Below are positions 1 to 64,000 of a DNA stretch of 64,000 nucleotides, in pieces. Location of the stretch: the NCBI RefSeq assembly GCF_000721265.1, contig NZ_JOFZ01000013.1, forward strand, positions 1-64,000, given 5' to 3'. How positions within the stretch are numbered: position 1 is the first letter of the stretch; every line of letters starts with the position of its first letter. The notes under the pieces are model-generated. The model saw only the letters and a list, made by a program, of their open reading frames with translations. It did no database searches and was not told where the DNA came from. Source of the DNA: Streptomyces sp. NRRL F-5126 (GTDB taxonomy: Bacteria; Actinomycetota; Actinomycetes; Streptomycetales; Streptomycetaceae). Made by a program: the position numbers and the translations under genes.

Positions 1-147
1 CATGACGGCTTCGGTACGCAGCGGGTTGATCTCCGAGACGGCGCCGACGAACGTGGTCTTGCCCACGCCGAATCCGCCCGCCACCACGATCTTCGCGCTG
101 GTGGTCGATCTGCCTCCGGCCGAGCCGCTAGAGCTTTCGAAGTCCAC
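1..147 (-). CDS. cvnD: Conservon GTPase CvnD, N-terminal part (cut by window edge)
   Basis: Small Ras-like GTP-binding protein of a Streptomyces conservon, a membrane-associated four-protein complex likened to eukaryotic G-protein signalling. Only the first 49 residues lie in the window; the gene runs off the left end. A P-loop GGFGVGKTT is visible at about residues 25-33. The GTG start at 147 lies inside the end of cvnC, a 20-bp overlap on the same strand, so translation is probably coupled. Recognition rests on the P-loop plus the cvnA-B-C-D gene order. Confidence 0.9.
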   Translation of the reverse strand, partial: MDFESSSGSAGGRSTTSAKIVVAGGFGVGKTTFVGAVSEINPLRTEAVM

Positions 148-535
148 TGAGCACCCTTTCCAGCAGTGTCACGTCGGGCGCGCCCCCCGCTTCGCCGTTG
201 CCCGGCTGGTGGATGGCGACCATGCCGGCCTCCGCCAGGTCCGCGACGAGGATCCTGGCCACGCCGAGCGGCATGGTGAGCAGCGCGGAGACCTCGGCCA
301 CCGACTTGACCTCACGGCACAGGTGGCATATCCGCTGGTGCTCGGGCAGCAGCGTGGCGAGGTGGGCGGGGTCCGCCGTCGTGGAGACCAGCGCCTCGAT
401 GGCGAGTTGGTACCGGGGCCTGGTTCTGCCGCCGGTCATCGCATAAGGGCGTACCAGCGGCTGGTCGCCCTCCGGGCCGTAACTGGCGTCGACGGACGCG
501 CCGTACGGATCGTGAGAGGCGGTGGGCGGGGTCAT
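128..535 (-). CDS. cvnC: DUF742 protein CvnC
   Basis: A 135-residue DUF742 protein, the third component of the conservon. The family has a winged-helix-like core; here the conserved stretch is at about residues 30-130, with RPYAMTGGRT near residue 30, HQRICHLC in the middle and ISALL-like VSALLTMPLGVARILVADL following. No membrane segment is seen. It lies 109 bp downstream of cvnB and overlaps cvnD by 20 bp, so it belongs to one transcription unit read from cvnA. In this family CvnC is thought to interact with CvnA and CvnD; its biochemical role is not established. Confidence 0.92.
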   Translation of the reverse strand: MTPPTASHDPYGASVDASYGPEGDQPLVRPYAMTGGRTRPRYQLAIEALVSTTADPAHLATLLPEHQRICHLCREVKSVAEVSALLTMPLGVARILVADLAEAGMVAIHQPGNGEAGGAPDVTLLERVLSGLRKL

Positions 536-644
536 GAATCCTCCGGGCGTGACAGCAGGATGTCTGCGTGCCGTCTTCGTGGCCGGTGGGGGGACGGCTC
601 GGCGGCCTGACGGTGGGTGAGCTGGGACGGTGCCTTGGAGAGTC

Positions 645-1067
645 TCAGTGGAGCAGGCTCCCCTGGAGTTCGGCGCGGAGGTCCGGTGTGAGGACCGTGC
701 CCGCTCGGTCGACGAGGAGTGCCATCTCGTACCCCACCAGGCCGATGTCGCACTCGGGGTGGGCGAGCACGGCGAGGGAGGAGCCGTCGGAGACGGACAT
801 CAGGAAGAGGAAACCGCGCTCCATCTCCACCACGGTCTGGTTGACCAGGCCGCCTTCGAAGATCCGGGAGGCACCCGCGGTCAGCGAGGTGAGACCCGAT
901 GCCACTGCGGCGAGCTGGTCGGCCCGGTCCCGTGGGAAGCCTTCCGACATGGCCAGCAGCAGCCCGTCGGCGGAGACCACGACCGTGTGCGACACCCCTG
1001 GGGTGTTGTCCACGAAGTTCGTGATCAACCAGTTCAGGTTCTGCGCAGCCTGACTCATCGGACTCAC
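645..1067 (-). CDS. cvnB: Roadblock/LC7-domain protein CvnB
   Basis: A 140-residue Roadblock/LC7 domain protein, the second conservon component and a presumed GTPase-activating or scaffold partner of CvnD (an MglB-like relation, inferred from the fold). The domain covers about residues 8-125 with the typical start LNWLITNFVDNTPGVSHTVV and the strand SADGLLLAMSEGF. Its start codon overlaps the stop of cvnA in an ATGA arrangement (1064-1067), which argues for translational coupling. No signal peptide or membrane segment. Confidence 0.93.
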   Translation of the reverse strand: MSPMSQAAQNLNWLITNFVDNTPGVSHTVVVSADGLLLAMSEGFPRDRADQLAAVASGLTSLTAGASRIFEGGLVNQTVVEMERGFLFLMSVSDGSSLAVLAHPECDIGLVGYEMALLVDRAGTVLTPDLRAELQGSLLH

Positions 1068-4000
1068 TGACGCTCCTGCTGGTGAGAGGGGCCGAAATCG
1101 AACCCGCCGCCGTTGGTACCGCCGGAGCCCGCGCTGCGGCCCTGCTGGATACCCCGGCGGAGGTTGGTCAGCCGGCCCCGTACGTCCGCGGGTGCGCGAG
1201 ACACCTGCGGCCCTGTCTGCGTGCTCTGCTCCTGTGCTGTGCCCGGCACCAGGTTGGCGCGCGGGACACGGCGGGGCAGGCCCGAGGTGGTGATGCCGCC
1301 GGCCGCGGGCTTCCTGACCCGCTCGGCCTGCCGCACCAGTTCGTCGTTGGGCGAGGCGCGCCAGGCTGAGGTGGGCGAGGGGCCCACGGGCGCCGCGTTG
1401 TGACCACCCTCGGAGGCCTCCTGTGCCGGGTCGCCGCCGAACAGGGACCCGGACGCCTCCGCGTCGCGTCGCAGGCCGCTGCCGGGGTCCCGGCGGGGCA
1501 TCGCGGGACGCGGGCGGTCCTCCTGCCGGGGTACGTCGCCCCGGCCGTAGCCTTGCTCGCCACCCTGCGCGGCCGGTCCCTGGACGTTCCCGCCCTGGTC
1601 CTGGCGGCTGCGGTCCTGGGCGCTCTGGGCTGGGCCGGTCTGGGCTGGGCCCGTCTGGTCCTGGCCGCCCTGTGCGGACACGCCGGGTGCGGTGCCCTGC
1701 TGCTGCCCGCCGCCGTGGAACCAGTTGGTCTCCAGCGTGTCGTACAGCGGCGTGCGGCCGTCGCCGGGACCAGGGGCGGGCGGCAGCGCGTCGGGCTGCT
1801 GGGGCCTTCGGTCCTGCTGCTGCGGCTGCGGCGGCACACCGCCCTGGCGGCCGCGCTGCTGCGAGAAGTCCTGCTGCTGCCCGTACCCCTGCTGTCCGGC
1901 GTCGTAGCCCTGCGGCGCGGGAGTCTGGCGGCCGTACGACGGGTCGCTGTCGCCGTACGAGGGAGCGAAGCCCTGGTCCTGACCGCGGCCCGTGTCGTAC
2001 ACCGGGTTGGGGCCGGTGTCGTAGCGCCGGCCCTGGCGGTCGTCCCAGGCCTGCGGGCGGTCCGTGCCGTACGCGGGGTTCTGCCCGGTGTCGCGGGCGG
2101 GGCCGGGCCCCGCGCCGTAGCCGGGGGCGCCGCCCTGCCCGTACTCCTGCCGGCGGTCGGTGTAGCCGCCCTGCGCGTCGTAGCCCTGCTGTGCGGCGTC
2201 GAAGCCGGGGCGGGCGAACTGACCGGTGGCCTGCGGGTCCTGGGCACCGGCCTGCGCCGAGAAGTCCGGACGGGCGAACTCGGCCGTGGAGCCGGGGCCC
2301 TGCCGGTCGTCGGGGCGCGGGCTGTGCTGGTCGGGGCGCCGGTCCTGGCGATCGGGGCGCGGCCGGCCGAACTGGTCGGCCGCGTCGTCGTGGCCGCGCG
2401 GGGCGTCGAGCGAGGGACGCAGCTGCATCCGCTCCTGCGGGTGACCGGACGAGGCGGCCCCGGGGCCGCCGGGCAGTTCGGCGCGCGGCATGCCGGGCGG
2501 CGGCAGCTGCCTGGCACCCGGACCCTCACCGCCGGCGCGGCCGCCCGCCTGCGGGAAGGCGTTCTGCGCGCGCCCGCTGAAGCCACCGCGTGGCGACTGC
2601 TCCGCGTCACCGGCGGTCCGGCCGTCGCGCGGCCCTCCGAACACGTCGTCGCGCACGGGCAGCTCGCGGTCCTGCCGTCCCTGGCCGAAGCGCCCGCCGC
2701 CCTGGTCGAACCCGGCCGCGGGCTCGGGCGCGTGGCCGCCGCCGACAGCGGGCATCTGCGCGGTGGCCGGACCCTGGTCGGCGCCCGGACCTCGCGGCGC
2801 CTGCCGGTCCCGGTGCTCCTGCTCGCCGGAGCCCTGCGGCTGCTGTCCCGCGCCGAAGGCGTTCTGCGCGAAGATGCTCGTCGCGCCACGGTCCTGCCCG
2901 CCGCCCGCGTTCGGGGCGCCGCCCCGCGGCGCCGAGGACGCCGCGTCGCGCGAGGGCAGCGCGGCGCGCGGTGCCGCTCCGGCACCGACCTGGCCGCGTG
3001 AGGCGCCCGCTCCCGCGCCGAGCTTGTTGTTGCCCGTGCCGAGGCCGGCGAGACCGCCTCCCGGGCCCGAGCCGAGCCCGGGCTTCCCGCCGCCGGCGGG
3101 GCCGTCCGCGCCCGGTCCTGCCGCGAGCCGGCCCTGCGGAGCGTTCGGCGCCTGGCCGCCGCGTCCGCCGGCCGCACCGGGCTGGGCCGGCGCCTTCTTG
3201 CCGCCCTGCGCGAGGTCGACGGGCAGCATGACGAGTGCCGTCGTGCCGCCGGAGTCCGAGGGGCGCAGCTGGATGCGGATGCCGTGGCGCAGGGACAGCC
3301 GGCCGACCACGAACAGGCCCATGCGGCGCGAGACGGAGACGTCCACGGTCGGCGGCGACGCCAGCCGCTCGTTGATCGCGGCCAGGTCTTCGGGGGACAG
3401 GCCGATACCGGTGTCGTGGATCTCCACCAGCACACGGCCGTCGGGCAGCGCGTGGCCGGTGACGCGGACCTTGGTCTGCGGGGACGAGAACGACGTCGCG
3501 TTCTCCAGCAGCTCGGCGAGCAGGTGGACGAGGTCGTTGACGACGCGCCCGGCGACCTCGGTCGCGGGAACGGCGGCGAGTTCGATGCGCTCGTACTGCT
3601 CCACCTCGGACGCCGCGGCACGCAGCACGTCCACGAGCGGGACGGGGCGTGTCCACCGGCGGCCCGGCTCCTCGCCCGCGAGGACCAGCAGGTTCTCGCC
3701 GTTGCGGCGCATGCGGGTGGCGAGGTGGTCGAGCTTGAAGAGCGAGGACAGCTGGTCGGGGTCGGCCTCGCGGGACTCCAGCTCGGAGATCAGCGAGAGC
3801 TGGCGCTGGATGAGGCCCTGGCTGCGGCGCGAGAGGTTGGTGAACATCGCGTTGACGTTGCCCCGCAGCAGCGCCTGTTCCGCGGCGAGCCGGACGGCCT
3901 CGCGGTGCACGTGGTCGAAGGCCGCGGCCACCTTGCCGATCTCGTCGCGCGAGTGGACGCCCACGGACTCCACGGAGGTGTCGACGTCCTGCGGGTCCGA

Positions 4001-5353
4001 CTCGGAGAGCTCCCTGACGAGCTCGGGCAGCCGGTCCTGGGCGACCTTGGTCGCCGTGTCCTGGAGCCGCCGCAGCGAGCGCACCATGGACCGGGCCACG
4101 ATGAACGCGCCCGCCAGGGAGACGCCGAGGACCAGCAGGATCACCGCGCCGTTGATGATGGCGTCGCGCTGCGACTGCTGGCGCAGCTCGGTCGCCTTGG
4201 CCTCCACCTGGCCGAGCAGCGTGGACTCGATGGTCTTCATCGTGTTGATGCGGACCGACGCCTGGTCGATCCAGTCCGCGTAGCTGCGGTTGGGCTGGTT
4301 GGCGAGGCCGTCGGGGCCGCCGAAGACCCGGCTCTCGTAGTCGTCGGCCGCCTTGATCTCGGGACTGCCCTGGCCCTGCAGGGGGGCCATCAGATCGTCG
4401 GCGTTACCGCCCATCGACTGGTACAGCGTGCGGAACGTGTTGAGCTCGTTCGTCTCCTTCTTGGCGGCGGCGGCGCCGTAGAGACGGTCGGACTCGGTCA
4501 GTTTGCCCGTGTGCTTCTTCGGATCGGCCGGCAGGGCCGCGGCGATGATCGCGCGCTGGATGGAGGCGTACTCCTTGGCGGACGAGAACGCGGCCAGGGC
4601 GCGGGTCCGCTTGATCATGTCCGGGCTGTTGGTGGCCTGCGCCATGTCCTGGGACAGACTCAGCAGCGAGGTGATCAGCTGGTCGTAGGAGTCGACGGTC
4701 AGCGAGGACGAGCCGGGCGTGGAGTAGGCGCCGCTGCGCAGGTCGCTGATCTGCTGGACCTGACCGGCGATCTGGTTGACGTTGGCCCGGATGCTGTTGA
4801 GCGTGTCGTCGCTGTTCGTGTTGCCGATGGCGTTGGTCGCATTGAGGAACGACTTGCTGGCCCGGTCGGTCTGGGTCTGCAGCTGCTTGATGCTCAGGTC
4901 GCTCGGCTGCACGCCGTGGCTGAGCGGGCCCGCCTCCTGGTCGCGCTCGGTCTGGAGCTGGGCGGCGAGTGCGGTCGCCTCCTTGGTCAGCTCCGTGAGC
5001 AACTGCATGTGGTCGAGCTGGTTGATGTTGTTGATCGAGTCGTCGATCCGCAACGCACCCAGCGTGGTGGCCGCGATCACGGGCAGCGCCAGCAGGGAGA
5101 CGAGGCGCGTGCTGATGCGCCAGTTGCGCAGGGCTATTCGAGAGCCTGCGTCCCCCGGTGACGCGGCGGCCCTGGGCGCGGCCGCCTGGGTCTCGTTCGC
5201 TGTCTCGGGCCGGGTGGCGCGCTCGTTCCCCTCCGGCGACGGGCCGGCCGCCGTCCTGTTCCGGGTGTGCTGGGCCGAGGCGCCGCGTTCCGACGCGCCG
5301 CGGGGCTCCTGCTCCGCCGCGGCACTGCTATCCCTCTTCGAACGTCCCTGCAC
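1064..5353 (-). CDS. cvnA: Sensor-histidine-kinase-like membrane protein CvnA (nitrate/nitrite-sensing type)
   Basis: First conservon protein, a membrane sensor with a degenerate kinase layout. From the chosen GTG start at 5353 it is 1429 residues: a charged cytosolic N-terminus, membrane segment near residues 80-100, a long extracytoplasmic helical NIT-type sensor region, a second membrane segment near 396-418, a HAMP region, then an HATPase domain with an N-box-like ELLENATSFS near 612 and DTGIGLS near 645. The last 700 residues are low-complexity Gly/Pro/Gln/Arg. The frame is open to 5536 but GTG 5353 has an AGAGG about 10 nt upstream and matches the usual start VQGRSKRD. No obvious phosphoacceptor H-box was found, as in other conservons. 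Confidence 0.9.
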   Translation of the reverse strand: MQGRSKRDSSAAAEQEPRGASERGASAQHTRNRTAAGPSPEGNERATRPETANETQAAAPRAAASPGDAGSRIALRNWRISTRLVSLLALPVIAATTLGALRIDDSINNINQLDHMQLLTELTKEATALAAQLQTERDQEAGPLSHGVQPSDLSIKQLQTQTDRASKSFLNATNAIGNTNSDDTLNSIRANVNQIAGQVQQISDLRSGAYSTPGSSSLTVDSYDQLITSLLSLSQDMAQATNSPDMIKRTRALAAFSSAKEYASIQRAIIAAALPADPKKHTGKLTESDRLYGAAAAKKETNELNTFRTLYQSMGGNADDLMAPLQGQGSPEIKAADDYESRVFGGPDGLANQPNRSYADWIDQASVRINTMKTIESTLLGQVEAKATELRQQSQRDAIINGAVILLVLGVSLAGAFIVARSMVRSLRRLQDTATKVAQDRLPELVRELSESDPQDVDTSVESVGVHSRDEIGKVAAAFDHVHREAVRLAAEQALLRGNVNAMFTNLSRRSQGLIQRQLSLISELESREADPDQLSSLFKLDHLATRMRRNGENLLVLAGEEPGRRWTRPVPLVDVLRAAASEVEQYERIELAAVPATEVAGRVVNDLVHLLAELLENATSFSSPQTKVRVTGHALPDGRVLVEIHDTGIGLSPEDLAAINERLASPPTVDVSVSRRMGLFVVGRLSLRHGIRIQLRPSDSGGTTALVMLPVDLAQGGKKAPAQPGAAGGRGGQAPNAPQGRLAAGPGADGPAGGGKPGLGSGPGGGLAGLGTGNNKLGAGAGASRGQVGAGAAPRAALPSRDAASSAPRGGAPNAGGGQDRGATSIFAQNAFGAGQQPQGSGEQEHRDRQAPRGPGADQGPATAQMPAVGGGHAPEPAAGFDQGGGRFGQGRQDRELPVRDDVFGGPRDGRTAGDAEQSPRGGFSGRAQNAFPQAGGRAGGEGPGARQLPPPGMPRAELPGGPGAASSGHPQERMQLRPSLDAPRGHDDAADQFGRPRPDRQDRRPDQHSPRPDDRQGPGSTAEFARPDFSAQAGAQDPQATGQFARPGFDAAQQGYDAQGGYTDRRQEYGQGGAPGYGAGPGPARDTGQNPAYGTDRPQAWDDRQGRRYDTGPNPVYDTGRGQDQGFAPSYGDSDPSYGRQTPAPQGYDAGQQGYGQQQDFSQQRGRQGGVPPQPQQQDRRPQQPDALPPAPGPGDGRTPLYDTLETNWFHGGGQQQGTAPGVSAQGGQDQTGPAQTGPAQSAQDRSRQDQGGNVQGPAAQGGEQGYGRGDVPRQEDRPRPAMPRRDPGSGLRRDAEASGSLFGGDPAQEASEGGHNAAPVGPSPTSAWRASPNDELVRQAERVRKPAAGGITTSGLPRRVPRANLVPGTAQEQSTQTGPQVSRAPADVRGRLTNLRRGIQQGRSAGSGGTNGGGFDFGPSHQQERQ

Positions 5354-5923
5354 TAGCGTCGCAACCTCTGGACCAGGCGTCCCACCGCGTGCGGCAGGAC
5401 GGTGTCGGCGTCGTGGGGTGCGAGACGCCCCCCATGGTGGTCGTGAGTCCGCCGTTCCTCCCCGTTCACACGCGACGCTCCGTCGCGCCCGTGTGCGCCG
5501 GGTGGGAACTCGCGGCGGTGGGGGTGATTCCAGCACAGTGCCGGATCTCCAACAAGGTCTGGCGGCACTGCCGTGACCTGTATGACACCGCGTAACGGCC
5601 GTGTCACGAATCGTCGAAAGTGATCACGGAGAAATCGGGTCATTGCGGAACATCCGCTGGGCGGCTCAGGGTGTCCCAGTCCTCATGATCGGCAGCGGAA
5701 TGGAGCTTTCTGGTGTGAGATGACCGTTTTCATGGCGCCCTGAGACGTGAAGATTTAGGAAGAATGTCCGTCAACTGGTGAGGAAACTCACACGCGGAGG
5801 GGTGTCAGGCGCGCCTTTCGGCGAGAATCAGATGTTTAACCTGACCCCTTCCAGGGTTGGCATATGCGCGGCCCGCGCCGCCCGCCGCGCCCCACCCGCG
5901 AGACACGAGAACGGGATCGCCCC
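5354..5923. other. Intergenic region upstream of cvnA
   Basis: About 570 bp between the divergent cvnA start and the next plus-strand ORF. It is less GC-rich than its surroundings, which suits a promoter region for cvnA reading left. A separated inverted repeat GTGTGAG (5713-5719) and CTCACAC (5787-5793) is present, of unknown meaning. No convincing gene was found in it. Confidence 0.4.
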
Positions 5924-6091
5924 ATGACACCTGCCGCGAAGACGGCCACGGACTTCCGCAAGACCGCCAACCCGAGGCGCACCACGCTCGCCCATCTCGC
6001 GGACGCCACCGGGCTCGTCACGGCGCAGGTCCGCGAATACCGCGGGGCCCTCCCGCTCCGCACCGCCAACCCGAGGCGCACACAGCTGTAG
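5924..6091 (+). CDS. Small basic protein of unknown function
   Basis: A possible 55-residue protein starting MTPAAKTATDFRKTANPRRT, rich in Arg, Thr and Ala. The seven-residue string TANPRRT occurs twice, near residues 14-20 and 46-52, flanking a helix-like middle (LAHLADATGLVTAQVREY). I do not recognise the family. It lies upstream of the fumarylacetoacetase-family gene on the same strand, and a weak purine-rich stretch (ACGAGAACGGGA) precedes the ATG. The frame is open further upstream, to 5864. The repeat and codon pattern favour a real gene, but without homologues it stays uncertain. Confidence 0.45.
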   Translation: MTPAAKTATDFRKTANPRRTTLAHLADATGLVTAQVREYRGALPLRTANPRRTQL

Positions 6092-6220
6092 GGACCGCAC
6101 CCGCCGGTACCACCCCGCCGGTACGCACCCGCGCCCCGTCGCCGCGCTAGCCTGATGCCAGAGTCGGCCGAACAGTTGCTGACCAGGACCGCGAGTGAAG
6201 TGAGGGGCGAGTAGCAAACC

Positions 6221-7006
6221 GTGCGCATCGCCAGGTTCTCCATCGACGGCAATGTCGCCTTCGGCGCTGTCGAGGACGCGGGAGGCGGCGATCCGGCCGG
6301 CCTGCTCCTCGACATCATCAAGGGCGTCCCGTACAGCGGCGCCCAGCTCAGCGGCACGAAGGTGCGCCTGAGCGAGGTACGCCTCCTGCCGCCCGTGCTC
6401 CCCAGCAAGGTCGTGGCCGTCGGCCGCAACTACGCGGAGCACGCGGCGGAGCTGGGCAACGAGGTACCCGAAGCGGCGATGACGTTCTTCAAGCCCAGCA
6501 CGTCCGTGATCGGCTCGGGCGACCCCATCGTCTACCCGCACTTCTCGGACGACGTCCACTACGAGGCCGAGCTCGCCGTCGTCATCGGCACCCTCTGCCG
6601 CGAGGTGCCGCGCGAGCGCGTCAGGGACGTCATCTACGGGTACACCTGCGCCAACGACGTCACCGCACGCGACCTGCAGAAGTCCGAGAAGCAGTGGGCG
6701 CGCGCCAAGGGGTTCGACACCTCGTGCCCGCTCGGGCCCTGGGTGGAGACGGAACTCGACCCGTCCGACCTGACGGTCCAGTGCACCGTCAACGGCCTCC
6801 AGCGCCAGCTCGGGCGCACCAGCGAGATGATCCGCACCGTCGAGGACCTCGTCGTCCACGTCAGCGAGGCCATGACCCTGGTGCCCGGCGACGTCATCCT
6901 CACCGGCACACCCGCGGGCGTGGGCCCGCTCTCCGTCGGCGACGAGGTCGCCGTCACCATCGAAGGCATCGGCACTCTCACCAACAAGGTGATCAAGCGT
7001 GGCTAA
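6221..7006 (+). CDS. Fumarylacetoacetate hydrolase (FAH) family protein
   Basis: A 261-residue member of the FAH superfamily, metal-dependent hydrolases, isomerases or decarboxylases acting on beta-keto acids. The family core is clear from residue 65: [16 protein letters not shown], then the metal-binding acidic pair in HYEAELAVV and the Asp of NDVTARDLQ, and the C-terminal [11 protein letters not shown]. The exact substrate cannot be read from sequence; acylpyruvase or oxaloacetate-decarboxylase-like activity is typical for proteins of this size. GTG start at 6221 with GAGG-rich sequence upstream. It overlaps gltX by 8 bp, so the two are co-transcribed, although no pathway link is obvious. 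Confidence 0.88.
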
Positions 7007-8474
7007 CGGCTCCGTCCGTGTACGTTTCTGTCCCTCCCCGACCGGCAACCCGCACGTGGGCCTGGTCCGCACGGCCCTGTTCAACTGGGCCTTCGCCCGG
7101 CACCACGGCGGGTCCCTGGTCTTCCGCATCGAGGACACCGACGCCGCGCGCGACTCCGAGGAGTCCTACGCGCAGCTGCTCGACTCGATGCGCTGGCTCG
7201 GCCTCGACTGGGACGAGGGCCCCGAGGTCGGCGGCCCCCACGAGCCGTACCGCCAGTCGCAGCGCATGGACATCTACCGCGACGTCGCGGACAAGCTCCT
7301 GGCCGGCGGCTACGCGTACCCCTGCTACTGCACGTCCGAGGAGCTGGAGCAGCGCCGCGACGCCGCGCGCGCGGCCGGCCGGCCCTCCGGGTACGACGGC
7401 CACTGCCGCGACCTGAGCGACGAGCGGAAGGCGGCGTACGAGGCCGAGGGGCGCCGGCACATCGTCCGCTTCCGGATGCCCGACGAGCCGATCACCTTCA
7501 CCGACCTGGTGCGCGGCGAGCTCACCTTCACCCCGGACAACGTGCCCGACTACGGCATCGTGCGCGCCAACGGCGCACCGCTGTACACGCTCGTCAACCC
7601 CGTCGACGACGCGCTGATGGAGATCACGCACGTGCTGCGCGGCGAGGACCTGCTCTCCTCCACCCCGCGCCAGATCGCCCTCTACGGGGCGCTGCGCGAG
7701 CTGGGCGTCGCCAAGGGCGTCCCGGCCTTCGGGCACCTGCCGTACGTGATGGGCGAGGGCAACAAGAAGCTGTCCAAGCGAGACCCGCAGTCCTCACTCA
7801 ACCTCTACCGCGAGCGGGGCTTCCTCCCGGACGGCCTGCTCAACTACCTGTCCCTGCTGGGCTGGTCGTTCTCGGCGGACCAGGACATCTTCACGATGGA
7901 CGAGATGGTCGGGGCGTTCGAGATCAGCGCGGTCAACGCCAACCCCGCACGCTTCGACCTCAAGAAGGCCGAGGCGATCAATGCTGACCACATCAGGCAG
8001 CTGGACGTGAAGGCGTTCACCGAGGCGTGCGCGCCCTGGCTGGCCGCACCGCACGCGCCCTGGGCCCCCGAGCGGTTCGACCAGGGCGCCTTCGACGCGC
8101 TCGCGCCGCTGGCGCAGACCCGGGTCACGGTCCTCTCGGACATCACGGCCAACGTCGACTTCCTCTTCCTCGAGGAGCCGGTGCGCGACGACGCGTCCTG
8201 GGCGAAGGCGATGAAGGGCGACCCCGCCGGGCTGCTGACCACGGTGCGCGAGAAGCTCGCGGAGACCACATGGGAGGCGGAGCCGCTGAAGGAGGCCGTA
8301 CTCGCCGCGGGCGAGCAGCACGGCCTCAAGCTCGGCAAGGCGCAGGCCCCGCTGCGGGTGGCGGTCACGGGCCGCACGGTGGGCCTGCCGCTGTTCGAGT
8401 CGCTGGAGGTGCTGGGCCGCGACCGCACCCTGGCGCGCGTCGACGCGGCCCTCGCCAGGCTGGCGTCCGCGTAG
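6999..8474 (+). CDS. gltX: Glutamyl-tRNA synthetase
   Basis: A 491-residue class I aminoacyl-tRNA synthetase that charges tRNA-Glu. The HIGH-like motif sits in [18 protein letters not shown] (residues 12-29) and the KMSKS-like loop is KKLSKRD near residue 256. A CYCTS stretch near 108 belongs to the zinc-binding insertion area. Length is normal. GTG start overlaps the preceding FAH gene. Three tRNA-Glu genes lie 2-3 kb downstream. In organisms without glutaminyl-tRNA synthetase this enzyme also mischarges tRNA-Gln for GatCAB; whether that holds here cannot be seen from the window. Confidence 0.97.
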
Positions 8475-8486
8475 GGACATGGCAGC

Positions 8487-8522
8487 GCGGGAGGGGCGGC
8501 CGGGAACGGCCGCCCCTCCCGC
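8487..8522. terminator. Bidirectional hairpin between gltX and the convergent methyltransferase gene
   Basis: A perfect 16-bp GC-rich stem (8487-8502 with 8507-8522) closed by a GGAA tetraloop. It lies 12 bp after the gltX stop and 8 bp from the stop of the convergent gene, so it can serve both. No U tract, as is common in Streptomyces. Confidence 0.8.
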
Positions 8523-8530
8523 CGCTTGTC

Positions 8531-9322
8531 CTACGGGAGCCGGGCGACGCCCGCGTAGAGGAGCACGGGCAGGTCGCCCGCGTCGGGGGCGGGCGTGTCC
8601 TTGAACCACGCGGCGGGGGTCACCACGCCCGGCTCCACCAGGTCGAGGCCGTCGAAGAACCGCTCGACCTCGGCCCGCGTGCGCATCTGGTTGGGGATGT
8701 TGCTCCGGTACATCCGCTCCTGCTCGTGGTCGACGGGACCGGGGAAGGTGTCCATGGTCGCGTGGGAGAGCACCAGGTGGCTGCCGGGCGCCAGGGCGTC
8801 GAGGAACGTGCGGACGATGCCGTACGGGTCCTCCTCGTCCAGCACGAAGTGCAGGAGCGCCACGAGCGACAGGGCGACGGGCCGGTCCAGGTCGAGGAGC
8901 CCGCCCGCCCTTTCGAGGATGGCCGCCGGGTCGCGCACGTCCGCGTGCAGGTAGTCGGTGCGGCCCTCGGGCGCGGAGACGAGGAGCGCCTCGGCATGGC
9001 GCAGCACGATGGGGTCGTTGTCGACGTACACGACGCGGGCGGCTGGATCGACGCCCTGCGCCACCTGGTGCAGGTTCGGCTGGGTGGGGATGCCGGTGCC
9101 GACGTCGAGGAACTGGTCGATGCCGCTGCGCGCGCTCCAGGCGACCGCGCGGTGCATGAACGCGCGGTTCTGCCGGGCGGTGTGGGCGACGAGGTCGGGG
9201 AGCAGGTCGGCGAGCTGCTGGTCGACGAGGTAGTTGTCCTTGCCCCCGAGCAGATAGTCGTAGACGCGTGCCGAGTGCGGCCTGCTCGTGTCGACCTGCG
9301 GCTTCGGGACACCTGACGCCAT
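8531..9322 (-). CDS. SAM-dependent methyltransferase, DUF574 (Methyltransf_19) family
   Basis: A 263-residue protein of the actinomycete-expanded DUF574 family, which adopts a Rossmann methyltransferase fold. The family hallmark is at the N-terminus, PHSARVYDYLLGGKDNYLVD (residues 15-34), followed by the SAM motif FLDVGTGIPT near residue 72 and YVDNDPIV near 100. Natural substrates of this family are mostly unknown. The gene is monocistronic, convergent with gltX, and has its own 5' region of about 160 bp shared with the divergent HAD gene. Confidence 0.9.
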   Translation of the reverse strand: MASGVPKPQVDTSRPHSARVYDYLLGGKDNYLVDQQLADLLPDLVAHTARQNRAFMHRAVAWSARSGIDQFLDVGTGIPTQPNLHQVAQGVDPAARVVYVDNDPIVLRHAEALLVSAPEGRTDYLHADVRDPAAILERAGGLLDLDRPVALSLVALLHFVLDEEDPYGIVRTFLDALAPGSHLVLSHATMDTFPGPVDHEQERMYRSNIPNQMRTRAEVERFFDGLDLVEPGVVTPAAWFKDTPAPDAGDLPVLLYAGVARLP

Positions 9323-9488
9323 GGGTGGGCTCCGGTCTGGGTGAGGGGGCGGGGCGGGGGGTGGTGGCCGCGGCCAGTCTCACAGCCAACAACGCGCTGG
9401 TCAAAGGCCGTTGAATCCGGAACGCCACCCTCCGCGCGCCTCGCGGGTACCTCGTGCCGTGCCGGTGCCGAGGCCCTAGGGTGGTGCC

Positions 9489-10187
9489 ATGCCGCTGCGC
9501 GCCGTGCTCTGGGATGTCGACGACACGCTCTTCGACTACTCGGGGGCCGACCGTCTCGCGCTGGAGCGCCACCTGGGCGAGGCCTCCGGCGCCGACGCCT
9601 TCGACCGGTGGCGCGCGAGCATGCGGCTGCACTGGGCGCGCTTCGTGGCGGGGGAGATCGGCTTCGAGGAGCAGCGACGGGAGCGCGTGCGCACCTTCCT
9701 CGGCCGGCCGCTGAGCGACGCGGAGGCGGACGCGTGGTTCCTCGGGTACCACGCCCACTACCGGGCGTCATGGCGGCTGTTCCCCGACGTCCTCGCCGCG
9801 CTCGACGACCTGGCCGGCGACTTCCGGCACGCCGTCCTGTCGAACTCGTCCCTGCGCCACCAGGACCGCAAGCTGACGGTGCTCGGCGTGCGCGACCGGT
9901 TCGAGGCCGTCGTGTGCGCGGCCGAGATCGGCGTGGGCAAGCCCGCGCCCGCGGCCTTCGCCGCCGCGTGCGAGGCGCTGCGGCTGCCGCCCGGCGATGT
10001 GGTCTACATCGGGGACGAACCCGACGTGGACGCCGCGGCGGCGACGGCCGCCGGGCTTGCGGCCGTGTGGCTCGACAGGGGCGGTCTCGGCGGCCGTCCC
10101 GAGCTGGTGAGCATCACCGGTCTCGGGCCTCTTCCTGCCCTGCTGCGCGGGACAACTCGTTTTGGAGCGCGTCCCGGCATCGGGTAA
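9489..10187 (+). CDS. HAD-family hydrolase
   Basis: A 232-residue haloacid-dehalogenase-superfamily phosphatase. Motif I is DVDDTLFDYSG (residues 8-18), motif II is the Ser/Thr in VLSNSS near 118, motif III the Lys in GVGKPAP near 150, and motif IV GDEPDVD near 177. A helical cap domain sits between motifs I and II, as in phosphoglycolate-phosphatase-like enzymes; substrate unknown. Its stop codon TAA overlaps the presumed -10 box of the tRNA promoter that follows. Confidence 0.9.
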   Translation: MPLRAVLWDVDDTLFDYSGADRLALERHLGEASGADAFDRWRASMRLHWARFVAGEIGFEEQRRERVRTFLGRPLSDAEADAWFLGYHAHYRASWRLFPDVLAALDDLAGDFRHAVLSNSSLRHQDRKLTVLGVRDRFEAVVCAAEIGVGKPAPAAFAAACEALRLPPGDVVYIGDEPDVDAAAATAAGLAAVWLDRGGLGGRPELVSITGLGPLPALLRGTTRFGARPGIG

Positions 10188-10190
10188 TGT
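10162..10190 (+). promoter_or_regulatory. Probable promoter of the tRNA cluster
   Basis: TTGGAG (10162-10167), a 17-nt spacer and TAATGT (10185-10190) form a vegetative-type promoter overlapping the 3' end of the HAD gene. It is the best candidate to drive the five tRNA genes that start 80 bp downstream. Inferred from consensus only. Confidence 0.6.
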
Positions 10191-10245
10191 TCCTCCTGCG
10201 CCGCCGGAGGGAGACAAGCCCGTCAGGCGGGCGCAACCCGAACAA

Positions 10246-10270
10246 AACCCCCACCAGGGGGTTGTGTTTT
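10246..10270 (+). terminator. Intrinsic-terminator-like hairpin directly before the first tRNA
   Basis: Stem AACCCCC/GGGGGTT (10246-10252 with 10257-10263), loop ACCA, followed by GTGTTTT. This is a textbook intrinsic terminator, but it ends 2 nt before tRNA-Gln and lies downstream of the presumed tRNA promoter. It may end HAD transcription, act as a leader processing signal, or attenuate the cluster. Confidence 0.6.
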
Positions 10271-10272
10271 GG

Positions 10273-10344
10273 TGGGCTATGGTGTAATTGGCAGCACGAC
10301 TGATTCTGGTTCAGTTAGTCTAGGTTCGAGTCCTGGTAGCCCAG
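10273..10344 (+). tRNA. tRNA-Gln (anticodon CUG), copy 1
   Basis: 72-nt cloverleaf. Acceptor arms TGGGCTA/TAGCCCA close perfectly with discriminator G; the anticodon loop TTCTGGT reads CAG codons; the T-loop is GGTTCGAGTCC. The anticodon stem is ACTGA/TCAGT, fully Watson-Crick. CCA is not encoded. Confidence 0.97.
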
Positions 10345-10362
10345 CGCAGAGCATCTCTGCAC

Positions 10363-10435
10363 GCCCCCGTTGTGTAGCGGCCTAGCACGCCGCCCTCTCA
10401 AGGCGGTAGCGCCGGTTCGAATCCGGTCGGGGGTA
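10363..10435 (+). tRNA. tRNA-Glu (anticodon CUC), copy 1
   Basis: 73-nt cloverleaf with acceptor GCCCCCG/CGGGGGT (first pair G-U) and discriminator A. The anticodon stem CCGCC/GGCGG holds loop CTCTCAA, anticodon CUC. It lies 18 bp after tRNA-Gln copy 1. Confidence 0.97.
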
Positions 10436-10463
10436 CGGATCTTCCTCACGGGAAGGTCGCTGG

Positions 10464-10536
10464 GGCCCCGTTGTGTAGCGGCCTAGCACGCCGCCCTCTC
10501 AAGGCGGTAGCGCCGGTTCGAATCCGGTCGGGGCTA
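10464..10536 (+). tRNA. tRNA-Glu (anticodon CUC), copy 2
   Basis: Identical to copy 1 in the D, anticodon and T arms. The acceptor differs by one compensated pair (GGCCCCG/CGGGGCT). This shows a mature isodecoder rather than a damaged copy. Confidence 0.96.
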
Positions 10537-10549
10537 CTGGTCTATACCA

Positions 10550-10621
10550 TGGGCTATGGTGTAATTGGCAGCACGAGTGATTCTGGTTCATTTAGTCTAG
10601 GTTCGAGTCCTGGTAGCCCAG
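10550..10621 (+). tRNA. tRNA-Gln (anticodon CUG), copy 2 with a G-U anticodon-stem pair
   Basis: As copy 1 except for two bases in the anticodon stem, giving AGTGA/TCATT: the C-G pair becomes G-U while the fold is kept. The rest of the tRNA, including the loop TTCTGGT, is unchanged. Confidence 0.96.
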
Positions 10622-10635
10622 CTTCGCACGATCTC

Positions 10636-10708
10636 GCCCCCGTTGTGTAGCGGCCTAGCACGCCGCCCTCTCAAGGCGGTAGCGCCGGTTCGAATCCGGT
10701 CGGGGGTA
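10636..10708 (+). tRNA. tRNA-Glu (anticodon CUC), copy 3
   Basis: Identical in sequence to tRNA-Glu copy 1, acceptor GCCCCCG/CGGGGGT. Last gene of the cluster; a strong hairpin follows 12 bp downstream. Confidence 0.97.
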
Positions 10709-10720
10709 CGCGGAAGGCTC

Positions 10721-10750
10721 AAGGCCCTCTCCTCACGAGGAGGGGGCCTT
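10721..10750. terminator. Terminator hairpin after the tRNA cluster
   Basis: 14-bp stem with one G-U pair (10721-10734 with 10737-10750). It separates the tRNA cluster from the convergent ndgR gene and can serve both. Confidence 0.75.
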
Positions 10751-10799
10751 CGCCGTGTGCGGGCCACGCGGTCGGCCCGCACACGACGGCCCGCGGACG

Positions 10800-11516
10800 T
10801 CACGCGCTCCTGCGCAGCGCCTCGGACAGGCGCTGCGCCGCGTCGATCACGGCCTGCGCGTGCATCCGGCCCGGGTGCCGGCTCAGCCGCTCGATCGGGC
10901 CCGACACGGAGACCGCCGCCACCACGCGGTTCGACGGGCCGCGCACCGGCGCGGACACCGACGCGACGCCCGGCTCGCGTTCCCCGATCGACTGCGACCA
11001 GCCCCTGCGCCGCACGCCGGACAGCGCCGTCGCCGTGAACCGCGCCCCCTGCAGCCCCCTGTGCAGGCGCTCCGGCTCCTCCCACGCCATGAGGATCTGC
11101 GCCGAGGAGCCGGCCTTCATCGTCAGCGTGGAGCCCACGGGCACCGTGTCGCGCAGCCCGGACAGGCGCTCCGCCGCGGCCACGCAGATGCGCATGTCGC
11201 CCTGCCTGCGGTAGAGCTGCGCGCTCTCGCCCGTCACGTCCCGCAGGTGCGTGAGCACCGGGCCCGCCGTGGCGAGCAGCCGGTCCTCGCCCGCGGCCGC
11301 GGCCAGCTCCGCGAGGCGCGGGCCGAGGATGAACCGGCCCTGCATGTCCCTCGCGACCATCCGGTGGTGCTCCAGGGCCACGGCGAGCCGGTGGGCCGTT
11401 GGCCTGGCGAGACCTGTCGCCGCGACCAGCCCGGCGAGGGTGGCCGGACCTGACTCCAGGGCGCTCAGCACGAGAGCGGCCTTGTCGAGAACTCCGACGC
11501 CACTTGAGTTGTCCAT
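10800..11516 (-). CDS. ndgR: IclR-family regulator NdgR
   Basis: A 238-residue IclR-type transcription factor, divergent from leuCD. The winged helix covers residues 8-70 ([15 protein letters not shown], then [15 protein letters not shown] as recognition helix) and the IclR effector domain residues 75-235. In Streptomyces the regulator at this position, NdgR, controls leucine and other amino-acid genes and affects antibiotic production; that is known for the family and applied here by position, length and sequence. The ATG at 11516 is chosen because the HTH starts close behind it. Most likely it binds the shared 11517-11693 spacer. Confidence 0.93.
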
Positions 11517-11528
11517 GAAACGATACTC

Positions 11529-11549
11529 GCGTCTCACTCTGTGAAACGC
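11529..11549. promoter_or_regulatory. Candidate NdgR operator
   Basis: Inverted repeat GCGTCTCAC (11529-11537), TCT spacer, GTGAAACGC (11541-11549), matching 8 of 9. TGAAACG also occurs at 11516-11522, overlapping the ndgR start. Size and position fit an IclR dimer site controlling both divergent genes. Inferred. Confidence 0.5.
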
Positions 11550-11693
11550 AAGTTCAATTTCCCGGCGAACTTGCCAATCTGTAGTGAGCGGACTCGCGAA
11601 CACGGGCCGCGGCCGGCGTCCGGCGGGTGGGGCGGACGCGGGACCAGATGTCTCTATGAAGCGCCGGCGATGGCGCCGGCCGGAGGGAAAGCG

Positions 11694-13124
11694 ATGGGTA
11701 GGACACTCGCGGAGAAGGTCTGGGACGACCATGTCGTCCGGCGCGCCGATGGCGAGCCCGACCTCCTCTTCATCGATCTGCACCTGCTGCACGAGGTGAC
11801 GAGCCCCCAGGCGTTCGACGGCCTCCGGCTCGGCGACCGGAAGGTGCGGCGGCTCGACCTGACCATCGCCACCGAGGACCACAACACCCCGACCCTCGAC
11901 ATCGACAAGCCGATCGCCGACCCGGTCTCCCGCGCCCAGCTGGAGACGCTGCGGAAGAACTGCGCCGAGTTCGGCGTGCGGCTGCACCCGCTCGGCGACG
12001 TCGAGCAGGGCGTGGTGCACGTGGTGGGACCGCAGCTGGGGCTCACCCAGCCGGGCACCACGGTCGTCTGCGGCGACTCGCACACCTCCACCCACGGCGC
12101 CTTCGGCGCGCTCGCGTTCGGCATCGGCACGAGCCAGGTCGAGCACGTGCTGGCCACCCAGACGCTGCCCATGGCGCGGCCCAGGACGATGGCCGTCACC
12201 GTCGAGGGCGAACTGCCCGACGACGTCACCGCCAAGGACCTCATCCTCGCCGTGATCGCGAAGATCGGCACGGGCGGCGGACAGGGCTACATCATCGAGT
12301 ACCGCGGCTCCGCCGTCGAGAAGCTCTCGATGGAGGCCCGGATGACCATCTGCAACATGTCCATCGAGGCCGGCGCGCGCGCCGGCATGATCGCCCCCGA
12401 CGAGACCACGTTCGCGTACCTCAAGGGCCGCGCCCACGCTCCCGAGGGCGAGGAGTGGGACCGCGCCGTCGAGTACTGGCGGACGCTGCGCACCGACGGC
12501 GACGCCGTCTTCGACGCCGAGGTGTTCATCGACGCGGCCGACCTCGCGCCTTTCGTCACCTGGGGCACCAACCCGGGCCAGGGAGCGCCGCTGTCCGAGC
12601 GCGTCCCCGACCCTGCTTCGTACGACGACGCATCGAAGCGCCACGCCGCCGAAAAGGCCCTGGAATACATGGGGTTGACCGCAGGGCAGGCCCTGCGCGA
12701 CATCAGGGTGGACACCGTCTTCGTAGGTTCGTGCACGAACGGCCGTATCGAGGACCTGCGCTCGGCGGCCGCCGTACTCGAAGGGCGCAAAGTCGCCGAC
12801 GGCGTACGGATGCTGGTCGTCCCCGGGTCCGTACGGGTGGCGCTGCAGGCCGTCGAGGAGGGGCTCGACAAGGTGTTCACCGGCTCGGGCGCCGAATGGC
12901 GGCACGCCGGCTGCTCGATGTGCCTCGGCATGAACCCCGATCAACTGGCGCCGGGCGAGCGCTCCGCGTCCACGTCCAACCGCAACTTCGAGGGCAGGCA
13001 GGGCAAGGGCGGCCGCACCCACCTGGTCTCCCCGCAGGTGGCCGCCGCGACCGCCGTACTGGGCCATCTGGCCTCACCCGCCGACCTGTCCGACGCCGAC
13101 CGCACGCCCGCTGGAGCGCGATAA
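11694..13124 (+). CDS. leuC: 3-isopropylmalate dehydratase large subunit
   Basis: A 476-residue aconitase-superfamily protein that, with LeuD, isomerises 2- to 3-isopropylmalate in leucine biosynthesis using a 4Fe-4S cluster. Cluster ligands are visible in [14 protein letters not shown] and in the CSMCLG pair near the C-terminus; [14 protein letters not shown] is the family signature. ATG 11694 is chosen over upstream in-frame ATGs because of GGAGGGAAAG 5 nt ahead and because LeuC proteins begin [11 protein letters not shown]. leuD follows after 2 bp. Confidence 0.97.
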
Positions 13125-13126
13125 CC

Positions 13127-13735
13127 ATGGAAGCCTTCACCGTCCACACCGGCCGCGCCGTCCCGCTGCGCCGCAGCAACGTCGACACGGACCAGATCAT
13201 CCCCGCCCACTGGCTCAAGAAGGTCACCCGCGACGGCTACGAGGACGGCCTGTTCGAGGCATGGCGCAAGGACCCGTCCTTCGTGCTCAACCAGGAGGAG
13301 TACCGGGGCGCGACCGTCCTGGTCGCCGGTCCGGACTTCGGCACCGGGTCCTCCCGCGAGCATGCCGCCTGGGCCCTGCAGAACTACGGCTTCAAGGCCG
13401 TCATCTCCTCCCGTTTCGCCGACATCTTCCGCGGCAACTCGCTGAAGAACGGCCTGCTGACCGTCGTCCTCGACCAGGACGTCGTGGAGCGCCTCCAGGC
13501 GCTGGCCGAGGCCGACCCCGCGGCGGAGGTCACCGTCGACCTGGAGCGTCGCCAGGTGCGTGCCGCCGTGGCGGGCGCCGAGCAACTGACGGCCGATTTC
13601 GACCTTGACGAGAACGCCCGCTGGCGTCTGCTGAACGGGCTCGACGACATCAGCCTCACTCTGCAGAACGAGTCCGACATCGCGGCTTACGAGGCCGCGC
13701 GGCCGTCCTTCAAGCCCCGCACAATTGCCGCCTGA
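13127..13735 (+). CDS. leuD: 3-isopropylmalate dehydratase small subunit
   Basis: A 202-residue swivelling-domain subunit that completes the LeuC active site. It has the usual [14 protein letters not shown] near residue 20 and [14 protein letters not shown] near 75. Start ATG 13127 follows the leuC stop by 2 bp, so the subunits are made at matched levels. Transcription ends at a strong hairpin 26 bp downstream. Confidence 0.97.
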
Positions 13736-13760
13736 TCCCTTCCTGATCAGCGGTTTTCCC

Positions 13761-13798
13761 CAACTGCACCCCCTGCCGTCCGGCGGGGGGTGCAGTTG
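13761..13798 (+). terminator. leuCD terminator
   Basis: Stem CAACTGCACCCCC/GGGGGTGCAGTTG (13 bp, 13761-13773 with 13786-13798) directly after leuD. Confidence 0.8.
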
Positions 13799-13850
13799 CT
13801 TGTTGAGCCCCCGTGAGGCGACAACTCGCCTCAGATGGCACAATCGGTGC

Positions 13851-14078
13851 ATGGAACGCGACAGCCAACTCGCACTCTACGAGTCGGTCGCCGGACAACT
13901 GAAGGAAGCGCACACGAGAGTGCGCGAACTGCAAGTCGCGGAGGGCGTACGCATGGCGCTCACACGAAAGCTGCTGGTCATCACGGCTGCGGCGAAGCAT
14001 GATCTCCCGGATGCGGCAAGGCGCCTTGACCGTCTGCTGACGGATCTCGACGAGGGTCGTTTTCCGGAAGAGGACTGA
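13851..14078 (+). CDS. Conserved small helical protein, unknown function
   Basis: A 75-residue charged, probably all-helical protein (MERDSQLALYESVAGQLKEA at the start, a Leu-zipper-like spacing to residue 70). No membrane segment, signal or catalytic motif. I believe a similar small gene lies between leuD and hupS in other streptomycetes, but its function is not known to me. ATG at 13851; it is an independent cistron between the leuCD terminator and the hupS promoter. Confidence 0.7.
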   Translation: MERDSQLALYESVAGQLKEAHTRVRELQVAEGVRMALTRKLLVITAAAKHDLPDAARRLDRLLTDLDEGRFPEED

Positions 14079-14139
14079 CCGGTGGAAGTGCGCCGGACCG
14101 ACTTCGTTGCGGCACTAGGGTGATCAGCCCGTTTCGTGT

Positions 14140-14168
14140 TTGATTTGCGGTATATATCTGCCTAACGT
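14140..14168 (+). promoter_or_regulatory. Probable hupS promoter
   Basis: TTGATT (14140-14145), 17-nt spacer, TAACGT (14163-14168) in an AT-rich island, giving a leader of about 45 nt before the hupS GTG, which has GAAGGGGAAG as ribosome-binding site. Confidence 0.6.
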
Positions 14169-14219
14169 GCGAAAAGGCTTGAACACATTCGTTCTGGCAA
14201 TGTCTCCGAAGGGGAAGAC

Positions 14220-14822
14220 GTGAACAAGGCTCAGCTCGTAGAAGCGATTGCGGACAAGCTCGGCGGCCGCCAGCAGGCCGCGGACGCCGTGGACGCGGTG
14301 CTCGACGCGATCGTCCGCGCCACCGTCAGCGGCGACCGCGTGTCGGTGACCGGCTTCGGTTCGTTCGAGAAGGTCGACCGCCCCGCCCGCTACGCCCGCA
14401 ACCCGCAGACGGGTGAGCGGGTGCGGGTCAAGAAGACCTCGGTGCCGCGCTTCCGCGCGGGCCAGGGCTTCAAGGACCTGGTGAGCGGCTCGAAGAAGCT
14501 TCCCAAGGGAGGCGAGGTCTCCGTGAAGAAGGCGCCCAAGGGCAGCCTCTCGGGCGGATCTTCCACCCGCACGACGGCCAAGGCCGCCGCCAAGAAGGCC
14601 GCCGCCAAGAAGTCGACGGCGAAGAAGGCCGCCGCCAAGAAGGCCACGCCCGCGAAGAAGACCACCGCCAAGAAGACCACGGCGAAGAAGGCCACGCCGG
14701 CGAAGAAGACGGTCGCCAAGAAGTCGACGGCCGCCAAGAAGACGGCTCCCGCCAAGAAGGCCCCGGCGCGCAAGACCACCTCGCGCTCGACTGCGAAGAA
14801 GACCGCCGCCAGGTCCAAGTAA
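14220..14822 (+). CDS. hupS: HU-type nucleoid protein with lysine-rich tail (HupS)
   Basis: A 200-residue DNA-binding protein. Residues 1-92 are a bacterial HU domain (MNKAQLVEAIADKLGG, then GFGSFEKVDRPARYARNPQT with the beta-arm). Residues 100-200 are Ala/Lys/Thr repeats of the AAKKA/PAKKT type, resembling histone H1. Such two-domain HU proteins are typical of actinobacteria; HupS compacts the nucleoid in spores. GTG start. Followed by a long hairpin. Confidence 0.96.
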   Translation: MNKAQLVEAIADKLGGRQQAADAVDAVLDAIVRATVSGDRVSVTGFGSFEKVDRPARYARNPQTGERVRVKKTSVPRFRAGQGFKDLVSGSKKLPKGGEVSVKKAPKGSLSGGSSTRTTAKAAAKKAAAKKSTAKKAAAKKATPAKKTTAKKTTAKKATPAKKTVAKKSTAAKKTAPAKKAPARKTTSRSTAKKTAARSK

Positions 14823-14842
14823 GCGGCACATGGCCGCGCACA

Positions 14843-14882
14843 CGCCGGGCCGGGCTCCCCTCGGGGAGACCGGCCCGCGGCG
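14843..14882 (+). terminator. hupS terminator hairpin
   Basis: Long GC-rich hairpin with core CTCCCC-TC-GGGGAG extended outward by GCCGGGCCGG/CCGGCCCGCGGC with a small bulge. It lies between hupS and the convergent gene at 14912. Confidence 0.65.
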
Positions 14883-14911
14883 TTGCGCGGCCCGCCCGCC
14901 GGCCGACGGCG

Positions 14912-15115
14912 TCAGAGCGTCACGAGTGTCACCAGCGTGACCCGCCGGCGCGCGCCTTCGCCCGCCGTCTCGATCCTGACGCGCTGGCCGGGCCGCAGCA
15001 GCCGCAACCCGCCCGCGTCGAACGCCTCGGAACCGAACTCCACCGGGGTGCCGTCGTCGAGCAGCACGCTGCCGCGCCGCGTCTCGGGGTCGTAGGTGTA
15101 CGCGGTCGCCTGCAT
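14912..15115 (-). CDS. Small conserved beta-rich protein, unknown function
   Basis: A 67-residue protein (MQATAYTYDPETRRGSVLLD at the start) with alternating beta strands and the C-terminal string VTLVTLVTL. Its pattern resembles an S1 or cold-shock OB fold, but nucleic-acid-binding aromatics are few. The gene is monocistronic and sits between hupS and the F420 gene. Function unknown; the OB-fold idea is inference. Confidence 0.7.
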   Translation of the reverse strand: MQATAYTYDPETRRGSVLLDDGTPVEFGSEAFDAGGLRLLRPGQRVRIETAGEGARRRVTLVTLVTL

Positions 15116-15196
15116 GCCCGCAGACTAACCGCGTCCGCCCCGTCCCGCCGCTCGCGCGTGACCCGCCGCCCACGGGTCACCCCCCAGAGCGGGCCC

Positions 15197-15868
15197 TCAC
15201 GACACGTCCTGGGGTGCGGTCAGCGGCGAAGGGGCCCCGCACACGCGGGCCGTGTGGGGGCCGAGCCCGAGGGCCGCGGCCGCCCGCAGGTCGGCCGCGG
15301 TGTCCACGTCGCGCCGTACGGAATCCACGTCGCGCAGCAGGATCTCCGCCGCGCCGCCCGCGGCGTGACGCAGGCGCGAGGGTCCGCCGAACGCCGGCCG
15401 CAAAGCGCATTCCGCACAAGCCGCGAGCAGCGTCGTGCCGATTCCCGCCGCATCGGCGAGAAAAGCGCGCGGGAATGCGGCGGCCGAGTGCAGCACACGG
15501 GTCAGCTCCGCCGGCCTCAGCGCGGGCAGGTCCGCGTTGAGCGCCGCCACCCGGGCGCCCGGCCGCCCGGCCCTGACCGTGTGCGCACCGTGCGCGAGCG
15601 CCGCGTTGAGACCCGCCGCGGGGGAGTCGGGCACGACGCGCGCGCCCAACGCGGCCAGCGCGTCCGCCGCGTCCCCGTCGTCCGTGACGACCACCACACC
15701 GGCCACCGCGTCGGCGGCGATCGCGGCCGCCACGGTGTCCTGAGCGAAGGCGAGCGCGAGCCGGTGGCGCTGTGCCGCGTCGGCCGCGGGCGCCAGCCTG
15801 CTCTTGGCCAGAGTCAGCGGCTTCAGCGGCACGACCAGGGACCATGCGGCCGTCGGGTCGGTGTTCAC
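15197..15868 (-). CDS. fbiD: Phospholactate/phosphoenolpyruvate guanylyltransferase (CofC/FbiD)
   Basis: A 223-residue nucleotidyltransferase of coenzyme F420 biosynthesis; it activates 2-phospholactate or phosphoenolpyruvate with GTP. The family pattern is present: VVPLKPLTLAKSRL at residues 11-24, VVVVTDD near 60, AALNADLPAL near 108 and a GIGTTLL loop. The GTG start at 15868 has GACGGGGAG ahead of it. The gene stands alone on the minus strand, divergent from the acyltransferase at 16045; other F420 genes are not in the window. Confidence 0.88.
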   Translation of the reverse strand: MNTDPTAAWSLVVPLKPLTLAKSRLAPAADAAQRHRLALAFAQDTVAAAIAADAVAGVVVVTDDGDAADALAALGARVVPDSPAAGLNAALAHGAHTVRAGRPGARVAALNADLPALRPAELTRVLHSAAAFPRAFLADAAGIGTTLLAACAECALRPAFGGPSRLRHAAGGAAEILLRDVDSVRRDVDTAADLRAAAALGLGPHTARVCGAPSPLTAPQDVS

Positions 15869-16044
15869 GGCGGGCTCCCCGTCCTCGTGCGGATGCGTTT
15901 CATTGTGGCGCGGTGCCCCCGCGGCGCCCGCCCCGCCCCGAGGGGCCGGGCGTACGGTGTCCTCGACAGACCAGGGGCTCGGGGCGACACTTGTCCCCCA
16001 GCAGCCGGGCATGGAGCCGGGCAGGTAATGAGGAAGGTGTCCGC

Positions 16045-16809
16045 GTGTCCCGCCGAAAAGTCGGCTTCTGGTATCACCTTGCGGCGGTGCTCGCGAAACC
16101 GCCGCTCCTCCTTCTCTTCAAGCGGGACTGGCGGGGGACGGAGAACATTCCGGCCGACGGCGGATTCATCACCGTGGTGAACCACAATTCCCATCTCGAC
16201 CCCTTTGCCTACGGCCATTTCCAGTACAACACCGGCCGCGTGCCGAGATTCCTCGCGAAGAGTTCCCTGTTCACGGACGGTTTCATCGGGGCCGTGATGC
16301 GCGGCAGCGGGCAGATCCCGGTGTACCGGGACTCCAGCGACGCGCGCGGCGCCTTCCGCGCCGCCATCGACGCCGTGGAGCGCGGCGAGTGCGTCGCGTT
16401 CTACCCCGAGGGGACCCTCACCCGCGACCCGGGCCAGTGGCCCATGGTCGCCCGCACCGGGGCGGCACGCGTGGCGCTGCAGACGAAGTGCCCGGTGATC
16501 CCGATCGCCCAGTGGGGCGCCAACGAAGTGCTCCCGCCGTACGCGAAGAAGGCGTCCGTACTCCCGCGCAAGACGCACCACGTCCTCGTGGGGAGACCCG
16601 TCGACCTGTCGCCGTACTACGGCCGGGCGATGACGCAGGACCTGCTGCGCGAGGTCTCCGAGGTCATCATGGCGGCGATCACCGAACTGCTGGTCAAGCT
16701 GCGCGGCGAGCCCGCCCCCGAGGTGCCGTACGATCCGCGCAGTGCACGGGTGCGGGAGCGCCGAAAGACCGCGCGAGCGGAAACGGAACAGGACGAGGGA
16801 ACAACGTGA
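16045..16809 (+). CDS. plsC: 1-acyl-sn-glycerol-3-phosphate acyltransferase
   Basis: A 254-residue PlsC-family acyltransferase that makes phosphatidic acid from lysophosphatidic acid at the membrane. Catalytic block I is NHNSHLDP (HX4D, near residue 48), block III YPEGTLT near 119. A hydrophobic stretch LLLLF near residue 20 may dip into the membrane. GTG 16045 is the only start with a good site (GAGGAAGG). Its stop overlaps gpsA (GTGA at 16806), linking the enzymes that make and use glycerol-3-phosphate. Confidence 0.9.
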   Translation: MSRRKVGFWYHLAAVLAKPPLLLLFKRDWRGTENIPADGGFITVVNHNSHLDPFAYGHFQYNTGRVPRFLAKSSLFTDGFIGAVMRGSGQIPVYRDSSDARGAFRAAIDAVERGECVAFYPEGTLTRDPGQWPMVARTGAARVALQTKCPVIPIAQWGANEVLPPYAKKASVLPRKTHHVLVGRPVDLSPYYGRAMTQDLLREVSEVIMAAITELLVKLRGEPAPEVPYDPRSARVRERRKTARAETEQDEGTT

Positions 16810-17807
16810 CCAGGGTCGCCGTCTTCGGAACCGGATCGTGGGGCACCGCGTTCGCCATGATCCTCGCCGACGCCGGGTGCGAGGTGACGCTCTGCGCGCG
16901 CCGCACGGACGTCGCCCAGACCATCAACACCACCCGCACGAACCCCGAGTACCTGCCGGGGGTCCGCCTGCCCGACCGTGTCCGCGCCACCTGCGACCCG
17001 GCCGAGGCCGCGCGGGACGCCGAGTTCACCGTCCTGTGCGTGCCGTCGCAGACCCTGCGCGGCAACCTGGCGCGCTGGGCGCCCGTCCTGCCGTCCGACA
17101 CCGTCCTCGTGTCCCTGATGAAGGGCGTGGAACTCGGCACCGCCAAGCGGATGAGCGAGGTCGTCGAGGAGGTCGCGGGGGCGCCGGCGGAACGCGTCGC
17201 CGTCGTCACGGGCCCCAACCTCGCCCTGGAGATCGCCGCACGCACGCCGGCCGCCGCGGTCGTCGCCTGCGCCGACGAGTCCGTCGCGCGGCGCCTGCAG
17301 ACCGCGTGCCACACCGCCTACTACCGCCCGTACACCAACACCGACGTCGTCGGCTGCGAACTCGGCGGGGCGGTCAAGAACGTCATCGGACTCGCCGTCG
17401 GCATCGCGGACGGCATGGAGTTCGGCGACAACACCAAGGCATCGCTGATGACCAGGGGCCTCGCCGAGACCAGCAGGCTGGGCCTCGCGATGGGGGCCGA
17501 CCCGCACACGTTCTCCGGCCTCGCCGGCATGGGCGACCTGATCGCCACCTGCTCGTCGCCGCTCTCCCGCAACCACACCTTCGGCATCAACCTCGGCCGC
17601 GGCATGACGCTCGACGAGACCATCGCCGCCACCCGCCAGACCGCCGAAGGCGTCAAGTCCTGCGAGTCCGTGCTCGACCTGGCGCGCCGCCACGGCGTCG
17701 AGATGCCCATCACCGAGACGATCGTGGACATCGTCCACAACGGCAAGGCTCCGCTCACCGCGCTGAAGGAGCTCATGTCACGCAGCGCCAAGGCCGAACG
17801 GCTCTGA
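16806..17807 (+). CDS. gpsA: Glycerol-3-phosphate dehydrogenase [NAD(P)+]
   Basis: A 333-residue cytosolic dehydrogenase producing sn-glycerol-3-phosphate for phospholipids. Rossmann motif VFGTGSWGTAFA at residues 6-17, MKGVE near 108, and the C-terminal substrate domain with CELGGAVKNVIGLAVG near 183 including the catalytic Lys. Overlaps plsC by 4 bp and is clearly in one operon with it. Confidence 0.96.
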   Translation: MTRVAVFGTGSWGTAFAMILADAGCEVTLCARRTDVAQTINTTRTNPEYLPGVRLPDRVRATCDPAEAARDAEFTVLCVPSQTLRGNLARWAPVLPSDTVLVSLMKGVELGTAKRMSEVVEEVAGAPAERVAVVTGPNLALEIAARTPAAAVVACADESVARRLQTACHTAYYRPYTNTDVVGCELGGAVKNVIGLAVGIADGMEFGDNTKASLMTRGLAETSRLGLAMGADPHTFSGLAGMGDLIATCSSPLSRNHTFGINLGRGMTLDETIAATRQTAEGVKSCESVLDLARRHGVEMPITETIVDIVHNGKAPLTALKELMSRSAKAERL

Positions 17808-17860
17808 GTAGCACCGCGGGCCCGTACGGGCCGGCGGCGCGCCGAACGGCCCCTCGGCCG

Positions 17861-17889
17861 CTGACCCGTGCGGGATCTGCGGGTAACCT
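17861..17889 (+). promoter_or_regulatory. Probable ddlA promoter
   Basis: CTGACC (17861-17866), 17-nt spacer, TAACCT (17884-17889). The predicted transcription start is only a few bases before the ATG at 17899, and no ribosome-binding site is seen, so the mRNA may be nearly leaderless. Confidence 0.55.
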
Positions 17890-17898
17890 CATCGCGAT

Positions 17899-19056
17899 AT
17901 GAGCAGCCTGAACGCCTCCCAGAGCCCTCAGGGCCAGCCCCGCAAGCCGCGCGTAGCCGTCGTCTTCGGGGGCCGCAGCTCCGAGCACGGCATCTCCGTC
18001 GTCACCGCGGGAGCGGTGCTCGCGGCGATCGACCGTGACGCCTACGACGTCCTGCCCATCGGCATCACCGCGGACGGCCGCTGGGCGCTGACCGCCGACG
18101 ACCCGGCGCGGATGGCCATCACCGACCGCGCGGTCCCCAGCGTCGATCAGATCGCCGAGTCCACCGAGGGCGACGTGGTGCTGTCCGTCGCACCGGGCAA
18201 CCGCGAAGTGGTCTACAGCGAGCCCGGCTCCGTGCCCAAGGCGCTGGGCGACGTCGACGTCGTCTTCCCCGTCCTGCACGGCCCGTACGGCGAGGACGGC
18301 ACGCTCCAGGGCCTGCTTGAGCTCTCCGGCCTGCCCTACGTCGGCGCCGGCGTGCTCGCGTCGGCCGTCGGCCAGGACAAGGAGTACATGAAGCGGGTGT
18401 TCACCTCGTTCGGGCTGCCCGTCGGCCCGTACCTGGTGATCAGGCCACGCGAGTGGGAACAGGACGAATCAGGCGCGCGCAGGCGCATCGTCGACTTCGC
18501 GTCCGAGCACGGCTGGCCGCTGTTCGTGAAGCCCGCGCGCGGCGGCTCGTCCGTCGGCATCAGCAAGGTCGACGGGTTCGAGGGCCTCGACGAGGCGCTC
18601 GACGAGGCCAGGCGCCACGACCCCAAGGTCCTGGTGGAGTCGCTGCTGCGCGGCCGCGAGATCGAGTGCGGGGTGCTGGAGTTCGAGGACGGGCCGCGGG
18701 CGAGCCTGCCGGCCGAGATCCCGCCCGTCACCGCGCACGACTTCTACGACTTCGAGGCCAAGTACATCGACTCCGCGTCGGGCCTCGTGCCCGCGCCGCT
18801 CACCGATGAGCAGACCGCGGAGGTCAGGCGGCTCGCGGTGGCGGCGTTCGAGGCGGTGTCCTGCGAGGGCCTGGTGCGCGCGGACTTCTTCCTCACCGAG
18901 GACGGCGCCTTCGTCATCAACGAGATCAACACCATGCCGGGGTTCACGCCCATCTCGATGTTCCCCCGCATGTGGCAGGAGAGCGGCGTCGGCTACGCCG
19001 AACTCGTGGACCTGCTCATCAAGGCCGCGCTGCGCCGGTCCACCGGGCTGCGCTGA
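17899..19056 (+). CDS. ddlA: D-alanine--D-alanine ligase
   Basis: A 385-residue ATP-grasp enzyme making D-Ala-D-Ala for peptidoglycan. N-terminal VVFGGRSSEHGISVV (residues 20-34), ATP-grasp elements FVKPARGGSSVGISKV near 207, and the metal-binding end VINEINTMPGFTPISMFP near 340. The Tyr/Phe pocket residue that distinguishes D-lactate ligases was not resolved by eye, but EXXDFYDFEAKY is of the D-Ala type. Ends at a bidirectional hairpin. Confidence 0.95.
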   Translation: MSSLNASQSPQGQPRKPRVAVVFGGRSSEHGISVVTAGAVLAAIDRDAYDVLPIGITADGRWALTADDPARMAITDRAVPSVDQIAESTEGDVVLSVAPGNREVVYSEPGSVPKALGDVDVVFPVLHGPYGEDGTLQGLLELSGLPYVGAGVLASAVGQDKEYMKRVFTSFGLPVGPYLVIRPREWEQDESGARRRIVDFASEHGWPLFVKPARGGSSVGISKVDGFEGLDEALDEARRHDPKVLVESLLRGREIECGVLEFEDGPRASLPAEIPPVTAHDFYDFEAKYIDSASGLVPAPLTDEQTAEVRRLAVAAFEAVSCEGLVRADFFLTEDGAFVINEINTMPGFTPISMFPRMWQESGVGYAELVDLLIKAALRRSTGLR

Positions 19057-19068
19057 GCACACGCGCGA

Positions 19069-19093
19069 GACGGGCCGGACACGCCGGCCCGTC
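19069..19093. terminator. Bidirectional terminator between ddlA and the convergent lipoprotein gene
   Basis: 10-bp perfect stem GACGGGCCGG/CCGGCCCGTC (19069-19078 with 19084-19093), loop ACACG. The stem reaches into the stop codon of the minus-strand gene. Confidence 0.7.
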
Positions 19094-19595
19094 AGACGGT
19101 CGACGGATCCGTCGTGCCCACGGCCTTCGCGAGCTGCGCGATCGGGGTACCGTCGTGCGCGAACTTCGAGCCCATCGTGACCTCGACGTAGGCGGCGCGG
19201 TACGTGGTGGTGAACCGCTGCCCCTTCGCGTACGGCTGCACCATCCAGCTCACGCCGTTCGCGTCGACCGCCGCCGACTGCGGGTCGCTCATGGCCTTCG
19301 GACGCGGCACCCCGCACCGCAGCACGATCGACGCGGACCCCGAGCCCCAGCCCGCCGTCAGGCCGGAACTCGGCCGGGGATCGCGCCTGCTCTGCCCGCC
19401 GACCTTGCCGGGCAGCCGCTTGTGCAGCGCGTCGCACACCTTGACCTGGTCGGCGGGCGGCCTGGGCACCGCGACGTGCGCCGCCGAGCCGCCGCCCGAG
19501 CAGCCCGCCGCGCACAGCACGGCCACGGCGGGCAACGTCGCGATGAGGCGGCCCGGTAGCCTGCGCCCGGAGGCCCTTCGGCGAAGAGGTGTCAC
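19092..19595 (-). CDS. DUF3515-family lipoprotein
   Basis: A 167-residue secreted protein with an N-terminal signal: basic start, hydrophobic LIATLPAVAVLCAAGC and a lipobox ending in Cys at about residue 32, so it is predicted to be lipid-anchored outside the membrane. The mature part matches the actinobacterial DUF3515 pattern (VKVCDALHKRLPGKV and SIVLRCGVPRP with paired Cys). Function unknown. Confidence 0.82.
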   Translation of the reverse strand: MTPLRRRASGRRLPGRLIATLPAVAVLCAAGCSGGGSAAHVAVPRPPADQVKVCDALHKRLPGKVGGQSRRDPRPSSGLTAGWGSGSASIVLRCGVPRPKAMSDPQSAAVDANGVSWMVQPYAKGQRFTTTYRAAYVEVTMGSKFAHDGTPIAQLAKAVGTTDPSTV

Positions 19596-19614
19596 CGGAC
19601 AAGCGTAGACGGGG

Positions 19615-19848
19615 CTAGATATGCACGACCGGACAGGTCAGGGTACGGGTGATGCCGTCCACCCGCTGGATCTTGGCGACGACCATGCGGCCCAACTCGT
19701 CGACCGTGTCCGCCTGGGCGCGCACGATGACGTCGTAGGGACCCGTGACGTCCTCGGCGCGCAGCACGCCGGGGAACGCCGCGATGGTCTCGGCCACCGC
19801 CGTCGCTCTGCCCACGTCGGTCTGGATGAGGATGTACGCCTGTACCAC
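19615..19848 (-). CDS. Stand-alone Lrp/AsnC ligand-binding (RAM) domain protein
   Basis: A 77-residue protein that is only the effector-binding (RAM) domain of Lrp/AsnC regulators, without a DNA-binding half: VQAYILIQTDVGRATAVAET, then GPYDVIVRAQADTVDELGRMV. Such proteins form ring-like assemblies in other bacteria and bind amino acids; partners here are unknown. GTG start at 19848 preceded by GGAGGCTCC. Upstream of the lipoprotein gene on the same strand with a short gap. Confidence 0.87.
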   Translation of the reverse strand: MVQAYILIQTDVGRATAVAETIAAFPGVLRAEDVTGPYDVIVRAQADTVDELGRMVVAKIQRVDGITRTLTCPVVHI

Positions 19849-20048
19849 GGAGCCTCCAGGGCGGCCATGAGGATCATGTCCCAGGGGAGAAGGGACGCCA
19901 CGGTATCGCGTCGGCCGGTGCCGGCGGGAGACCCGGTGCGTCCAGGCCGTTTCCCGCGGATTCTCCGCGCGCCCGCCCGCGTTTTGCGAGCACACGCACG
20001 AAGCGGCCGGACAACGGCCTCTCGCCGCACACAGAGAAGGGAGACCCG

Positions 20049-21008
20049 GTGAAGGGAACCGTGGGGGAGCTGGGGGAATTCGGGCTGATCGACAGGCTCA
20101 CCTCCCGCCTCACCACCACCCCGGCGGTCCGGCTCGGGCCCGGCGACGACGCCGCGGTCGTGGCTGCACCCGACCGCAGGGTCGTCGCCAGCACGGATCT
20201 CCTGCTCGAAGGGCGGCACTTCCGCAGGGACTGGTCGACCGCGTACGACGTGGGCCGCAAGTCCGCCGCGCAGAACCTCGCCGACATCGCCGCCATGGGC
20301 GCCGTGCCGACGGCCCTGCTGCTCGGGCTCGTCGTGCCCGCGCAGCTGCCGGTGACCTGGGCCGCCGAGCTGATGGACGGCATCCGCGACGAGTCCCAGG
20401 TCGCGGGCGCGGCCGTCGTCGGCGGAGACGTCGTGCGCGGCGACTCGATCACCGTCGCCATCACCGCGCTCGGCGATCTGCGCGGCCACGAGCCGGTCAC
20501 GCGCTCCGGCGCACACCCCGGCGACATCGTCGCCTACACGGGCTGGCTCGGCTGGTCGGCCGCCGGGCACGCGGTGCTCTCGCGCGGCTTCCGCTCGCCG
20601 CGCGCCTTCGTCGAGGCCCACCGCAGGCCGGAACCGCCGTACCACGCGGGCCCCGCGGCCGCCGGGCTCGGCGCCACCGCCATGACCGACGTCAGCGACG
20701 GGCTCGTCGCGGACCTCGGGCACATCGCGCAGGCCAGCACGGTCCGCATCGACCTGCGCTCCGACCTCGTCGACGTCCCCTCGCAGATGAGCGACATCGG
20801 GCAGGCCGTCGGCATCGACCCGCTCCAGTGGGTGTTCACCGGCGGCGAGGACCACGCGATCGTCGCGACCTTCCCGCCCGACGTGAAGCTGCCCGCGCGG
20901 TGGAAGGTCATCGGCGAGGTGCGCGGCCCGTCCGCCCAGCCGCAGGTCACCGTCGACGGCGCACCGTGGACCGGGGACGGGGGCTGGGACCACTTCGGCG
21001 ACGCGTGA
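20049..21008 (+). CDS. thiL: Thiamine-monophosphate kinase
   Basis: A 319-residue ThiL that phosphorylates thiamine monophosphate to the cofactor thiamine pyrophosphate. Features: GPGDDAAVV near residue 34, [11 protein letters not shown] near 50, [15 protein letters not shown] near 75 and [12 protein letters not shown] near 216, which hold the Mg-ATP. GTG start with AGAAGGGAGA upstream. First gene of a run with thiD. Confidence 0.95.
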
Positions 21009-21025
21009 ACGTAGGGTCGTCTTCC

Positions 21026-21826
21026 ATGACCGCGTCCGCACCGCCGCCACCCCGTGTCCTGACCGTCGCCGGCTCCGACTCGGGCGGCGGCGCGGGCATC
21101 CAGGCCGACCTCAAGACCATGCTCGCCCTCGGTGTGCACGGCATGAGCGTCGTCACGGCGGTCACCGCGCAGAACTCGCTGGGCGTGCAGGGCGCATGGG
21201 AGCTGCCGGTGGAGGCCGTACGCGCGCAGTACCGCAGCGTCGTCGACGACATCGGCGTCCAGGCCGTGAAGACCGGCATGCTCTCCTCCGCGCCGATCGT
21301 CGGCGCCGTCGCGGAACTCCTCGCCACCACGGCGGCGCCGGTCGTCGTGGACCCCGTCGGGATCTCCAAGCACGGGGACACGCTCCTCGCCGACTCGGCG
21401 CTCGACGCCGTACGCACCCGGCTGCTGCCGGTCGCCACCGTGGCCACGCCCAACCTCGACGAGGTCGCGAGGCTCACGGGCGTGGCCGTCGAGACGGAGG
21501 ACGACATGCGGCGCGCGGCCGCCCCGGTGCTCGCCCTCGGCCCGCGCTGGGCGCTGATCAAGGGCGGCCACCTGCCCGGCGACGCCGTCGACCTGCTCAC
21601 CGACGGCACCGAGGAGCACTGGCTGCGCGCGCCGCGCCTGGACAACCGCCACACGCACGGCACGGGTTGCACGCTGGCCTCCGCGATCGCCGCGGGCCTC
21701 GGCGGCGGGCAGGACGTCGTGACGGCCGTGCGGGCGGCCAAGGAGTACGTGACCGCTGCGGTGCGCCACGGGTTCGCGCTCGGTGGTGGCATCGGCCCCG
21801 TCGACCACGGCTGGCGCGCACGGTGA
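21026..21826 (+). CDS. thiD: Hydroxymethylpyrimidine / phosphomethylpyrimidine kinase
   Basis: A 266-residue ribokinase-fold enzyme that phosphorylates the HMP moiety of thiamine twice. [19 protein letters not shown] near residue 15 binds substrate; [15 protein letters not shown] near 210 is the anion-hole/ATP motif. A GTG at 21005 overlaps the thiL stop and is in frame, giving seven extra residues; ATG 21026 is preferred for its GGG-containing upstream stretch and conserved start. Co-transcribed with thiL. Confidence 0.94.
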
Positions 21827-21979
21827 CGCGGCGGCTCGCCGTCCCCCGCCGCCGAAGCCCCGCCGGTCCCGCGCCGGGACCGGCGGACGCCCGGCCGGCG
21901 GCCGCGGACTACTGTGCGTAGAACATGCCCGTCAGGCCGCGCCACGCGGGCGGTTCGCGCAGGAGAAGAGGACCAGCAG

Positions 21980-23689
21980 GTGCCCCACACCCTCGACGCC
22001 GCCGCGGTGCGGACCTGGTGCGCACGGGCGCTCGACGCTCTCGGCGGTCAGCGCGAGGAGATCGACGCGATCAACGTCTACCCGGTGGCGGACGGCGACA
22101 CGGGCACGAACCTCTACCTGACCCTCGAATCGGCCGCACACGCCGTCGAGGCGGTCTTCGCCGCGCACGGCGCCGGCGGCGGGGAACCCGCGCCCGAGGA
22201 CGCGGTACGTGCCATGGCGCACGGCGCGCTGCTCGGCGCGCGCGGCAACTCGGGCACCATCCTCGCGCAGTTGCTGCGCGGCATCGCCGACGTGCTCGCC
22301 GCCGAAACCGCCGAAACCGCCGCGGCCGCCGAGGCCGCTGAGGCCGCTGAGAACGGCGCGGGCACGGACGGTGCCGGGAACGGCGCGCGCGCCGCCGGCG
22401 ACCGCCTCGCGCGTGCCCTCGCCCGCGCCGCCGCGCTCGCGCGCGAGGCCGTGGCCCACCCCGTCGAGGGCACCATCCTCACCGTGGCCGACGCCGCGGC
22501 CGGCGCCGCGCGCCGTGCCGAGGCCCCGCACGCCGGGGCGGTGGCGTGCGCCGCGTACGCCGGGGCGCGCGCGGCGCTCGACGCGACCCCCGGCCAGCTC
22601 CCGGCCCTGGACACCGCGGGCGTCGTCGACGCGGGCGGCCTCGGCCTGCTCGCCCTGCTCGGCGCGCTGATGGAGACCGTCGCGGGCCGCAGGCCCGAGC
22701 CACCGCCGGGCGGCCGGATCAACCCCGCACGCGCGCCCGAGGCGCCCGCGGCCTGCCCGCCGGTCGAGCCGGAGTCCGAGGGCCCCGCCTACGAGGTGAT
22801 CTACCTGCTCGAAGCCGCCGAGGACGCTGCCGTGGGGCGACTCAGGCAGCGCCTCGACGCCCTCGGCGACTGCCTCGTCGTCGGCGGCGGCGCGGGCCTG
22901 TGGAAGGTGCACGTCCACACCGACGACGCGGGAGCCGCCGTCGAGGCCGGGATGGAGGCGGGACGCCCGTACCGCCTGCGCATCACGCATCTGGCGCTCC
23001 ACGCGGCGGAGCGGCCCGTGGAGAAGGCGCAGCGCGCGGTCGTCGCCGTCGTACACGGTGAGGGCCTCGCCGGCCTCTGCGAGCAGGCCGGGGCCACCGT
23101 GCTGCTGGCGCGCGAGGGGGCGCCGCCCGCCAGCGGCGAACTGGCCGCCGCGATCCACCGCGCGCACGCACGCGAGATCGTGCTGCTGCCCAACGACGAA
23201 GAGCTGCGCCACACCGCCGCGGCCGCGGCCGCGCAGGCGCGCGCCGAGGGCGTGCGCGTCGCCCTGATCCCCACCAGGGCGGCCGTCCAGGGCATCGCCG
23301 CGCTCGCCGTGCACCAGCCCGAGCGCCGGTTCGACGAGGACGTCGTGGCGATGACCTCAGCCGCGGGGGCCACCCGCTACGGCGAGCTCGCCGTGGCCGA
23401 GCGCATGGCGTGGACGACGGCCGGCGTCTGCCGCTCCGGGGACGTACTCGGCCTCATCGACGGCGACGTCGCCGTCATCGGAACCGAACTCGAGGCCACC
23501 GCGCGCGCCGTCCTCGACCGCATGCTGGCGGCGGGCGGCGAACTCGTCACGCTGGTGCTCGGCGACGACGTGCCCGACGCCCTCGCCGAGAGCCTCGAAG
23601 ACCATGTGCGCGACGGCCACCTCGCCGTCGACACCGTCGTCCACCGGGGCGGCGGAAGGACGGCGCCGCTGCTCATCGGCGTCGAATAG
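21980..23689 (+). CDS. DAK2-domain protein, fatty-acid-kinase (FakA/YloV)-like
   Basis: A 569-residue two-part protein. Residues 1-200 are a DhaL/DAK2 kinase domain (NVYPVADGDTGTNLYLTL near 28-45, with the Asp residues that hold Mg, and ALLGARGNSGTILAQLLRG near 82-100); residues 260-569 are the FakA C-terminal region with VHVHTDD. In Firmicutes FakA phosphorylates fatty acids bound by FakB; that role is inferred here. An Ala/Glu-rich repeat near 115-140 is an insertion. Start GTG 21980 follows AGGAGAAGAGG. recG follows after 27 bp. Confidence 0.85.
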   Translation: MPHTLDAAAVRTWCARALDALGGQREEIDAINVYPVADGDTGTNLYLTLESAAHAVEAVFAAHGAGGGEPAPEDAVRAMAHGALLGARGNSGTILAQLLRGIADVLAAETAETAAAAEAAEAAENGAGTDGAGNGARAAGDRLARALARAAALAREAVAHPVEGTILTVADAAAGAARRAEAPHAGAVACAAYAGARAALDATPGQLPALDTAGVVDAGGLGLLALLGALMETVAGRRPEPPPGGRINPARAPEAPAACPPVEPESEGPAYEVIYLLEAAEDAAVGRLRQRLDALGDCLVVGGGAGLWKVHVHTDDAGAAVEAGMEAGRPYRLRITHLALHAAERPVEKAQRAVVAVVHGEGLAGLCEQAGATVLLAREGAPPASGELAAAIHRAHAREIVLLPNDEELRHTAAAAAAQARAEGVRVALIPTRAAVQGIAALAVHQPERRFDEDVVAMTSAAGATRYGELAVAERMAWTTAGVCRSGDVLGLIDGDVAVIGTELEATARAVLDRMLAAGGELVTLVLGDDVPDALAESLEDHVRDGHLAVDTVVHRGGGRTAPLLIGVE

Positions 23690-23716
23690 CGAGCGATGTC
23701 AGAGGTGTGGTGTGCA

Positions 23717-25957
23717 ATGGACGACGTGTCCGCGCTCGACGAACCCCTCACGAAGACACTCGGCCGGCCCACCGCGAAGGTGATGGCCGACAATCTCGGC
23801 CTGCACACCGTGGGCGACCTGCTGCACCACTACCCGCGGCGCTACGAGGAGCGCGGCCGGCTGACGCGCCTCGCCGACCTCCCGCTCGACGAGGACGTGA
23901 CGGTCGTCGCGCAGGTCGCCGACGCCCGCGTGCTGCGCTTCAACGGCGGCCGCGGCCAGCGCCTGGAGATCACCCTCACCGACGGCAGCGGCAAGCTCCG
24001 GCTGGTCTTCTTCGGCCGGGGCATCCACAAACCGCACAAGGAGCTGCCCCCGGGCAGCCGCGCCATGTTCGCCGGCAAGGTCTCCGTCTTCAACCGCAAG
24101 CTCCAGCTCGCCCACCCCACGTACGTCACGCTCGGCCGGTCCGGTGCGGCCGGCGACGACGGCGACGACCGCGCGGAGGGCGGCCCGGGCGGCGAGAACG
24201 CCGCCGTCGACGCGTTCGCGGGCCGTCTCATCCCGATCTACCCCGCCTGCAAGGGCCTGGAGTCCTGGAAGATCGCCAAGGCCGTCGACCTCGTGCTGCC
24301 GCGCGCTGCCGAGGCCGTCGATCCGCTGCCCGCCGCGCTCCGCGAGGGCCGCGGGTTCGCCACCCTGCCCGAGGCGCTGCGCAAGGTGCACAGGCCCGAG
24401 TCGAAGGCCGACGTGGAGGACGCACGCGCGCGGCTCAAGTGGGACGAGGCGTTCGTGCTCCAGGTCGCGCTCGCCAGGCGCCGCAGCGCGGAGGGCCGGC
24501 TGCCCGCAGTCGCCAGGCGCCCTGTCGACGGCGCCCTGCTCGACGCGTTCGACGCGCGTCTGCCGTTCACGCTCACCGAGGGGCAGCGCCGGGTCACCGA
24601 CGAGGTGTTCACGGACCTCGGCACCGAGCACCCCATGCACCGGCTGCTCCAGGGCGAGGTCGGCTCCGGCAAGACGCTGGTGGCCCTGCGGGCCATGCTC
24701 GCCGTCGTCGACGCGGGCGGCCAGGCGGCGATGCTGGCGCCCACCGAGGTCCTCGCCCAGCAGCACCACCGCTCCATCACGGAGATGATGGGCGATCTGG
24801 CTCTGGGCGGAACGCTCGGCGCCGCCGAGAACGCCACCAAGGTCGTCCTCCTCACGGGTTCGATGGGGGCCGCCGCCCGCCGCGCGGCGCTCCTCGACCT
24901 CGCCACGGGCGAGGCGGGCATCGTCATCGGCACGCACGCCCTGATCGAGGACAAGGTCCAGTTCCACGACCTGGGCCTCGTCGTGGTGGACGAGCAGCAC
25001 CGCTTCGGCGTCGAGCAGCGCGACGCCCTGCGCGCCAAGGGCAAGCAGCCGCCGCACCTGCTCGTCATGACGGCCACGCCCATCCCCCGTACGGTCGCGA
25101 TGACGGTCTTCGGCGATCTGGAGACGTCCGTGCTCGACGAACTGCCCGCCGGCAGGTCGCCGATCGCGAGCCACGTCGTGCCCGCGCAGGACAAGCCGCA
25201 CTTCCTCGCCCGGGCCTGGGACCGGGTGCGCGAGGAGGTCTCGGCGGGGCACCAGGCGTACGTGGTCTGCCCGCGCATCGGCGACGAGGAGGACCGGAAG
25301 AAGGAGGACCGGAAGAAGGCCGCAGCCGAGGACGGCGAGAAGCGCCCCGCGCTCGCCGTGGTGGAGGTCGCCGAGAAGCTGGCGGCGGGCCCGCTGTCGG
25401 GGCTGCGCGTGGAGGTCCTGCACGGCCGCATGGCACCCGACGACAAGGACGCGGTCATGCGCCGGTTCGCCGCGGGCGAGACGGACGTGCTCGTGGCGAC
25501 CACGGTCATCGAGGTCGGCGTCAACGTGCCCAACGCGACCGCCATGGTGATCATGGACGCCGACCGCTTCGGCGTCTCGCAGCTCCACCAGCTGCGCGGC
25601 CGTGTCGGCCGGGGCTCCGCGCCCGGCCTGTGCCTCCTCGTCACGGACGCGCCCGAGGCCGGCCCCGCCCGCGCCAGGCTCGCCGCCGTCGCCGCCACGC
25701 TCGACGGCTTCGAGCTCTCCCGCATCGACCTCGAACAGCGCCGCGAGGGCGACGTGCTCGGCCAGGCCCAGTCGGGAGTCCGCTCCAGCCTGCGGATGCT
25801 GGCCGTCATCGAGGACGAGGACGTCATCGCCCAGGCCCGCGAGGAGGCGGTCGCCGTCGTCGCCGAGGACCCCGAGCTGACCGGCTGCCCGGAGCTGCGC
25901 ACGGCCCTGGACGCGCTGCTCGACGCCGACCGGGAGAGCTACCTCGACAAGGGCTGA
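23717..25957 (+). CDS. recG: ATP-dependent DNA helicase RecG
   Basis: A 746-residue branch-migration helicase for stalled forks and Holliday junctions. N-terminal wedge/OB region (GLHTVGDLLHHYPRRYEERG near 33-52), Walker A GEVGSGKT near 314, DEQHRFG near 424, TATPIPRT motif III, and helicase C-terminal motifs VLHGRM and GRVGRG. An acidic insertion (about residues 138-165) and a Lys/Glu stretch RKKEDRKK near 530 are lineage additions. ATG 23717 has AGAGGTG upstream; an in-frame ATG at 23696 is possible. Confidence 0.95.
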   Translation: MDDVSALDEPLTKTLGRPTAKVMADNLGLHTVGDLLHHYPRRYEERGRLTRLADLPLDEDVTVVAQVADARVLRFNGGRGQRLEITLTDGSGKLRLVFFGRGIHKPHKELPPGSRAMFAGKVSVFNRKLQLAHPTYVTLGRSGAAGDDGDDRAEGGPGGENAAVDAFAGRLIPIYPACKGLESWKIAKAVDLVLPRAAEAVDPLPAALREGRGFATLPEALRKVHRPESKADVEDARARLKWDEAFVLQVALARRRSAEGRLPAVARRPVDGALLDAFDARLPFTLTEGQRRVTDEVFTDLGTEHPMHRLLQGEVGSGKTLVALRAMLAVVDAGGQAAMLAPTEVLAQQHHRSITEMMGDLALGGTLGAAENATKVVLLTGSMGAAARRAALLDLATGEAGIVIGTHALIEDKVQFHDLGLVVVDEQHRFGVEQRDALRAKGKQPPHLLVMTATPIPRTVAMTVFGDLETSVLDELPAGRSPIASHVVPAQDKPHFLARAWDRVREEVSAGHQAYVVCPRIGDEEDRKKEDRKKAAAEDGEKRPALAVVEVAEKLAAGPLSGLRVEVLHGRMAPDDKDAVMRRFAAGETDVLVATTVIEVGVNVPNATAMVIMDADRFGVSQLHQLRGRVGRGSAPGLCLLVTDAPEAGPARARLAAVAATLDGFELSRIDLEQRREGDVLGQAQSGVRSSLRMLAVIEDEDVIAQAREEAVAVVAEDPELTGCPELRTALDALLDADRESYLDKG

Positions 25958-26230
25958 ACGCCTGGCGGCGAGCCGGGCCGCGCAACCCCTCGGGCCCCGC
26001 CCGCGCGCCTGCGGCGGCCCCGGCGGGGTAACGCCGCCCACGCGCACGGTCGCCCACCGTGCACGGTGGGCGCACGCGTCGCCTGCTCGAGCCGCGAACG
26101 CCACGACGCCGCCCCCGGGCGGGGCTGCGGCAGCCGGCGGCCGGAAGTGTGGCCCGCTGCCACCTGGCGCCGCGCGACGGCAGCAGCGACGGCGCGCGGT
26201 TGAGCGCGGCCCCCCGCGGGACGCATCCCG

Positions 26231-26571
26231 CGCGGTACGGCGGACGCGGCGCCCGTACGGCCGGGCCGGGTCCGCCCCGGGCGGGCTGCGGCGACCTGGT
26301 TCGCTGCCGTCAGGGGCTGCTCGGTGGGAGTGGTGACGGCGTGCGGTTGGGCGCGGCCCTCAGCGCTGCGGGGTGCTTCGCGCGCGGTACGGCGGACGCG
26401 GCGCCCGTACGACCGGGCCGGGTCCGCCCCGGGCGGGCTGCGGCGACCTGGTTCGCTGCCGTCAGGGGCTGCTCGGTGGGAGTGGTGACGGCGTGCGGTT
26501 GGCGGTTGGGCGCGGCCCCTCAGCGCTGCGGGGCGCCTCCCGCGCGGTACGGCGGACGCGGCGCACGGCGG
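26231..26571. repeat. Tandem repeat, two nearly identical units of 152 and 160 bp plus a partial third
   Basis: Unit 1 is 26231-26382, unit 2 26383-26542, and the first 29 or so bases of a third unit follow to about 26571. Degraded traces of a unit precede 26231. Differences are a few substitutions, one single-base insertion and an 8-bp duplication of GGCGGTTG in unit 2. It fills most of the 745-bp gap between recG and rsmD. Frames read through both units but codon usage is not gene-like, so I consider it non-coding. Confidence 0.85.
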
Positions 26572-26701
26572 CGGCGCCGCACACGCGCGGCCGGGATCGC
26601 GGACGGTGGGCGCCCGTACCGCCCGGCGCTGCCCGGCGGAGGCGCACGCCATATCGTGGACAGCGACCCGCACGCCCCGACGAACCGAGGAACCGACACC
26701 C

Positions 26702-27304
26702 ATGACCCGCGTGATCGCCGGCGCTGCCGGGGGCCGCCGGCTCGCCGTGCCGCCGGGCAACGGCACCCGGCCCACCTCCGACCGCGCGCGCGAGGGCCTC
26801 TTCTCCAGCTGGGAGTCGCTCCTCGGCACGTTCCACGGCATCCGCGTGGCCGACCTGTACGCGGGCTCGGGAGCGGTCGGCCTCGAAGCGCTCTCCCGCG
26901 GCGCCCGGCACGCCCTGCTCGTCGAGGCCGACGGCAGGGCCGCGCGCACCGTACGGGAGAACGTGCGCGCGGTCGGGCTGCCCGGCGCGGACGTGCGCAC
27001 GGCCAAGGCCGGGCAGGTCGTCCGCGACACCGCCCCCGACGCCCCGTACGACCTGGTCTTCCTCGACCCGCCGTACGCGGTCACCGACGACGATCTTCGC
27101 GAGATCCTCCTCACACTCAGCCGCGGGGGCTGGCTTGCGGGCGGCGCCGTCGTCACCGTTGAGCGCAGCACCAGAGGCGGCGCGTTCGGCTGGCCCGAGG
27201 GGTTCGAGCCGCTGCGCTCACGCCGCTACGGCGAGGGCACCCTGTGGCACGGCAGGGCGGCCGCCGAGACGGCCGCCTCCCCGGCGGCCGGGGACGCGCC
27301 ATGA
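26702..27304 (+). CDS. rsmD: 16S rRNA (guanine(966)-N(2))-methyltransferase
   Basis: A 200-residue RsmD methyltransferase of 30S assembly. Start [22 protein letters not shown] motif [20 protein letters not shown] near residue 48 and the N6/N2-MTase motif DPPY near 123. The stop overlaps an ATG at 27301, but the downstream gene more likely starts at a TTG at 27331. Confidence 0.93.
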
Positions 27305-27330
27305 CCAGGCCACAGAGCGAGGAGACCCCA

Positions 27331-27810
27331 TTGCGACGCGCCGTCTGTCCCGGATCCTTCGATCCGATCACCAACGGGCACCTCGACATCATCGCCCGCG
27401 CGTCCAAGCTCTACGACGTCGTCCACGTCGCCGTGATGATCAACATGTCGAAGAAGGGCCTGTTCACCGTCGAGGAGCGGATCGAGTTGATCCAGCGGGC
27501 GACAGCCGAGTTCGGCAACGTGGAGGTCGAGTCCTTCCACGGCCTGCTCGTCGACTTCTGCAAGCAGCGCGACATCCCCGCCATCGTGAAGGGGCTGCGC
27601 GCCGTCAGCGACTTCGACTACGAGCTCCAGATGGCGCAGATGAACAACGGCCTCTCCGGCGTCGAGACGCTGTTCGTGCCGACCAACCCGACCTACAGCT
27701 TCCTGTCCTCCTCGCTCGTCAAGGAGGTCGCGACCTGGGGCGGCGACGTCTCCCACCTGCTGCCCCCCGAGGTGCACGCCGCGGTCGTGCAGCGGCTCTC
27801 GGAACGCTGA
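27331..27810 (+). CDS. coaD: Phosphopantetheine adenylyltransferase
   Basis: A 159-residue CoaD, the penultimate step of coenzyme A synthesis. Nucleotidyl-transferase motif [14 protein letters not shown] (residues 8-21, T/HXGH-type) and the end [13 protein letters not shown] are typical. I place the start at TTG 27331: GAGGAG lies 8 nt ahead and the protein then begins [12 protein letters not shown] at the usual CoaD length. ATG 27301, overlapping rsmD, would add ten atypical residues. Confidence 0.94.
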
Positions 27811-27931
27811 GCGCCGCCGGGCGGGTGCGCCGCCGGCTGACCGTCCGTCACCCGGTGTCGGGCACGGCGCGAGTGGTCGTACAGTCGGTGGCGTCCGTCT
27901 CCCAATCCGGCAGAGAAAAGGCGAGCACACG

Positions 27932-29146
27932 GTGGACGTGCAGAAGAAGCTCGACGAGATCGTCGACGCTGTGGGGAACGCCAGGTCCATGCCCATGTCG
28001 GCGTCCTGCGTGGTGAACCGCGCCGAACTGCTCGCCATGCTGGAGGAGGTGCGCGCGGCCCTGCCGGGATCCCTCGCGCAGGCCGAGGAGGTGATCGGCG
28101 GGCACGAGCAGCTCACCGCACAGGCCCGCCAGGAAGCGGAGAGGATCGTCCGCGAGGCCCACGAGGAGCGGTCCTCGCTGATCTCCGAGACAGTCGTCGC
28201 ACGGCAGTCGCAGGACGAGGCGGACCGCATCCTCGGCGACGCACGCAGGGACGCCGAGGAGATCCGCGCGGAGGCCGACGACTACGTCGACTCCAAGCTC
28301 GCCAACTTCGAGGTCGTGCTCACCAAGACCATCGGCTCGGTGGACCGCGGACGCGAGAAGCTGCTCGGCCGCGCCCAGGGCGACGGAGCCGACGCCGCGT
28401 ACGACGATGACGACCCGGACGCCCCCGAGTACAGCTCCGACCCCGACACCCTCGTCCGCCGGGCCGACGACTACGTGGACGCCAAGCTCGGCGCCTTCGA
28501 GGCCGTCCTGTCCAAGACGCTCGACGCCGTCGGCCGCGGCCGCCAGAAGCTCCTCGGCCACATTGCCACCGACGAGCTCGGCGCCCACATGGCGGCCCAG
28601 GACGCGGCAGGCGAGCACGGCCTCGCCCACGACTCCGACTTCCTCGCCGACCTCGCGGCCGAGCGGGGGCCCAGCAGGCGGCCCGCGGCGCCCGCGGCCG
28701 AACCGGCCGCCGCGGCAGCGGAGGCGCAGCCGCAGGTGCCGGCGCAGGAGCAGCCGTACCAGGAGGCCGGGTACGGGCCGACCGTGTACGACACCGGCGC
28801 CTACGCCGTGGCCGACGTGGCCGGGCAGGAGGCCGCCGGCTACCCGCAGGCAGCGGCCTACGGCGCCGGCGAGGTGTACGGCGGCTACGCGCAGCAGGAC
28901 GCCTACGGCTACCAGCAGCAGGACCCGTACGCCTACCAGCAGGGCGGCTACGACCCCTCGCAGGCGCAGCAGCCACAGCAGCCCCAGGCGTACGGGCAGG
29001 ACCAGGGCTACGGCTGGCAGCAGCAGCCGGCCGCCGCCGGAGATGGCGTCCAGCAGGGGCAGCAGCCCGCGCTCGACGAGACCAGTTTCTTCGACACCAG
29101 CATGATCGACCTGGAGCAGCTCCGCCGCTACGAGCAGGGCCGCTGA
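27932..29146 (+). CDS. DivIVA-like coiled-coil protein with Gln/Tyr-rich tail
   Basis: A 404-residue protein of the type annotated in Streptomyces as cell-division initiation protein. Residues 35-135 are a coiled coil rich in Glu/Ala/Arg. Two copies of a 33-residue block occur (ADDYVDSKLANFEVVLTKTI near 110 and ADDYVDAKLGAFEAVLSKTL near 182), an internal duplication. From about 250 the chain is disordered with Gly/Tyr/Gln repeats. No membrane segment. GTG start. Probably a scaffold for polar growth or membrane association by analogy to DivIVA; not proven. It lies between coaD and the yceD-rpmF pair. Confidence 0.75.
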   Translation: MDVQKKLDEIVDAVGNARSMPMSASCVVNRAELLAMLEEVRAALPGSLAQAEEVIGGHEQLTAQARQEAERIVREAHEERSSLISETVVARQSQDEADRILGDARRDAEEIRAEADDYVDSKLANFEVVLTKTIGSVDRGREKLLGRAQGDGADAAYDDDDPDAPEYSSDPDTLVRRADDYVDAKLGAFEAVLSKTLDAVGRGRQKLLGHIATDELGAHMAAQDAAGEHGLAHDSDFLADLAAERGPSRRPAAPAAEPAAAAAEAQPQVPAQEQPYQEAGYGPTVYDTGAYAVADVAGQEAAGYPQAAAYGAGEVYGGYAQQDAYGYQQQDPYAYQQGGYDPSQAQQPQQPQAYGQDQGYGWQQQPAAAGDGVQQGQQPALDETSFFDTSMIDLEQLRRYEQGR

Positions 29147-29323
29147 CGCGCCGAGCGGGTTCGCCGGCCACCGGCCCGGAGGCGAATTGGGTCCTGCGCC
29201 CACGTACCGGTATCCTGGCCCTTCGGTCGCGTGCTCGCCGCGATCACGGCTGCCCGCCCGGCCCATGGGCGACAGTGGCGGCCCTTCGGTGACCACCCCG
29301 ATCCGACGAAAGCAGGGACAGTT

Positions 29324-29959
29324 CTGAACGCGCGCCTCGACCACCGCAACCCCCTCGTGTTCGACACGCACGAGCTGGGGCGGCGACCCGGTGCGCTCCA
29401 GCGGCTGTCCCGCTCGGTCCCCGCGCCGAGCGACCTCGGCATCACCGGGGTCATCGCGGTGCCCGAATCGGCCCCCGTCGAGCTGGAGCTGCGGCTCGAG
29501 TCGGTCATGGAGGGAGTGCTGGTCTCCGGCACCGCCCGCGCCACGGCCGAGGGGGAGTGCGTAAGGTGTCTGGAGCCGCTGACCCGCGAGGTGGCGGCGG
29601 ACATCCAGGAGCTGTTCTCGTACCACGACGTTGATGACCGGGGCCGCCCCAAGGCGGAGCCCGGCGACGACGCCGAGGACGAGGACACGCTCTTCGTCGA
29701 GGACGGCCTGTTCGACCTCGAACCGGTACTGCGTGACGCGGTGGTGCTCGCACTGCCGATGCAGCCGCTGTGCCAGGAGGACTGCGCAGGCCTGTGCCCC
29801 GAGTGCGGGGTCAGGCTGGCGGACGAGCCCGGGCACCATCACGATGCCGTCGACCCCCGGTGGGCGGCACTGCAAGGACTCGCCGAGACCGTCAAGGACG
29901 GCGAGAAGGACGACATGGACGGTGCCGGCTTCGGCACCGACGAGAAGCAGGAGAAGTAG
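29324..29959 (+). CDS. YceD/DUF177-family protein (23S rRNA accumulation)
   Basis: A DUF177 protein that nearly always precedes rpmF and is linked to 23S rRNA accumulation or ribosome assembly. Core features are [10 protein letters not shown] near residue 80 and the second Cys pair [16 protein letters not shown] near 150, which together look metal-binding. Family proteins begin [13 protein letters not shown]; here that string is preceded by no ATG, GTG or TTG within reach, only CTG 29324 with GCAGGGACA ahead. The next usable codon upstream is GTG 29231, adding 31 atypical residues. rpmF starts 2 bp after the stop. Confidence 0.85.
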
Positions 29960-29961
29960 CC

Positions 29962-30135
29962 GTGGCTGTTCCGAAGCGGAAGATGTCGCGCAGCAACACG
30001 CGCCACCGCCGGTCGCAGTGGAAGGCTGTGGCCCCCAACCTGGTGGCGTGCGAGCGCTGCCAGGAGCCGAAGCTGCAGCACATCGCGTGCCCCAGCTGCG
30101 GCACCTACAACAAGCGCCAGGTTCTCGAGGTCTGA
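29962..30135 (+). CDS. rpmF: 50S ribosomal protein L32
   Basis: A 57-residue L32 of the zinc-binding type: [20 protein letters not shown] at the start and paired CERC/CPSC motifs near residues 30-47. GTG start 2 bp after the yceD stop; with yceD and rnc this is the usual bacterial cluster. Confidence 0.98.
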
Positions 30136-30154
30136 GCGGCTGGTGAGAGGCTCA

Positions 30155-30934
30155 ATGTCTGAACTGTCCGCGGACAAGAACGTCACCAAGCAGACAGACA
30201 CCGTCCACGCAGCCTCGTCCCACACGCTTCTGGAAGGGCGGCTCGGGTACCACCTCGAGTCCGCCCTTCTGGTGCGTGCGCTGACGCACCGCTCCTTCGC
30301 CTACGAGAACGGCGGGCTGCCCACCAACGAGCGGCTCGAGTTCCTCGGCGACTCGGTGCTCGGCCTCGTGGTCACGGACACGCTGTACCGCATCCACCCC
30401 GACCTGCCGGAGGGCCAGCTCGCCAAGTTGCGCGCCGCCGTGGTGAACGCACGTGCGCTCGCCGGCGTCAGCCGCGGCCTCGACCTCGGTTCCTTCATCC
30501 GGCTCGGCCGCGGCGAAGAGGGCACGGGCGGACGGGACAAGGCGTCCATCCTCGCCGACACCCTGGAAGCCGTCATCGGCGCCGTCTACCTCGACCAGGG
30601 CCTCGATGCGGCGTCCGAGCTGGTCCACCGGCTCTTCGACCCGCTGATCGAGGAGTCCTCCAACCTCGGCGCGGGGCTCGACTGGAAGACCAGCCTCCAG
30701 GAGCTCACGGCGGCCGAGAGCCTCGGCGTGCCCGAGTACCTCGTGACGGAGAAGGGTCCCGACCACGAGAAGACCTTCACTGCTGCCGCTCGCGTCGGTG
30801 GTGTCTCGTACGGCACCGGCACCGGCCGCAGCAAGAAGGAGGCCGAGCAGCAGGCCGCCGAGTCCGCGTGGCGCGCCATCAAGGCCGCCGCGGACGAGCG
30901 CGCCGCCGCCGCTTCCGGCGCTCCCCGGGGGTGA
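30155..30934 (+). CDS. rnc: Ribonuclease III
   Basis: A 259-residue double-strand-specific RNase that processes rRNA precursors and, in Streptomyces, affects antibiotic production (AbsB). RNase III signature [14 protein letters not shown] near residue 54, [15 protein letters not shown] near 132, and a C-terminal dsRNA-binding domain (residues 170-240, [15 protein letters not shown]). ATG 30155 follows GAGAGG. The mutM GTG starts 1 bp after its stop. Confidence 0.97.
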
Positions 30935-30935
30935 C

Positions 30936-31796
30936 GTGCCCGAACTGCCCGAGGTGGAGGTCGTACGGCGCGGTCTTGAACGCTGGGTGAGCGGCAGGAC
31001 GGTCGCCCAGGCCGACGTGCTCCACCCGCGCGCCGTACGGCGCCACCTCGCGGGCGGCGAGGACTTCGCCGCCCGCCTGAGGGGCCGCACCCTCGGGGTG
31101 GCCCGCCGTCGCGGCAAGTACCTGTGGCTGCCGCTCGACGACCCGGGGTTCTCCGTACTCGGGCACCTCGGCATGAGCGGCCAGCTGCTGGTGCGCCCCG
31201 AGGGTGCGCCGGACGAGAAGCACCTGCGGGTCAGGCTGCGCTTCTCCGACGCGCTCGGCACCGAGCTGCGCTTCGTCGACCAGCGCACCTTCGGGGGTCT
31301 GTCGCTCCAGGACAACACGGCCGACGGCCTGCCCGACGTCATCGCGCACATCGCACGCGACCCCCTGGACCCGGATTTCGACGACGCGGCGTTCCACACG
31401 GCGCTGCGCGCCCGCAGGACGACCGTCAAACGCGCCCTGCTCGACCAGTCGCTCATCAGCGGGGTCGGCAACATCTACGCCGACGAGGCGCTCTGGCGCG
31501 CCCGGCTCCACTACGACCGGCCCACGGGGACACTGACCCGCCAGAAGGCCGCCGACCTGCTCGGCCACGTGCGCGACGTGATGAACGCGGCGCTCGACGT
31601 CGGCGGCACCAGCTTCGACAGCCTCTACGTCAACGTGAACGGGGAGTCCGGGTACTTCGCCAGAGCGCTGGACGCGTACGGGCGCGAGGACGAGCCCTGC
31701 CGCCGCTGCGGCACGCCCATGCGGCGCAGGCCCTGGATGAACCGGTCCAGCTACTTCTGCCCGCGCTGCCAGCGCCCGCCCCGCGCCGCGGCCTGA
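30936..31796 (+). CDS. mutM: Formamidopyrimidine-DNA glycosylase
   Basis: A 286-residue Fpg/MutM removing oxidised purines such as 8-oxoguanine. The catalytic N-terminus PELPEV follows the initiator residue, the H2TH region is [18 protein letters not shown] near 170, and the C-terminal zinc finger has CRRCG and CPRCQ with [13 protein letters not shown]. Complete. Its stop lies 4 bp from the left attachment repeat of the integrated element, so the insertion has not cut the gene but has replaced its downstream neighbour. Confidence 0.96.
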
Positions 31797-31799
31797 GCG

Positions 31800-31813
31800 C
31801 TCAGAAGCCGAAG
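31800..31813. other. Left attachment site (attL core)
   Basis: CTCAGAAGCCGAAG, identical to 38276-38289. It starts 3 bp after the mutM stop codon. Reconstructed attB would join mutM directly to the CAP gene with their stop codons about 4 bp apart. Confidence 0.88.
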
Positions 31814-31832
31814 AAGTGACGCGGCGCCCTGT

Positions 31833-32033
31833 TGACCTGGGGCTCTCTAGACGCCCAACGCTGTGACCTGCGGCTGAGCCATCAATGGTTGTCAGCGTTG
31901 GTCGTCGTTGTGTGTCCTAGGACGGCCCAGGGGCGGCCCGGCTGCGAGGTGCCAATTTGCGGTCCTTGATAGGACGACAGGTGGCTGAGTCGCAGTCGTA
32001 AGGGAGGTGCCCAAACGAATGCTGACCTGCGCA
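31833..32033. promoter_or_regulatory. Candidate integrase arm-type sites inside attL
   Basis: TGACCTGSGS-like decamers at 31833 (TGACCTGGGG), 31864 (TGACCTGCGG) and 32023 (TGACCTGCGC), all in the same orientation, with a fourth copy at 38262 (TGACCTGCGG) beside the right core. Spacing and confinement to the element ends fit arm-binding sites of a tyrosine integrase. Inferred. Confidence 0.45.
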
Positions 32034-32051
32034 AACGAGGAGGATGATTTG

Positions 32052-32109
32052 GTCGCGCGTGATAGGCTCTCATGCTTGCTAGCTCATGGGTGAGCCTATC
32101 ACGCGCGAC
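32052..32109. repeat. Perfect 18-bp inverted repeat with 22-nt spacer
   Basis: Left arm GTCGCGCGTGATAGGCTC (32052-32069), right arm its exact complement (32092-32109). It lies in the non-coding stretch between attL and the Fic gene. It may be an operator, an intrinsic transcription block protecting the element from mutM read-through, or part of a replication origin. Confidence 0.85.
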
Positions 32110-32146
32110 GCGCATCGTTACTCTGGGTGACGCTATAGGTTCGGCT

Positions 32147-32274
32147 GAAGTTGTTCAGAACAGTTTCCTAAGTACAGCTCGAACAGATTTGGAAGTTCCG
32201 GGCGGCTTCGGGCGTCCATCGTGAACAAACTTCGAAGTTGTTCGGTACGGTTTCTGGAGTCTGGACCGAACAAC
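32147..32274. promoter_or_regulatory. Cluster of TTGTTC repeats upstream of the Fic gene
   Basis: Imperfect direct repeats GAAGTTGTTC-AGAACAGTTTC (32147-32167) and GAAGTTGTTC-GGTACGGTTTC (from 32234). The second also forms a perfect 10-bp inverted repeat GTTGTTCGGT (32237-32246) with ACCGAACAAC (32265-32274), 15 bp before the Fic ATG. A reasonable autoregulatory operator. Confidence 0.6.
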
Positions 32275-32289
32275 CCGGGGGTTTGCGGT

Positions 32290-33291
32290 ATGGGTAGGCC
32301 AACGCGCGCTAGCGTCTATCAGGCCATGGATGAAGCGATCCGCGAGCTTCAGGGCCGCTTTGGGGGGCTTCCTACCCCGGCTGAAGCGGAGGACATCTGG
32401 TCGGACCTGTGGCATGAAGAGGCCCACAACAGTACGGCGCTGGAAGGCAACACGTTGGTCTTGCGTGAGGTCGCCAAGCTGCTGGAAGAGGGGAAGGCGG
32501 TAGGCGCCAAGCCGCTTCGCGACTACATGGAGGTGCGGGGCTACGGCGATGCGGCCAAGTGGGTGTATGGGCAGGCATTGGAGCCCGGTGGCTGGACTGA
32601 TGGCTCCATCGTCACTGTGCAGGAGGTCCGGAACATCCATCACGTGCTGATGACTCCCGTCTGGACGGTTGCTCCTCACCCTGACGCCAATGACTACGAG
32701 GGCCCTGGCAGCTTTCGACGGCACGAGATTGCCGAGTTCAGCGAAGGCATGAAACCCCCATCCTGGACGGACGTGGATCACTTGGTCCGGGACTGGGTGT
32801 TCGCGACGAATGATCTCCGAGTGTCCAGTGGCGATGTATCGGTGCCGGAGAAGCTGGCGCGCCTTCATAATCGATTTGAGCAGATTCACCCATTTCTCGA
32901 TGGTAACGGGCGAACGGGACGGCTTGTCTTGAATCTGCTCCTGGGGCGGATGGGCTATCCACCTGCGATCATCTACAAGCGCGATCGCGACAAGTACCTC
33001 AAGGCGATGCGTCGTGCCGATCGAGGAGAGGATGGGCCGCTCGCTGAGTTGATCGCTCGGAGCGTTACCACGAACCTGTATCGCTTCGTTCTCCCTGCCG
33101 TCGCCGGACCAGTGAAGTTGGTCCCGCTGGCAGCCCTGGCTACAGACGGGATGTCAGAGAATGCCCTCCGTGTTGCTGCGACCAGAGGCCGATTGAAGGC
33201 TGTCAAGGCTGAAGATGGCTCTTGGCGGAGCAGCCGCAACTGGCTGGAGCAGTACGAGATTTCGAGGTATCAGCGGGTTAAGAAGCATTGA
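32290..33291 (+). CDS. Fic-domain protein (class II, N-terminal inhibitory helix) with C-terminal HTH-like region
   Basis: A 333-residue Fic protein; the family transfers AMP or another nucleotide part to target proteins. The active-site loop HPFLDGNGRTGR (residues 200-211) is intact. An inhibitory-helix motif STALEGN (48-54, S/TXXXEG/N) lies N-terminal, which makes it a self-inhibited class II Fic. The C-terminal 55 residues (LAALATDGMSENALRVAATR followed by a basic stretch) resemble a small helix-turn-helix. ATG 32290 has GGGGG 9 nt ahead; GTG 32221 is also in frame. Codon use is less GC-rich than neighbours, a sign of transfer. Role in the element is unknown; protection or host interference is conceivable. 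Confidence 0.88.
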   Translation: MGRPTRASVYQAMDEAIRELQGRFGGLPTPAEAEDIWSDLWHEEAHNSTALEGNTLVLREVAKLLEEGKAVGAKPLRDYMEVRGYGDAAKWVYGQALEPGGWTDGSIVTVQEVRNIHHVLMTPVWTVAPHPDANDYEGPGSFRRHEIAEFSEGMKPPSWTDVDHLVRDWVFATNDLRVSSGDVSVPEKLARLHNRFEQIHPFLDGNGRTGRLVLNLLLGRMGYPPAIIYKRDRDKYLKAMRRADRGEDGPLAELIARSVTTNLYRFVLPAVAGPVKLVPLAALATDGMSENALRVAATRGRLKAVKAEDGSWRSSRNWLEQYEISRYQRVKKH

Positions 33292-33339
33292 GACACTGAC
33301 CAGGTGGACGAGTTCGAGTTGAACCCACCACTGACCTCA

Positions 33340-33489
33340 GCTCCCATCCCGTCCGCCTTCGACCCACACATCGTGGAGCGGGCGTGGTTCAGGGCGTCAA
33401 GGTGGAGCGCGCTACTGTACGAACGACCTTGACGCCCTGGGCCTCGTCTGCTCGGCTCTGCCTGGGTCGAAGGTGGTCGGGATGGGAGC
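33340..33489. repeat. Nested palindrome, about 150 bp
   Basis: Outer arms 33340-33366 and 33463-33489 pair over 27 bp with two mismatches. Inside, CAGGGCGTCAAGGT (33390-33403) pairs perfectly with 33426-33439, leaving a 22-nt loop. A long stem-loop of this kind downstream of Fic could be a single-strand origin for rolling-circle replication, given the Rep gene of the element, or a strong terminator. Confidence 0.8.
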
Positions 33490-33772
33490 CACCCACGCTC
33501 GCCACGACGATGCCGGCGCCCGCGGGACGGGCCATCCCACCCCGGACGCATGAGCGCCCCCGCCGGAGGCATGTCTTGTTGGTGGCCTGCCGTGGCGTCT
33601 CGCGGTTCTCGCCCTCATGGCCTCGGCCCTTCCCTCGTGGGCGCGCGTCGGCGCAGCGTGGGCGGAGCGGGCCGGAGGCAGGAGCGGCGCCCGGCGCGGA
33701 GCCGGGAGCGCGCCCGGCGGAGCGGAGCGCAGCCGGGTGCCTTGATGAAGTAGAGAAACCTGTAACGGCTGC
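33490..33772. other. Non-coding stretch between the nested palindrome and the CutA-like gene
   Basis: No gene recognised. The end (about 33660-33745) is built of repeated GGAGCG/CCCGGC words, e.g. GCCCGGCGCGGAGCCGGGAG and GCCCGGCGGAGCGGAGCG, able to fold into several hairpins; these may end transcription of the minus-strand cutA-like gene. Confidence 0.5.
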
Positions 33773-34093
33773 TTAGGCGGGGCTCGTCTGCTCGATGATC
33801 CATGCCCGATAGTCGGCGGTCGCGTCGTTGATCGGAACGGTAATGAGGCTGGGCACTTCGTACGGGTGCTCGCTCTTGACGCGGGCGCTGATCTCGGGGA
33901 CGCGATCCGTCACCGTACGAAGAGTCGCGAGAGCCTCGGTGGTGTCGTGCACTTCGCCTGCCCATCTGTAGATGGACCTGGTCGGCGAGATGTGGCCCGT
34001 GGCGCACAGCCGGTCGGACACCATTCCGTGTACGAGGGACGCGAGCCAGTCAGCATCCGGTGCGGTGATCAGTACGGCGCAGATGTCCGTCAT
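33773..34093 (-). CDS. CutA1-like (divalent-cation tolerance family) protein
   Basis: A 106-residue protein with the ferredoxin-like CutA1 layout: AVLITAPDADWLASLVHGMV at 6-25, Cys/Ala region, SIYRWAGEVHDTTEALATLR at 40-59 (the WXGEV pattern of CutA1) and SEHPYEVPSLITVPI near 74-88. CutA1 trimers bind metals and nucleotides in other bacteria; a role on a mobile element is unknown. Start ATG 34093 overlaps the stop of the XRE gene in an ATGA arrangement, so the two are translationally coupled. Confidence 0.85.
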   Translation of the reverse strand: MTDICAVLITAPDADWLASLVHGMVSDRLCATGHISPTRSIYRWAGEVHDTTEALATLRTVTDRVPEISARVKSEHPYEVPSLITVPINDATADYRAWIIEQTSPA

Positions 34094-34710
34094 GGTGTCT
34101 CCCCACGCTCCGCCTGGAGCTGCTCGTTCAGCGCTACAGCTTCGTCCTTGCTCCGGGAGGCTGTGCCCCACCCCGTCATGATCTTGCTGTCGAAACCGAG
34201 ACCAACCCATCGGCCGGTCATGCTGACGCCGTGAGGGTGCAGCACGAAGTACAGCGTTCCCTTCGAACGCACGGGCCCATCGTTGGCCACGTACCAGCCC
34301 ATCAGGACTTCTTGGTCCCACAGGCGAAGCTCTCCGCGCCAGTGGTAACCGCCAGCCTCGACGCTGAGTCCCCTGGCAATGGTCTCCAGGTGAATGAGCT
34401 CCTCTTGCTGGGCGAAGTTGACCTCTTGCGCGGCGACCACCGACTCGCCCCCTCGGGCGGTCTGCCACGTCATCCACCACACGCCTGATAGGTCGATGCG
34501 GTGCCGGGGCTGACCAGCCAGTTCATTGACCGTGATCTCAAGGGCGTGGGCGATGGCCACTGCGACGGACAGCACCGGCTGTTGCTCGCCGGCTTCGTAC
34601 CGCCTGATCTGACGTCGGTCGACTCCTGCCGCTGCCGCTAGTTCAGCTTGGGACATGCCCAACTCGCCGCGCCGCTTGCGGAGTACTTCGCTCAGCTCCA
34701 TGAGACCCAT
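34090..34710 (-). CDS. XRE-family regulator with C-terminal sensor-like domain
   Basis: A 206-residue regulator. Residues 4-62 are a lambda-repressor-type HTH (LSEVLRKRRGELGMSQAELA, then VDRRQIRRYEAGEQQPVLSV). Residues 75-206 are a beta-rich domain with many Trp/Gly (LSGVWWMTWQT, YHWRGELRLWDQEVLMGWYV), perhaps a small-molecule binding barrel. Start ATG 34710 (or 34701) lies within 10 bp of the operator-like sequences and has no ribosome-binding site, suggesting a leaderless message. Divergent from the replication operon, so it most likely represses replication and excision genes, as Pra/KorSA-type switches do in related elements. Confidence 0.85.
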   Translation of the reverse strand: MGLMELSEVLRKRRGELGMSQAELAAAAGVDRRQIRRYEAGEQQPVLSVAVAIAHALEITVNELAGQPRHRIDLSGVWWMTWQTARGGESVVAAQEVNFAQQEELIHLETIARGLSVEAGGYHWRGELRLWDQEVLMGWYVANDGPVRSKGTLYFVLHPHGVSMTGRWVGLGFDSKIMTGWGTASRSKDEAVALNEQLQAERGETP

Positions 34711-34716
34711 TGTCGG

Positions 34717-34793
34717 GGACGATTTAGTCCTTGACAAGCGGACGCATCCGTCCCCATCATGAGAGGCAGAATTAGTCCTCTCCGGGGGACTAA
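34717..34793. promoter_or_regulatory. Divergent promoter/operator region of the element
   Basis: TTAGTCC occurs at 34724-34730 directly before a -35-like TTGACA (34731-34736; CATCAT 18 nt later as -10, reading right), and again as an inverted pair TTAGTCC/GGACTAA at 34772-34778 and 34787-34793. Two sites bracketing a promoter next to an XRE gene is a typical repressor arrangement. Inferred. Confidence 0.6.
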
Positions 34794-34863
34794 AGAGCAG
34801 GGAGCGGCTCCCTACCGCCAAGCAGTCAGCCGCTCCCCTGACCCGTTAAGGGGTGCCCTCATC

Positions 34864-35409
34864 ATGCCTGCAACGCTCACTGCTTCGCACCTCGCTCCCT
34901 CCCTGCCGACGACAGAGCTGGTGTCCGTTTCGGACCTGTCGAACAGCGAGCGCGCGGTTGCGCTGTACGCCTCGGACATGCCCGGTGAGTACCGCTACCA
35001 CCGTGGCGATGACGGCAAGGTCTTCGCCTGGATCGTCCAGGGTGCATGCCGGTTGGGGCTGCCTGAGCTGTACCGGTCGGCCGCGTTTCAGAACGGCTAC
35101 CGGCTGCTGTGGCTGGCTCGCACGGCCACGGGTGAGCAGGAGGGGGCCCACAAGCGCCGCTTCCCGAACGCCGCCCGCCTTCGTCGCGCTCTGTCCCTGG
35201 CCTCGCTCACCGTCGGCATGACCGAGATGAGCCCCGCCGCTCGCGAACGGGGCGGGCGGCCCCAGGTCGAGGGTGCCTGCCGGTGTGCCGGTACCGGCTG
35301 GTTCGAGGTCTGCTACGACCCCGAGGACCCCACGTCCGTGGCGTTGGAGAACTGTGCCGGGCACAACCCCAAGGGCCACATGCCGACCCCGGCGGGGGTG
35401 TCCGCATGA
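34864..35409 (+). CDS. Small protein of integrative elements, unknown function
   Basis: A 181-residue protein found, to my knowledge, before repSA in similar elements. It begins MPATLTASHLAPSLPTTELV and has a conserved-looking middle (DMPGEYRYHRGDDGKVFAWI) and a Cys-containing end (GACRCAGTGWFEVCY, then ENCAGH) that may bind metal. ATG 34864 is chosen for AAGGGGTG ahead of it; the frame is open to 34759. Its stop overlaps the rep start (ATGA), so it is likely a replication accessory. Confidence 0.75.
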   Translation: MPATLTASHLAPSLPTTELVSVSDLSNSERAVALYASDMPGEYRYHRGDDGKVFAWIVQGACRLGLPELYRSAAFQNGYRLLWLARTATGEQEGAHKRRFPNAARLRRALSLASLTVGMTEMSPAARERGGRPQVEGACRCAGTGWFEVCYDPEDPTSVALENCAGHNPKGHMPTPAGVSA

Positions 35410-36827
35410 GTGCCTTCCCCGTCGCGCCGGACGCGGTGGCCGGTAGTGCTGCCGCCCTGGGTACCGACCCCCTCACCCTGGCCGACCTGCTCCGCGTGGC
35501 GAACGCTCCGGGCTTCGAGCGGTGGCAGGAGCAGGTACGCCGTACCGGCGGCTGCTCCGATCCGATCCACCTGGAGGGCATGACCGTCACCCGCGACACC
35601 CGCACGGGGCAGGTGCTCTACTCCTACTCCAGCCAGGGCGAGCCGGGCGGACGGCTGCGGGTGGCGTGCGGCAACCGGCGTGCCTCGCGCTGCCCCTCCT
35701 GCGCCTGGATGTACGCGGGCGACACCTTCCACCTGATCCGCGCCGGGCTGACCGGTGATCCGCGCAAGGACGTGCCCTCGACGGTGCGGGCGCATCCGAA
35801 GGTGTTCGCCACGCTCACGGCTCCCTCGTTCGGCCCGGTCCACAACCGGCCCACCTCCGGCCGCTGCCGCTGCGGCACCACGCACCCGGACGGCTCGCCG
35901 CTGCTGGGCACGGCCCTGGACCCTGCCCGCTACGACTACGCGGGCGCGGTGCTGTGGAACAACCATGCCGGGGACCTGTGGCGCCGCTTCACGATCTACC
36001 TGCGCCGCGAGATCGCCCACCGCACCGGCCTGACCCAAACCGCCTGCGCACAGGTGTGCCGGGTCTCCTTCGGGAAGGTCGCGGAGTTCCAAAAGCGCGG
36101 CGCGGTCCACTTCCACGCGATCGTCCGTCTCGACGGTCCGGACGGGCCCGATACGCCCCCGCCGGCGTGGGCCACCACCGATCTCCTCGCGGACGCCATC
36201 ACGGCGGCGGCCGCCCGCGTCACCGTGCCCGTGCCCGCCTCCGGGGATGAGCCCGCGCGGGTGCTGCGGTGGGGTGCTCAGGTGGATGTCCGGCCGATCG
36301 GCGCCGCGTCCGCGAACGACGAACTCACCGAGCAGGCGGTCGCCGCGTACGTCGCGAAGTACGCCACCAAGGCGGCCGAGACCACCGGCACCGTGGATCG
36401 ACGGCTCGGAGAGCTGACGGAACTCGACAAGCTGACCGACCTGCCCGACCACGCCCGGCGCCTCATCGAAGCCTGCTACGACCTCGACGCCGCGTATCCG
36501 GATCGCAAGCTGTGGCAGTGGGCCCACATGCTCGGCTTTCGCGGCCACTTCTCTACGAAGTCGCGCCGCTACTCCACCACTCTCGGTGCCCTGCGGCAGG
36601 TGCGTGCCGAGTACCGCGCCCGGCAGGAACGCCAGGCACGCGGCCTGCCCGACCCTGACGACTCGGAGGGCTCCACGCTGACGCTCGCGCACTGGACCTA
36701 CGCCGGACACGGACACACACCCGGTGAGTCCTGGCTCGCCGCCACCATCGCCCGGGAACTGCACACCGGCCGCGACACCGCCCGCGAAGCACTCGCCGAC
36801 CTGGACGACACGGAGGTGTGGGCATGA
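35406..36827 (+). CDS. repSA: Rolling-circle replication initiator, RepSA-like
   Basis: A 473-residue HUH-endonuclease-type initiator. Motif II is VHFHAIVRL (near residues 234-242) and the tyrosine motif is YVAKYATKAAE near 314. Cys pairs CPSCAWMY near 97 and CRCG near 155 suggest zinc binding. The family nicks a double-strand origin and supports rolling-circle replication of the excised element. Starts by ATGA overlap with the small upstream gene and overlaps xis by 4 bp, so rep-xis-int form one operon. Confidence 0.93.
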   Translation: MSAFPVAPDAVAGSAAALGTDPLTLADLLRVANAPGFERWQEQVRRTGGCSDPIHLEGMTVTRDTRTGQVLYSYSSQGEPGGRLRVACGNRRASRCPSCAWMYAGDTFHLIRAGLTGDPRKDVPSTVRAHPKVFATLTAPSFGPVHNRPTSGRCRCGTTHPDGSPLLGTALDPARYDYAGAVLWNNHAGDLWRRFTIYLRREIAHRTGLTQTACAQVCRVSFGKVAEFQKRGAVHFHAIVRLDGPDGPDTPPPAWATTDLLADAITAAAARVTVPVPASGDEPARVLRWGAQVDVRPIGAASANDELTEQAVAAYVAKYATKAAETTGTVDRRLGELTELDKLTDLPDHARRLIEACYDLDAAYPDRKLWQWAHMLGFRGHFSTKSRRYSTTLGALRQVRAEYRARQERQARGLPDPDDSEGSTLTLAHWTYAGHGHTPGESWLAATIARELHTGRDTAREALADLDDTEVWA

Positions 36828-37018
36828 AGCGGCCCCTGCCAACGCGCTACCTCACCCCGGTAGACCTCGCTGACCTCCTCGGCGTCCCGCTCGAAACCGT
36901 CTACCAGTGGCGACGCAAGCACACCGGCCCGCGCGGCTTCCGCGTCGGCCGGCACCTCCGCTACGACCCCGAAGACGTCCGCGCCTGGGTCGAAACCCTC
37001 ATGGAAGAGGCAGCCTGA
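36824..37018 (+). CDS. xis: Excisionase (MerR-like HTH)
   Basis: A 64-residue winged-helix protein: YLTPVDLADLLGVPLETVYQ, WRRKHTGPRGFRVGRHLRYD, ending ALV-like VRAWVETLMEEAA. This is the helix-turn-helix type 17 of small element excisionases that bend att DNA for the integrase. Start ATG 36824 overlaps rep by 4 bp and its stop overlaps the integrase start. Confidence 0.92.
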   Translation: MKRPLPTRYLTPVDLADLLGVPLETVYQWRRKHTGPRGFRVGRHLRYDPEDVRAWVETLMEEAA

Positions 37019-38256
37019 TGGCCGGACACATCCAAGACCGTTGGTACCGCACCGAGACAGGCGCGGACGGCAAGTCAGTCAAGGTCAAGACCGACCGCCA
37101 CGGCGCCGGCCTGCGCTACCGCGCCCGCTACATCGGCCCCGACGGCACCGAGAAGTCCAAGAGCTTCCCCGACAAGCAGAAGCGCAAGGCTGAGACGTGG
37201 CTGGCCAACACCGAGGCGGACATGTCGCGCGGGGACTACATCGCGCCGGAAGCAGGGAAGGTCACGTTCGAGCAGTACGCCACCAAGTGGATGCGGACTC
37301 AGATGACCGATCCCGCTACGCGTGAGTCCGTGGAGATGCGGCTACGGCTGCACGCCATCCCGCACATCGGCAAGAGGCCTATAGGTTCCTTCAATCCGAC
37401 CCATCTGCGCCTCTGGATGCGGGTGTTGGAGGACGCGGGCCTGTCGGCTGCCTACCGGCGGGGGATCTTCGCGCACGTCTCGACGGTGTTCACCGCTGCT
37501 GTGGAAGACCGGATCATCCGTGCCAACCCGTGCAGTGCTCGGTCGGTCAAGGCTCCTCGGCTCGACCCGCGCAAGGTGAAGCCCTGGTCCGCTGAGCGTG
37601 TGAAGTCGGTTCGGACGGAGCTGCCCGCGCGCTACCAGGCACTCGTGGACCCTGCCGCCGGTTGCGGACTTCGTCAAGGTGAGGTGTTCGGCCTGGCTGT
37701 CGAAGATGTCGACTTCCTCGGCGGCGTCGTTCACGTGACCCGGCAAGTCAAGCTCCTGCACAACCGGCCGGTCTTCGCACCGCCCAAGGGCGGCAAGGAA
37801 CGAGACGTGCCGTTGCCCGAGTCCATCGCCTTCGCGCTTGCTGGTCACCTGACGCAGTTCCCTGCGGCTGAGGTGACCTTGCCGTGGAAGACCTTGGACG
37901 GGCCACCGATGACAGCAACGTTGATCTTCCGGAGTCCCGAGGGCTTGTCCTTGAATCGGAACCGCTTCAACCACCGTCAATGGCGCCCTGCTCTGGTCGC
38001 CGCCGGCGTGGCCACGGGGCGGGACAACGGCATGCATGCGCTACGGCACTTCTACGCGTCCGTACTCCTCGACGCGGGGGAGAGCATCAAAGCACTGAGT
38101 GAGTACCTCGGTCACCATGATCCCGGCTTCACCCTGCGCACCTACACGCACCTGATGCCGGCGAGCGAGACCCGTACTCGGAGCGCCGTGGATGCGGTCT
38201 TCGGGAATCAAGGGGCTACCGATGACGGCCCGGACACGGCCCAGAGGGGCTCATAG
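37018..38256 (+). CDS. int: Tyrosine-type site-specific integrase
   Basis: A 412-residue tyrosine recombinase. N-terminal arm-binding region with RYRARYIGPDGTEKSKSFPD, core-binding SAM-like domain at about 85-165, catalytic domain with Arg in GCGLRQGEV near 218, Lys in PPKGGKERDV, HALRH near 340, GHHDPG near 364 and the nucleophile Tyr in TLRTYTHLM near 375. Full catalytic set, so probably active. It ends 20 bp from attR, as is usual for site-specific elements. Confidence 0.96.
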   Translation: MAGHIQDRWYRTETGADGKSVKVKTDRHGAGLRYRARYIGPDGTEKSKSFPDKQKRKAETWLANTEADMSRGDYIAPEAGKVTFEQYATKWMRTQMTDPATRESVEMRLRLHAIPHIGKRPIGSFNPTHLRLWMRVLEDAGLSAAYRRGIFAHVSTVFTAAVEDRIIRANPCSARSVKAPRLDPRKVKPWSAERVKSVRTELPARYQALVDPAAGCGLRQGEVFGLAVEDVDFLGGVVHVTRQVKLLHNRPVFAPPKGGKERDVPLPESIAFALAGHLTQFPAAEVTLPWKTLDGPPMTATLIFRSPEGLSLNRNRFNHRQWRPALVAAGVATGRDNGMHALRHFYASVLLDAGESIKALSEYLGHHDPGFTLRTYTHLMPASETRTRSAVDAVFGNQGATDDGPDTAQRGS

Positions 38257-38275
38257 GGCGCTGACCTGCGGCATT

Positions 38276-38289
38276 CTCAGAAGCCGAAG
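38276..38289. other. Right attachment site (attR core)
   Basis: CTCAGAAGCCGAAG, the second copy of the 14-bp core. On the minus strand it encodes the last residues FGF and the stop of the CAP-domain protein, so the reading frame of the target gene is not altered. Confidence 0.88.
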
Positions 38290-39188
38290 TCCTGCGTCCA
38301 CCAGGGGCCGCCGGAGCCGTAGTGCACGCCGACGCCCAGCCGGGTGTAGTCGCAGTTCAGGATGTTCGCGCGGTGGCCCTCGCTGTGCATCCAGGCGTCC
38401 ATCACCGCCTGCGCGTCGGCCTGGCCGCGGGCTATGTTCTCCCCGCCGAGCTGCCGCACGCCCGCCGCGTCCGCCCGGTCCCACGGCGTCTTGCCGTCCG
38501 GGTCCGTGTGGTCGAAGAATCCGCGCTCCGCCATCTCGTCGCTGAAGTTCTGCGCGAGCGAGTCGAGAGAGCCGTCGTCCTTCAGCGCGCTGCATCCGAC
38601 CTTGGCCCGTTCCTGGTTGACCAGGGCGAGCACCTGCGCGGCCGCCGTGGACGGCCCCGTGGGGGACGCGGGCGCCTTGACGACGTGCGGCGTGCTGGAG
38701 GCGGGTGCCGGGGCCTTCTTCGGCGGCGCCCCGGTGCCCGCCGATGTCCTCGTGCCGTCGGACGTCTTCGTCTTCCGCGGGGAAGGCGTGCCCTTCGACC
38801 TGCCCGGCGTGGCGGTGTGCGTCTTCGACGGCTCGGCCGAGCCCGTGCCCGACGCCTTGGGCGCCGTCCCCTCCGACGTGCCGCCGGCGGAATCCGAGGG
38901 CGTCGGGGATGCGCTGTGGCCACCCTGCTCGGTCAGGCCGGACGGGACGTCCGCCGGCCTGACGTGCTCCGAGCCGATCGCGCCCGCGCCGACGTCGAAG
39001 CCGCCGCCACCGGGTATCAGCCCCGACGTCACGGCCACCGCGCCCACCGCCATCGCGGCCGATGCGCCGAGCAGTCCGGTGCGCACGGGGCCGCCGAGAC
39101 GCCGCCCGCGCCCGCGGCGCCGTCCGGCGTCCCCGTCCGGCTCGGGTACGGGGGCGGGCCCGGCAGCGGAGCGTCCATGGCGTCCCAT
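38277..39188 (-). CDS. Membrane-anchored CAP/SCP-domain protein
   Basis: A 303-residue protein: basic N-terminus, one membrane segment at about residues 35-57 (LLGASAAMAVGAVAVTSGLI), a long Pro/Ser/Thr/Lys linker, and a CAP domain at 190-303 (LVNQERAKVGCSAL, GFFDHTDPDGKTPWDRADAA, GENIARGQADAQAVMDAWMH, SEGHRANILN). Bacterial CAP proteins are extracellular with unclear enzymatic role. ATG 39188 is chosen because GAGGAAGG lies 6 nt ahead. Its last codons form the attachment core of the adjacent element, which has separated it from its convergent neighbour mutM. Confidence 0.9.
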   Translation of the reverse strand: MGRHGRSAAGPAPVPEPDGDAGRRRGRGRRLGGPVRTGLLGASAAMAVGAVAVTSGLIPGGGGFDVGAGAIGSEHVRPADVPSGLTEQGGHSASPTPSDSAGGTSEGTAPKASGTGSAEPSKTHTATPGRSKGTPSPRKTKTSDGTRTSAGTGAPPKKAPAPASSTPHVVKAPASPTGPSTAAAQVLALVNQERAKVGCSALKDDGSLDSLAQNFSDEMAERGFFDHTDPDGKTPWDRADAAGVRQLGGENIARGQADAQAVMDAWMHSEGHRANILNCDYTRLGVGVHYGSGGPWWTQDFGF

Positions 39189-39361
39189 CCGCGGTCCTTC
39201 CTCGTGCTCTCGGTAGTCGTGGAGGCTCTCCCCGGCGGGGCGGCCTCCCACCCATCGGCGCCCTCACCCGAACGAGTGATGCGCGTTTCGCGACGGGACT
39301 GTACGCCATGAGCGGTGGGGCGGGTGGGGACTGAGGGCAATCGCACGGTTAGCTTGCGTCC

Positions 39362-39643
39362 ATGAATGACCAGGTACGGCTCACCGTCTGGGTACGCGGC
39401 CGGGTACAGGGAGTGGGGTTCCGCTGGTTCACCAGGGCGAACGCACTGGAGATCGGCGGCCTCACCGGCTTCGCGCTCAATCTCGACGACGGCAGGGTGC
39501 AGGTCGTGGCCGAAGGGGCGCGTGAGAATTGCCACCGGCTGCTCGACTGGCTGAGATCCGTCGACACGCCCGGCCGCGTCGACGGCGTCACCGAGATATG
39601 GGGCACCGCGCGCGGCGGCTACGAGACCTTCGCGATCAGGTGA
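39362..39643 (+). CDS. acyP: Acylphosphatase
   Basis: A 93-residue acylphosphatase hydrolysing carboxyl-phosphate bonds. Active-site loop [14 protein letters not shown] (residues 11-24) with the catalytic Arg and the Asn in GFALNLDDG near 40 are intact. Monocistronic by appearance, upstream of the smc region. Confidence 0.95.
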
Positions 39644-40043
39644 GGAAGAGGCGCCTGCCCGGGACGTGCGGGACGCGGGCCCCGGCGGCGGGTCCGCCGG
39701 CACGCGGCCGTACCACCGTGATGACCTGGTGGTTGCGGGCGGGGCACGGAGCGTGCCAGTCTTCCGCACGGACGAGGGCATGCACCGGGCCGGCCCCGGG
39801 CACACGCCGCGCCGGGCGACAGCGGGCGCCGCGCCGCCGGCCGCCGTGCCCGTACGGACGGTGATCGTGTTGACCGTCAAACTTTTTGGTGAGACTCTGG
39901 AAGCCCCGCGCACACCAACTGTCTGGCGGCGAGAACAGCAGAGGTAGCGACCTCTCTGCCAGGCGTGCGGGCTTGACCAGCCTCACGAAACCCACGACCC
40001 ACACCGCATCCGGTCGGTCACTCATTGTGGAGGACCATCCATC
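39644..40043. other. Intergenic region between acyP and the small gene before smc
   Basis: 400 bp with no recognisable gene. A TTGACC at 39870-39875 within an AT-richer patch (CAAACTTTTTGGTGAGACT) may be a -35 box, but no good -10 follows at the right distance. Confidence 0.35.
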
Positions 40044-40259
40044 ATGGCAAAGGCGCTTCTCGGTTATGTCGGCGGTTCCGACCCGCGACTCCTCGCCGAG
40101 ATGCGACGGCTTCAGCAGCGCGTCCAGGACCTGGAGTCCGAACTCGTACGGATCCAGACCGAGAACGACGCGCTGAGCGCTGCCGCCGCACAGCACCCTG
40201 GAGAGTCGCTGCTCGACGGCATCGACATTGATGTTTCCCAGGAGCCTGCGCTCACCTGA
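40044..40259 (+). CDS. Small coiled-coil protein, unknown function
   Basis: A 71-residue protein starting MAKALLGYVGGSDPRLLAEM, with a heptad-like helix at residues 20-48 (MRRLQQRVQDLESELVRIQT) and an acidic end. No family known to me, though I believe it is conserved upstream of smc in streptomycetes. Start follows GGACC-rich sequence; the AT-richer leader upstream supports independent expression. Confidence 0.75.
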   Translation: MAKALLGYVGGSDPRLLAEMRRLQQRVQDLESELVRIQTENDALSAAAAQHPGESLLDGIDIDVSQEPALT

Positions 40260-40526
40260 TCACGGCCCTGCGCGGGCCGCCGACAGGTGAGGACATTCTC
40301 GCCGGCAAGAATATGCAAGGGACGCTCCGGCGTCCCTTCTTTTCTTTCTTCCCCGCCTTCTCTGTGCCTTCTCTGTCCCCGGCCCCGCGAAGCCGCCCGC
40401 TCCCTGAGTCGCAGCCCCCGCCGCGCGCCCGCCTCGTCCTTCCCCACCTTCTTAACGTCTGATGTGCCCTGCGCGTCCGGTGGTGAAACCGCCGCCGGAC
40501 GATCCCTGCGGGTAGAGTCCGGCGGC

Positions 40527-43500
40527 GTGCACCTCAAGGCCATGACACTCCGCGGGTTCAAATCGTTCGCGTCCGCCACGACGCTGCGCTTCGAGCCCGG
40601 GATCACCTGCGTCGTGGGCCCGAACGGCTCGGGCAAGTCCAACGTCGTGGACGCGCTGTCGTGGGTCATGGGCGAGCAGGGCGCCAAGTCGCTGCGCGGC
40701 GGCAAGATGGAGGACGTCATCTTCGCCGGCACGACCGGCAGGCCCCCGCTCGGGCGCGCCGAGGTCTCGCTGACCATCGACAACACGGACGGCGCGCTGC
40801 CGATCGCGTACGCCGAGGTCACCATCATGCGGATCATGTTCCGCGGCGGCAGCAGCGAGTACCAGATCAACGGCGACACCTGCCGGCTCCTCGACATCCA
40901 GGACCTGCTGTCCGACTCGGGCATCGGCCGGGAGATGCACGTCATCGTCGGGCAGGGCCAACTCGACTCCGTGCTGCACGCCGACCCGATGGGCCGCAGG
41001 GCGTTCATCGAAGAGGCCGCGGGCGTGCTGAAGCACCGCAAGCGCAAGGAGAAGGCGCTGCGGAAACTCGACGCGATGCAGGCCAACCTCGCGCGCGTGC
41101 AGGACCTCACCGACGAGCTGCGCCGCCAGCTCAAGCCCCTCGGCCGGCAGGCCGCCGTCGCGCGCCGCGCCGCCGTCATCCAGGCCGACCTGCGCGACGC
41201 CCGTCTCAGGCTGCTCGCCGACGACCTCGTCACGCTCCAGGAGGCGCTGCGCACCGAGGTTGCCGACGAGGCCGAGCTCAAAAGGCGCAAGGACGAGGCC
41301 GAAGGGCGCCTGAAAGCCGCACTCGCGCGCGAGGCGGCCCTGGAGGACGAGGTGCGCCGCCTCGCCCCCCGGCTCCATAACGCCCAGGCGACCTGGAACG
41401 AGCTTTCCCGGCTGGCCGAACGCGTCCGCGGCACGGTCTCGCTCGCGGACGCGCGCGTCACCAGTGCCACCCAGGCACCCGCGGAGGAACGGCGCGGCCG
41501 CGACCCGGAGGACATGGAACGCGAGGCCGCCAGGGTCCGCGAGCAGGAGGCCGAGCTGGAGGCGGCTCTCGAGGCGGCCGAGCGCGCGCTCGACGACACC
41601 GTCGCCCACCGCGCCGACCTGGAGCGCGAACTGGCCGTCGAGGAACGCCGCCTCAAGGACGCCGCGCGGGCCATCGCCGACCGCCGCGAGCAACTGGCGA
41701 GGCTGCACGGCCAGGTCACCGCCGCGCGCGGGCGCGCCGCCTCCGCCCAGGCCGAGATCGACCGGCTGGCCGCGAGCCGGGACGAGGCCCAGCAGCGCGC
41801 CGTCGCCGCGCAGGAGGAGTACGAGCAGCTCAAGGCGGAGGTCGACGGCCTCGACGCCGACGACGTCGAACGGGGCGACGAGCACGAGAGCGCCAAACGC
41901 GCCCTCTCCGACGCCGAGTCCGCGCTGTCCGCCGCACGCGAGGCCGCCGTGTCCGCCGAGCGCAGCCGGGCGGCCGTGGCGGCCCGCCACGACGCACTGG
42001 CGCTCGGGCTGCGCCGCAAGGACGGCACGGGCGCCCTGCTCGCCGCGCGCTCCACCCTGACCGGCGTGCTCGGACCGGCAGCCGAACTGCTCACCGTCGA
42101 GCCGGGGCACGAACTCCAGGTGGCGGCCGCGCTCGGAGCCGCGGCTGACGCCGTCGCGGCACGCGACCCGGCCACCGCCGCGGACGCCATCCGCCTGCTG
42201 CGCAAGCAGGACGCCGGCCGCGCCACCCTCCTGCTCGGCGACGCGCCCGAAGAGCGGGCGCAGGACCGCGCAGGCGGGGCCGGCCGCGAGGACGGCCTAC
42301 TGGTCCACGCCCGCCCCGGCAGCGGCGGCGCTCCGGCAGAGGGCGCGCCGCCGGCTCACGCCCGTACCGGCGCGGTGCCCGCCCCCGCGGACGGCCATGC
42401 CCTCCGCGCGGGTGACGAACGGCAGGGCGCCGAGCGGGCCGACGCCGCGGCGCCCGGCGGCGTCTCGCTGCCCGCGCAGGCCGGCTCGGCCGGCCCGGCC
42501 CGCGTCACCGACCTGGTCAGCGGCCCCGCCCCGCTGGTCGCCGCCGTACGCAGGCTGGTGCGGGACATGGTCGTCGTCGCGACGCTCGAGGACGCCGAGG
42601 AACTCGTCCGCACGCACCCCGCGCTCGTCGCCGTCACCGCCGAGGGCGACATCCTCGGCTCCCACGTCGCGCACGGCGGCTCCGCAGGCGCACCGAGCCT
42701 TCTCGAAGTGCAGGCCTCGGTCGACGAGGCCGCGGCCGAACTCGCCGAGCTGGCCGTCAGGTGCGAGGCGCTGGCACAGGCACAGCGGGACGCCGCCGAG
42801 CAGCGCCGCGTATGCGCGGGACGGGTCGAGGAGCTGGGGGAGCTGCGGCGCGCCGCCGACCGGGAGAAGTCCGCCGTGTCCGGGCAGCTCGGCCGCCTCT
42901 CCGGGCAGGCACGCGGCGCGGCGGGCGAGGCCGAGCGCGCCGCGGCGGCCGTCGCCACCGCGCACGACGCCCTGGAGCGGGCCACCGCGGAGGCCGAGGA
43001 GCTCGCGGAGCGGCTGCTCGTCGTCGAGGAGGCGGCGGACGAGGCGGGCGACGACGAGCCCGACACCGCCGTACGCGACCGGCTCGCCGCGGACGGGGCC
43101 AACGCCCGCCAGACCGAGATGGAGGCGAGGCTCCAGGCCCGCACGCACGAGGAGCGCGTGAAGGGGCTCGCGGGGCGCGCGGACTCACTGGACCGCGCCG
43201 CGCGCGCCGAGCGCGAGGCCAGGGCGCGCGCCGAACAGCGACGGGCCAGGCTGCGCCACGAGGCGGAGGTGGCGCGCGCCGTCGCGGCCGGTGCCAGGCA
43301 ACTGCTCGCGCACGTCGAGGTCTCCGTCGAACGGGCGGAGTGCGAACGCGTCGCGGCGGAGGCGGCGAAAGCGGACCGGGAGGAGCGGCTGGCGCGCGAG
43401 CGCGGCAGCGGCCGCGACATCAAAACCGAGCTGGACAAGCTCACCGACTCCGTGCACAGGGGCGAGGTGCTCGGCGCGGAGAAACGCATGCGGATCGAGC

Positions 43501-44303
43501 AACTGGAGACCAAGGCGCTCGAGGAACTCGGCGTCGAGCCCGCAGGACTCGTCGCCGAGTACGGCCCCGGGCGGCCCGTGCCGCCCTCGCCCGCCGCGGA
43601 GGGCGAGACCCTGCCCGAGGACCCCGGGCACCCGCGCAACAGGCCGAGGCCGTTCGTGCGCGGCGAGCAGGAGAAGCGCCTCAGGGCGGCGGAGCGCGCC
43701 TACCAGCAGCTCGGCAAGGTCAACCCGCTCGCCCTGGAGGAGTTCGCGGCGCTCGAAGAGCGGCACAACTTCCTCTCGGAGCAGCTGGAGGACCTGAAGA
43801 AGACCAGGACCGACCTGCTCCAGGTCGTCAAGGAGGTCGACGAGCGCGTCGAGCAGGTGTTCACGGAGGCCTACCGGGACACCGCCCGCGAGTTCGAGGG
43901 GGTCTTCTCCCGGCTCTTCCCCGGCGGCGAGGGCAGGCTCCTGCTCACCGACCCGGAGAACATGCTCACCACCGGCGTCGACGTGGAGGCGAGACCGCCG
44001 GGCAAGAAGGTCAAGCGGCTCTCCCTGCTCTCCGGCGGCGAGCGGTCGCTCACGGCCGTCGCGCTGCTCGTGTCGATCTTCAAGGCGCGCCCCAGCCCCT
44101 TCTATGTGATGGACGAGGTCGAGGCGGCCCTCGACGACACCAACCTTCAGCGGCTGATCAGGATCATGCAGGAGCTCCAGGAGAGCTCGCAGCTGATCGT
44201 GATCACGCACCAGAAGCGGACGATGGAGGTGGCCGACGCGCTCTACGGTGTCTCGATGCAGGGCGACGGCGTCTCGAAGGTCATCAGCCAGCGGCTGCAC
44301 TGA
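40527..44303 (+). CDS. smc: Chromosome segregation ATPase SMC
   Basis: A 1258-residue SMC for chromosome condensation and segregation, acting with ScpA/ScpB. Walker A GPNGSGKSN near residue 34, coiled coil, hinge around 510-720, second coiled coil, signature LSGGERSL near 1169 and Walker B YVMDEVEAALDD near 1192. Between residues about 575 and 650 the hinge region carries an Ala/Gly/Pro/Arg-rich insertion. GTG 40527 is the family start (VHLKAMTLRGFKSF); the frame is open to 40287. ftsY follows 150 bp later. Confidence 0.97.
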   Translation: MHLKAMTLRGFKSFASATTLRFEPGITCVVGPNGSGKSNVVDALSWVMGEQGAKSLRGGKMEDVIFAGTTGRPPLGRAEVSLTIDNTDGALPIAYAEVTIMRIMFRGGSSEYQINGDTCRLLDIQDLLSDSGIGREMHVIVGQGQLDSVLHADPMGRRAFIEEAAGVLKHRKRKEKALRKLDAMQANLARVQDLTDELRRQLKPLGRQAAVARRAAVIQADLRDARLRLLADDLVTLQEALRTEVADEAELKRRKDEAEGRLKAALAREAALEDEVRRLAPRLHNAQATWNELSRLAERVRGTVSLADARVTSATQAPAEERRGRDPEDMEREAARVREQEAELEAALEAAERALDDTVAHRADLERELAVEERRLKDAARAIADRREQLARLHGQVTAARGRAASAQAEIDRLAASRDEAQQRAVAAQEEYEQLKAEVDGLDADDVERGDEHESAKRALSDAESALSAAREAAVSAERSRAAVAARHDALALGLRRKDGTGALLAARSTLTGVLGPAAELLTVEPGHELQVAAALGAAADAVAARDPATAADAIRLLRKQDAGRATLLLGDAPEERAQDRAGGAGREDGLLVHARPGSGGAPAEGAPPAHARTGAVPAPADGHALRAGDERQGAERADAAAPGGVSLPAQAGSAGPARVTDLVSGPAPLVAAVRRLVRDMVVVATLEDAEELVRTHPALVAVTAEGDILGSHVAHGGSAGAPSLLEVQASVDEAAAELAELAVRCEALAQAQRDAAEQRRVCAGRVEELGELRRAADREKSAVSGQLGRLSGQARGAAGEAERAAAAVATAHDALERATAEAEELAERLLVVEEAADEAGDDEPDTAVRDRLAADGANARQTEMEARLQARTHEERVKGLAGRADSLDRAARAEREARARAEQRRARLRHEAEVARAVAAGARQLLAHVEVSVERAECERVAAEAAKADREERLARERGSGRDIKTELDKLTDSVHRGEVLGAEKRMRIEQLETKALEELGVEPAGLVAEYGPGRPVPPSPAAEGETLPEDPGHPRNRPRPFVRGEQEKRLRAAERAYQQLGKVNPLALEEFAALEERHNFLSEQLEDLKKTRTDLLQVVKEVDERVEQVFTEAYRDTAREFEGVFSRLFPGGEGRLLLTDPENMLTTGVDVEARPPGKKVKRLSLLSGGERSLTAVALLVSIFKARPSPFYVMDEVEAALDDTNLQRLIRIMQELQESSQLIVITHQKRTMEVADALYGVSMQGDGVSKVISQRLH

Positions 44304-44454
44304 CGTGAATCGCGGCCGTCGGCCCGATACTGGAATGGTTGCGACTCCGCTCCCCTCCTGAAGGAGGGTGCTTCCGACCCGGAGGTTGCGGTCCAGCCCG
44401 AACCGGTCCCTTGCGGGACGAGAGAAATGTGTACGCCCCCTCGCTAGGAGACTG
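44304..44454 (+). promoter_or_regulatory. smc-ftsY spacer with two hairpins
   Basis: CCCTCC-TGAA-GGAGGG at 44353-44368 and GTCCC-TTGC-GGGAC at 44406-44419. It may be the end of smc transcription and the leader of ftsY. No known riboswitch class was recognised. Confidence 0.4.
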
Positions 44455-45678
44455 ATGGAACTCGTCATCCTTGTTGTCGTCATCGCCGTCGTCGTCATCG
44501 GCGGCCTCAGCGGGCTCGTGGTCGGCCGGAGCCGCAGGAAGAAGAAGCTGCCGCCGCCACCGCCCGCCGCGCCCACCATCACCGCCCCGCCGGCCGAGCC
44601 GCACGTCGGCGACGAGGCCGAGACCCCGCGGGACGAGAACCGCCGCACCATCGAGGAGGTCGGCCTCCCCGGCGAGGAGGACGCCGCCGGGACCCCGGTC
44701 GCCGTCGAGGACCCGGTGGTCGGCCTCGCCCCCGCCCCGGAGATCGAGGTGCCCGAGCCGACCGAGGGCCGCCTCGTGCGGCTGCGCGCGCGCCTCGCAC
44801 GCTCGCAGAACTCGCTCGGCAAGGGGCTGCTCACGCTCCTGTCCCGCGAGCACCTCGACGAGGACACCTGGGAGGAGATCGAGGACACGCTGCTGACCGC
44901 CGATGTCGGAGTGCAGCCCACCCAGGAGCTGGTGGAGCGGTTGCGCGAGCGCGTGCGCGTCCTGGGCACGCGCACCCCGGAGGAGCTGCGCACGCTGCTG
45001 CGCGAGGAGCTGATCACGCTCGTCGGCGCCGACCTCGAACGCGAGGTGCGTACCGAGAGCGGCCTCGACACCCCGGCCGTCGTGATGGTCGTCGGCGTCA
45101 ACGGCACCGGTAAGACCACCACGACGGGCAAGCTGGCCCGGGTCCTGGTCGCCGACGGCCGCTCGGTCGTGCTGGGCGCCGCGGACACGTTCCGTGCCGC
45201 CGCCGCCGACCAGCTGCAGACGTGGGGCGAGCGCGTCGGTGCCAGGACCGTGCGGGGGCCGGAGGGCGGTGACCCCGCGTCGGTCGCGTTCGACGCGGTC
45301 AAGGAGGGGATCGTGGAGGGCGCGGACGTCGTCCTCGTCGACACCGCCGGCCGCCTGCACACCAAGACCGGCCTGATGGACGAGCTGGGCAAGGTGAAGC
45401 GGGTCGTCGAGAAGCACGGGCCGCTGGACGAGGTGCTGCTCGTGCTCGACGCGACGACGGGGCAGAACGGCCTCGTTCAGGCCCGGGTGTTCGCCGAGGT
45501 CGTGGACATCACCGGCATCGTGCTGACCAAGCTCGACGGCACGGCGAAGGGCGGCATCGTGGTGGCAGTCCAGCGTGAGCTGGGCGTGCCGGTGAAGCTC
45601 GTGGGCCTGGGGGAGGGCGCCGACGACCTGGCGCCCTTCGAGCCCGGGGCCTTCGTCGACGCCCTGATCGGCGACTGA
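44455..45678 (+). CDS. ftsY: Signal recognition particle receptor FtsY
   Basis: A 407-residue SRP receptor GTPase. An N-terminal membrane segment (residues 2-22, VILVVVIAVVVIGGLSGLVV) and an acidic Pro-rich linker precede the NG domain; P-loop GVNGTGKTTTTGKLA near 214, DTAGRLHTK near 298, TKLDGTAKGG near 358. ATG 44455 has TAGGAG 5 nt ahead. Its partner Ffh is encoded 7.3 kb downstream. Confidence 0.97.
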   Translation: MELVILVVVIAVVVIGGLSGLVVGRSRRKKKLPPPPPAAPTITAPPAEPHVGDEAETPRDENRRTIEEVGLPGEEDAAGTPVAVEDPVVGLAPAPEIEVPEPTEGRLVRLRARLARSQNSLGKGLLTLLSREHLDEDTWEEIEDTLLTADVGVQPTQELVERLRERVRVLGTRTPEELRTLLREELITLVGADLEREVRTESGLDTPAVVMVVGVNGTGKTTTTGKLARVLVADGRSVVLGAADTFRAAAADQLQTWGERVGARTVRGPEGGDPASVAFDAVKEGIVEGADVVLVDTAGRLHTKTGLMDELGKVKRVVEKHGPLDEVLLVLDATTGQNGLVQARVFAEVVDITGIVLTKLDGTAKGGIVVAVQRELGVPVKLVGLGEGADDLAPFEPGAFVDALIGD

Positions 45679-45801
45679 CGCCGCGCATGCGGTGAGTGTC
45701 ACCGTACGGTGAGCCGGTAGGGCGGGTGGCCGGGAGGCTGCCCGCCCTGACCGTGTCCGGGCCGCGGCGCGGCGCGCGGCCGGCAGGGGCGTGCGGCCCC
45801 G

Positions 45802-46485
45802 TCAGCCGCTCCGGCGCGACCGGCAGCGGCCCACACGGTGACAGATGTAGGCGAGCGTCCCCAGCAGCAGGCGTGCGGGCGGCACGGCCGCGGTGTCGGG
45901 GGACGGCGGACGCAGCCAGCGAACCGGCCCGAGCGCCCCCATCGACGACGGCGGTGCCACGATGTGCGCGCCAGGACCCATTCCCGCCAGATCGAGGTCG
46001 GCGTCGTCCCAGCCCATGCGGTAGAGCAGGGCCGGCAGTTCCACCGCGGCCCCCGGTGCCACGAAGAAGTACGCGCGCCCCGTCGGCGTCGCGAGCACAG
46101 GGCCGAGCGGCAGTCCCATGCGCTCCAGCCGGGCGAGCGCGTGCACGCCCGCGCCGAGCGCCACGTCGATCACGTCGAACCTGCGCCCGACGGGCAGCAG
46201 CACCGAGGCGCCGGGCACCTCGGACCAGGCGCGCGTGACCTCGTCGAGTGTCGCGCCCGCGCCGACGCCGGGGAAGAAGCCGAGCGGATGCGCGCCGGGG
46301 GCGGCGCAGTCCGCGTCACCGCAGGAGCACGCGCCCGCGGGGGAGGCGCGCACGCCCGCCGTGACGTCCCAGCCCCACAGGCCCGTGTACTCGGCGGCCG
46401 CGGTGCACTCCGTGGCGCGACCGCGGCGGCGCGATGCCGACCGCAACTCCCGGATGTCCCGGATACCGCCGATGGTGAAGCCCAT
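45802..46485 (-). CDS. Bifunctional primase/polymerase-domain (PrimPol) protein
   Basis: A 227-residue protein consisting of only the N-terminal PrimPol-type fold. A CXC...C...H cluster (CSCGDADCAAPGAHP near 55-70) is the usual zinc element, followed by LPVGRRFDVIDV near 103 and RAYFFVAPG near 140. The acidic pair that binds metal in active PrimPols is weak here, so it may be a non-catalytic relative. ATG 46485 has GGAGGGGG 4 nt ahead. It is divergent from nsdA, an arrangement I recall from other streptomycetes. No helicase domain or phage genes are adjacent. Confidence 0.75.
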   Translation of the reverse strand: MGFTIGGIRDIRELRSASRRRGRATECTAAAEYTGLWGWDVTAGVRASPAGACSCGDADCAAPGAHPLGFFPGVGAGATLDEVTRAWSEVPGASVLLPVGRRFDVIDVALGAGVHALARLERMGLPLGPVLATPTGRAYFFVAPGAAVELPALLYRMGWDDADLDLAGMGPGAHIVAPPSSMGALGPVRWLRPPSPDTAAVPPARLLLGTLAYICHRVGRCRSRRSG

Positions 46486-46910
46486 GCCCCCTCCAACGGG
46501 TCGAGCACGCCAGTGGTTACGAATCGAAGTCTGCCCGTGACACTCCGTCGTCGACGGGGGGTCGGTGCGGGCGTGAGGGGGCAATGGGGGTGGTGCGGCC
46601 CGATTCGTACGCCCCGGCGCACTCCACTCGCATCGTCCCTGACCGCCGCCTGTCAAGTGAATCGCGTTCCGTGTACGGCGAGTTCATTCGAAGGGGTGGC
46701 GAATGGTGGCGTTTGTGGAATCCCCTAGCTGAGGGCGTGATCGTAGGATTACTTTCGGTGCACGAGCCGGTGAGGTGAAGTGCTCCCGCGGGTATGCCGG
46801 AGGCACTTCGGGTATCTGTTCGACGGGTGAAATCGGCGGACGGGCGCCCGCAGGACACGGCATTCTTGCAGGGGCTCGCGCGGGGTATCGAGCGGATGGG
46901 GGCGTTCCAG
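46486..46910. other. Divergent promoter region of the PrimPol gene and nsdA
   Basis: 425 bp with AT-richer patches (e.g. around 46670-46760) suiting promoters for both genes. The nsdA frame is open from 46794, but no protein feature supports coding before 46911. Confidence 0.5.
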
Positions 46911-48392
46911 GTGAGCGGCAGCGGCGCAGACGAGTCGGGCACGGGCAAGCGCCCGAACGAGCCCCTCGGATCGTGGTTCGCGCGCAGCGGCCTGTCCAAG
47001 GGCGAACTCGCGCGCCAGGTCAACCGCAGGGCGCGCCAGATGGGCGCCCACCACGTCAGCACCGACACCTCCCGCGTGCGGCGCTGGCTCGACGGCGAGC
47101 AGCCGCGCGAGCCCATCCCGCGGATCCTGTCCGAGCTGTTCTCCGAGCGGTTCGGCGCCGTCGTCGCCGTCGAGGACCTCGGCCTGCGCTCCGCGCACCA
47201 GTCGCCCTCGGACGCCGGCGTCGACCTGCCCTGGGCAGGACCCCGGACCGTCGCCATGCTCAGCGACTTCTCCCGAAGCGATCTCATGCTCGCCCGCCGC
47301 GGCTTCCTCGGCTCCTCCCTGGCGCTCGCCGCGGGCCCCGCCCTCGTCGAGCCCATGCAGCGCTGGCTGGTGCCGACGCCGGGCGGCGGCGAACCCCCCG
47401 TGCCCGGCCGGGCCGCGTCCGCCGCGCGCCGCACGCCGCGCCTGTCGGGCCCCGAGCTCGAACTCCTCGAGTCGACGACGGCCATGTTCCGCCTCTGGGA
47501 CGCGCAGTGCGGCGGCGGGCTGCGCCGCAAGGCCGTCGTCGGCCAGCTCCACGAGGTCACCGACCTGCTCCAGGAACCCCTGCCCGCGGCCGTGTCGCAC
47601 CGCCTGTTCACCTGCGCGGCCGAACTGGCCGAGCTGGCCGGCTGGATGAGCTACGACGTCGGCCTCCAGCCCAATGCCCAGAAGTACTTCGTGCTCGCGC
47701 TGCACGCGGCCAAGGAGGCAGGCGACCGTCCGCTCGGCTCGTACATCCTCTCCTCCATGAGCCGGCAGATGATCCACCTCGGCCGCCCCGACGACGCCCT
47801 GGAACTCATCCACCTCGCCCAGTACGGCAGCCGCGACTGCGCCACGGCGCGCACGCAGGCCATGCTGTACGCGATGGAGGCACGCGCGTACGCGGGCATG
47901 GGCAAGCCGAGCAAGTGCAAGCGCGCCGTCAGGATGGCGGAGGACTCGTTCGCCGATGTGGGCCTCGACGGGGAGCCGGAACCCGACTGGATCCGCTTCT
48001 TCAGCGAGGCCGAACTCCACGCGGAGAACGCGCACTCCTACCGCGATCTCGCCTTCGTGGCGGGCCGCAGCCCCACGTACGCGTCGCTCGCGGAGCCCGT
48101 CATGGAGCGCGCGGTCGCGCTCTTCCGCGAGGACGAGGACCACCAGCGGTCCTACGCGCTCAACCTCATCGGCATGGCCAGCGTCCACCTGCTCAAACGC
48201 GAGCCGGAACGCATGGCGCGCCCGGCCGCGCAGGCCCTGGAGATCGCCCGCAGGGTGCGCTCGGAGCGCGTCAGCACCCGGCTGCGCAAGACCGTGGACA
48301 TCGCGGTCAGGGACTTCCCGGACGTTCCCGAGGTGGCGCACCTCGGCGCGCTCCTCGGCCCCCGCTTCCCCGAACCGGCGGAAGCGGTCTGA
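46911..48392 (+). CDS. nsdA: TPR-type developmental regulator NsdA
   Basis: A 493-residue protein related to NsdA, a negative regulator of sporulation and antibiotic production in Streptomyces. N-terminal part has an HTH-like region (GLSKGELARQVNRRARQMG, then TDTSRVRRWLDGEQPREPIP), a Trp/Leu-rich middle and TPR-like helices from about residue 230 (LAELAGWMSYDVGLQPNAQK, MLYAMEARAYAGMGKPSKCK). GTG 46911 matches the usual length of about 500 residues; earlier in-frame starts to 46794 would add 39 residues. Downstream genes are the nitrogen operon with its own operator. Confidence 0.9.
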   Translation: MSGSGADESGTGKRPNEPLGSWFARSGLSKGELARQVNRRARQMGAHHVSTDTSRVRRWLDGEQPREPIPRILSELFSERFGAVVAVEDLGLRSAHQSPSDAGVDLPWAGPRTVAMLSDFSRSDLMLARRGFLGSSLALAAGPALVEPMQRWLVPTPGGGEPPVPGRAASAARRTPRLSGPELELLESTTAMFRLWDAQCGGGLRRKAVVGQLHEVTDLLQEPLPAAVSHRLFTCAAELAELAGWMSYDVGLQPNAQKYFVLALHAAKEAGDRPLGSYILSSMSRQMIHLGRPDDALELIHLAQYGSRDCATARTQAMLYAMEARAYAGMGKPSKCKRAVRMAEDSFADVGLDGEPEPDWIRFFSEAELHAENAHSYRDLAFVAGRSPTYASLAEPVMERAVALFREDEDHQRSYALNLIGMASVHLLKREPERMARPAAQALEIARRVRSERVSTRLRKTVDIAVRDFPDVPEVAHLGALLGPRFPEPAEAV

Positions 48393-48522
48393 TACCCCGG
48401 CCGCGGCGCTCTCCCCGTAGCGCCCGACACGGCTCCCCCGCCGACAGGACAGCAGGGTGACGCCGCGGCCGGCTCCCCGAAAGCCAGTGCCGCTCCCGGC
48501 GCTGCCGCCTGAGCCCCGCCCG

Positions 48523-48569
48523 TTCACCTCGCCGTAACACGGCGCTCCCCTTCGTCACCGCGCCGAAAC
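48523..48569 (+). promoter_or_regulatory. Two-box GlnR operator of amtB-glnK-glnD
   Basis: Box 1 TTCAC-N6-GTAAC (48523-48538) and box 2 GTCAC-N6-GAAAC (48554-48569), starts 31 bp apart (three helical turns). This matches the actinomycete GlnR consensus GTNAC-N6-GAAAC. GlnR activates amtB-glnK-glnD under nitrogen limitation in Streptomyces; applied here by sequence and gene content. Confidence 0.85.
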
Positions 48570-48674
48570 ACGGCACGCGCCCGCCGGAAACGGGCCCGGG
48601 TGAGCCTACTGGGCACAGTCGGCCCCAACCGGACACCGGAAGGGCCGATCCGACCGACGGAGGGGACGCCGGCC

Positions 48675-52819
<4,145 letters not shown>

Positions 52820-52823
<4 letters not shown>

Positions 52824-52919
52824 CGTCCTCACGTGACGTCCTCACCCGCGGGCCGGCGGCGAGGCGCGGCACGGTTGTTCGCGTACGGCGATCACGGGCG
52901 GTTCGCGTACGGTGATCAC
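52820..52919. repeat. Short direct repeats in the glnD-ffh spacer
   Basis: A 13-bp word GTGACGTCCTCAC is repeated head to tail (52820-52832, 52833-52845) over the glnD stop. Further on TTCGCGTACGG-C/T-GATCAC occurs at 52878-52895 and 52902-52919, 24 bp apart. The second pair stands about 90 bp before the ffh start and may bind a regulator. Confidence 0.7.
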
Positions 52920-53007
52920 CCCGGGCAGGGGCCGGGACGCCCGCCGGTCCGGATACCCTGGAGGGCAGCCCGTCCGCCCGTCCCCTAGCCGAGGATCCGC
53001 GACCACC

Positions 53008-54546
53008 GTGTTCGACACTCTCTCCGACCGCCTCGCAGCCACCTTCAAGAGCCTTCGGGGCAAAGGGCGCCTCAGCCCGGAGGACATCGACGCAACGGCA
53101 CGCGAGATCCGCATCGCCCTGCTGGAAGCCGACGTGGCGCTGCCCGTCGTGCGCGACTTCATCAAGCACATCAAGGAGCGCGCCGCAGGCGAAGAGGTCT
53201 CCCGTGCGCTGAACCCCGCGCAGCAGGTCGTCAAGATCGTCAACGAGGAGCTCGTCGGCATCCTCGGCGGCGAGACCCGGCGCCTGCGCTTCGCGAAGCA
53301 GCCGCCTACCGTGATCATGCTGGCGGGCCTGCAGGGCGCGGGCAAGACCACCCTCGCGGGCAAGCTCGGCCTCTGGCTGAAGAACCAGGGCCACTCACCC
53401 CTGCTCGTCGCGTGCGACCTCCAGCGGCCCAACGCCGTCACCCAGCTCTCCGTCGTGGCCGAGCGCGCCGGCGTCGCCGTGTACGCACCGGAGCCGGGCA
53501 ACGGCGTGGGCGACCCGGTCAAGGTCGCCGAGGACTCGATCACGTACGCCAAGGACAAGGTCCACGACGTCGTGATCGTCGACACCGCGGGCCGCCTCGG
53601 CATCGACCAGGAGCTGATGCGGCAGGCCGCCGACATCCGCGACGCGGTCTCGCCCGACGAGGTCCTCTTCGTCGTGGACGCGATGATCGGACAGGACGCG
53701 GTCAACACCGCCGAGGCCTTCCGCGACGGCGTCGGCTTCGACGGCGTCGTACTGTCCAAGCTCGACGGCGATGCGCGCGGCGGCGCCGCGCTCTCCGTCG
53801 CCCACGTGACCGGCAAGCAGATCATGTTCGCCTCCAACGGCGAGAAGCTGGACGAGTTCGACGCGTTCCACCCGGACCGCATGGCGTCCCGCATCCTCGA
53901 CATGGGCGACCTGCTCAGCCTGATCGAGAAGGCCGAGCAGACCTTCAGCCAGGCCGAGGCCGAGAAGATGGCCTCGAAGCTGGCCAGGGGCCCCAAGGAG
54001 TTCACGCTCGACGACTTCCTGTCCCAGATGGAGCAGGTAAGGAAGATGGGCTCGCTGTCCAAGCTGCTCGGCATGCTGCCGGGCATGGGGCAGATGAAGG
54101 ACCAGATCAACAACCTGGACGAGCGGGACGTCGACCGCACGGCCGCCATCATCAAGTCCATGACGCCGGGGGAGCGCGCCGAGCCGACGATCATCAACGG
54201 CTCGCGCCGCGCCCGCATCGCACGGGGCTCGGGCGTCGAGGTCGGGGCGGTGAAGAACCTCGTGGAGCGGTTCTTCGAGGCCCGCAAGATGATGTCGCGG
54301 ATGGCGCAGGGCGGCGGCATGCCGGGGATGCCTGGGATGCCCGGCATGGGCGGTGGCCCCGGCCGGCAGAAGAAGAAGCAGAAGCAGGCCAAGGGCAAGC
54401 AGCGCTCCGGCAACCCGATGAAGCGCAAGGCCGAGGAGCAGGCCGCGCTGGCCCGCAAGGAGCAGGCGGCGCTCGGCGGTTCGCCTGCGCAGGAGCAGGG
54501 CAACTCGTTCGAACTGCCCGACGAGTTCAAGAAGTTCATGGGCTGA
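53008..54546 (+). CDS. ffh: Signal recognition particle protein Ffh
   Basis: A 512-residue SRP GTPase that targets membrane proteins with FtsY. N domain, P-loop GLQGAGKTTLAGKL near 107, DTAGRLGIDQELM near 192, SKLDGDARGG near 250; the Met-rich M domain includes MLPGMGQMKDQ near 353 and a Gly/Met tail GGGMPGMPGMPGMGGG. GTG 53008 has GAGGATCC upstream. Ends at a GC-rich hairpin facing the convergent yhf-type operon. Confidence 0.97.
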   Translation: MFDTLSDRLAATFKSLRGKGRLSPEDIDATAREIRIALLEADVALPVVRDFIKHIKERAAGEEVSRALNPAQQVVKIVNEELVGILGGETRRLRFAKQPPTVIMLAGLQGAGKTTLAGKLGLWLKNQGHSPLLVACDLQRPNAVTQLSVVAERAGVAVYAPEPGNGVGDPVKVAEDSITYAKDKVHDVVIVDTAGRLGIDQELMRQAADIRDAVSPDEVLFVVDAMIGQDAVNTAEAFRDGVGFDGVVLSKLDGDARGGAALSVAHVTGKQIMFASNGEKLDEFDAFHPDRMASRILDMGDLLSLIEKAEQTFSQAEAEKMASKLARGPKEFTLDDFLSQMEQVRKMGSLSKLLGMLPGMGQMKDQINNLDERDVDRTAAIIKSMTPGERAEPTIINGSRRARIARGSGVEVGAVKNLVERFFEARKMMSRMAQGGGMPGMPGMPGMGGGPGRQKKKQKQAKGKQRSGNPMKRKAEEQAALARKEQAALGGSPAQEQGNSFELPDEFKKFMG

Positions 54547-54556
54547 TGGGCTGACG

Positions 54557-54585
54557 GGGCCCTCCGGCTGACACCGGCGGGGCCC
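54557..54585. terminator. Hairpin between ffh and the convergent yhf-type operon
   Basis: GGGCCCTCCGG/CCGGCGGGGCCC pairs with one bulge across a short loop, 11 bp after the ffh stop. It probably ends both convergent transcripts. Confidence 0.6.
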
Positions 54586-54639
54586 TGCCGGGACCGGCCC
54601 CCGCCTGGAGGCCGGGCCCACGGTGCGGCGCGGGTCAGG

Positions 54640-55857
54640 TCAGTGCCGCACCGAGCCGTTGGCCAGCGCTCCCGCCGGCAGACCGAGGAAGGCCGCGGCG
54701 CGGGCGCCGACGTCCGCGAGCGTGGGGGCGTCGGGGAGTGTCTCCGTGCCGTCCGTGCCGGGCGCGTGGATCAGTACGGGGACGAACTCGCGGGTGTGGT
54801 ACGCGTGCCCGATGCTGGGGTCGTTGCCGTGGTCGCCCGTCACGATCAGCCGGTCGTCCGGCCGGTCGAGCAACCCGACCAGCTCGAACAGGCCCGTGTC
54901 GGTCTCCTCCAGGACCCGCCCGTAGCGTGCGGTGTCCTGCTGGTGCCCCGCCAGATCCGACTCCTGCACGTTGGCCACGACCAGCGCGTCGCGCCCCGAC
55001 GCCCGTACGGCGTCCAGCGTGTGCCCGACGACCTCCGCCGTCGCCACGGCGGGACGGCGCTCGGCCGCGTCGCACGCGAGGATGTCCGCCGCCTTGCCGA
55101 CGAGCGTGACCGGGATGCCGGAGCGGGCGGCGAGATCGGGGAGCTGCCGCGTGTGGTCGAGTTCCGCCCCCAGGTGGCGCACCTGGAGGCCGCCGTTGCG
55201 GTAGAAGCCCGTCGCCGGGGTGTCAAGGCCCACCGTGCCGCCGTCACCGTCGCGGACGAACTCCCGCAGCGGACCGTCCGCGTTGCCGCCGACGGCGATC
55301 ACGCGCGCCACCGGGGCGACCGTGCGCACCGTGCGGGCGACAGCGAGCGTCCCGTCGAAGGCCATGTCCGACAGGCGGGCCGACGCGTTCCAGTTGATCC
55401 CCGGGTCGGCCTCCAGGTTGTCGTGCACCAGCACCGCGTCGTCCACGACGAGCAGCGGCCTGCCGTCGAGCAGGGACACCGTGTGCCCCGCGGCCTTGAG
55501 GGCGGCCGTCACGTCCGTCAGGTGCTCAGCGAGCCTGGCGACGGTGACGCGGCTGAAGTCGGCCCCCATCATGGTCTGGTGGCCGGCGAAGGTGTCCGCG
55601 CCCGGATAGCCGAGGGCGGCCCTGCCGACCGACACCGGCAGCGGCGTGGCCGCCGCCAGATCCCGGTGCGGATGGACGACGCCGAGACCCAGCGCCCCGA
55701 GGGCGGGCAGCCTCAGCGGGCGGCCCAGCAGCTCGCGGCCGCCGTCCAGCACATGGCCGCAGGTGTCGGCCGCGGCGTCGCCGGGGCGCAGGGCGCCGGC
55801 GTCCGGCATGGCGCCCACGCCGAAGCCGTCGATGACGACGATGACGGTCCTGCTCAT
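54640..55857 (-). CDS. yhfW: YhfW-like phosphopentomutase-family metalloenzyme
   Basis: A 405-residue member of the alkaline-phosphatase superfamily related to phosphopentomutase, homologous to E. coli YhfW. Metal-binding features: VVIDGFGVGAMPDAG (residues 6-20), the Thr nucleophile region near ADTCGH, NVQESDLAGHQQD near 317 and VTGDHGNDPSIGHAYHTREF near 350. Phosphopentomutases move phosphate between C1 and C5 of (deoxy)ribose; the true substrate of YhfW is not known to me. Last gene of the seven-gene operon; overlaps yhfX by 4 bp (ATGA). Confidence 0.88.
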   Translation of the reverse strand: MSRTVIVVIDGFGVGAMPDAGALRPGDAAADTCGHVLDGGRELLGRPLRLPALGALGLGVVHPHRDLAAATPLPVSVGRAALGYPGADTFAGHQTMMGADFSRVTVARLAEHLTDVTAALKAAGHTVSLLDGRPLLVVDDAVLVHDNLEADPGINWNASARLSDMAFDGTLAVARTVRTVAPVARVIAVGGNADGPLREFVRDGDGGTVGLDTPATGFYRNGGLQVRHLGAELDHTRQLPDLAARSGIPVTLVGKAADILACDAAERRPAVATAEVVGHTLDAVRASGRDALVVANVQESDLAGHQQDTARYGRVLEETDTGLFELVGLLDRPDDRLIVTGDHGNDPSIGHAYHTREFVPVLIHAPGTDGTETLPDAPTLADVGARAAAFLGLPAGALANGSVRH

Positions 55858-57041
55858 GGCGTGCTCCTCCCGGGCCGCTCCAGAAGGCGGCCCCGCGAGT
55901 CGTACAGGCCGGTGAGCCGGGGTGAGCCGGTGGACAGGCCGGAGACGACGGCGACCGTCGAGCGGGTGACGAAGACCTGCGTGCGGAAGGCGAGCACGGC
56001 CGTGTCGCCCGCGCGCGCCGTGCCGGCCCGCTCGGGCGCGCCGAGCAACCGGTAGTAGTCGATGTTCTCCGCGGGGGCCGGCTGGACCGGAAGCCGGACG
56101 CCGCTGCGCGTCAGCAGCGCGTCGCGGATGCCGGCGCGCGCGTAGAACCCGCCGCCGTAGACGGCGGGGCGCCCGTCCGCCAGGGTGTGGGCGACCTCGG
56201 TCACGTACACGTACGCGGGCTGTTCCGGCTGGTGCGCGTCGACGGCGTGCAGCGGGGTGGTGCCCGTGAGGGAGTGCCCCGGCTCGCCGTGCGTCGCCCC
56301 GAGCTCCGCGAGCAGCGGCAGTGTGGCCATCGACGTGGCGCTCGGGGCGCTCAGTTTCAGGTCGCGGTGGCTGCGCGAGTAGAGCAGCGCCTTCGCCTTG
56401 ACGGCCAGCTCGAACGTGGGCGTCGGGGCCGGCACGCCGGTCGCCGGATCGCACAGCACGCACGGGAACGCGGTGACGCCCGCGATCCGGATCCCGGGCA
56501 GCCGTTCGGCCTCGGCGCCGAACGCGTCGAGCTGTTCAAGGGGGACGCCGCCCTCCTGGCCCGGATAGACCGTGCCGGGCGCGCCTTCGAGGCGCACGAG
56601 GACGTCCTGCACCCGGCCGAGGCCCGCGGCGGCGTCCGACACGGCGCGCGCGTTGGCGAGGTCGAAGACCGTCACGGCCTCCGGCTGCCAGCCGAGCATC
56701 TCGGGCAGGTCGCGGTGCGGGATCTGCACCAGGTGGCCGAGGTTGCCTGCCCGGGCGCCGGTGGCATGCAGGAGCCGCGCCTCCGCCGGGTCGATGGCGG
56801 CGAAGGCGGGGATGTGGCGCGAGACGGCGCGGATCAGCTCGGGGTTGCGGCCGAGTTGCTTGACGACGAACCAGAGTGTCAGGCCGAGCCGGTCCGCCTC
56901 GGCCGCGAGCAGCGATGCGTTGGCCTCGACGGCGTCGGCGTCCAGCACGTAGGTGTCGGGCGGGATGGCGCCCGAGCCGTGCAGCGCGGCGGCGGTCTCG
57001 ACGAGGCCGGGGTTGCGGGTGAGGACGGTGTCGAGGAACAC
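55854..57041 (-). CDS. yhfX: YhfX-like PLP enzyme (alanine-racemase fold)
   Basis: A 395-residue fold-III PLP protein resembling alanine racemase and D-threonine aldolase. The N-terminal barrel starts at TYVLDADAVEANASLLAAEA, with the presumed cofactor Lys61 in WFVVKQLGRN. Later PVYGGGFYARAG-like AVYGGGFYARAG near 290 belongs to the C-terminal beta domain. Homologous to E. coli YhfX, whose substrate is not known to me. Overlaps yhfW by 4 bp, and yhfS lies 2 bp upstream, so the three enzymes are made together. Confidence 0.85.
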   Translation of the reverse strand: MFLDTVLTRNPGLVETAAALHGSGAIPPDTYVLDADAVEANASLLAAEADRLGLTLWFVVKQLGRNPELIRAVSRHIPAFAAIDPAEARLLHATGARAGNLGHLVQIPHRDLPEMLGWQPEAVTVFDLANARAVSDAAAGLGRVQDVLVRLEGAPGTVYPGQEGGVPLEQLDAFGAEAERLPGIRIAGVTAFPCVLCDPATGVPAPTPTFELAVKAKALLYSRSHRDLKLSAPSATSMATLPLLAELGATHGEPGHSLTGTTPLHAVDAHQPEQPAYVYVTEVAHTLADGRPAVYGGGFYARAGIRDALLTRSGVRLPVQPAPAENIDYYRLLGAPERAGTARAGDTAVLAFRTQVFVTRSTVAVVSGLSTGSPRLTGLYDSRGRLLERPGRSTP

Positions 57042-57043
57042 GG

Positions 57044-58195
57044 TCAGCCCTTCAGGTCGTGCAGACAGCGGCGAACGATCTCGATCACGAGGTCCGCGCC
57101 GGCCCTCATCGGGTTGATCCGTACGGCCCAGTCGGCGAGTTCGGGAGCGTCGTCGAGGGACGAGCTGGACATGCGGTAGACGAGCGGCGCGATCTCGTAG
57201 CGCGAGTTCGAGCCCACGGGGTAGGGGGCGGCCCCGTGCCGGGCCGCGACGGCGGGCAGTTCACGTGCGACGGGACGGTCGAGGAGGACGATCAGGCAGC
57301 GGTCCTGGACGTTGGCCAGGCGGACGTCAGCGACGCCGGGGACCTCGCCCGCGGCCAGCCGGTCGGCGACCTCGGCGCCGACCTCCGACTGCACGGCCCA
57401 CATGACGGGCACGTGCGTGAGCGCGCGCAGGGCGTCGAGCGCCTGATGGCCCTGTACCTGCCCGCCCCCCGAGTAGTTGTCGGCACGGATCCGGCCGATC
57501 AGCTCGCCCGAACCCACGACGGCGCCGACTCCTTCGGGGCCGTGCAGCTTGAACAGCGAGAAGCAGGACGCCTCCGCTCCCAGCTCGACTCCCGACGCGG
57601 GCACGCGCAGCACGGCGTAATTGTCGTCCACGATCGTCCGCACCCCGGCGGCCGAACAGGCGGCCAGCACCGCCGCCGGATCGTACGCGTCCGTCAGGCG
57701 CTGGCGGCTGTGCTGCACGTAGGCCCAGCGGAACTCGCCGGTCGCCAGGGCGGCTTCGAGCGCCGCCGCGTCGTTGAAGTCCACCTCGACCGTGCGGATG
57801 CCGAGCCCGCGCAGCGTGACGGCGGTGGTGCGGTAGACCGGTGCCCGGTGGATGAGCAGCGGCTCGCCCGGGCCGACGGCGGCCTGCAGTGCGGCCCGGA
57901 TGGCGCCGGTGCCCGCCCCCTGCACGAGCGCCGCGTCCTCGGCGCCGAGGAACTCGGCCAGGACGGCCTCGACACGCGCGGTCGTCCGCGGCCGGCCGAG
58001 TCCCGGCACGACGCCGGCGTCCGCCTCGAACAGCTGCGGCCCCTCGAAGTGGGCCGCTGTCCGCTCCAGCAGCCGGAACTGCGTGCGGAGCGCGTCTTGA
58101 AGCGCCACCGTCGGCAGCGGGTGGGTCTCCGGCAGCCGCACGTGGGTCTCGGGGGTGTCCGGTGCGGGTGGTGTGGGGGGTGTGCCGTGCGGCAT
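57044..58195 (-). CDS. yhfS: YhfS-like PLP-dependent enzyme (aminotransferase fold)
   Basis: A 383-residue fold-I PLP protein homologous to E. coli YhfS. Core markers: ALVQGAGTGAIRAAL near 89-103 (phosphate pocket), IVDDNYAVLRV near 186 with the Asp that contacts the cofactor ring, and the Schiff-base Lys216 in SLFKLHGPEGVGAVVG. C-terminal SNSRYEIAPLVYRMS carries the Arg of this class. Reactions of relatives include lyase, transaminase and desulfurase chemistry; specificity unknown. Start is close behind the php gene (5-bp gap). Confidence 0.86.
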   Translation of the reverse strand: MPHGTPPTPPAPDTPETHVRLPETHPLPTVALQDALRTQFRLLERTAAHFEGPQLFEADAGVVPGLGRPRTTARVEAVLAEFLGAEDAALVQGAGTGAIRAALQAAVGPGEPLLIHRAPVYRTTAVTLRGLGIRTVEVDFNDAAALEAALATGEFRWAYVQHSRQRLTDAYDPAAVLAACSAAGVRTIVDDNYAVLRVPASGVELGAEASCFSLFKLHGPEGVGAVVGSGELIGRIRADNYSGGGQVQGHQALDALRALTHVPVMWAVQSEVGAEVADRLAAGEVPGVADVRLANVQDRCLIVLLDRPVARELPAVAARHGAAPYPVGSNSRYEIAPLVYRMSSSSLDDAPELADWAVRINPMRAGADLVIEIVRRCLHDLKG

Positions 58196-58200
58196 GTCAG

Positions 58201-59145
58201 TCAGATCTCCTCGACGTCTGCGCCGGTGAGGAAGCGCAGGGGGTTGCGGCGCGTGATGAGGTCCACGAGGTCGTCGTCCAGGCCTGCGGCGCGCGCCTTG
58301 GGCAGGAACGAGCCGAACAGGTGCCCGTAGCCCTGCCCGCCCTCGGACGCCAGGTAGCCGTGGCGCGAGATGTCGCAGCTGAGCAGCGCCCGGTCAGCGT
58401 GGCCCGCGTCCAGCAGGTCGAGCAGCAGCCGCAGCCGGGTGTCGTCGCTCTGGTAGCCCGATTTTCCGACGGTGTCGAACGCGACGTACGCGCCCTGCGC
58501 GGCGAGCGCCCGGTGCGTGGCCGGGTCGTCCAGCAGGTCCTGGTGGCCGATCGAGACCCGGTGCGGCGGCAGCCCGGCCGCGGTGAGGATGTCCAATTGG
58601 GCCGGGCCGCCCCGGCCGAGCTGGGCGTGGGTCGCCAGCGACAGGCCGGTGGCTGCGGCCGCCCGTGCGGACGCGGTGAGCACCCGTTTCTCCTCGGGGC
58701 TCGGCACGTCGCCGTGGCTGCCGACCTCGCCGATGACACCGGGCAGGACACCGGTGGTGCCGATGCCGTGCTCGATCTCCTGGACGAGGGTGTCGGTGAG
58801 CCCGGCGGTGCCCGAGGCGCCGACCTCCGCCGGATGGAACGGCTCGTAGTACCAGCCGGTCGCCGAGACGACCGCAACGCCGGAGTCCGCCGAGATCCGC
58901 GCCAGCGTGCGCGGATCTCGGCCCATGCCCCGGCACGTCAGCTCGACGACGGCGCTGAGGCCGAAGTCGGCGCGCAGCGCCGACAGCTCCTCGGCGACGG
59001 CGGGTGCGTGCGCGACCGGGTCGAGCACAGCCGACCGGTCGCCCGTGTGGTCGAGGTCGAGGACCAGGTGCTCATGGGCGAGCAGTGGCCCCCGGATCCC
59101 CGAGACGTCCAGCGGCCCGGCGACGGTGCGCAGATGGTGCTGCAT
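58201..59145 (-). CDS. php: Phosphotriesterase-homology protein (PHP/YhfV)
   Basis: A 314-residue amidohydrolase-superfamily protein homologous to E. coli PHP (YhfV). Metal ligands by eye: H24 and H26 in AHEHLV, Glu140 in GVIGEVGSHG, H173 in ATHAQLGR, H201 in IGHQDLLDD and Asp258 in LLSCDISRHG. True phosphotriesterases use a carbamylated Lys at the bridging position; here it is Glu, as in PHP. Relatives are lactonases or phosphotriesterases; the native substrate is unknown. It lies between the transporter-like yhfT and yhfS. Confidence 0.9.
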   Translation of the reverse strand: MQHHLRTVAGPLDVSGIRGPLLAHEHLVLDLDHTGDRSAVLDPVAHAPAVAEELSALRADFGLSAVVELTCRGMGRDPRTLARISADSGVAVVSATGWYYEPFHPAEVGASGTAGLTDTLVQEIEHGIGTTGVLPGVIGEVGSHGDVPSPEEKRVLTASARAAAATGLSLATHAQLGRGGPAQLDILTAAGLPPHRVSIGHQDLLDDPATHRALAAQGAYVAFDTVGKSGYQSDDTRLRLLLDLLDAGHADRALLSCDISRHGYLASEGGQGYGHLFGSFLPKARAAGLDDDLVDLITRRNPLRFLTGADVEEI

Positions 59146-59195
59146 GGCGCGGGTGCCTTTCCGGGCCGTGGGGCCCTCTCGATTGCGGGGACGGG

Positions 59196-60617
59196 TCAGC
59201 CCTTCACCGGAGTGAACAGATCAAGCCAGTACAGGACGTTGAGGAGGATGCCGCCGACGATGACCGCCGCGGGCGCCGCCGCCATCCGCACCACGGGGCG
59301 GCCCATCGCCTCGTTGACGAGGTAGAGCCCTCCGACGATGAGGATGCCGAGCCCACCGCCCATCACGTTCGCGGCAAGCAGTGAGCCGAAGAGGATGGCC
59401 AGTTGCAGCGTGTCCGTAATGGCGCTGCGCAGGTGCTCGGAGGAGTCGCGGACACTCGGGAGCTTGCCGAGGACCTTGCCGATGGAGGAGAGGCCGAGGA
59501 TCTCCAGGGCCATCACCACGGCGCCGGCCACGGCCGCCAGGACGGGGTTCGGCATCAGGTAGCCGATGGGGTAGACGAGCGTCAGGCCGGCGATCCCGTA
59601 GGTGCCCGATGCCAGCGCCGTCGTCGCGATCAGCGGGATGAACCCGAAGACCCGGTAGAAGTCGACCTGGGCCGCCTCGCTGATGTGTCCCTTGGCGATG
59701 AGGAAGCTGGTGGCCTCGCCGCCGCCGAATATGTGCATCCGCGCGATAAGGCAGACGCCGGCGCCCAGCAGCATGAACAGCGGCAGATGCTTGCGCAGCC
59801 TGGCCGCGCTCGCGCTGAACAGGGACGCCATCGGGTCCTCGAGTACCTCTTCGGGCACGTCCGTGCCGCCGGAGCCCGTCTGCGCGAGTGCGGTGCCGCC
59901 GCCCCCCGATCCGTCCGCCGCGGGGCCGGCGGCCGCTGCTGCCTCCGCCTCAGTGGCGCGGTCGGCCCTGCGCTGCAGCAGGTCCTTGCGTACGGCGAAG
60001 CCGATCAGCATCAGCACGCCCGCCGCCATGGCGAGCGACCCGGCGAAGATGTTCGGCCACAGCTTCATCGTCATGATGACCAGGGCCAGTTCCACGACGC
60101 CCGTGATGGCGCCGCGCGCCTTGCCGAACTGCTTGGCGACCGCGAGCACGGGGAAGAGCGTGAAGAGGAACAGGATCGGCGTGGACATCTGCTGCATCGC
60201 GGTCAGGAAGTCCACGGGCAGCTTGTGGGCCACGTCGTTGGCGCCGTTCAGCCCGAAGACCACCAGCGCGCCCCAGGCGCCGCCGAGCACCACCGCGAGC
60301 CATTTGCGGATCGCGAGGATGCCCAGGATGTCGGTGGGCAGGAAGAGCAGCCACGGGTTGAGCACACCGGACGACAGGGCCATCGGAGCGCCCAGTCCGA
60401 AGATGAACCCCGCCGAGAGCCCGAAGGCCACCGCCGCGGTCGCCGCGCGCGTGGCGCGGCCCTGGATGAACTCCAGCATGAACGGGCGGGTGCCGTCGTT
60501 GAAGACGGCCAGCGCCATGTGCGAGACGAGCGCGGTCAGCGCGGCCAGCACGATGACGATCAGTTTCTGGGTCAGCGAGAAGTCCAGATGGGCGCTCGCT
60601 GCGAGCACTGTGCTCAC
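59196..60617 (-). CDS. yhfT: YhfT-like multi-pass membrane protein
   Basis: A 473-residue integral membrane protein homologous to E. coli YhfT, with about 11-12 hydrophobic segments. Notable stretches are LIVIVLAALTALVSHMALAV near 19, LFLFTLFPVLAVAKQFG near 150 and ALASGTYGIAGLTLVYPIGY near 322. A cytoplasmic-looking loop at about 210-270 is Ala/Gly-rich and absent or shorter in E. coli as I remember it. Probably the substrate transporter of the system; direction and substrate are inferred only. yhfU starts 37 bp upstream. Confidence 0.85.
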   Translation of the reverse strand: MSTVLAASAHLDFSLTQKLIVIVLAALTALVSHMALAVFNDGTRPFMLEFIQGRATRAATAAVAFGLSAGFIFGLGAPMALSSGVLNPWLLFLPTDILGILAIRKWLAVVLGGAWGALVVFGLNGANDVAHKLPVDFLTAMQQMSTPILFLFTLFPVLAVAKQFGKARGAITGVVELALVIMTMKLWPNIFAGSLAMAAGVLMLIGFAVRKDLLQRRADRATEAEAAAAAGPAADGSGGGGTALAQTGSGGTDVPEEVLEDPMASLFSASAARLRKHLPLFMLLGAGVCLIARMHIFGGGEATSFLIAKGHISEAAQVDFYRVFGFIPLIATTALASGTYGIAGLTLVYPIGYLMPNPVLAAVAGAVVMALEILGLSSIGKVLGKLPSVRDSSEHLRSAITDTLQLAILFGSLLAANVMGGGLGILIVGGLYLVNEAMGRPVVRMAAAPAAVIVGGILLNVLYWLDLFTPVKG

Positions 60618-60654
60618 GGGGTCACTCCTTTGTGCCCGGTCGTGTCCTGGGCGG

Positions 60655-61011
60655 TCAGCCCCGCGCCGCGATGGCGCGGGCCATGACCGGGGCGATGACG
60701 TCGATCTGGTCGATGGCGAAGCCGAAGACGATCTTGCCTTCGGCGAGCAGCGCGGAGACCTCCTCCTCGGTCGGCACGGAGCGGCCGAACGTGTGGCACT
60801 TCACTGCCCCGACCAGGCCGACGAGGACGCCGAGCGAGGCGCCCGCGCCGGTGTGGCACGTGCCGAGGTAGTAGTCGGCCTGCCGGCCGCGCAGCTTCAT
60901 CGCGGCATCCATGTCGCTGGAGACCGTGACGGTCAGGGTGTCGATGCCGAGGTCCGAGATGGTCTTCGCGACCTCGGTCTTGCCGACGCCGCCTGTGAGG
61001 ATCTTCGTCAT
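60655..61011 (-). CDS. yhfU: YhfU-like DUF2620 protein
   Basis: A 118-residue soluble alpha/beta protein homologous to E. coli YhfU. It begins MTKILTGGVGKTEVAKTISD and contains YLGTCHTGAGASLGVLVG near 47-64 with a Cys-His pair. The beta-alpha start and the Cys recall the fold of PTS IIB proteins, but that is only a resemblance by eye. Next to the membrane protein YhfT, so it may be its soluble partner. ATG 61011 with GAAGGAATCC upstream. Confidence 0.85.
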   Translation of the reverse strand: MTKILTGGVGKTEVAKTISDLGIDTLTVTVSSDMDAAMKLRGRQADYYLGTCHTGAGASLGVLVGLVGAVKCHTFGRSVPTEEEVSALLAEGKIVFGFAIDQIDVIAPVMARAIAARG

Positions 61012-61076
61012 GGCTGGATTCCTTCTCTGGTCGCGCGGGTGGTCGGGAACGGGACGGTCGGGCTCCCCCGGGAGGA

Positions 61077-61451
61077 TCAGGCGGGGGAGTGCTGGGCGAG
61101 CACCGCCAGATGCAGCGCGAGGAAGTTGACCTCGGAGTCGGGCAGGGCCGCGCCGAGCTCGCGCTCGGCGCGGCCGGCGACCTCCCGGGCTCTGGCCACG
61201 GCCTCGGGGTGCCCGGCGAGCTCGGCGGCGACCTGGTCGTCGGTGGTGAAGGCGGAGATCGGCTCGCCGTCCAGCAGGCGGGTGAGCGCCATCATCAGAT
61301 GGCTTGTGAGCATGCCCGCCGTGTCCTCGGTGACGGTGTGCCCCTGCTCGGACAGGGCCGCGAGTTCGTCCGAGACGAAAGCGGCCACCTCGGGACGCAC
61401 CTGTCCGCTCTCGCGGAACAGCTTGATGCGGAGGGCGAGCTGGTCGTCCAT
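61077..61451 (-). CDS. yhfY: YhfY-like single PRD-domain protein
   Basis: A 124-residue protein consisting of one PTS-regulation domain: LTSHLMMALTRLLDGEPIS near 48-66 with the first conserved His and EVNFLALHLAVLAQHS near 106-121 with the second. There is no RNA- or DNA-binding domain, so it is not an antiterminator by itself. Homologous to E. coli YhfY. First gene of the seven-gene operon; strong ribosome-binding site GGAGGAGG and an operator-like promoter at 61475-61500. Confidence 0.83.
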   Translation of the reverse strand: MDDQLALRIKLFRESGQVRPEVAAFVSDELAALSEQGHTVTEDTAGMLTSHLMMALTRLLDGEPISAFTTDDQVAAELAGHPEAVARAREVAGRAERELGAALPDSEVNFLALHLAVLAQHSPA

Positions 61452-61473
61452 GGGGTTCCTCCTCCAACAATAA

Positions 61474-61500
61474 TCAGTAACCAGTATTTTGTATTCTGAC
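61474..61500 (-). promoter_or_regulatory. Operon promoter with YhfZ-type operator
   Basis: Core CAGTAT-N5-ATTCTG (61482-61498) with conserved flanks (CAGTAAC before, AC after), sharing 19 of 26 bases with the site before yhfZ. Read on the minus strand it holds a -10-like TACTGA (61479-61474) 17 bp after AGGTCA. Suggests repression of the operon by YhfZ. Inferred from the duplicated sequence. Confidence 0.7.
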
Positions 61501-61561
61501 CTTACGGTCCGCCCGGCCGCCCGTGGGACCGAGCAGCCCGCGCGGGTGCGGCACCCGCCCG

Positions 61562-62500
61562 TCAGTACCAGGGTGCCCGTTCGCCGTTGAGCACTTCGGT
61601 CTGGCAGTTGGTGATCAGCGCGAGGTCGAGGGCCTCCCGCACCGCGGACATCGCCTTCGCCTCGTCGGTCCTTCCTATGAGCGCGGCGCTGGAGTTGCGC
61701 AGCGCGAGGTCGCGCGTGACCTCGTCGCCGAGCGGCAGTACATCCACCCCCGGGCCGAGCCTGTCCAGCGCCTCGTCCAGATTCCACACCGTGGCGTCGG
61801 CCCCGCCGTGCTGGAACAACTCGCCCAGCTGCATGTAAGAAGCCTCGACCCAGGTGATGTCGGCACGGTCGCCGAACACCCGCTCGGCCAGCAGGCGCTG
61901 GTCCTCCGACGCGTGGTCGACGGCCACTCTGAGTCCTGACATATCGGCATCGAGACCGTGACGCAGCAGCAGGCCGTGCGCCCCGACGTACGTGGCGGGC
62001 CCCAGGTCGGCGACCAGCTCCACCGGGTGCTCCTCGACCAGCCGGTCCGCTGCGAACCGGGACAGCACCACCAGGTCGACCTTGCCGTCGAGCAGCGCGG
62101 TGGTCCGCGCCCCCGCGCCTCGCATGAAGGTGATCGCGAACGGTGCGCCGGCCTCCTCGAAGGCGCTGCGCAGCCCGGTCGCGAGCCCCTCGTAGCGGCG
62201 CGAGTAGGGCAGCGGCATCGCGGCGAGCAGGGTGCCGAGACCGGACAGGCGCCACAGTATCGACCTGTCCGAGCGCACGAGGAACGTGCCCAGGTGGCCC
62301 CGGGCCGTGGTCTCGATGGCCTCGGCGTGTTCCAGCAGCTGCAACGCGGCCTGCACGGTCCCGTTTCCCACGCCCAGTTCCTCGGCGAAATCGCGCACGC
62401 GCGGCAGCCTCGTGTCCGGCTCGTGGTTCAGCAGGAGAACCGCGAGCCGGCGCGCAGCGAGGCCGTTGCGCGTCAGGAAACGCTCGTCAAGTCCGGTCAC
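61562..62500 (-). CDS. yhfZ: YhfZ-like GntR-type regulator
   Basis: A 312-residue regulator homologous to E. coli YhfZ. Winged helix at residues 12-72 (LLLNHEPDTRLPRVRDFAEE, LGVGNGTVQAALQLLEHAEA); the remainder resembles a periplasmic-binding-protein type effector domain (VDLVVLSRFAADRL near 140, LRVAVDHASEDQRLLAERVF near 191). It presumably binds the inducer and controls the operon and itself. GTG 62500 sits about where transcription should start (see promoter), with no ribosome-binding site, so the mRNA is probably leaderless. Confidence 0.87.
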   Translation of the reverse strand: MTGLDERFLTRNGLAARRLAVLLLNHEPDTRLPRVRDFAEELGVGNGTVQAALQLLEHAEAIETTARGHLGTFLVRSDRSILWRLSGLGTLLAAMPLPYSRRYEGLATGLRSAFEEAGAPFAITFMRGAGARTTALLDGKVDLVVLSRFAADRLVEEHPVELVADLGPATYVGAHGLLLRHGLDADMSGLRVAVDHASEDQRLLAERVFGDRADITWVEASYMQLGELFQHGGADATVWNLDEALDRLGPGVDVLPLGDEVTRDLALRNSSAALIGRTDEAKAMSAVREALDLALITNCQTEVLNGERAPWY

Positions 62501-62506
62501 ACGGCA

Positions 62507-62535
62507 ACAGTAACCAGAATCCCGGATACTGACAA
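62507..62535 (-). promoter_or_regulatory. yhfZ promoter with overlapping operator
   Basis: On the minus strand TTGTCA (62535-62530), 17-nt spacer, TACTGT (62512-62507). The operator core CAGAAT-N5-ATACTG (62515-62531) fills the spacer, so a bound regulator would block RNA polymerase. Predicted start falls on or next to GTG 62500. Confidence 0.75.
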
Positions 62536-62588
62536 GAACTCTTTCGGGGGAACGCTCGAAGGTGCGAAGGCCGCGGACCTGCCAGGGC

Positions 62589-63476
62589 TCAGGGCACCCG
62601 GGCGATCAGGTAACGGAAGACGTTCGGCATCCAGACCGTGCCGTCCTTGCGCAGGTGCGGGTGGAGCGCCTCCCCTATCTCCTTCTCCACCTGGCGCCTG
62701 TCCGTGGCCCGCACCGCGCCGTCGAACACCCCGGTCGAGAGCATCCCGCGCACGGCGCTCGCCATGTCCGCGTAGCCGAACGGGCAGGCCACCCTGCCCG
62801 AGCCGTCGGGACGCAGGCCGGCGCGTGCCGCCACGTCCTCCAGGTCGTCCCGGTGCGCGGGCCGCCAGGTCCCCTTGCGCAGCCGGTCGGTCAGCCGCCC
62901 CGCCACGCCGAGCACCCCGGCGCTGGCACAGCGCTCGGGCGGGCCCCAGCCCGCCAGCACGACGGGCGCACCGCGCCGGGCCAGCGGTACCGCTCCGCGC
63001 AGCGCGGGCCCGGGGCTCCTCGTGTCCCCCGCCACCGGTCCGACCGGCCGGAAGGCGGTGACGACGTCGTAGGGCTCGCGGCCAGGACCCGACGCGTCGC
63101 CCATGCGCTCTGCGGGCAGGAGCCTTCCCGGCCCTGCCGCCGCGCCACGCCCCGCGGGGGCCGGTTCCGTGTGCAGTCGCTCGTCCGCCAGTGCCAGCAG
63201 CTCCCGGTCCGAGTCGACCCCGGTCACCTGGGCGCCCAGTGTCGCCGCCATGAGCAGCGAGAGCCCCGAGCCGCAGCCGAGGGCGAGCAGCCTCGTGCCC
63301 TCACGGACCTCCAGCCGCTCGTAGACCGCTTCGTAGAGGGGCACCAGCATCCGTTCCTGGATCTCGGCCCAGTCCCTGGCGCGCGGACTCACGTCGTTCA
63401 CCGCGGAGGCGGCGGGGGCCCTCCTCCCGGTCTCGTCCCGGTGCGGCCTGTGGTCGTCGACGAGCGTGCGTGTCAT
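62589..63476 (-). CDS. SAM-dependent methyltransferase (class I)
   Basis: A 295-residue methyltransferase-like protein. SAM motif LLALGCGSGLSLLMAATLGA near 62-81, acidic VTGVDSDRELL near 84, YDVVTAFRPV near 135; the later part (GYADMASAVRGMLSTGVFDG near 235) resembles the C-terminus of small-molecule methyltransferases. The stretch at 100-160 is Arg/Gly/Pro-rich and unusual. Substrate unknown. It sits between the yhf cluster and proS on the minus strand; a functional tie to yhf is not evident. Confidence 0.8.
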   Translation of the reverse strand: MTRTLVDDHRPHRDETGRRAPAASAVNDVSPRARDWAEIQERMLVPLYEAVYERLEVREGTRLLALGCGSGLSLLMAATLGAQVTGVDSDRELLALADERLHTEPAPAGRGAAAGPGRLLPAERMGDASGPGREPYDVVTAFRPVGPVAGDTRSPGPALRGAVPLARRGAPVVLAGWGPPERCASAGVLGVAGRLTDRLRKGTWRPAHRDDLEDVAARAGLRPDGSGRVACPFGYADMASAVRGMLSTGVFDGAVRATDRRQVEKEIGEALHPHLRKDGTVWMPNVFRYLIARVP

Positions 63477-63606
63477 GGATAGCGCCCCAATCCGCCGAGA
63501 GGTCGGTAGTGCCCTGCCGGGCAACGCTCTGTGTGCCTGCGCACCCACATCCCCCGTATGCCAGGGAACTGCGCATCGTCCGCCGCGTCCAGTGGGGGAC
63601 ACGTAA

Positions 63607-64000
<394 letters not shown>

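Follow-up and report, generated by a model that had tools for sequence, protein, structure and literature searches.

Literature searches on the yhf genes, yhfS-Z (b3376-b3383) in Escherichia coli K-12, turned up no function assigned to the system, in agreement with an earlier note on the DNA analysed here. In the parts of the papers that concern these genes, yhfW is a weak gap-filling candidate with an E value of 0.47 (PMC3423039), a yhfW mutant is excluded from a metabolome set (PMC5293155), and a gene list for an L. rhamnosus clade includes DUF2620, PRD and YhfX genes (PMC7513527). The structures of four yhf proteins (YhfS, YhfX, YhfZ and the phosphotriesterase homology protein) have been solved under function-free names. 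Three other kinds of system invite comparison. According to those parts of PMC9529869 that deal with the Salmonella system DgaABCDEF, its amino-sugar-type substrate, D-glucosaminate, enters as a 6-phosphate made by DgaABCD, a PTS, and this 6-phosphate is the substrate of DgaE, with a PLP enzyme next in line, as we propose below for yhf; the Dga permease belongs to the mannose family of the PTS, rather than being of the kind that YhfY, YhfU and YhfT would form. In the part of PMC7396535 that names dgaE and dgaF duplicates, these are merely listed. The second kind is the operon of the EF_0829-EF_0839 type, which encodes a PRD (TIGR03582), an SFCGS protein (TIGR03577), DUF4310-4312 and DgaE/DgaF, and the third is the family of RpiB and LacAB, which has its fold and the position of a conserved cysteine in common with YhfU.

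The window, a stretch of 64,000 nucleotides from Streptomyces sp. NRRL F-5126, contains all eight yhf families as adjacent minus-strand genes at 54640-62500, as identified by Pfam and NCBIfam profiles. The layout is yhfZ followed by Y-U-T-V-S-X-W, which by its gene spacing is an operon. These profiles, together with the E. coli MG1655 reference, bear out the eight-family set that the earlier note had recognised. As in E. coli K-12, the eight genes are contiguous on a single strand, but their order differs (Z-Y-X-W-V-U-T-S in MG1655, Z-Y-U-T-V-S-X-W in the window), and the identity between the two is 44% for YhfT and 32% for YhfU. Annotated copies of the yhf genes exist for many Streptomyces, and the cluster in the window is therefore a further example of a known but uncharacterised type. 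It is sporadic in the family, being found in 8 of 200 genomes with that of the window included. A flank of ffh, methyltransferase and proS is common to the window and four of the seven other Streptomyces loci (L011, L012, L014, L015), and a fifth locus, on a short contig (L013), shows the methyltransferase alone. The last two (L016, L133) have none of the three genes beside the cluster, which therefore seems to be located elsewhere in their genomes. No match was found when viral contigs were searched with YhfT. A plasmid search with YhfS as the sole query gave 9 records, 4 of which cover at least 80% of the query; one of these is a plasmid of Cetobacterium, and the other three are records from E. 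coli as large as a chromosome.

From one search that gave 338 YhfT loci, the best 80 went into the comparison of neighbourhoods. For the cluster counts (97 and 87), matches with E above 1e-6 were discarded, save for Y and A, adjoining matches of one family were merged, and a locus with three copies (L073) was taken as one cluster. The exact order of the window occurs in 16 of the 97 yhf clusters compared and, with an amidase-like insert, in 6 more. It recurs in Bacillota, and also on the plasmid of Cetobacterium somerae (L010), where one extra gene, annotated as an amidase family protein, lies between T and V. From this it follows that the order is neither unusual nor a streptomycete peculiarity; the E. 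coli order is confined to Enterobacterales among the clusters sampled. When only the 87 T-anchored clusters off contig ends are considered, U and X are each present in 87, Y in 85, Z in 83, V in 82 and W in 81, and S is present in merely 54, being absent from the sampled yhf clusters of Vibrionaceae and Yersinia. The idea that a set kept in shuffled order makes up one functional unit thus gains from the recurrence of the families together, in shuffled orders, across these 87 clusters, while the notion of all eight as a fixed set does not survive the distribution of S.

We propose, tentatively and with a confidence somewhat short of even, that the yhf cluster serves the PTS-dependent import and subsequent breakdown of an amide-linked amino-sugar compound. 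In such a scheme, YhfT would most likely be the permease, and YhfU, acting through Cys52, would be an IIB-like phosphocarrier built on an RpiB fold. HPr would phosphorylate YhfY at His52, and YhfY would either pass the phosphate on to YhfU or signal the state of the PTS. The amide would be hydrolysed by YhfV, helped by an extra amidase-like protein where there is one, and the released amino-acid part would be handled by YhfX, and by YhfS where present. YhfW would rearrange the amino-sugar phosphate towards glucosamine-6-phosphate, and the last step would belong to NagB, whose gene adjoins the cluster in some bacteria and in others is presumably found at another site of the genome.

Residue conservation is counted over length-filtered matches together with the ORF of the window, so that the aligned sequences are 75 of 88 model matches for Y, 79 of 89 for V, 50 of 58 for S, 73 of 81 for X and 52 of 76 for W, with near-identical sequences and the window's own locus (L001) among them; the ORF start is the first start codon past a stop, which is often too early, and the Y and W of the window are over-extended in the alignments. 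YhfY (61077..61454, minus strand) is a stand-alone PTS-regulation domain (PRD; PF00874, 30.1 bits) in which His52, retained in the window, and Arg59 are kept in 75 of 75 aligned sequences. The gene for Enzyme I lies directly 3' of W in one cluster (L024) and that for HPr in two (L068 and L153), when about 0.05 such adjacencies would be expected by chance across the 44 genomes searched, a hand estimate from 65 + 145 EI/HPr matches in these genomes, with 4,000 genes assumed for each. All 42 yhf-bearing genomes among the 44 have HPr, and 41 have the N-terminal domain of Enzyme I; the one exception (G182) has a match to an EI-type C-terminal domain, so that its Enzyme I was probably overlooked by the model for the N-terminal domain. 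The PTS link had no place in the earlier note.

YhfU (60655..61011, minus strand; DUF2620) has, like YhfY, a conserved residue of phosphorylatable type, the invariant Cys52, where conservation, and not phosphorylation, is what is observed for both proteins. Its fold is that of ribose-5-phosphate isomerase B, which is the top fold match by a clear margin, and Cys52 aligns to Cys66 of E. coli RpiB. Both facts may also be taken to mean that YhfU is an RpiB-type isomerase, or a non-catalytic relative, working on a pathway intermediate, that YhfT is a plain secondary carrier, and that YhfY is a PTS sensor for YhfZ or for catabolite control, with no phosphotransfer to YhfU at all. PRDs are classically regulatory, which fits such an arrangement, as does the lack of likeness between YhfT and any solved IIC among the matches listed, and we regard it as quite possible, if on balance doubtful. 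What speaks against it is, first, that the Asp-His motif near the N terminus of RpiB (CDH, residues 8-10 in E. coli), which serves in ring opening, has no counterpart in the YhfU alignment. Secondly, 84 of the 87 clusters have U and T next to each other. Thirdly, the SFCGS relative of YhfU stands by DgaE/DgaF-type genes in four loci, and the pathway known for these enzymes is without isomerisation and needs a phosphorylated substrate.

The relation to SFCGS is seen in an hhalign alignment of 112 columns with an E value of 2e-4, when four controls gave 0.037-0.08; YhfU does not pass the SFCGS model TIGR03577, and matches no NCBIfam model, those for RpiB included, at E up to 0.1. SFCGS is adjoined by a stand-alone or fused PRD in five loci, four of which have the DgaE/DgaF-type genes too, and of 50 clusters listed for PRD-SFCGS fusions, 9 have both domains called, that of L173 among them. 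The genes scanned in L171 include no sugar kinase. Operons of the EF_0829-EF_0839 type resemble yhf in that a PRD, stand-alone or fused, lies next to genes for an RpiB-like protein with a Cys and for polytopic membrane proteins, with a PLP enzyme and an amidohydrolase as well in 4 of 5 loci. They differ in that their membrane proteins lack sequence similarity to YhfT, and in that DgaE/F take the place of V, S, X and W.

YhfT (59196..60617, minus strand; PF10797, 503.5 bits) is a multi-spanning membrane protein and candidate permease. Its structure model, with a pLDDT of 86.7, has no convincing match among PDB folds; the matches listed include no IIC, which still leaves room for an IIC-like fold. 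When U and T are compared with known IIA, IIB and IIC families, the only Pfam entries over cut-off in a search at E up to 1 are DUF2620 and YhfT, and NCBIfam gives no match to T either at E up to 0.1. YhfT as a fusion of DUF4311 and DUF4310 is unsupported (hhalign E values of 0.22 and 0.34). In an extended form of our proposal, which we think rather unlikely, Y-U-T and PRD-SFCGS-DUF4310/4311 would each be a branch of one class of PTS permease, new to the literature searched, where an IIA-like PRD passes phosphate to an IIB-like protein of RpiB fold, with phospho-Cys at the position of RpiB Cys66, and where the membrane folds are unlike those of known IICs; in that case, the yhf genes of E. coli would encode a concealed branch of the PTS, with an amide-linked amino sugar as its substrate.

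The import, PLP, phosphomutase and amidohydrolase classes suggested earlier hold at the family level in Pfam and NCBIfam, and the window retains the family-typical active-site residues of its enzymes. YhfV (php; 58201..59145, minus strand) is a phosphotriesterase-like metallohydrolase that passes the Pfam PTE model (PF02126) and stays below NF007373 (PRK09875, phosphotriesterase-related protein) in NCBIfam, with 202 bits against 486. Its H24, H26, E140, H173, H201 and D258, which we take to be metal ligands, are invariant in 79 aligned sequences and present in the window. YhfS (57044..58195, minus strand; PF22475), a PLP enzyme of fold type I with 4j8l as solved relative, has K216 in 95% or more of its 50 aligned sequences, and YhfX (55854..57041, minus strand; PF21279, PF01168), an alanine-racemase-like PLP enzyme of fold type III with 4kbx as solved relative, has an invariant K61 in 73; the window keeps both lysines.

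YhfW (54640..55857, minus strand) is phosphopentomutase-like and belongs to the alkaline phosphatase superfamily. Asp88 and His93 are found in 52 of 52 aligned sequences, and the position that, by analogy with DeoB, is presumably the nucleophile has Thr in 47 and Ser in 5; the window has Asp88, Thr89 and His93. The likeness to the DeoB family, the RpiB fold of YhfU and a ribulose-phosphate 3-epimerase over cut-off in one locus (L128) would all suit a pentose or nucleoside-like substrate, with YhfW as a true phosphopentomutase and YhfU as a pentose-phosphate isomerase. Such a substrate is nevertheless improbable, as YhfW stays below the cut-offs of the DeoB equivalog models (for TIGR01696, 115.6 bits against 341.2; for PRK05362, 132.8 against 256), no nucleoside phosphorylase is found among the accessory genes scanned, and NagB, which points to glucosamine-6-phosphate, passes its equivalog model in L080 and L148. 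Among models of YhfW and DeoB types, W passes only that for YhfW, NF009049, and the phosphomutase step of the earlier note, which stands as a family likeness and fails as a DeoB assignment, is therefore a family-level guess.

NagB, the glucosamine-6-phosphate deaminase, is encoded 3' of W or X in 8 clusters, and 11 of the 87 clusters have an amidase-like gene; neither neighbour was remarked upon in the earlier note. The locus L128 has, besides its epimerase, a GlmS/GlmD-like SIS protein, for which a role as FrlB-type deglycase was rejected, the GlmS and GlmD models scoring best and all models staying below cut-off. The amidase-like genes and the two PLP enzymes could also signify that the amino-acid part is central, as in the recovery of D-amino acids, or of nitrogen, from modified amino acids, and that the sugar genes are incidental neighbours. 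This is well down the scale of likelihood. Outside yhf clusters, YhfX does occur with an amidase or an M20 deacylase of ArgE/DapE type (L127, L131, L160), but the importers beside it there are sugar-type ABC systems, accompanied by ROK genes and by genes for NagK-like kinases (L129, L159) or PfkB (L160), as if importer and kinase stood in for the Y-U-T module; furthermore, NagB is recurrent and an SIS protein is encountered. These observations are more in line with the breakdown of an amino-sugar compound.

YhfZ (61562..62500, minus strand), with 2ozz as solved relative, combines a GntR-type HTH with a ligand-binding-like YhfZ_C domain (PF14503; NF041241, 342.7 bits against a cut-off of 260), and is a putative repressor. 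A motif scan finds a 17-bp palindrome 5' of Z (CAGAAT-CCCGG-ATACTG, 62515..62531) and another 5' of the Y-W operon (CAGTAT-TTTGT-ATTCTG, 61482..61498), two matches in the window with at most one mismatch when 0.01 are expected. The former extends over the spacer that precedes TACTGT and over the 3' end of a -35-like box, TTGTCA, both boxes being assigned by eye. Of 11 Streptomyces genomes examined, that of the window among them, 9 have versions with 0-2 mismatches close to Z or Y, a count that has no chance control for the mismatched versions. Judged from sequence, YhfZ may repress both the Z and the Y-W transcription units at these candidate operators, which are an addition to the earlier note.

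With the yhf operon, E. coli K-12 has a large set of genes that are uncharacterised, and the comparison made here leads to direct questions: whether phosphate from PEP reaches YhfY and YhfU, and whether glucosamine-6-phosphate is the point where YhfW and NagB meet. Should the phosphotransfer prove true, there would be an additional class of PTS, in which the PRD is a carrier beyond being a regulator, and this would bear also on the likewise unexplained proteins EF_0830-0833.

The yhf cluster of the window (54640..62500 on the minus strand; yhfZ followed by the operon Y-U-T-V-S-X-W, where single letters stand for the Yhf proteins) is correct as reported and is a further example of a known, uncharacterised set. 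Its gene order, which the earlier note had singled out as reshuffled, is not unusual. Among the matches listed from openly licensed full text, no functional study of the yhf genes, DUF2620, SFCGS (relatives of YhfU) or DUF4310-4312 was found; subscription journals could hold some.

A proposed link to the sugar-uptake system PTS enters through YhfY, which in a Pfam profile search consists of a single PTS-regulation domain (PRD) with no further domain over the cut-off. His52 and Arg59 are kept in all 75 aligned sequences, and the second PRD histidine position is occupied by His in just 16 of the 75. In one compared locus (L024), an Enzyme I (EI) gene lies directly 3' of W, and in two others (L068 and L153) the same place is taken by an HPr gene. 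When the reading frames are taken from their first start, each of these three genes shares between 13 and 43 bases with W. By our own estimate, which is based on 145 HPr and 65 EI hits across 44 genomes, about 0.05 such cases are expected by chance. The yhf set is carried by 42 of the 44 genomes searched for EI and HPr, when G654 is counted on S-X-W at a contig end alone. Every one of the 42 has HPr, and all but one have the EI N-domain (41 of 42); the exception, G182, has an EI-type C-domain. In G554, where X is present and no T was seen, neither an EI N-domain nor an HPr hit was obtained. This co-occurrence is weak evidence for a PTS link, because the PTS is common in these taxa anyway.

The genes that accompany the clusters concern the nature of the substrate. 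Eight clusters (L018, L025, L069, L073, L078, L079, L080 and L148) have NagB beside W or X, and the two proteins that were scored, those of L080 (329.9) and L148 (307.3), pass the NCBIfam equivalog cut-off of 236.9. In L128, the place of NagB is taken by a SIS protein that resembles GlmS/GlmD but scores under every cut-off, and this locus also has a ribulose-phosphate 3-epimerase over the cut-off and a HAD hydrolase. L128, in which the accessory genes were scanned, and L126, which has the same layout, make up an alternative Bacillus cluster type with Z divergent and with T-U-X, the SIS protein, the epimerase, Y, V, W and the HAD hydrolase; S is absent from both. An amidase-like gene occurs in 11 of the 87 clusters that are anchored on T and do not lie at a contig end; its Pfam Amidase score of 21.3 is below the cut-off of 27, and the public record places it in the amidase family. 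Phosphatase-type genes from four unrelated families (PAP2, acid phosphatase B, tyrosine phosphatase 3 and 2-phosphosulfolactate phosphatase) are found in a few lineages. Among the scanned genes adjacent to yhf clusters, the sole small-molecule kinase is an APH-family phosphotransferase, encoded 10 bases upstream of Z at L154:2560-3570.

Outside the yhf system, YhfX is accompanied by genes of sugar-type ABC importers. A ROK gene is present as well in three of these loci, next to an amidase in L127, a NagK-like kinase (below cut-off) in L129 and an M20 deacylase in L131. L159 has a NagK-like kinase (below cut-off), L160 has PfkB and an M20 deacylase, and L132 has a permease. PTER, a member of the wider family of YhfV, is described in PMC11374699 as an N-acetyltaurine hydrolase, so that it splits a small amide. 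Taken together, the NagB or SIS, amidase-like and phosphatase-type neighbours, the company of YhfX and the amide hydrolysis by PTER point to an amide-linked amino-sugar compound as substrate, with glucosamine-6-phosphate as endpoint.

Several results count against the PTS and amino-sugar reading, i.e., the score of the amidase-like protein, the locus L172, the DgaE model and the flanks of L016 and L133. They leave the PTS link and the NagB neighbours untouched, and the odds of the reading are therefore unchanged.

Some genomes carry additional or divergent copies. A divergent YhfT that forms its own clade occurs in some Streptomyces (L015:7681-9060 and L009:1441-2796), and L015 carries it as a second copy, placed between Z and Y. 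In Bacillus sp. T33-2 (L073, 4805-21358) three yhf copies adjoin each other, with the contents Y-U-T, Z-Y-U-T-V-S-X-W-NagB and Z-Y-U-T-S. The T proteins of these copies are very divergent, which suggests that the copies serve different substrates. One reading frame, L173:9134-9883, holds both PRD and SFCGS, and DUF4312 is fused to SFCGS in other homologues among those listed.

The palindrome CAGWAT-N5-ATWCTG has exactly two sites in the window, upstream of Z (62515-62531) and of Y (61482-61498), where 0.01 are expected. In the whole genome these two are joined by one further site with one mismatch, an operator-like palindrome at G000:C4:286161-286177. With zero to two mismatches, for the last of which there is no chance control, the palindrome is found near Z or Y in 9 of 11 Streptomyces genomes, the window's included (12 entries, L005 and L133 being one genome); near Z or Y in L006 and L007 no such version was found. 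YhfZ is the obvious candidate for binding it. Within 62480-62531, the GTG start codon of Z lies just 4 bases downstream of a TACTGT box that by eye resembles a -10 element, and the Z transcript may for this reason be leaderless. Elsewhere in the window, 10273-10709 holds an array of five tRNA genes in the order Gln-Glu-Glu-Gln-Glu.

The worth of the yhf finding lies in a testable reading, in which a permease would be linked to the PTS, and perhaps be truly of PTS type, and would feed amino-sugar catabolism.
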